Origin: a virus
Virus record (IMG/VR): IMGVR_UViG_3300035487_000976
Location: 1-22,796 of that record
Reading direction: 5' to 3' (one strand)
DNA: 22,796 nucleotides
Both the position numbers and the translations under genes were made by a program. Position 1 is the stretch's first letter; the number at the start of each line of letters is the position of its first letter. The notes under the pieces are model-generated. The model was not told the DNA's origin. It saw only the letters and a list, made by a program, of their open reading frames with translations, and did no database searches. Of the stretch, positions 1-22,796 are shown piece by piece.

Positions 1-2
1 AA

Positions 3-350
3 ACAGCTAGAGAAGAAAAAGAAGCTGCTGATAAAGAAGCTAAAGATAAAGAAGCTAAAGATAAAGAAGCTGCTGAAAAAGAAGCTGCTGAAAAGACTAA
101 ACAAGATGAATTATTAGCTGGATATAAAGAAGAGTTAAAAAAGGCCCAAGATGCTGGCGAAGAAGATAAAGCAAAAGAGATTCAAGGAAAAATAGATGCT
201 ATTTCTCAAAAAGAATCATGGCAATTAGAAAATAGCGAACTAGGTAGAATTTATGAATCTGAATTAAGAAAACTACAAAACAATTCTATATTAAACGAAT
301 CTAAATACCAAGTTAACTCAATAAAAGACGCATTTAGCAGATTAATGTAA
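3..350 (+). CDS. C-terminal part of a coiled-coil protein, function unknown (5' end outside window)
   Basis: The reading frame is open from the window edge to a TAA at 348-350, giving 115 residues of a longer protein whose start lies upstream. The visible part opens with five copies of a charged pentapeptide of the form (E/D)KEA(A/K), followed by a long Glu/Lys/Gln-rich stretch with almost no prolines, and ends in DAFSRLM. This is the composition of an extended alpha-helical coiled coil. No catalytic motif is visible. Such segments occur in phage scaffold, tail and fibre proteins, but nothing here decides between them, so I do not assign a function. It converges on the minus-strand gene ending at 353, only two bases away. 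Confidence 0.75.
   Translation, partial: TAREEKEAADKEAKDKEAKDKEAAEKEAAEKTKQDELLAGYKEELKKAQDAGEEDKAKEIQGKIDAISQKESWQLENSELGRIYESELRKLQNNSILNESKYQVNSIKDAFSRLM
15..89 (+). repeat. Five tandem 15-base units encoding (E/D)KEA(A/K)
   Basis: Direct reading shows five in-frame 15-base units: gaaaaagaagctgct, gataaagaagctaaa twice, gataaagaagctgct, and gaaaaagaagctgct. The two middle units are identical and the rest differ by a few bases, so this is a real DNA-level tandem repeat within the coiled-coil gene, likely able to change copy number by slippage. Confidence 0.85.
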
Positions 351-370
351 TTCTATTTCTTAGAATTTTT
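349..370 (+). terminator. Weak hairpin between converging genes
   Basis: AATTCTA at 349-355 and TAGAATT at 361-367 form a perfect 7-bp stem with a 5-base loop, followed by TTT on the plus strand. The stem is AT-rich and therefore weak. It overlaps the stop codons of both converging genes, so it may help separate the two transcripts. Confidence 0.4.
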
Positions 371-853
371 ACGAGCAAGATTAATAAACTCCTTCTGTTG
401 ATTCAGTAGGAGTTTTTTTATGTGATCTCGAAACTTAAGAGAAGATTCCAGTATTCTTCCATCTACCGATGACTCAGATAGTGTGTCCCAATAATCAGAA
501 TGCACAAAGTTCTTAACATCAAAGTTATTAATATTAGAACGAATGGGTTCACCAGAAAGTGCGCAAGTCCAATCTACAGTATCATAACTCTCCTTAAGTT
601 CTTCGATTTGCATAAATTCATCAGTAGACCAGTTATAATAATACTTATCTTTATGCTGAACATGCCTAGATCTACAAACCTCAAATATGATATGTAAGAA
701 TTGATCACTTTGTGCTCTTTCTTTAAGAACTGGATTTTCAAGCAATAATCTACGCTGCTGTAGCGAAAGTCCTTCATAACATACACCGTATCTATTTCTT
801 GGATAGGCTCCGCCAGTTCTCTTAATATTAGGGTATTTATTATTGTATGCCAT
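353..853 (-). CDS. Hypothetical protein, 166 aa, only minus-strand gene in the window
   Basis: The frame runs from an ATG at 853-851 to a TAG at 355-353. I do not recognise the family. The N-terminus is basic and rich in Asn, Tyr and Arg (MAYNNKYPNIKRTGGAYPRN), the centre is mixed and probably helical (LSLQQRRLLLENPVLKERA), and the tail is Lys-rich. There are three cysteines (about positions 25, 60 and 97), not spaced as a zinc site. No signal peptide or membrane segment is seen. It is transcribed away from the clamp-loader gene and shares a 66-base intergenic region with it. The open frame on the other strand at 500-697 is much shorter and has no leader. That a hairpin for the plus strand is embedded in its end suggests a close-packed convergent boundary. 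Confidence 0.75.
   Translation of the reverse strand: MAYNNKYPNIKRTGGAYPRNRYGVCYEGLSLQQRRLLLENPVLKERAQSDQFLHIIFEVCRSRHVQHKDKYYYNWSTDEFMQIEELKESYDTVDWTCALSGEPIRSNINNFDVKNFVHSDYWDTLSESSVDGRILESSLKFRDHIKKLLLNQQKEFINLARKNSKK
386..419 (+). terminator. Rho-independent terminator for plus-strand transcripts, inside the opposing gene
   Basis: AAACTCCT at 386-393 pairs with AGGAGTTT at 408-415; after one T-T mismatch the stem continues with CTG/CAG around a TTGATT loop, and a run of T extends to 419. The T-run lies on the plus strand, so it should stop transcription coming from the gene that ends at 350. It sits within the C-terminal codons of the minus-strand gene. Confidence 0.65.
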
Positions 854-880
854 ACTATATTTATCTGAAACATATTCAAA

Positions 881-903
881 GTTTCTTATATAATAACTAT
901 AAA
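881..903. promoter_or_regulatory. Candidate divergent promoter with palindromic TTATATAA
   Basis: The region between the divergent genes contains TTTCTTATATAATAAC; the core TTATATAA at 886-893 is its own reverse complement and so reads the same towards both genes (33 bases from the minus-strand ATG, 27 from the plus-strand ATG). A TATAAATC sequence just downstream (898-905) resembles the T4 late box TATAAATA. The assignment rests on recurrence of TATATAA ahead of other genes in this window. Confidence 0.4.
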
Positions 904-919
904 TCCAACATTAAAAAAC

Positions 920-1873
920 ATGATCCAAGCGTTATTTACAGAGAAATACAGACCTAAAAACCTAGATGATCTTATTCTTCCAGAAAGAGTAATGAATAAA
1001 TTCAAAGATGGTCTAACACAGAATATGTTATTTGCAGGTTCTCCAGGAACTGGAAAAACCTCAACGGCAAAGGCTATTGTACAACAATTTGACCTTCCAT
1101 ATCTCTATATTAATGCCTCGACTGATACTTCAGTTGATGTGATTAGAACTAGAATTACAGATTTCTGTTCAACTATGTCTATTCTTGACGACCAAGGAAA
1201 ATTCAAAGTTGTTATATTAGATGAGGTCGATGGAGTAAGCGATCAGTTCTTTAAAGCACTTCGTGCAACTATGGAGCAGTTTGCATCTAATAGTAGATTT
1301 ATTGCTACATGTAATTACATTAATAAACTACCAGATCCAATTCTTTCAAGATTTGAAGTAATTAATTTTGACTTTGATAAAGCAGAAGAATCTGAATTAA
1401 CAAAGAAATATATCAAAAGAGTATATGAGATTTGTAAGAAAGAGGGTATGACAATTGAAAAACCAGCACTGGTTGAGTTTGTTAGACGTAACTTTCCAGA
1501 TCTAAGAACAACTCTTAATAAATTACAAGGATATAAAAGTCAAGGTACTCAGAATATTACAGCAGAAGATGTAAAAAAATTCAACTCAGTCTATAAAGAT
1601 GTATTTGAACTAGTCTTTAATGAAACTGATCCTGTAAAGAACTATAAGCAGCTTGTTGGAGAATATTCAAATAGAGTAGATGATGTTCTTCAAACCTTAG
1701 GAGCTGAATTTATTGAATACATCCAAACAGAACAACAGACAAGTGTTAAATATATTCCACAAATAGCAATTACAGTAGCAGAACACCAAGCACAGAGAAG
1801 TCTTGTTATTGATCCAGTTATTACACTACTTTCATGTGTCTATAAAATTCAAACGATAATCTTAGGAAAATAA
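920..1873 (+). CDS. 44: Sliding-clamp loader large subunit, T4 gp44 type (AAA+ ATPase)
   Basis: ATPase subunit that loads the phage sliding clamp (gp45) onto primer-template DNA. At 317 residues it is almost the length of T4 gp44 (319). Visible motifs in order: EKYRPKNLDDLIL (8-20, the start typical of clamp loaders), Walker A GSPGTGKT (40-47), Walker B VVILDEVD (97-104), sensor 1 FIATCN (127-132) and the SRF box (143-145) whose arginine is the trans-acting finger. The remainder is the helical lid and collar region. The ATG follows an A-rich leader (attaaaaaac) without Shine-Dalgarno sequence. It overlaps the next gene by one base. In T4 it lies next to genes 45 and 62; here the direct neighbour is a glycosyltransferase, and a possible gp62 equivalent is three genes downstream. 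Confidence 0.95.
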   Translation: MIQALFTEKYRPKNLDDLILPERVMNKFKDGLTQNMLFAGSPGTGKTSTAKAIVQQFDLPYLYINASTDTSVDVIRTRITDFCSTMSILDDQGKFKVVILDEVDGVSDQFFKALRATMEQFASNSRFIATCNYINKLPDPILSRFEVINFDFDKAEESELTKKYIKRVYEICKKEGMTIEKPALVEFVRRNFPDLRTTLNKLQGYKSQGTQNITAEDVKKFNSVYKDVFELVFNETDPVKNYKQLVGEYSNRVDDVLQTLGAEFIEYIQTEQQTSVKYIPQIAITVAEHQAQRSLVIDPVITLLSCVYKIQTIILGK

Positions 1874-2652
1874 TGAAGAAAAAGGCAGCTATAATATGTC
1901 CTATTAAGAATGAAGAAACCTACATCAAAAAGTTTTTTGAATATTATCAAAAACATATCGATGTTAGTGATATTTATATTTTAGATTTTGGATCATCTGA
2001 AGAATACATTAAAAATGTGATCGGAAAAAACGCAACTGTAATTAAGACAGATGCTAATATTTTAGATGCGATTGAACTTTTTGAAGCAATGAGAAGCGCC
2101 CAAAAAGATTTATATAAAGAATATACATACGTACTTCCGCTAGATGTTGATGAGATTTTATATTATCATGCCGAAGGAGGATTAAAAAAATATCTACAAG
2201 AAACAGAAGTTGAATTAGTCTCATGCAGAGGACATGAAGTGATACATCTTCCGTTCTTACAAGAACCAATTGATCCTTCTAAAAAATGGATGGATCAGAT
2301 AAAATATTGGTACACTAATCATTATCATTATGGAAAAACATTAATATCAAAGAAAGAATTAAAATGGGAGCCTGGATTCCATACATATGAAGAAGAAACT
2401 ATAGATACTAGAGAACAAAACTTAGACCATAAATTATTCATGGTGCATTTACACCGTCACGATTTTAACACAACAATGTCAAGACATATAAAATGGGCAG
2501 GCATGGATTGGTCCGAATACACTTTAAAAAATAAATTAAACTATCATTACACTGAGAAATCAGAAGAAAAATTACTAGAATGGTATTATAAACCAATATT
2601 TGACAAAATACACACCATTCCAGAAGAAATTAAAAAAAATATTGACATTTAA
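1873..2652 (+). CDS. Glycosyltransferase, GT2-like (GT-A fold)
   Basis: The N-terminus AAIICPIKNEETYIKKFFEY (5-24) is the nucleotide-sugar binding start of the GT2 family subgroup represented by Glyco_tranf_2_4/GT92-like proteins; IYILDFGSSEE (34-44) is the usual second strand and turn. LPLDVDEIL (88-96) supplies the DxD-type metal-binding motif (D91, D93). The C-terminal half is rich in His, Trp and Tyr (for example LHRHDF) as often found in the acceptor side of these enzymes. There is no signal peptide or membrane helix. At 259 residues it is a compact single-domain enzyme. It starts within the stop of the clamp-loader gene (TAATG), so it is probably co-translated with it. The acceptor is unknown: phage DNA bases, virion proteins or host surface glycans are all possible. 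Confidence 0.8.
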   Translation: MKKKAAIICPIKNEETYIKKFFEYYQKHIDVSDIYILDFGSSEEYIKNVIGKNATVIKTDANILDAIELFEAMRSAQKDLYKEYTYVLPLDVDEILYYHAEGGLKKYLQETEVELVSCRGHEVIHLPFLQEPIDPSKKWMDQIKYWYTNHYHYGKTLISKKELKWEPGFHTYEEETIDTREQNLDHKLFMVHLHRHDFNTTMSRHIKWAGMDWSEYTLKNKLNYHYTEKSEEKLLEWYYKPIFDKIHTIPEEIKKNIDI

Positions 2653-2697
2653 TCACTCCAGATTTTTTTATGTCAATTAAAATGATTATATTTACAT
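2651..2697 (+). promoter_or_regulatory. Repeated hairpin-plus-promoter module ahead of the RNase H gene
   Basis: ATCACTCCAGATTTTTTT (from 2652) can form a small AATC/GATT hairpin followed by T residues, then comes TGTCAATTAAAATGATTATATTTA. Nearly the same module stands at 22033-22079. TATATTTA (2687-2694) resembles the Bacteroidota -7 box TANNTTTG, and the T-rich tract about 17-20 bases upstream would be the -33 element. The ATG of the RNase H gene is 22 bases further on. Confidence 0.6.
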
Positions 2698-2716
2698 ATA
2701 ACAAAACATATACAAT

Positions 2717-3946
2717 ATGAAACTAGGAAAACATACATTAGTAATAGACGGAAACTACTTCCTACATAGTAGACTTTTTGTCTTACCAAGGCCAAAGGGC
2801 AAACAATTATTAAAAGACGAAGAAGGCAAATCTCAATTAATGCGCAAATTATGCATTGATTTTGCAAGCGAAGTTCGTAAATTAACACCATTCGTGGATC
2901 AAATAGTCGTCGCAGTAGATTCAAAATCATGGCGTAAAGACCTTTTTCCAGATGCGGAATACAAAGGCACTAGAGTTGCTGATGATTCTGTTAATTGGTC
3001 AAATGTATTCTCAACATACGAAGAATGGCAAAAGATTCTAGAATCCAAAGGTGTTATTATCCATAAAGTATCAGGCGCAGAAGCTGATGATATTCTATTC
3101 GGATGGTCTACTCAATTAAATAATGAAGGTAAAAACTGTATTGTATGGACTGGCGATCGCGATTTGATTCAACTTGTTAATTACAATCAAGCAACTGATG
3201 CATATACTCTATGGTATTACAATTCTAAAAGAACCTTATTGGCATTCGAAGGATTCGAAGATGTTCTAAGCAAATCTAAAGTAGATGATATGTCTAACGA
3301 TGATCTTTTATTTAATATTGGATCCGAATCAGTAATGCAAGATCAACTTAAAGATGATTTTAAAGCATGGATTATTAAGAATGGCGTAACAATTCAAGAA
3401 ATAAATTGTGATGATTTCATATTCTCTAAAATATTACAAGGTGATAAGAGTGACAATATTAAATCAGTAGTTACATGGACTAAAAGAACAAGTTCAGGTT
3501 CTATTAGAAACTATTCAATCACAGAAAAACAAGCGCTACTAATACTCGCTAAATATACTGAAACTGAAGGTGAATTCCATATCGATCATTTCTTTAATAA
3601 AGAACGAGTTACACTACTTGTTAGTATTGTCCATGAAATTGTTGGTAGATCTACATTAGAAGAAATACGTATTAGATTTAATCAAAATCTAGATCTAATG
3701 TTGCTACACTATAACACAATACCTGAAGGAATTCAAAAAGGCATATACTCTGAAATAGAAAAAGATCTTTCTAAAGAAACAAATCTATCAACACTAAGTC
3801 AGATGGAAAAAATCTTAGAAGGAACTGATTGGAATTCTAAAAGATCAACAGGATCTGGGGCTCCAAAGGGATATGATGCTTTTGCTAATCTTAAAAAAGA
3901 AGAAGAAAAGCCTGCTCCACCAAAACACATTAATGAATTATTCTAA
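2717..3946 (+). CDS. rnh: T4-type RNase H / 5'-3' flap exonuclease (FEN family)
   Basis: Removes RNA primers and flaps during lagging-strand synthesis. The FEN-family acidic residues are all in place: D11 in LVIDGNY, D68 in VAVDSK, E122/D124/D125 in GAEADD, D147/D149 in TGDRDL, and D243/D246 in ILQGDKSDNI, the last matching the KGDKKDN motif of T4 RNase H and opening the helix-hairpin-helix. The length (409) exceeds T4 RNase H (305); extra material lies around 170-230 between the nuclease core and the helix-hairpin-helix, and in the C-terminal third. The protein ends in HINELF after a Lys/Pro linker, similar to the INEF ending of T4 RNase H and to short hydrophobic clamp-binding tails. A dedicated promoter-like module precedes the gene, and its stop overlaps the next start by one base. 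Confidence 0.9.
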   Translation: MKLGKHTLVIDGNYFLHSRLFVLPRPKGKQLLKDEEGKSQLMRKLCIDFASEVRKLTPFVDQIVVAVDSKSWRKDLFPDAEYKGTRVADDSVNWSNVFSTYEEWQKILESKGVIIHKVSGAEADDILFGWSTQLNNEGKNCIVWTGDRDLIQLVNYNQATDAYTLWYYNSKRTLLAFEGFEDVLSKSKVDDMSNDDLLFNIGSESVMQDQLKDDFKAWIIKNGVTIQEINCDDFIFSKILQGDKSDNIKSVVTWTKRTSSGSIRNYSITEKQALLILAKYTETEGEFHIDHFFNKERVTLLVSIVHEIVGRSTLEEIRIRFNQNLDLMLLHYNTIPEGIQKGIYSEIEKDLSKETNLSTLSQMEKILEGTDWNSKRSTGSGAPKGYDAFANLKKEEEKPAPPKHINELF

Positions 3947-4122
3947 TGACACATTCTGAAGAAATAGAAGAAATCTTAATCAATGCACATTCTGAAAATA
4001 TTTCAAATGAAGTAATTTTAGAAGTAAACAAATTAGGAATTAGAGATATAAAAACTATAGAAGCTAGATTAAAAATTTATACAAAAGCAATAGAGAATGT
4101 TAGACGAAACAAAACTGTTTGA
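3946..4122 (+). CDS. Small hypothetical protein, 58 aa
   Basis: An ATG at 3946-3948 lies in the stop codon of the RNase H gene (TAATG), and the frame runs to TGA at 4120-4122, overlapping the next gene by 26 bases. Without it there would be an unexplained 150-base hole in an otherwise packed operon. The product (starting MTHSEEIEEILINAHSENIS) has no proline, is acidic at its N-terminus and basic at its C-terminus (ENVRRNKTV), and would be almost fully alpha-helical. I do not recognise it. Translational coupling to RNase H and to the following gene suggests a replication or transcription accessory role, but this is inference only. Confidence 0.65.
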   Translation: MTHSEEIEEILINAHSENISNEVILEVNKLGIRDIKTIEARLKIYTKAIENVRRNKTV

Positions 4123-4525
4123 TTTTATTAAGATTATGTTTACCAGACCTGGTGATTATGATAAGATAACAAATCATAATAAAAAGAGACATCACTTCAT
4201 GATTAATCGTTTTTTTGCGATTAAATATCCTGCAAATGCTTCTCTTTTTAATCTTAATGGAATTAACCCAAACGCAGTTATTGATAGTTGGTCTCTCGTT
4301 GCTCGTAGGTTTTCTAGAGTTCCAGCTTGGATCTATACTAAAACTAAAAAATCAGCAACTTCTAAAAAAGAAAAATCAAAATATATACCTTCAGATAAAG
4401 CTATTTCCTTTTTCATGGAAAAAAATGAAATTGGAAAAAGAGAGTTTAAAGAATTAGAAACATTCGCAAAGGAAGAATTATATCAATCTCTGAAAAGAAT
4501 TGAAGATTCAATGCAAGTATATTAA
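4097..4525 (+). CDS. Possible clamp-loader small subunit, gp62-like (142 aa)
   Basis: The residue pattern FDFI..I.FT (8-16), HHFMINRFFAI.YP (32-45), N..... VIDSW (61-65) and R.FSRVPAW (71-78) resembles the pattern I know from divergent gp62 proteins of marine T4-like phages (FDF..AI..T, NPF..NR..S, then D......R...R...W). The length is also closer to those than to T4 gp62 (187). A Lys/Ser-rich linker (82-96) is followed by a short helical C-terminal part. No enzymatic motif is seen, as expected for the non-ATPase collar subunit. Its position, three genes after gp44 and in the same run of overlapping genes, fits, since 44 and 62 are normally adjacent. The match is from memory of patterns, so other small replication proteins remain possible. 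Confidence 0.5.
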   Translation: MLDETKLFDFIKIMFTRPGDYDKITNHNKKRHHFMINRFFAIKYPANASLFNLNGINPNAVIDSWSLVARRFSRVPAWIYTKTKKSATSKKEKSKYIPSDKAISFFMEKNEIGKREFKELETFAKEELYQSLKRIEDSMQVY

Positions 4526-4541
4526 AAATAACTAAAGGAAT

Positions 4542-5177
4542 ATGTTTGAATATGATTTAAGTCTTTTGCCAACTGCAATTGACATCACCCTGTATAAATA
4601 CAACTACATAGATAATAAGATCTTTACCCAATTGAATAATCAAGTTGATTTTATTCAAGTTGATTCAGATTCAATCATAGTATCATCTGATCAACTCAAG
4701 GTTTTTTTAGAAGAAAACTACCAAAGCGAACTCAATAAGTTTAAATCAATCGGTACTGACATAATTCATAAAGAGATTAATTCAACCTTTTTTCTGCATA
4801 AAATGTGTGAAGAGATGGAAAATCTTAAATATGTTAAGATTACTTTAAATAAAAAGAAGGGCTATAGCAGAACAGTCGAATTAGATGGCAATAAAGTACT
4901 TCAATTTAATTTTAAAATAATGACAGCAACTATTAGACTTTCTGACATATTTTCAGACAAAGATCTATTAAGTGCGAACAAGGCTCTTGAAAAAATAGGA
5001 ATATTAAGAGATGGGACCCCGTTTGTTAGAATTAAAGGAAAAGATTTAGGATCTTTAATTGACTCAAACATGGAAAATGAAAATAAAGATTTTGCACCAC
5101 TATTAGATATTCTAGATATTTTAGAACATAAAATGGAGCAAGACGATTCATTAATACTACTAATCACGGACTATTAA
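4542..5177 (+). CDS. Hypothetical protein, 211 aa
   Basis: The frame starts at an ATG after the A-rich leader taactaaaggaat and ends 40 bases before the next gene. I do not recognise the family. The protein begins MFEYDLSLLPTAIDITLY, is acidic overall, and has mixed alpha/beta character with a Lys-rich middle (LNKKKGYSRT, 102-111) and an acidic helical C-terminus ending in LLITDY. It has a single cysteine and no membrane segment. Position between the replication genes and the neck/terminase block leaves both a replication and a structural role open. It is too short and too unlike T4 gp13 or gp15 for me to call it either. Confidence 0.75.
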   Translation: MFEYDLSLLPTAIDITLYKYNYIDNKIFTQLNNQVDFIQVDSDSIIVSSDQLKVFLEENYQSELNKFKSIGTDIIHKEINSTFFLHKMCEEMENLKYVKITLNKKKGYSRTVELDGNKVLQFNFKIMTATIRLSDIFSDKDLLSANKALEKIGILRDGTPFVRIKGKDLGSLIDSNMENENKDFAPLLDILDILEHKMEQDDSLILLITDY

Positions 5178-5180
5178 GCA

Positions 5181-5207
5181 ATTTTTCTTGAATATATAAA
5201 GAAAAAT
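5181..5207 (+). promoter_or_regulatory. Candidate late promoter TATATAA within an inverted repeat
   Basis: TATATAA at 5193-5199 stands 18 bases ahead of the ATG at 5218. It is flanked by ATTTTTCTT (5181-5189) and AAGAAAAAT (5199-5207), a perfect 9-bp inverted repeat of A/T-rich sequence that could alternatively act as a weak terminator for the preceding gene. Confidence 0.4.
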
Positions 5208-5217
5208 AGTTTAATTA

Positions 5218-5622
5218 ATGAAGTTTCTACAAAATTTTGGTAAAAGAGAAGGACTAGTCTATATTGTTGTTTCATTATGGATTATAATGGGAATACTTGG
5301 TCTTTATAAAGGTGCAAGCCTTTCTGACCTTGGAGTTTACTTTGGTTCACTAACAGCATACGCAGCAACATATATTTGGGGAGAGTCTAAAAGACCAAGC
5401 ACTAAAACAAGTGTTCTTAAAAAAGGACCTAAATCTAGAAGAGAGGTTATGATTTATGTGGTTGTCCTCTTATGGGCAATTGCAGGAATGGTGGCAATTT
5501 GGTATTTAGCAGATTTAAATGAATTATCAATATACTTTGTTTCATTGACTGGTTTTATTATGTCATGGATTGCTGGAGAAGTTTATAAACCACAAGACGA
5601 AATTAAAAACAAAGAAGAATAA
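5218..5622 (+). CDS. Four-helix membrane protein made of two repeated units
   Basis: Four hydrophobic segments are predicted at about 14-30, 36-55, 78-97 and 103-121. The halves are copies of one another: units at 11-60 and 76-125 share the frame Y.VV.LW.I.G........L..L..YF.SLT......I.GE...P, with 20 of 50 positions identical by eye. A basic linker (SKRPSTKTSVLKKGPKSRR) joins them. The function is unknown; small phage membrane proteins include holins and superinfection-exclusion proteins, but there is no motif for either. It overlaps the neck gene by one base (TAATG) and has its own TATATAA box, so it is probably expressed late with structural genes. Confidence 0.8.
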   Translation: MKFLQNFGKREGLVYIVVSLWIIMGILGLYKGASLSDLGVYFGSLTAYAATYIWGESKRPSTKTSVLKKGPKSRREVMIYVVVLLWAIAGMVAIWYLADLNELSIYFVSLTGFIMSWIAGEVYKPQDEIKNKEE

Positions 5623-7601
5623 TGGTATTAGGTAATATAGCAAATGAATATGGTGACATAATGATCGCCTCGTTTAATGAACCTCTAATCGGAATTGAAA
5701 ACATAACAGGTTGGAACATTGTTGTTGGTTTAAAAACAACAGACATGGTTGGAAGTATATCTGTCGAAACGGGAAGCATGGAAGTAATCGGATTTCAAAC
5801 TCAATTTTTAGCTGCCTTTAATACTGTGGATAAAAATAAAATTATCATCGGTAATATAGAATATGAAATAGCTCAAGTTACTAACAACTATTCAATGACA
5901 CTAACAACACAGATGTCATTCACAGCAAGTGGATTAGATTATTTTATTCCTATTGATTCGAATAATCACTTTGAGTACGAGTTCAGATGGTCACAGACTG
6001 GTAACACATTTTCTGAATTTCAACAATTGAATGAAGGGCTAGCTCTTGGCGATCTTTTTAGTATTCCTTTTGATAAAACAAAGCCAGTATACGTAGATAC
6101 TAAATTTGAAGTTGATGGACTTGTTCCAGGTAATTCATTAGCGATATTATCAATTGATTATGTTTATCCGGATCCAGATACTGGAAATTTAATATCATGT
6201 CCTAACGTTTGTTTTGATGACGTAGCGTGTGATTCTTTTGGATATAATGGATGTGCAAATATTCATGTTGTTTGTGATGATAATCAATTTAAACCATACT
6301 CTTTAGATAAATCAAATAATTTATATAAACAATTAGTAAATATAGCATCTGATATATTTGGACACGAGGTTCAATATTTTAGAACAGAACCGGATTTAAG
6401 AACAAGCGATGTTATCTTAATGGAGTACTCATTACATAATGTAGTCGCTCAAGATACTCTTAAAATTCTTGTTCCAGATAATGAATTCCCAAGTGAGGCA
6501 AATACTTACGATATTTTTGGAATTGAATACGCTGAATTTGAAATTCATATTACTGCGACTGAATTTGAAAAAATCTTTGGTAGTGGTAAAAAACCAAGAA
6601 ATAAGGATTATATGTTTATTCCTCTTATTAATAGAATGTATGAGATTAACTCTCTTTCTATAGCGGACGAGTTTAATAAAACAAAATCTTATTGGAGAAT
6701 TAAACTAGTAAAATACCAAGAAAGAAGTTCAGTTTCTAAAAATGAATTTGAAATTGCAACAGATAATCTAACAACTGGAATAGAAGAAATATTTGGAGAA
6801 CAAATAGCAGCAGAATATGAAAAGAATACTAAACCCGATCAATACCAAACTGTTTCGACTTCATATAAAGATGGTATTAGAGAATTTATAAGTAAAGATC
6901 TTCAAATTATTGATTTTGATTTAAAAAACAGATGGACTGTTGTTAGTAAAAATTACTATGATTTAACTTCAGTTCCAATAGGAAACAATGTATTGCAATA
7001 TGATACAATTTCTAAAGTAACGCCAACACAGGACGCTGCGTTCACGGGTTGGTTTAAACCACAATTCGATTCAACAAGTACTGATGAATATTTCTTATTT
7101 GGAGATAACACTGCGCTTATAGGATTTAAGATCTATATTAGTAACACTAAGTTTAAAATTTTAGTTAATGGAAATACTACTGAACTATCACATGGAATAA
7201 CTCTAGATAGTAATAAGTGGTATTCCTACATTATAAATCTTTCAAATGAATTCTTAACAACTGGAGTTTATATTTATAGCTTAGATTTACAAAGTAACGT
7301 GCTAAGTACTGGAACCTTACCATTGTCAAATCTACCAGCATCAGGTTCAAATAATCTAGTACTAGAATTTGATAACATAACTCAAAATATAGCACCAATA
7401 TCTTGGGATTCTCCTTCGAAATATATGCTTAGGGGAAATAGCATGCACATGGCTAATATTAGAATGTTTAACACACCAATAGAATTAGAACAGCATGCTA
7501 ATGTATTAAATCAATATGTTGTTAGAGACAACCAATTGGCTATAATTATTGATAATGCAATACCAAGTCTAGGATTCCAGAAATTTGCTAACGCAAAATA
7601 A
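5622..7601 (+). CDS. 14: Neck protein, gp14-like, enlarged by extra beta domains including a LamG-like C-terminus
   Basis: Three regions are visible in 659 residues. (a) 43-110: GSISVETGSMEVIG...IIIGNIEYEIAQV...SMTLTT, a small beta domain common in phage virion proteins. (b) 245-370: EVQYFRTEPDLRTSDVILME, YDIFGIEY, KPRNKDYMFIPL, MYEINSLS and YWRIKLVKYQ match the core of T4 gp14 (VECYYVPREY.SPDLIFGED, GDLIYFP, LFEI, KF.YS). (c) 440-630: FTGWFKP, YFLFGD, FKIYISNTKFKILVNG, KWYSYIINL and ANIRMFNTPI form a LamG/concanavalin-like jelly roll. T4 gp14 has 256 residues, so this is more than twice as long. Five cysteines cluster at 193-218. Being directly ahead of genes 16-17-18-19 agrees with T4 order. 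It would sit at the head-tail joint; the lectin-like part could bind glycans or decorate the neck. Confidence 0.72.
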   Translation: MVLGNIANEYGDIMIASFNEPLIGIENITGWNIVVGLKTTDMVGSISVETGSMEVIGFQTQFLAAFNTVDKNKIIIGNIEYEIAQVTNNYSMTLTTQMSFTASGLDYFIPIDSNNHFEYEFRWSQTGNTFSEFQQLNEGLALGDLFSIPFDKTKPVYVDTKFEVDGLVPGNSLAILSIDYVYPDPDTGNLISCPNVCFDDVACDSFGYNGCANIHVVCDDNQFKPYSLDKSNNLYKQLVNIASDIFGHEVQYFRTEPDLRTSDVILMEYSLHNVVAQDTLKILVPDNEFPSEANTYDIFGIEYAEFEIHITATEFEKIFGSGKKPRNKDYMFIPLINRMYEINSLSIADEFNKTKSYWRIKLVKYQERSSVSKNEFEIATDNLTTGIEEIFGEQIAAEYEKNTKPDQYQTVSTSYKDGIREFISKDLQIIDFDLKNRWTVVSKNYYDLTSVPIGNNVLQYDTISKVTPTQDAAFTGWFKPQFDSTSTDEYFLFGDNTALIGFKIYISNTKFKILVNGNTTELSHGITLDSNKWYSYIINLSNEFLTTGVYIYSLDLQSNVLSTGTLPLSNLPASGSNNLVLEFDNITQNIAPISWDSPSKYMLRGNSMHMANIRMFNTPIELEQHANVLNQYVVRDNQLAIIIDNAIPSLGFQKFANAK

Positions 7602-7605
7602 TTGG

Positions 7606-7613
7606 GATAAATA
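7606..7613 (+). promoter_or_regulatory. Possible late promoter box GATAAATA
   Basis: GATAAATA differs by one base from the T4 late box TATAAATA and stands 21 bases before the small-terminase ATG. Short and AT-rich, so chance occurrence cannot be excluded. Confidence 0.3.
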
Positions 7614-7634
7614 TTCTAATAAAACTATACATTT

Positions 7635-8279
7635 ATGTCAGAAGATAAAAAGATTAATGATCAGGCTGAGGATATCAGAAAGGACTTAGAAGCCCTTATC
7701 GGAGAAAGCTCAGACCCTATAAAAGAAACTATAGATATTGACCCACAATTACCTGCTAAAAGAATGGAACCACTAGTTTCTTTTGGAGAACTTAAAGCAA
7801 GTTCAACAAAAAAGGCAAAGAAAACAATCACAGCACTAATGAAGTTTTATCTCGACGAGGATATTATCGAAAAAGATGAATATGTTCAGGCTAAAAAGAA
7901 AATGGATGAAATGACGATGAGTTCGTTAGTTTATCAATTACAAGCAGGAGAAAGAGCACTAACAATACTACTTGAAACTATTGAAGATGGAGAAATTGCT
8001 CCAAGAATGTTTGAAGTACTTGCTACTTTACAGAAGTCAATGTTAGATATAATTAAATCCCAAACAATGTATTTAATGGCTACTGAAGAAAGTGCTAAGA
8101 GAATTGCAAGGGATATTGATATTTATAAAAGAAGAGATGACGTTAGAGAAATCAAAGAATCAGGAGGTTCATCTTCATCACAAGATGGAACAACACTAAG
8201 AGGATCAAAAGATTTAATGAAATTAATCAGAGATGGAATGAATCCTGATGAAATCGAAGATGTTGAAATAACAGAATAA
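7635..8279 (+). CDS. 16: Small terminase subunit, gp16-like
   Basis: Recognises or organises DNA at the start of packaging and regulates the large subunit. The central helical region ERALTILLETIEDG...APRMFEVLATLQKSMLDIIKSQ matches the T4 gp16 core ([38 protein letters not shown]) in register; this is the ring-forming coiled coil. The length (214) is somewhat above T4 gp16 (164), with an acidic N-terminal extension. A Ser-rich linker (SGGSSSSQDG) and the ending GSKDLMKLIRDG..PDEIED resemble the gp16 C-terminus (GSPTELMDEIG). It is one base away from the large terminase gene, the canonical arrangement. Confidence 0.85.
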   Translation: MSEDKKINDQAEDIRKDLEALIGESSDPIKETIDIDPQLPAKRMEPLVSFGELKASSTKKAKKTITALMKFYLDEDIIEKDEYVQAKKKMDEMTMSSLVYQLQAGERALTILLETIEDGEIAPRMFEVLATLQKSMLDIIKSQTMYLMATEESAKRIARDIDIYKRRDDVREIKESGGSSSSQDGTTLRGSKDLMKLIRDGMNPDEIEDVEITE

Positions 8280-8280
8280 T

Positions 8281-10104
8281 ATGAGTGAAATTGGAGATAA
8301 TAAATGGATTCCAAAAGGAGAATCGTCTAAAGATGCTCAAAAACTCGTATGGTCAACAAAAAGTATTAATGATTTATTAGTCGCACTTGATAAAGGATAT
8401 AGACCACAGGTTTCTATGCCATTTTATGAAGGTAAGCAATTTTTAAAGAGAGGTAATATTGTATTTGAATACACCGACGAAGAGATATCTGAATTAGCGA
8501 AATGTGCAAACGATATTGTATATTTTGCTGAAAAGTACGCTGTTGTAATGACAGATGAGGGAGTTCAGCAGGTTAAGTTAAGAGATTATCAAAAGAAAAT
8601 GCTTAGAGATTTTCAACACAATAGATTTAATATTGTTTTAGCTTCTCGTCAAATGGGTAAAACAGTAACTGCCAGCATTTTTAATGCATGGTATTTAACT
8701 TTCAATTATGATAAAACTACACTGCTACTAGCAAACAAGTCTGATTCAACAAAAGAAATTATTGACAAAGCAAAAGTCGTACTTGAAAATCTACCATTCT
8801 ATATGAAGCCTGGTATTATTAAGTATGATGTAATGAATGTTCGTTCAGATAATGGATGCCGTTTAGTTGGTCAATCAACAACTGCCAAATCAGGTATTGG
8901 TTTTACAATTCATAATTTATATCTAGATGAGTTTGCGCACGTTCACCCAACAATTGTAAATTCATTTTATGAAAACGTGTACCCAACGCTTTCTGCTTCT
9001 AAAGTTTCTAGAATCAATATCACATCAACACCAAATGGATTTAATAAATTTTATGAAATCTATGCAGATGCTGAAAAGGGTAACAATGAATATAAAGCTA
9101 CTAGAATTGATTGGTGGCAACATCCAGACAGAGACGATGCTTGGTACAAAAGAGAATTAGGTAACTTAGGATCTGAAGATGCATTTAATAGACAGTATGG
9201 AAATGAATTTACAAGTTCATCCAGTCTATTATTAAGCCCTGATACTATGAAGATTATCAGAAAGAACGCTAGTAACTTCGAATGGTATGATCTAGAAGAA
9301 TTTGATAATATACACATAGATACTAAAGGTCACTTAGGTTTTGCGCCTGGATTTGATGTTGAGTCTGCAAATGATCCAAATAAATATTATCTATTTTCAG
9401 TAGATATTGCAGAAGGAAACGGTGGAGATTTTTCAGTAATTAATATATTTGAAGTTGAACCAATGACCGACAAGGATATTAAATCATTTGTAGGACCACA
9501 AGCAATGTATGATTTCTTTAAAATAAATCAAGTTGCTGTTTTTAGAAGTAATGATCATCCTATTGAAGATTTTGCAAAGGTCTTATATACCTTAGCAATA
9601 GATGTATTTAATTCAGAAAATGTTAAAATGATTATTGAATATAATACTTATGGAAGTATCTTATTAAAATACTTATCAACAGTATTCTCTGGTAGAAATG
9701 ATTTTGAAGACGAAATGGTCTTAAGATTTAAACACAGACACGACGCAAAAACAGTTAAACCAGGAATCAGATTAAAAAGTGATAATAAATCAGTATTCTG
9801 TCAAAACTTTAAAAAATTGATAGAAATGAATAAAATGAAAATTAATGAAGTTGCTACAGTTCAAGAGGCAAGTCTTTTTGGAACATTACGAAATGGTAGT
9901 TATGGAGCCCAAATGGGAAATGATGATACTATAATGACCTGTATAACTGCAACTGAATTTTTTCAAACAACCGATTATGCAGATTATGTCGAAGAATTAC
10001 TTGATATAATCGCACCAGAAAAATTTAAACTAATGGAAGAAACACTCTATAAAGATTTAGATGTTGAAGGTGATTTACAATTTGATATTTATGATCTTTT
10101 GTAA
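8281..10104 (+). CDS. 17: Large terminase subunit, gp17-like (ATPase and nuclease)
   Basis: Packaging motor that pumps DNA into the prohead and cuts the concatemer. At 607 residues it matches T4 gp17 (610). ATPase domain: adenine-binding region LRDYQKKMLRDF (100-111), Walker A SRQMGKT (122-128), Walker B LYLDEF (213-218) and coupling motif STPNG (249-253). Nuclease domain of the RNase H fold: first acidic residue D375 in FSVDIAEGNGGD, E453 in IIEYNTYG, and D548/D549 in GNDDTIM. A linker between the domains lies around 340-365. All key residues are present, so it should be active. It directly follows gene 16 and precedes the sheath gene, as in T4. Confidence 0.97.
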   Translation: MSEIGDNKWIPKGESSKDAQKLVWSTKSINDLLVALDKGYRPQVSMPFYEGKQFLKRGNIVFEYTDEEISELAKCANDIVYFAEKYAVVMTDEGVQQVKLRDYQKKMLRDFQHNRFNIVLASRQMGKTVTASIFNAWYLTFNYDKTTLLLANKSDSTKEIIDKAKVVLENLPFYMKPGIIKYDVMNVRSDNGCRLVGQSTTAKSGIGFTIHNLYLDEFAHVHPTIVNSFYENVYPTLSASKVSRINITSTPNGFNKFYEIYADAEKGNNEYKATRIDWWQHPDRDDAWYKRELGNLGSEDAFNRQYGNEFTSSSSLLLSPDTMKIIRKNASNFEWYDLEEFDNIHIDTKGHLGFAPGFDVESANDPNKYYLFSVDIAEGNGGDFSVINIFEVEPMTDKDIKSFVGPQAMYDFFKINQVAVFRSNDHPIEDFAKVLYTLAIDVFNSENVKMIIEYNTYGSILLKYLSTVFSGRNDFEDEMVLRFKHRHDAKTVKPGIRLKSDNKSVFCQNFKKLIEMNKMKINEVATVQEASLFGTLRNGSYGAQMGNDDTIMTCITATEFFQTTDYADYVEELLDIIAPEKFKLMEETLYKDLDVEGDLQFDIYDLL

Positions 10105-10122
10105 TAAACCCAAAGATAAATT

Positions 10123-10138
10123 AGATATATAATAAAAG
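10123..10138 (+). promoter_or_regulatory. Candidate late promoter ahead of tail sheath gene
   Basis: AGATATATAATAAAAG contains TATATAA at 10126-10132, 28 bases from the sheath ATG. The tail tube gene has the near-identical AGATATATAAAAAAA at the same kind of distance. The heptamer resembles the T4 late box TATAAATA. Confidence 0.55.
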
Positions 10139-10160
10139 AAAAAAAAATAAATTATAAATT

Positions 10161-13067
10161 ATGGCACTTAGTCCTCAATTATTACAATTTAAGAGCTCAG
10201 GAGTTTACAGACTAGAATTTGATAAGTCACAAACCTCTAACATTAATGTTGAAACTCTTAGATTAGTTGTAGGTACCTCTAGGAAGGGACCTTACAATAC
10301 ACCAGTTCTTATTGATACTGTTGAATCATTTAACGATGTTTTCGGTGGAATTGATAAAAACTTAGAAAAAAAGGGAATGTTTTTCCATAGATCAGCGGTT
10401 GAAGCTCTTTCAAGAGGTCCAATCTTAGCATTGAACTTAGGAAAAATGACACCAACAACTTATGATGCTGGTGGAGTTTTCTTAGGCGGTGATACAGCTC
10501 ACTTCCAATCTGTTTCAACAAATGGATCATTAGAAGGAAACAAATCAAATCAAGATTTTGATGCTTATTCAGAGTTCTTTAACACTGAAAAGTTTTGGGT
10601 ACCATCTGATGTTAATACGTTACAAACAATTAACGGAAATAACGCAAATGAAGGCAACTTATTAAACTTTGTTAACATTAAACAACAAGCTATTACAGTA
10701 ATCACAAGACAGGCGGCTAATGTTGCTGAATTTGATATGACTGCTAGAGAATGGTATGGTGAAGGTAATGTACCTTCTTATTTAAATGAATTAGACAGAA
10801 TGTCTGATTATATGTTAGATGTATTTGTATTTAAAGGAGAATTTAACGCAACCGCTTTAAAGAACGATCCAATTTATGGAGACTACTTTGATGAAGGTGG
10901 TTTACTAGTTGAAAAATTAGCTGAATTTGCTAACTTAAGACAAATTACTCTTTTAGCACAATACACTGGTTCTATCCTTCCAGGATTTAAAGATTTAGAA
11001 GGAAGAAACTTATACATCGAATCAATCGTAAACTTAGAGGCTAGAAGAACTGGTCTTTTCTGTGCAGTTGATGAAGATGCAGTATTAGATGAAAATGGAA
11101 CTAAAGTAGATTTCGTAGGTCATGCTATTGATGCTGACGAAGATTTCGAAGTCTTATCTCACGTAGTTGGACAAGATGTAACAGTGCCACATTCAATTAC
11201 TATAGGCGCTGGATCAGTTAATGTATCTGGAGCATCTAGTAATCAATTAGCTTTTACAGGAGTTTTACAAACAGAATATAACAATGCAAATATAGATACT
11301 GATGATTTCGTAGATTCATTAATTTCTAATGAATATGCTAAAGTTGATTCTGTTAGCGCATTCACAGAGACAAACACAGGATTAATTGCTGGTCCAGTAC
11401 CTGCAGTACCACATGTTTCAGTAAATACATCAGCGCCGGGAATCACAACTACGGCAAACCTAGCTGGAGATGTTATTGACATAACAGGAATAACTGCACT
11501 TGCTGCAGCGAATTTTGCTATTGGAAAATTCTACTCAACAGATTCAGGATTAACTGGAAATGAAATTGTTAATAACACTTACGTTGGTGGTGTTTTACAA
11601 TTAACTTTTACTAGCGCAATAGCATCACCGTTGCCAACAACATGGGATCTATATACATCATTATATGTAGCTGAGGTATTTTCTATTGGAGATTTTACAA
11701 TTACATGTCTTGAAGCAGTTGCAGCACCTGGTGCTACGGTATCTTTATATCACGTAACTAATTCAAGAGTTATTGATTTAGATTTCCCATCAATAGGTGG
11801 AACATTATTATCACAAATTGCTGGAAGTACTAACTTTGATGTACAATTTGCGACTATATTAACAGCACCTGCTATATTCCCACTAAGTGTTGGAATGTAT
11901 GTTGATTCTGCAATTTCTGGTAGAATCGCGAGAATATCAAGAATTGAAAAAGTAGTTGCCACTACAGTAACTTACAAAGTATACTGTGATATCGAACCAG
12001 CATTTGCTAACAGATTAATAAAATCTTTCTCAACTGCTTCTGACTACTACAAGACACTTGTATTACCAAAAGCATCTATTGCTGTTAAATCAATAACAAA
12101 TTACTTATCAGTTCTTACTGGAGGTTATGGTTTATATGACGCACTTATCGATAAAGATATTATCGACTTTAGATATGTTGTTGATACATTTACTTCATTC
12201 TCAGACGGTAAAATTGAGACTAAGAAAAACTTATCTCAATTAGCGAAAGACAGAGAAAACGCTGCTGCTATCTTAAATGCTCCAACTGTTGCTGATTTTA
12301 AAGCATCATTTGATCCATCATTTAAAGACGCTAACGGAACATTCAAAACTCAATTTATTAAAACTGGAGGTAACTTAGATCAGAATCCTACATTCTTATA
12401 CAATCTTCCAAGTATCGCAGAAGGTGCAAACTATGCATTCTACTACGCTCCTGGATTAGTTGTAAATGATAATGGAAAAGATATAGTAGTTCCACCAGCA
12501 GCATACGTTGCTAACAATTACATCGACAAATACACTAACGCTTTACCATGGTCAATCGTGGCTGGTCCAAGACGTGGTGTGGTTTCTGGTGCAAATGTTA
12601 AAGGAGCTGAATATTCTTTTGATAAAAACGATAGAGACATCCTAGAGCCATTCGGAATTAACCCGATTGTATTTCAAAGAGGTGTTGGTCTAACAATTTT
12701 AGGAAACAAAACAGCACAACAATCTATTAAATCTGCACTTTCTTCTGCTCACGTAAGAGAAGTACTTATTTATATACAAGATGGTATGGCTAATATCCTA
12801 AAGGATTACGTATTTGAATTTAACACTGTACAAACTAGACTTGAAATTAAAACTTTAGCAGATTCTTTCATGGAATCAGTTAAACAAGATAGTGGTGTAT
12901 ATGAATTCAGAAACATAATGGATCAAACAAACAATACTAACGAAGTTATCGATAATAACATGGGAATCATTGATACTTATGTTGAACCAGTTAAAGGTTT
13001 AGAAATCGTTGTTCATAGAACTACAATTCTTAACACTGGAGAAATTCAATCAGGAAACTTAGGTTAA
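10161..13067 (+). CDS. 18: Contractile tail sheath protein, gp18-like, with large inserted domain
   Basis: The N-terminal region has sheath features (RLVVGTSRKGPYNTPVLIDT, 34-53; ESFNDVFGG, 55-63). The C-terminal region matches T4 gp18: RDILEPFGINPI (RDALYVIGVNPV in T4), VREVLIYIQDGM, FNTVQTRLEIKTLADSF and the ending GVYEFRNIMDQTNNTNEVID (T4: GIYEYRVVCDTTNNTPSVID). The protein is 968 residues against 659 in T4. The excess is mainly at about 335-635, where the sequence becomes rich in Ala, Ser, Thr, Val and Gly with repeated beta-strand patterns; after YKTLVLPKASIAV the sheath fold resumes. Such surface-exposed protrusion domains vary greatly among sheath proteins. An A-rich leader and TATATAA box precede the gene. 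Confidence 0.93.
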   Translation: MALSPQLLQFKSSGVYRLEFDKSQTSNINVETLRLVVGTSRKGPYNTPVLIDTVESFNDVFGGIDKNLEKKGMFFHRSAVEALSRGPILALNLGKMTPTTYDAGGVFLGGDTAHFQSVSTNGSLEGNKSNQDFDAYSEFFNTEKFWVPSDVNTLQTINGNNANEGNLLNFVNIKQQAITVITRQAANVAEFDMTAREWYGEGNVPSYLNELDRMSDYMLDVFVFKGEFNATALKNDPIYGDYFDEGGLLVEKLAEFANLRQITLLAQYTGSILPGFKDLEGRNLYIESIVNLEARRTGLFCAVDEDAVLDENGTKVDFVGHAIDADEDFEVLSHVVGQDVTVPHSITIGAGSVNVSGASSNQLAFTGVLQTEYNNANIDTDDFVDSLISNEYAKVDSVSAFTETNTGLIAGPVPAVPHVSVNTSAPGITTTANLAGDVIDITGITALAAANFAIGKFYSTDSGLTGNEIVNNTYVGGVLQLTFTSAIASPLPTTWDLYTSLYVAEVFSIGDFTITCLEAVAAPGATVSLYHVTNSRVIDLDFPSIGGTLLSQIAGSTNFDVQFATILTAPAIFPLSVGMYVDSAISGRIARISRIEKVVATTVTYKVYCDIEPAFANRLIKSFSTASDYYKTLVLPKASIAVKSITNYLSVLTGGYGLYDALIDKDIIDFRYVVDTFTSFSDGKIETKKNLSQLAKDRENAAAILNAPTVADFKASFDPSFKDANGTFKTQFIKTGGNLDQNPTFLYNLPSIAEGANYAFYYAPGLVVNDNGKDIVVPPAAYVANNYIDKYTNALPWSIVAGPRRGVVSGANVKGAEYSFDKNDRDILEPFGINPIVFQRGVGLTILGNKTAQQSIKSALSSAHVREVLIYIQDGMANILKDYVFEFNTVQTRLEIKTLADSFMESVKQDSGVYEFRNIMDQTNNTNEVIDNNMGIIDTYVEPVKGLEIVVHRTTILNTGEIQSGNLG

Positions 13068-13073
13068 TATTTA

Positions 13074-13090
13074 AAGATATATAAAAAAAT
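13074..13090 (+). promoter_or_regulatory. Candidate late promoter ahead of tail tube gene
   Basis: AAGATATATAAAAAAAT with TATATAA at 13078-13084, 23 bases ahead of the tube ATG. It shares AGATATATAA with the sheath gene promoter candidate. Confidence 0.55.
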
Positions 13091-13107
13091 AAACAATATA
13101 AAATAAC

Positions 13108-13662
13108 ATGGCTTTACCACATTATTCACAAGATCAGACAAGTAGACAAGGTAGACAGTTTGAACCAGTTCAGGCTAACCTGTTTGAGGTAACTATACTT
13201 CCTCCAGCTGGTGTTGCAGATGCACCACTAATGCTTCAACATGTAAATTCAATCTCAGGATTAGAATTATACAAAGGAGTAGATGCAGTTGCACAAAAAT
13301 ACAAATTCTCTACTCGTTCGTACGCTGGTATGCCAAGTGAAACAGCTGTTGATATCACAATCAACTTCTCGTTAAACTTGAACGAAGCAAACCAAGCATA
13401 CTTATACAAATCAATTAGACAATGGTATAATTCACAATATGACCCACAGACTGGTGCTATGGGACTTAAGAAGGATTACGTTGGAACAATTGTAATCGTA
13501 CAGTTTAACAGAGCTGGAGATATTTATAGAACAGTAACTTTAGAAGACTGTTTCATAACTTCAGGTGCTCCGTTTACTAACGACCTTTCTTACGAATCTG
13601 CAGATCCTGCTCAATTAGAAATTGGATGGAGATGTGATACGTTTAAAGAAGTATTAGCATAA
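13108..13662 (+). CDS. 19: Tail tube protein, gp19-like
   Basis: Forms the rigid inner tube of the contractile tail. The protein is 184 residues (T4 gp19: 163). It reads F.PVQANLFEVTILPP (18-33), VNSISGLEL (46-54), RSYAGMPSETAVDITINFSL (70-89), an interior helix ANQAYLYKSIRQWYNSQYDP, and a C-terminal strand region ending GWRCDTFKEV. This strand-helix-strand layout, the motif of a distorted beta barrel with one helix, is that of gp19 and its relatives, and the gene stands immediately after the sheath gene as expected. It is followed by the strongest terminator in the left two thirds of the window, which suggests high expression of a separate transcript from its own TATATAA promoter. Confidence 0.92.
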   Translation: MALPHYSQDQTSRQGRQFEPVQANLFEVTILPPAGVADAPLMLQHVNSISGLELYKGVDAVAQKYKFSTRSYAGMPSETAVDITINFSLNLNEANQAYLYKSIRQWYNSQYDPQTGAMGLKKDYVGTIVIVQFNRAGDIYRTVTLEDCFITSGAPFTNDLSYESADPAQLEIGWRCDTFKEVLA

Positions 13663-13680
13663 TAAATCTAAAACAACAAC

Positions 13681-13717
13681 AATAGGGGATAGTTCTCTGG
13701 AATTATTCCCTATTTTT
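13681..13717 (+). terminator. Strong Rho-independent terminator after the tail tube gene
   Basis: AATAGGGGATAGTT at 13681-13694 pairs with AATTATTCCCTATT at 13701-13714, with wobble G-T pairs, around a CTCTGG loop, giving about 14 pairs, and is followed by a T-run to 13717. It lies 19 bases after the tube stop codon. Confidence 0.85.
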
Positions 13718-13756
13718 ATGAAACTAATACATAATATAATAATATAATAATAATAA

Positions 13757-13972
13757 ATGGATAAACTGACTAAAAAGTTACAAGTTCTATTGTCTGAAGA
13801 CGAAGTAACTATGATTAATCGGATAATCCTTAACGAAGCAATTGAAACAGGACAACGTCCAGTATCAGTATCAGCTTTCATTAGAGACATTATTCGAATT
13901 GAAATTAATAAAAAAGGGAATGATATTAAACCCTGGGACAAAGCAAATATCAAAAAACTTAAAGATAAATAA
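13757..13972 (+). CDS. Small ribbon-helix-helix-like protein, 71 aa
   Basis: The layout fits a ribbon-helix-helix DNA-binding fold: a short strand KKLQVLLS (6-13), a helix DEVTMINRIILNEAIE (15-30), a turn with GQRP, and a second helix starting SVSAFIRDIIRIEI (37-50), followed by a Lys-rich tail. The SxSAFIRDII second helix is typical of this fold, but the insertion between the helices is long, so this is tentative. Dimeric proteins of this kind act as repressors or autoregulators. It lies in the tail gene cluster just after a terminator and only two bases ahead of the next gene, with a run of TAA-rich sequence upstream (13726-13756). No counterpart is known to me at this position in T4. Confidence 0.6.
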   Translation: MDKLTKKLQVLLSEDEVTMINRIILNEAIETGQRPVSVSAFIRDIIRIEINKKGNDIKPWDKANIKKLKDK

Positions 13973-13974
13973 AT

Positions 13975-14922
13975 ATGAGCAAAGACAAGGAAATTAATTT
14001 AGACGAACAATACAAAGATATTGTTGACGCTACAGAGAATTCAAGTACTAACGAGCCAGTAAATTTAGGATCTGTCAACATGGACAGATATTCTAACCAG
14101 AAAGCACAAGACGCTGATGTCCATTTAGGATACCATGCTGTTGATGCTGTAGGACTTCCATCTGGCGGAAGATTCTATCCAGACGATGCTATTATTAGTG
14201 TTAGAGCTGCTAAAGTTGGAGAGATTAGAAATTTCTCTATTGTAGATGAAAACAACTTAGTAGACATGGAGGAAAAACTAAACTACATAGTAAAGAACTG
14301 TGTTAGAATCTTTTCAGGAAAGAAGAAACTTTCTTATAAAGATATTTTAGAAGAAGATCGTTTCTATATTTTACTTTCAATTAGAGATTTAACATTCCCA
14401 GAACCTGAGAATAAATTAATCACTAAAGCAAGAGATAAAGACGGTGTAGAATTTGATGCTGAGATTTCAGCTAAATATTTCCAAATCTCAGATGTACCAG
14501 AGGATATATCTAAATACTATTCGCATGAGGCAAGAACCTTTAATATCGAAACAAAATCATTTGGTATTATAGACATGTCTCCTCCGACTATTGGTATTAT
14601 GGAGGTAATCACTGATTATATCAAAACAAAACAAATAAACGGAGGTCAATGGGATCAATCATTCCTACAAATACTTCCTTATATACAAAAAGACTGGAGA
14701 GGCTTTAATGAAAAAGCAATCTTCCAAGGTGAAATCGAATTTCAAGGATGGAACGAAAGAAAATATATGTTGGTTTATAGACTCGCTGAAAAGATGAGAG
14801 TTGGTATTAAACCCGAAATGCTAGTACAGCACGAGGATGAGGAGGTCCTCGTACCTATTAATTTTCGTGACGGACTCAAATCTCTTTTCGTTATTTCAGA
14901 TATCACTGGAGAACTTCTTTAA
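13975..14922 (+). CDS. Tail assembly chaperone / gp26-type baseplate hub-related protein (315 aa)
   Basis: The segment VGLPSGGRFYPDDAIISVRA (59-78) followed by AKVGEIRNFS has the form LPSxGxFY....I.VR....E, which I associate with the T4 gp26-type family of baseplate hub/tail chaperone proteins of T4-like phages. The first 50 residues are charged and probably disordered; the remainder is mixed alpha/beta, with a segment EFDAEISAKYFQIS...YYSHEARTFNIETKS in the middle. Position is informative: it lies between the tube protein and the tape measure, where contractile and siphovirus genomes place the G/T tail chaperone pair. It ends in CTT CTT TAA, and the following ORF overlaps in the +1 frame. 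Its identity as a chaperone rests mostly on synteny. Confidence 0.6.
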   Translation: MSKDKEINLDEQYKDIVDATENSSTNEPVNLGSVNMDRYSNQKAQDADVHLGYHAVDAVGLPSGGRFYPDDAIISVRAAKVGEIRNFSIVDENNLVDMEEKLNYIVKNCVRIFSGKKKLSYKDILEEDRFYILLSIRDLTFPEPENKLITKARDKDGVEFDAEISAKYFQISDVPEDISKYYSHEARTFNIETKSFGIIDMSPPTIGIMEVITDYIKTKQINGGQWDQSFLQILPYIQKDWRGFNEKAIFQGEIEFQGWNERKYMLVYRLAEKMRVGIKPEMLVQHEDEEVLVPINFRDGLKSLFVISDITGELL

Positions 14923-14923
14923 A
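14910..14923 (+). promoter_or_regulatory. Possible +1 programmed frameshift site, CTT TAA
   Basis: The 315-codon gene ends GAA CTT CTT TAA. The slip CTT to TTT over a TAA stop is the same type as the known bacterial RF2 site (CTT TGA). After a +1 slip the next codons are AAA ACT AAG TTC TAT ATG, in frame with the 79-residue ORF, producing a 399-residue fusion. GGAG at 14908-14911 stands upstream as a possible stimulatory sequence. Confidence 0.4.
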
Positions 14924-14935
14924 ACTAAGTTCTAT

Positions 14936-15175
14936 ATGATATACCATCTAAAGCTTCAGCCTTCAGAGATTGAAGCTTTAGATTACTACGAGTATTGGTA
15001 TTATGTTAAAGATATGGCAGATGTTCTGAAGAAACAAAATTCAGATAATTCAGATCAAACCGATCAAATGTCAGCTCAGCAAAAAGGAATGATGAGTAGT
15101 ATGAAACCTCCAAAAATGCCTGGAATGTCAGGTGGTGGAATGAAAATGCCAAAAATTTCAATGCCGAAATTCTAA
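14936..15175 (+). CDS. Second tail chaperone ORF (T/gp51-like position), 79 aa
   Basis: The frame is open from about 14837, within the preceding gene, to TAA at 15173-15175. I place the start at the ATG at 14936, 13 bases after the upstream stop, because the residues before it merely shadow the other gene; alternatively it has no own start and is made as a +1 frameshift extension. The product begins MIYHLKLQPSEIEALDYYEY, with an aromatic helix (EYWYYVKDMADVL), then a Gln/Asp/Ser linker and a striking tail of Met, Pro, Gly and Lys (KMPGMSGGGMKMPKISMPKF). A helical N-terminal part with LxPSEIEaLdYYEY resembles the T part of chaperone pairs that binds tape measure proteins. T4 gp51 is much longer (249). 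Confidence 0.55.
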   Translation: MIYHLKLQPSEIEALDYYEYWYYVKDMADVLKKQNSDNSDQTDQMSAQQKGMMSSMKPPKMPGMSGGGMKMPKISMPKF

Positions 15176-15205
15176 TATATATAATACTACTATATAAAAA
15201 ATACT
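15168..15205 (+). promoter_or_regulatory. Two overlapping late-promoter-like boxes ahead of the tape measure gene
   Basis: TATATAA occurs at 15178-15184 and again at 15191-15197, the second 17 bases before the ATG at 15215. Both lie in the 39-base gap after the chaperone ORF. Confidence 0.45.
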
Positions 15206-15214
15206 ATAGAATGA

Positions 15215-18200
15215 ATGGGAATGTTCAGTTCACCTTTTGAAAAATTAACTGCAGATAATCAGGGAGCCATGTCTTCGTCTATGACGAGCATGGCTACATC
15301 TGTTTCTAAAGGCGGTGGTATGTTTGAGATATTCTCTCAAATGCTAACTACACTTAAACAGATAGAAAAGAACACCAGAGTTTCTCAAAAGGGAAAGATG
15401 GGAGCTAAGGCAAAGAGCGCTGTTCTGATGGGTCTTATTGGTGGCAAAAAATTATCCGCAATTGGAAAGGGGCTTAATTTAATTGCAGATGCTCTAAAAA
15501 ACTTTGAGGAACCTGAGCAAATAAAGGCTAAGATGGAGGCTCTTACTGTAGGGCTTATGTTACTTGAAGGAGTTGGTAAATCAATATTTAAATTCGCAGG
15601 ATGGTTAGTATTAGCTACTCCATTATTAATTGTCGCAGCTGTTGTTGCTCCAATTTTAGGATTAACATTAATGATGATCTTAGGAACTCTATCGCTTGTT
15701 GGCAAATTAATGCCAAAGAAAAAGCTGTTACAGACATTTATAATGTTAAGAATGGTTGGAATTGGTATATTTATGTTCGTTTCAATGATTGCTCTTTCAG
15801 GGTTAATAGCTGTATTCGCGCTAAAGGCGCTTCCTATGGTTGCTATGATACTCTTAGGTATGGCTCTAGTTTTTAAATTAATAGACATGATGAAGATAGA
15901 TAAATCAATCCGACATGTTGCTAGAGCTCTTCTAATTGCAGGTAAGGCTATTATAATGCTAGCAGCTGCACTTGTATTATTTAGTTTAATTATAAATCTA
16001 CTAGGAGATCCATTCCAAACAGTACTACTGGTCGGAATGGCTGTTTTAGGTGTTGCAGTATTATTTATGATAATGGATAAGATGCAACTTGATAAATCAA
16101 TGAAAAAGACAGCAAGAGCACTGTTGACGGCTGGACTTTCTATTGTAATTCTTGCAGCATCTATTGTATTAGCTGAAGCGATATTAGGTATGAATGGAGA
16201 TCCCATGAAATCATTACTTATTACTGGTCTATTAATCGGTGGAACCGCGGTATTATTTAATTTAGTTGGAAAACAAGCAGTCAGCATTTTTAAAGGAGCT
16301 ATAGCTCTTATAGTCGCAGGTTTCGCACTAATAGTACTTGGTTTTGGTATATCGTTAATGGCAGAAGCAGCACCAGACATACCAACAGGTTTAGGTATAC
16401 TTGCATTAATCACTGGAATAGGAGTTGTAATGGGAGTTGCTGGTTTAGCAGCTGGATTTATATCGCTCGGTGCCGCATCGATGATAATCGCAGGTATTGC
16501 ACTTCTCGTGCTAGCACCTGGGGTATCGAAAATGGCTGAAACCACAAAGGGTATGTCTACAGAAAATGTTAAAGTCATGGCACTAGTAATTGGAGCTATA
16601 GCAGCAACATTCGCAGCAGCTGGTATTTTAACAATACCTATAGCATTAGGTGCAGGCGCATTAGTAATAGCCGGTATCGCCTTAATCAAAATTGGAAAGG
16701 GATTAGCATCAATGAATACGGCACTACAAGGAACCGATGGTATTCTTGCAGATTCAGGACATGTTACAGAATCTACATTTGGATTCGGTGGTGGTAGAAT
16801 GATGTCAAAAATGGAATACGCTATTCAATCTGTAGGTTATTCATTTGTAATGGCTCCTTGGACCGCAGCTGGAATTGCTATTGGCGTACTCGCTTTAAGA
16901 GATGCTGGTAAGGTTCTTGTTTCAATTGGTATGGGAATTCAACAATTCCAAAAAATAGCAGCAACTGCTGACTTATCTAAATTAGGAGAGAATGTTAACA
17001 TAATAGTAGATACATTATCAACGACTTTTGCGAAAGTAGGAAGACAAATGAAAGGTGGTAAGACCAGTTTAATGAGCGCGGTCTTTGGAACCGGCGGATC
17101 CAATGCAGTAGCTGATGGTATTTCAGCAGTAATGGGTATGGGAGACGCTTTAACAGGGATAGCAGTTGGTTTTCAAAACATGGCAAACCTTAAGTTCCCT
17201 ACTAAATACGATAAAAACGGTAAACCAATAGAATTTGAAACAATGTCATCTGACGCACCTGAAAAGGTAGCAAAGAACGCAGGAATAATAACAAGCGTGC
17301 TTGCTGAGGTATTCGGAAGAATAGGCTTAAAATACCCAGGTGGTAAAAGATCTCTATTTTCTATAAGTTCATCACCAGTATCTGATGGTATTTCTGCAGT
17401 ACAGGGAATGGGAGACGCTTTAACAGGAATTGCATTAGGATTCCAAGCAATGGCAAACCTTAAGTTCCCTACTAAATACGATAAAGAAGGAAAACCAATA
17501 GAATTTGAAACAGTAGATATCCCGGGAGCTGTTAAGAAGGTATCAGCAAATATGACAATGATTCTCTTAGGTGAGAATGGATCCGGAGGTTTAGTAGGCA
17601 TGTTATCTAATATAGGTAAAGCCGGAGGACCAGATGGTGGATTGTTTGGTAGTACAGATTACGAAAAAGGAAAGGAAATGATCCAAGGAATTGGTACTCC
17701 TATTAAAGATCTTGCAGAGGGTGTCAAAAACATGGCAGAACTTAGATTTGCAAATAAGTGGGATAAAGACGGTAAAGCAATCGGTTGGGTTTCTCATACT
17801 GGAATGGCAGCTAGTCTTAAAAAGGTAGAAGAAAATATTAAACAAATCTTATTAGGTAGTGATGGTTCTGGAGGTCTTGTAGGTATCTTTAAAAAACTAG
17901 GAGGAGAAGATGATGGTGGTTGGTTCTCAGCATCATCAATAGAAAAAGGAGCTGACATCGCTAAAATGATATCAAAACCTATAAAGGATATAGCCAGCGC
18001 AGCACAAGAATTAATGTCTGATAAATGGACACCAGAAGGAGCATCTGCCAGAATTGGAGCAATTATAGGAGCACTTGCAAAGGGTGAACAAACTCTTGCC
18101 GCTGGAGGATTATTTGGAAAGGGTTCAAATCCATTAGAAGAAACTGCAAAATTCTTAAAAGCAATTGCAGAACAGGTTGATCCATTTGAAAAGTTTACTC

Positions 18201-18592
18201 AATCATTTGGTAACTATGTTGAAGACTTTGTAAAATATAAAGACGCCATTAACGCGTTTGATCCAGAAAAATTAGAATTGACAACTGAAATGTTTGCAGG
18301 ACTTACACATCTTTCTAAAACTGAAGATGCTATAAATAATATGTCTGAACAACTAGCAGCTGCAATTTATAAACTTGCTGAAATGATTGAATCTACTGGA
18401 GGAGGTACAAGTACTGAAGGTGCTACTAAACCTGCAGGAGCTAGCCCAGCATTTGATGCACCGAAATCTGGAGGTGGAGAAGCCAAATCTGGAGGAGATA
18501 TGTCTGCTGTCGTAAAAGCTATCCAATTATTAGAATCTAGATTAGACGAACCCCTTATTGTTAAGAGCGGATCTAAGAGTTGGTTTAATTAA
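15215..18592 (+). CDS. Tape measure-like protein, 1125 aa, hydrophobic and repetitive
   Basis: Largest gene of the window, directly after the presumed tail chaperones, which is where the tape measure gene lies. Residues 125-500 contain many hydrophobic helices rich in Gly, Ala, Ile and Leu (for example ATPLLIVAAVVAPILGL, 134-150), built from diverged units of about 65 residues: DKSIRHVARALL and DKSMKKTARALL recur at 229 and 294. Residues 590-940 hold about four units of 90-95 residues; two are nearly identical (634-676 and 724-766), and two diverged (around 816 and 911). The C-terminus is a Gly/Ser/Pro linker and a short helix. T4 gp29 is 590 residues. The start used is the in-frame ATG at 15215; ATG at 15211 is out of frame. 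A membrane-interacting protein of other function is the alternative. Confidence 0.72.
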   Translation: MGMFSSPFEKLTADNQGAMSSSMTSMATSVSKGGGMFEIFSQMLTTLKQIEKNTRVSQKGKMGAKAKSAVLMGLIGGKKLSAIGKGLNLIADALKNFEEPEQIKAKMEALTVGLMLLEGVGKSIFKFAGWLVLATPLLIVAAVVAPILGLTLMMILGTLSLVGKLMPKKKLLQTFIMLRMVGIGIFMFVSMIALSGLIAVFALKALPMVAMILLGMALVFKLIDMMKIDKSIRHVARALLIAGKAIIMLAAALVLFSLIINLLGDPFQTVLLVGMAVLGVAVLFMIMDKMQLDKSMKKTARALLTAGLSIVILAASIVLAEAILGMNGDPMKSLLITGLLIGGTAVLFNLVGKQAVSIFKGAIALIVAGFALIVLGFGISLMAEAAPDIPTGLGILALITGIGVVMGVAGLAAGFISLGAASMIIAGIALLVLAPGVSKMAETTKGMSTENVKVMALVIGAIAATFAAAGILTIPIALGAGALVIAGIALIKIGKGLASMNTALQGTDGILADSGHVTESTFGFGGGRMMSKMEYAIQSVGYSFVMAPWTAAGIAIGVLALRDAGKVLVSIGMGIQQFQKIAATADLSKLGENVNIIVDTLSTTFAKVGRQMKGGKTSLMSAVFGTGGSNAVADGISAVMGMGDALTGIAVGFQNMANLKFPTKYDKNGKPIEFETMSSDAPEKVAKNAGIITSVLAEVFGRIGLKYPGGKRSLFSISSSPVSDGISAVQGMGDALTGIALGFQAMANLKFPTKYDKEGKPIEFETVDIPGAVKKVSANMTMILLGENGSGGLVGMLSNIGKAGGPDGGLFGSTDYEKGKEMIQGIGTPIKDLAEGVKNMAELRFANKWDKDGKAIGWVSHTGMAASLKKVEENIKQILLGSDGSGGLVGIFKKLGGEDDGGWFSASSIEKGADIAKMISKPIKDIASAAQELMSDKWTPEGASARIGAIIGALAKGEQTLAAGGLFGKGSNPLEETAKFLKAIAEQVDPFEKFTQSFGNYVEDFVKYKDAINAFDPEKLELTTEMFAGLTHLSKTEDAINNMSEQLAAAIYKLAEMIESTGGGTSTEGATKPAGASPAFDAPKSGGGEAKSGGDMSAVVKAIQLLESRLDEPLIVKSGSKSWFN
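17114..17242 (+). repeat. Direct repeat copy 1 inside tape measure-like gene
   Basis: Encodes DGISAV.GMGDALTGIA and MANLKFPTKYDK (residues 634-676). The stretch gcaaaccttaagttccctac and the following bases are identical to copy 2 270 bases downstream, with other differences mostly synonymous or conservative. Confidence 0.85.
17384..17512 (+). repeat. Direct repeat copy 2 inside tape measure-like gene
   Basis: Second copy (residues 724-766) at a spacing of 270 bases, exactly 90 codons, from copy 1. Nucleotide identity over long runs suggests a recent duplication or ongoing conversion. Confidence 0.85.
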
Positions 18593-18608
18593 TGAAACTT
18601 TTTTAAAC

Positions 18609-18622
18609 TTCCATATATAATT
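18609..18622 (+). promoter_or_regulatory. Candidate late promoter ahead of the membrane coiled-coil gene
   Basis: TTCCATATATAATTAC with TATATAA at 18614-18620 is very similar to TTCCTTATATAATTAT at 19132-19147. The ATG of the next gene is 43 bases further on, longer than at the other genes. Confidence 0.4.
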
Positions 18623-18663
18623 ACTGTTCTTTGAAATTACGGTAAAAATAAAACAAAACAAAT

Positions 18664-19056
18664 ATGGAACAAATAATAGCATTTGTTTTAGGTATAGTGA
18701 TCGTTGCATTACCAATTGCAGTGGTTGTTATGTTTAAGACTAAATCACAAGTTAAAAACCTTTATAAAGAAGTAGAAGACCTACAGTATGTCATTAATGA
18801 TATAGAAACTGAAACAGGTAAAAATGAAGATCAGTTAGATCGTAGAATCGATCAAGAAATTGATAGAGCCGACAAACAAATAGAAGAACTATATAAGTAT
18901 GTTGACAGTCGAACTGATAAAATGGAATCAAGATGTGATTCTAAATTTAATGAAAATTCTAATTTTGCTGATTTAATTCAACATGCAATAGAAAAACTAC
19001 AGCATCAAGTATCAGAAGTTCAAGTAACTTTAGAGAACGAACTCAATAAACAATAA
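18664..19056 (+). CDS. Membrane-anchored coiled-coil protein, 130 aa
   Basis: A single hydrophobic helix at 4-24 (IIAFVLGIVIVALPIAVVVMF) is followed by a basic turn (KTKSQVK) and then a continuous charged helix with heptad-like spacing to the C-terminus (for example DQLDRRIDQEIDRADKQIEE). There is no signal-peptide cleavage site and no lipobox. The basic flank after the helix suggests that the coiled coil faces the cytoplasm. This is the layout of some inner-membrane spanins and of other membrane-tethered phage proteins, but spanins usually face the periplasm, so I leave the function open. A stand-alone unit: TATATAA promoter before it, and a strong terminator 31 bases after it. Confidence 0.78.
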   Translation: MEQIIAFVLGIVIVALPIAVVVMFKTKSQVKNLYKEVEDLQYVINDIETETGKNEDQLDRRIDQEIDRADKQIEELYKYVDSRTDKMESRCDSKFNENSNFADLIQHAIEKLQHQVSEVQVTLENELNKQ

Positions 19057-19087
19057 TTAATTAAAACCAACCGTAATAAAGAACTTC

Positions 19088-19116
19088 AAAGCCCAGTTAA
19101 TTCTGGGCTTTTTTTT
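19088..19116 (+). terminator. Strong Rho-independent terminator
   Basis: AAAGCCCAG at 19088-19096 and CTGGGCTTT at 19103-19111 form a perfect 9-bp stem with loop TTAATT, followed by an unbroken T-run to 19116. It is GC-rich in an AT-rich setting and ends the unit with the membrane coiled-coil gene. Confidence 0.95.
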
Positions 19117-19131
19117 GAAACAAGACTAGAA

Positions 19132-19147
19132 TTCCTTATATAATTAT
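19132..19147 (+). promoter_or_regulatory. Candidate promoter for the accessory gene run
   Basis: TTCCTTATATAATTAT, TATATAA at 19137-19143, 17 bases ahead of the ATG at 19161 and just after a strong terminator, where a new promoter is expected. Confidence 0.45.
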
Positions 19148-19160
19148 TAAATTAAACAAA

Positions 19161-19766
19161 ATGAAGGTTACGAAAAAATTACAAAAGTTTATTGATTCAA
19201 TATCTACAATCGGAGATAGTAACATACCAGATGATGATGGTAAAATCTATTACTCAAACGTAGATGGTTCTTACTTAACTAGAGTTGGAGTGGAAAACTC
19301 ATTAAAGTTCTTATTTAAATATGGAATAAGTGAACAAATCCAAGCTAGAAAAGATAGTGGGGTTGCTAGTATTGGATTCAATCCAATCGAACAAAAATGG
19401 TATGGGTGGTCACATAGAGCACTATATGGTTTTGGTATTGGTAGTGAATGTAAGAAAGGGAATTGTGGATATTCAGCATCTAATAAAATAGATTTTGCAG
19501 AAGAAAACCTAAATTGGTATGGTGATAATGATATGGGTGACACTTATAAAATAAATGCTACTGTAAAAGAACATACAGAAGCTGGTGTTTTGGGGGTTTT
19601 GGTTGAATACGATTATGATAATAGAGTACCTAATGAGGCAACGAGAGGAACTCATAGAACAGAATTTGAACCATATCCAAAAAAGTTTGGTAAAGGTGAG
19701 TGGATTGCAAACACTTTAGAAGATGCAAAGCAAATGGCAATTGATTTCTCAGATGGAGTATCTTAA
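19161..19766 (+). CDS. Conserved phage protein of unknown function, 201 aa
   Basis: The centre QKWYGWSHRALYGFGIGSEC (80-99) is a Trp/Gly-rich motif of a kind I recall from hypothetical proteins of several large phages; no function is established to my knowledge. It is followed by a pair of cysteines (SECKKGNCGY). The C-terminus GKGEWIANTLEDAKQMAIDF (177-196) is a helical conserved end. No membrane helix or catalytic motif is obvious, and the fold appears alpha/beta with many charged loops. The leader attaaattaaacaaaatg is the typical A-rich type, and the same leader precedes the thioredoxin gene 25 bases downstream. Confidence 0.8.
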   Translation: MKVTKKLQKFIDSISTIGDSNIPDDDGKIYYSNVDGSYLTRVGVENSLKFLFKYGISEQIQARKDSGVASIGFNPIEQKWYGWSHRALYGFGIGSECKKGNCGYSASNKIDFAEENLNWYGDNDMGDTYKINATVKEHTEAGVLGVLVEYDYDNRVPNEATRGTHRTEFEPYPKKFGKGEWIANTLEDAKQMAIDFSDGVS

Positions 19767-19791
19767 ATTATAATAAAACAAATTAAACAAA

Positions 19792-20046
19792 ATGAAATAT
19801 CTTTACTTTAGCGCACCATGGTGCGGACCTTGTAGAATGTTAGGTCCACTTATGAATAAAGTTGCAGAACAGGTAACTGTTGAAAAGCACAACATTGATG
19901 AAAACTCAGAATTAGCACAGCAGTATTTCGTAAGAAGTATTCCAACAGTAGTTCTTGTAAATTCCGAAGGAAAAGAACAAGAAAGATTTGTTGGCGTTAA
20001 AGATGAGAAGTTTTACCTTGATAAAATGGCAGAATATGATATCTAG
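19792..20046 (+). CDS. Thioredoxin-like protein (WCGPC)
   Basis: Disulfide oxidoreductase. The active site is APWCGPCRM (8-16) with C11 and C14, and the conserved cis-proline is P51 in RSIPTVVLV. The strand order MKYLYFSAPW, VEKHNIDEN, TVVLVN, then ERFVGV fits a thioredoxin fold that lacks the first strand and helix; at 84 residues it is shorter than a bacterial thioredoxin (about 105) and similar to phage and archaeal mini-thioredoxins. No signal peptide, so cytoplasmic. It may reduce phage or host ribonucleotide reductase or other redox proteins, but no such partner is in the window. The end overlaps the next gene by 11 bases. Confidence 0.92.
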   Translation: MKYLYFSAPWCGPCRMLGPLMNKVAEQVTVEKHNIDENSELAQQYFVRSIPTVVLVNSEGKEQERFVGVKDEKFYLDKMAEYDI

Positions 20047-20326
20047 AAATTCTATAGTAGAAAGATTATTAGACCAAGGTCACATTGTAATAGTATGTGC
20101 TGATAGAATCCTAAATAAGAAGGGTGAATATCTACAAGACATTGAAGATTTACATAGAGATGGTCCAATATCAACAAGTGAAGCTGTATTGTTACTCAGT
20201 GAAGATACTTCAGAATCAATAAATCCATACATACAACAACCAATGTATGTACCTCCAATTCAATGGGATCAAGATCAGACTGGATCACCACCACCAATTT
20301 ATTGTCAAACAACAACATTAGATTAA
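20036..20326 (+). CDS. Hypothetical protein, 96 aa
   Basis: I chose the ATG at 20036, which overlaps the thioredoxin stop by 11 bases, over an in-frame upstream ATG at 19988 buried in the thioredoxin gene. The product has an alpha/beta-like N-terminal half (SIVERLLDQGHIVIVCADRI) and a Pro/Gln-rich C-terminal half (YVPPIQWDQDQ, GSPPPIYC) likely to be extended. No motif recognised. It overlaps the nuclease gene by one base (TAATG), so all three genes are probably co-translated. Confidence 0.68.
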   Translation: MISRNSIVERLLDQGHIVIVCADRILNKKGEYLQDIEDLHRDGPISTSEAVLLLSEDTSESINPYIQQPMYVPPIQWDQDQTGSPPPIYCQTTTLD

Positions 20327-20754
20327 TGTATCAATATAAGGCAAGGGTAAATAGAGTAATTGACGGAGATTCGGTGGTTTTAGATATCGATTTAGGTTTT
20401 GATATGTGGATGAATAATCAAAATATCAGAATTTATGGAATTGACACACCAGAATGCAGAACTAGAGATCTTGATGAAAAAGCAAGAGGGTTTTTAGCAA
20501 AAGAACATGTTGAGAATCTCTTACCAGTTGGAGAAGAAGTCGTTATAGATACTTATAAAGATAGGGCTGGTAAATTTGGAAGAATTCTGGGTAAAATAAC
20601 AAATATCGAAGGAATTGACGTTGGACAATCATTATTAGATGTAAATTTCGCAGTGGCATATTATGGTCAATCTAAGGATGAGATTAAACAACAACATTTA
20701 GATAATAGAGAAATATTAATATTAGAAGAAAGATTTAGACCAGATGCAGATTAA
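20326..20754 (+). CDS. Staphylococcal-type nuclease (SNase/thermonuclease domain)
   Basis: Calcium-dependent nuclease of the OB fold. The conserved features are VNRVIDGDSVVLDIDLGF (8-25) with acidic metal ligands, NIRIYGIDTPECR (33-45) with R35, D40 and E43, and DRAGKFGRILGKI (79-91) with R86. These correspond to the catalytic arginines and glutamate (R35, E43, R87) of the Staphylococcus aureus enzyme, so it is probably active. I place the start at MYQYKARV at 20326, overlapping the upstream stop; the open frame extends 21 codons further upstream but those codons shadow the previous gene. No signal peptide, so an intracellular role (host DNA breakdown, repair or packaging) is more likely than secretion. 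Ends with 11 bases overlap into the epimerase. Confidence 0.88.
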   Translation: MYQYKARVNRVIDGDSVVLDIDLGFDMWMNNQNIRIYGIDTPECRTRDLDEKARGFLAKEHVENLLPVGEEVVIDTYKDRAGKFGRILGKITNIEGIDVGQSLLDVNFAVAYYGQSKDEIKQQHLDNREILILEERFRPDAD

Positions 20755-21301
20755 TAGAAATTTTGAAATTGAAGGATTAATTGAGTTTAGACCAAATATA
20801 TACGGTGATGATCGTGGTCAATTTGTTGAAACTTATAATAGAGAACTTTTATCAGAACTAGGATTTAAAAAAGATTTTAAACAGGATAATCAAAGTATCT
20901 CTAAGGCAAATGTATTTAGAGGAATTCATTTACAACTAGACCCATTTGCACAAGGAAAGCTTGTAAGAGTTGCAAAAGGAAAGGCTATTGATTATGCAGT
21001 AGATCTTAGACCTAATTCACCGACGTTTGGTCAATGGGAATCAGTTATTTTAACACCAGAAGATGCAAATCAATTTTGGGTTCCTGCTGGATTTGGCCAT
21101 GCATTCATGGCACTTGAAGATGATACAATATTTTGTTATAAATGTACTGAGGTATATGCACCAAATCATCAAGTTGCTTTGAGATGGGATGACATTGACA
21201 TTAATTTAGAAATGAATGGAATTACTCCTGAAATTTCAGAAAAAGATGAACAGGCTATTTCCTTAAAAGAATACACTAAACAATATGTTTCATATTTTTA
21301 A
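20744..21301 (+). CDS. rmlC: dTDP-4-dehydrorhamnose 3,5-epimerase-like sugar epimerase (RmlC family)
   Basis: RmlC converts dTDP-4-keto-6-deoxyglucose to dTDP-4-keto-rhamnose. The cupin motifs in order are DDRGQFVETYN (22-32), FKQDNQSISKANVFRGIHLQ (45-64) with catalytic-base position H62, QGKLVRVAKGKAIDYAVDLR (70-89), SPTFGQWESVIL (92-103), FWVPAGFGHAFMAL (111-124) and CYKCTEVYAP (131-140) with tyrosines at 132 and 138. At 185 residues it has the usual length. No RmlA, RmlB or RmlD is in the window, so the enzyme would act on the host pathway or on another sugar as in related 3- or 5-epimerases. Start overlaps the nuclease stop by 11 bases. Confidence 0.88.
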   Translation: MQINRNFEIEGLIEFRPNIYGDDRGQFVETYNRELLSELGFKKDFKQDNQSISKANVFRGIHLQLDPFAQGKLVRVAKGKAIDYAVDLRPNSPTFGQWESVILTPEDANQFWVPAGFGHAFMALEDDTIFCYKCTEVYAPNHQVALRWDDIDINLEMNGITPEISEKDEQAISLKEYTKQYVSYF

Positions 21302-21306
21302 ACAAT

Positions 21307-21564
21307 ATGTTAAATAAGATATCAGAAATCTTTGCTTCTTGGCGAATTCAATATGACCCAAACAAAGAACAGTCAGAATTAGCAGCTGAAAGAATTAAAA
21401 TTTGTGATGCTTGCGAAAATAAACAAGAAGTCCCGGTAATTCATTGTGGACTTTGTGGATGTTTATTAAAATCAAAGATTTATTCACCGAATATTGGAGC
21501 ATGTCCTCAAGATAAATGGAGAGATGTGGAAGAGAAATATTATAAACAAAACAAAGATGAGTAG
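21307..21564 (+). CDS. Zinc-ribbon-like protein, 85 aa
   Basis: Cysteines at 33, 36, 47, 50, 52 and 66 in ICDAC, HCGLCGC and GACPQDKW form a CxxC...CxxC zinc ribbon with extra cysteines. The N-terminal helix (MLNKISEIFASW) and the RIKICDAC and CPQDKWRDV frames recur in small unknown proteins of phages and Bacteroidota as far as I recall. The function is unknown: nucleic-acid or protein binding is plausible. It overlaps the following membrane protein gene by 8 bases. Confidence 0.78.
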   Translation: MLNKISEIFASWRIQYDPNKEQSELAAERIKICDACENKQEVPVIHCGLCGCLLKSKIYSPNIGACPQDKWRDVEEKYYKQNKDE

Positions 21565-21781
21565 AACAACAAAAATTTTAGTATCGATAGCCAGGCAATT
21601 GATCACAGTATCAGTATCTTCACTTCTGGTTGCATTACCAGTACAATGGTTATGGAATAACTGTTTAGTTGGAGCAGTTAACGGTATTAATCCGATTGGC
21701 TTCTGGCAGTCTGTTGGAATATTTGCATTATTTACAATTTTGTTTAAGGATATATCTAAAAGAAAACCAAATGAAGATTAA
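21557..21781 (+). CDS. Small two-helix membrane protein, 74 aa
   Basis: Hydrophobic segments at about 7-30 (ILVSIARQLITVSVSSLLVA) and 46-64 (IGFWQSVGIFALFTILFKDI) are joined by a loop WNNCLVGAVNGIN. The end is basic and acidic (SKRKPNED). I chose the ATG at 21557, 8 bases inside the zinc-ribbon gene, since upstream codons only shadow that gene. The short size and two helices would allow a holin-like function but there is no lysis gene beside it, so the function is unknown. Confidence 0.75.
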   Translation: MSRTTKILVSIARQLITVSVSSLLVALPVQWLWNNCLVGAVNGINPIGFWQSVGIFALFTILFKDISKRKPNED

Positions 21782-22016
21782 TATAACAGAAACTCCTAGA
21801 GAGGTTTACTTTGCGAAGACACTTGAATTCGCAGTAGAGGTTGAAGGTAAAGAATTAACATTTAGACATTGGGAAGACAATAATGGAACCGAGTTCTATG
21901 TTTTAAAAGAAGACAATTGGGTTATTTCACCTGAAGAATATTCATGGATTGAAGATTTATGTTTTCAAGAAATGATTTACGAAGGCATGCCGATTGGAGA
22001 ATTAGAACAAGAATAA
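21771..22016 (+). CDS. Hypothetical protein, 81 aa
   Basis: Starts at ATG 21771, overlapping the membrane protein stop by 11 bases. The product is acidic with many aromatic residues (LTFRHWEDNNGTEFYVLKED, WVISPEEYSWIEDL) and looks like a small beta domain followed by a helix; no motif is recognised. The fourth gene in a chain of overlapping starts, and followed by the repeated hairpin-plus-promoter module. Confidence 0.7.
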   Translation: MKINITETPREVYFAKTLEFAVEVEGKELTFRHWEDNNGTEFYVLKEDNWVISPEEYSWIEDLCFQEMIYEGMPIGELEQE

Positions 22017-22031
22017 AACTTTTTTGAAAAT

Positions 22032-22090
22032 AAATCACTCCAGATTTTTTTATGTCATATAAAATGATTATATTTAACTATAATTAAAAA
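22032..22090 (+). promoter_or_regulatory. Repeated hairpin-plus-promoter module, copy 2
   Basis: AAATC (22033-22037) and GATTT with an ACTCCA loop form a small hairpin ending in a T-run, followed by TGTCATATAAAATGATTATATTTAACTATAATTAAAAA. The hairpin and ATGTC parts match 2652-2674, and TGATTATATTTAACTATAAT matches the module at 22378-22397. TATATTTA at 22070-22077 is the candidate -7 box. The gene starts at 22101. Confidence 0.65.
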
Positions 22091-22100
22091 ACTAATAGAT

Positions 22101-22322
22101 ATGTCAACAGAATTAAAATCACTTAAAGGTCAATTTCACAGTCAAAAGACAAATGAAATGGAAGACACTAAGATGTCACTAACAAGATTTAGTGGAGGTA
22201 AAGAGGGTATGAAGCTACAATTAACGATGAGAACTCAAGGAGACTTCTTTACTCATATTACTCTTAACAAAAAACAAATTAAAAAGTTAGTCAAAGAACT
22301 TCAAGAAAACTTTGAACTATAA
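22101..22322 (+). CDS. Hypothetical protein, 73 aa
   Basis: A basic small protein (MSTELKSLKGQFHSQKTNEM at the start) with two likely beta strands in the middle (MKLQLTMRTQGDFFTHITL) and a basic amphipathic helix at the end (KKQIKKLVKELQENFEL). No membrane helix, no recognised motif. It is preceded by its own promoter-like module and followed by another, so it is a single-gene unit, the arrangement of early phage genes that act on the host; this is inference. Confidence 0.7.
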   Translation: MSTELKSLKGQFHSQKTNEMEDTKMSLTRFSGGKEGMKLQLTMRTQGDFFTHITLNKKQIKKLVKELQENFEL

Positions 22323-22359
22323 TTGTTAATAACTTTTTGAAAATAATTCACCAAAAGTT

Positions 22360-22400
22360 TTCCCGATTCAATTAAATTGATTATATTTAACTATAATTAA
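22360..22400 (+). promoter_or_regulatory. Promoter module, copy 3
   Basis: TGATTATATTTAACTATAAT (22378-22397) and the following TAAAAAAC are nearly identical to the module at 22065-22093, while the sequence upstream differs (AAAAGTTTTCCCGATTCAAT). The A-rich leader ends at the ATG at 22414. TATATTTA at 22382-22389 fits the Bacteroidota -7 box and TTTTCCC is about 20 bases upstream. Confidence 0.6.
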
Positions 22401-22413
22401 AAAACAAACAAAC

Positions 22414-22701
22414 ATGACACAATTTAAAGACCTTATTTTCAAAGACCACCATCACATGATTAACGCACATCATGTATTCGATAACGATTGGGAGATCTCA
22501 GTTTCAGCAGGTACTGGAATATACTGTACACCTAAAGAAAATCTTAAAAATCAAGAATCTTTCTCATCTTTTGAGGTTGCAATCTTTAATCAAAACGGAG
22601 ACTACGCAACAAGTGAAGTTTTACAAATTGACGATGAAGTTGTTGGATGGCAAGGAAGAGAGGATATTAATAACATTATAGAAATGATAATCTCACAATA
22701 A
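22414..22701 (+). CDS. Hypothetical protein, 95 aa
   Basis: Acidic protein with an unusual His-rich start (DHHHMINAHHV, 11-21) and beta-rich centre (DWEISVSAGTGIYCTP, SFSSFEVAIFNQNGDY), ending in a short helix (INNIIEMIISQ). The histidine cluster could bind metal but there is no recognised zinc motif. Leader aaaaaacaaacaaacatg is the usual A-rich type. It overlaps the following partial gene by one base. Confidence 0.7.
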   Translation: MTQFKDLIFKDHHHMINAHHVFDNDWEISVSAGTGIYCTPKENLKNQESFSSFEVAIFNQNGDYATSEVLQIDDEVVGWQGREDINNIIEMIISQ

Positions 22702-22796
22702 TGAAAGAAATACTTAAAACTAGAGTTGCATTTTACGTTGGATTCGGAGTAATGTATGTTATATTATCAGAAATAGTAGGTTTTGAATATACTGTA
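22701..22796 (+). CDS. Partial small membrane protein (3' end outside window)
   Basis: An ATG in the stop codon of the preceding gene (TAATG) opens a frame still open at the window edge, with 32 codons visible. The product starts MKEILKTRVAFYVGFGVMYV and contains a hydrophobic helix at about 9-27 after a positively charged start, so it is likely a membrane protein. Too little is visible for a function. Confidence 0.6.
   Translation, partial: MKEILKTRVAFYVGFGVMYVILSEIVGFEYTV

Follow-up and report, generated by a model that had tools for sequence, protein, structure and literature searches.

Frameshifted tail assembly chaperones are conserved in long-tailed phages ‘except T4’, and the shifts are -1, -2 or +1 in different phages (PMC5009743). 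A 22.8-kb viral fragment (IMG/VR record IMGVR_UViG_3300035487_000976, 22,796 nucleotides, referred to here as the window) raises the question of where, and by what means, the second member of such a pair is entered when it lies in the +1 frame. The original prediction for this locus described a 315-codon ORF (A) ending in CTT CTT TAA, an upstream GGAG and an overlapping +1 ORF, and proposed that the two ORFs are tail chaperones located between tube and tape measure genes and joined by a +1 frameshift at CTT TAA, as in the bacterial RF2 gene (prfB). All of these elements are present as described: the +1 ORF (14837-15175) is open already 95 nt before the ORF A stop, and a fusion read through CTT TAA would indeed have 399 residues. 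We collected more than 200 homologous loci, annotated phages included; the clade to which the window belongs comprises 61 unique junctions, and the relatives covered share as little as about 45% identity in A. The features discussed below are as follows.

10161-13067: sheath gene, 5′ of the tube gene
13108-13662, + strand: tail tube protein (phrog_45 tail tube, E 3e-8; phrog_4542)
13975-14922, + strand: ORF A, 315 codons, encoding the 315-aa short product; its end reads GGA GAA CTT CTT TAA
14875-14889, + strand: switch interval, CTC AAA TCT CTT TTC, frame-0 codons 301-305 (L K S L F)
14888-15175, + strand: segment B in the +1 frame, SLFQISLENFF KTKFYM...MPKF, about 95 aa, a predicted gp51-type C-terminal extension
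14890-14919, + strand: dual-coding overlap, VISDITGELL in frame 0 and LFQISLENFF in +1
14908-14911, + strand: GGAG, encoding Gly-Glu, not conserved as a signal (49/61)
14917-14922, + strand: CTT TAA, stop of the short product, conserved in 61/61, with a slip-site role that is not needed
15215-18592, + strand: tape-measure-like protein, 1125 aa, recognised by size, position and hydropathy (hydrophobic segments within residues 123-500)

The A/B pair is thus placed between the tube gene and a tape-measure-like gene, the latter identified by size and hydropathy only, since PHROG and Pfam profile searches gave no family match for its product; this is the usual site of tail assembly chaperones. ORF A matches phrog_36717 (E 2e-24), and its homologues in PAU and LR756500 match PF12322 (T4_baseplate) above the cut-off (E 2.7e-9 and 7.6e-8), a family for which window ORF A itself gave no match over the cut-off. 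The +1 ORF matches phrog_634, which represents the C-terminal part of T4 gp51 (E 1.1e-4), over residues 15-78, an alignment that starts before the CTT TAA stop. T4 gp26 and T4 gp51, chaperones of hub assembly, are paralogues, both found in phrog_150 and PF12322. Judged by these profiles, A is a putative T4 gp26-type chaperone (TAC-N/gpG-like) and B is homologous to the gp51 C-terminus, whereas hhalign comparison with the single T4 gp26 and gp51 sequences gave nothing for B and a weak match of A to gp26. The modelled long form resembles PAU gp93, pT24, PTm1 and T4-like baseplate hub proteins in a fold search, and a PDB fold search returned nothing. In the AlphaFold model of the long form the A part is confident, but the B part lies mostly at pLDDT 50-68, with its C-terminus below 50, and we therefore make no structural claim on B. 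The tube match, the 1125-aa tape-measure-like gene and the gp26/gp51 homology agree with the proposed chaperone pair, and a tail assembly chaperone function for A/B is putatively assigned by analogy.

The position at which B begins to be read as protein is recorded in the pattern of substitution. Codon-position entropy indicates frame-0 wobble freedom up to a GGN codon at nt -46 from the stop (14874); from nt -30, variation falls where the first codon position of frame 0 coincides with the third of +1 (TCN, TTR, TTY, ATH, TCN, encoding S L F I S), the first site fully synonymous in +1 being nt 14890 (TCN). When substitutions were inferred on a tree of 60 window-clade sequences, 35 of the 56 changes at nt -30 to -1 proved synonymous in +1 versus 11 of 56 in frame 0, and the pattern was reversed at nt -120 to -46 (58 of 386 in +1, 215 of 386 in frame 0; Fisher p about 9e-13 for the contrast), the +1 frame 5′ of nt -46 not being selected. 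By this test the +1 frame is under purifying, protein-level selection over the 30 nt before CTT TAA, and ribosomes must therefore enter it at about 14875-14889; the comparison bounds the frame switch within the 15-nt interval from nt -45 to nt -31. A second, independent clade (clade 2, 53 sequences in the tree) has the same layout, and there too the overlap shows strong suppression of change (26 changes across 45 nt), with 12 changes synonymous in +1 versus 5 in frame 0.

The gp51 homology can also be used to compare points of entry. With an HMM built from the gp51 tails of nine T4-superfamily phages and T4 gp51, a fusion of the window ORFs at the early site scores 15.6 bits and one at CTT TAA 5.9 bits, and throughout the window clade (61/61) fusion at TTC outscores fusion at CTT TAA (mean 21.0 vs 10.9 bits). 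Scores in clade 2 are low and do not favour the early site (6.4 for the early fusion vs 9.1 bits). In the aligned gp51 block, KVP40 reads ...SLEEYYKENFAM... and the window ...SLENFFKTKFYM....

CTT TAA, with its frame-0 stop, and the overlapping +1 ORF are kept in 61 of 61 unique window-clade junctions, which on this comparison is more than chance. The conservation among relatives to which the original prediction looked is thus complete in the window clade but fails for CTT TAA in clade 2, where the stop context is almost always AAA GAA TAA, without a slippery stop. CTT TAA is fixed by the joint demand for Leu-stop in frame 0 and Phe-Phe-Lys in +1; as dual coding accounts for it, a slip function is not needed there.

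We therefore favour, with a probability of roughly 0.78, the reading that A/B is a gp26/gp51-type chaperone gene whose long form would be produced by a net +1 (or -2) shift within 14875-14889. Most ribosomes would remain in frame 0 through to TAA 14920 and yield the 315-residue short form, and some would undergo a net +1 shift (by slipping +1 or -2) inside CTC AAA TCT CTT TTC, most probably at CTT_TTC, and continue in the +1 frame to 15175, yielding a long form of 399-400 residues with the junction ...INFRDGLKSL(F)SLFQISLENFFKTKFYM.... The tryptic junction peptide expected from the window sequence would be SLFSLFQISLENFFK for -2 and SLSLFQISLENFFK for +1 at CTT. On the model of lambda gpG/gpGT, coating of the tape measure would fall to the short form and recruitment of the tube protein to the long one; a pair of this type would also have its two products made at a fixed ratio. 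The originally predicted joining of A and B thus stands as regards its net +1 kind but not as regards CTT TAA as its site, the +1 frame being selected further upstream.

A shift of the prfB type would require peptidyl-tRNA-Leu to move from CTT to TTT at the stop, joining GELL to KTKFYM. The invariance of CTT TAA (61/61), the GGAG upstream of it in 49 of 61 junctions, and the presence before a +1 ORF of CTT TAA in L224 and of TTT TAA in Lak phages are all compatible with such an event, but +1 selection is already evident 5′ of the stop, the resulting fusion lacks LFQISLENFF, the part that matches gp51 and raises the score given above, and the typical clade 2 stop context offers no such site. 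The prfB features compared are CTT followed by TGA C and a Shine-Dalgarno sequence 3 nt upstream (PMC12421855). The window shares with prfB the CTTT tetranucleotide (at both CTT_TTC and CTT_TAA), but its stop is TAA, the next base is G or A (53 and 8 of the 61 junctions, never C), and its GGAG, missing in 12 of 61, lies 5 nt rather than 3 nt away; nor is it autoregulatory, and its favoured site consists of sense codons. The likeness to RF2 accordingly breaks down at the stop codon, the next base, the GGAG spacing and the shift site, CTT TAA is rejected as the slip site on the frame of selection, and we consider this explanation very improbable.

Translationally coupled initiation of B inside A, at GTG 14867, ATG 14837 or ATG 14936, would account for a second product without any shift, and the original prediction had offered the last of these codons, which is present and would give 79 residues, as its alternative. 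Most window-clade members have a GTG at nt -53 or -50, nearly all of clade 2 has an ATG at nt -26, and Flavobacterium phage MaF61 (L005) has ATG ATG shortly before the stop. However, frame-0 Arg-Asp or Gly-Gly codons create the GTG incidentally, selection does not act on +1 upstream of nt -46, only 7 of 61 window-clade junctions retain ATG 14936 (nt +16 relative to the stop), and 8 of 122 unique junctions, from divergent lineages (L023, L092, L105, L002, L109, L112, L097 and L005), have no ATG, GTG or TTG in +1 upstream of nt -30. None of the starts at 14936, 14867 and 14837 is conserved, and they are rejected on that ground; independent initiation as a whole is unlikely. Transcriptional slippage at TTTT, generating a mixed mRNA population, would draw on the T run present at the switch, but such slippage generally requires longer runs, and this one has four Ts only and is interrupted in L104-L107, leaving the explanation with very little credit. 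At the two ATGs of MaF61 (3950-3970 of L005), B is annotated as a separate gene with an 8-nt overlap, yet the conserved +1 block begins further upstream.

Sequence comparison establishes the homology, the frame of selection, the switch interval and the absence of a conserved start. The second ORF overlaps the first in another frame and lacks a conserved start, as in G/GT-type pairs, and A/B is well supported as a frameshifted pair, with a net shift of +1 (or -2) that falls within a dual-coding overlap and would be unusual among tail assembly chaperones. Ribosomal frameshifting is the inferred cause of the switch, with a putative slip codon, direction and efficiency.

CTT_TTC is favoured as the slip pair because it comprises the codons at which relatives are predicted to slip, and because a +1 slip could use CTTT and a -2 slip could move TTC to TTT and CTT to CTC. 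The first codon of the pair varies (CTT, ATT and TTA are all found), and TTTTC is missing in L104-L107 (TTA TTC), L219 and pT24; moreover, dual coding by itself requires NTT TTC, for LF in frame 0 and FS in +1, and its conservation is therefore no proof of slippage. 5′ of this pair, xTC AAA (14875-14880) has C as the third base in 59 of 61 window-clade junctions, against a codon background in which ATC accounts for 22% of Ile codons and CTC for 1% of Leu codons, and it recurs in PAU, pT24, Lak and L101; it could act as a stimulator or mark the true site of slippage. We also weighed slippage at AAA (xTC AAA N), a less likely reading because it matches neither the AAG variants nor clade 2. Given the variation among CTT, ATT and TTA and the conserved xTC AAA, the shift may be +1 or -2. 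A -2 shift, as in phage Mu and arterivirus nsp2TF, reaches the same frame as B, and TTC (Phe) in the A site could re-pair on TTT, but ATT variants re-pair poorly in the P site, and no stimulator was identified; RNAalifold found no conserved RNA structure around the site in either clade.

A shift at homologous codons is suggested for other members of the T4 superfamily. In nine of the nine phages tested (L237-L245: Syn9, S-PM2, S-SSM7, S-CRM01, Ci1, Desulfovibrio phage 7757, KVP40, S-MbCM6 and YB07), the end of gp26 carries GLxxFF and T_TTT_TTC, with the gp51 block next, in the -1 frame; in Desulfovibrio phage 7757 the gp51 frame lacks any start codon. The position of T_TTT_TTC is homologous to the window switch interval (equivalent GLxxFF codons), and it is a candidate site for -1 frameshifting of these chaperones. 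The window and the cyanophages, KVP40, Ci1, YB07 and Desulfovibrio phage 7757 alike have gp26 followed by a short overlapping gp51, with the switch at GLxxFF, but these phages have T_TTT_TTC with a frame-0 stop within 1-2 codons, whereas the window has CTT_TTC with a stop ten codons later. The canonical -1 heptamer, X_XXY_YYZ, is found only in the T4-superfamily relatives and not at the window locus, where B lies in +1. Short gp51 proteins in cyanophages and a marine vibriophage were noted by Sullivan et al. 2010 (PMC3037559), apparently without an explanation. In Lak phages and one relative (L093, L094, L222-L224), A ends in TTT TAA or CTT TAA with a +1 continuation, and the gp51-like block is displaced downstream by about 30-50 residues; a true shifty-stop +1 event may occur at the stops of these few sequences.

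Like lambda gpG/gpGT, A/B consists of overlapping ORFs near tube and tape measure genes, with a short product and a C-terminally extended long one, but lambda shifts by -1, and the window pair putatively by a net +1 (or -2), after which about 30 nt are dual-coding. T4 has its short (gp26) and long (gp51) forms in two paralogous genes, where the window has one locus and two frames. The chaperone role in T4-like phages appears to have been published already, Vladimirov, Gautam and Davidson having reportedly described such chaperones in 2022. For T4-like phages with separate short and long chaperone genes, the PRFect paper (PMC10885494) refers to Vladimirov et al. 2022. No report of net +1/-2 chaperone recoding was found in the literature searched, which mostly excluded subscription papers, and its novelty is provisional.

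The comparison suggests that T4 relatives frameshift at a homologous site, in two directions, and that T4 is the exception by gene duplication. Whether GGN xTC AAA NNT NTT TTC constitutes a distinct signal for a +1 or -2 shift at sense codons, one that involves neither a stop nor a canonical heptamer, leads into a selected dual-coding tract and arose at codons where other T4-superfamily phages use -1, is evenly balanced in our view; gp26/gp51 would then be one family with three routes to the long form (-1, +1/-2, duplication). The relatives' hosts are Bacteroidota, whose ribosomes largely ignore Shine-Dalgarno sequences, and in phages of this kind a +1/-2 shift independent of a stop would offer a useful recoding model; ribosomes of F. 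johnsoniae generally fail to recognise such sequences, although prfB frameshifting persists there (PMC8710568). Annotation is corrected in PAU, PTm1, MA9V-2 and S-MbCM6, where B was truncated or missed.

The relatives of the window are large myoviruses that infect Prevotella, Tenacibaculum, Chryseobacterium, Flavobacterium and Sphingomonas, together with 460-735 kb metagenomic phages, and because of these hosts a Bacteroidota host is likely for the window phage as well. MA9V-2, used as a query against viral contigs, found no relatives. In Chryseobacterium phage MA9V-1 the chaperone pair is separated from the large tail gene by a glycoside hydrolase family 16 gene, which is absent from that position in MA9V-2 (L004/L099 = MA9V-1/2). 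Downstream of the tape-measure-like gene, the window encodes a thioredoxin-domain protein (19792-20046) and an SNase-type endonuclease (20263-20754; PF00565, phrog_452), as well as a 201-aa protein (19161-19766) that matches Tad6, an inhibitor of type I Thoeris (PF25188, E 3.7e-37), and is likely, on this match, to be an anti-defence gene product.
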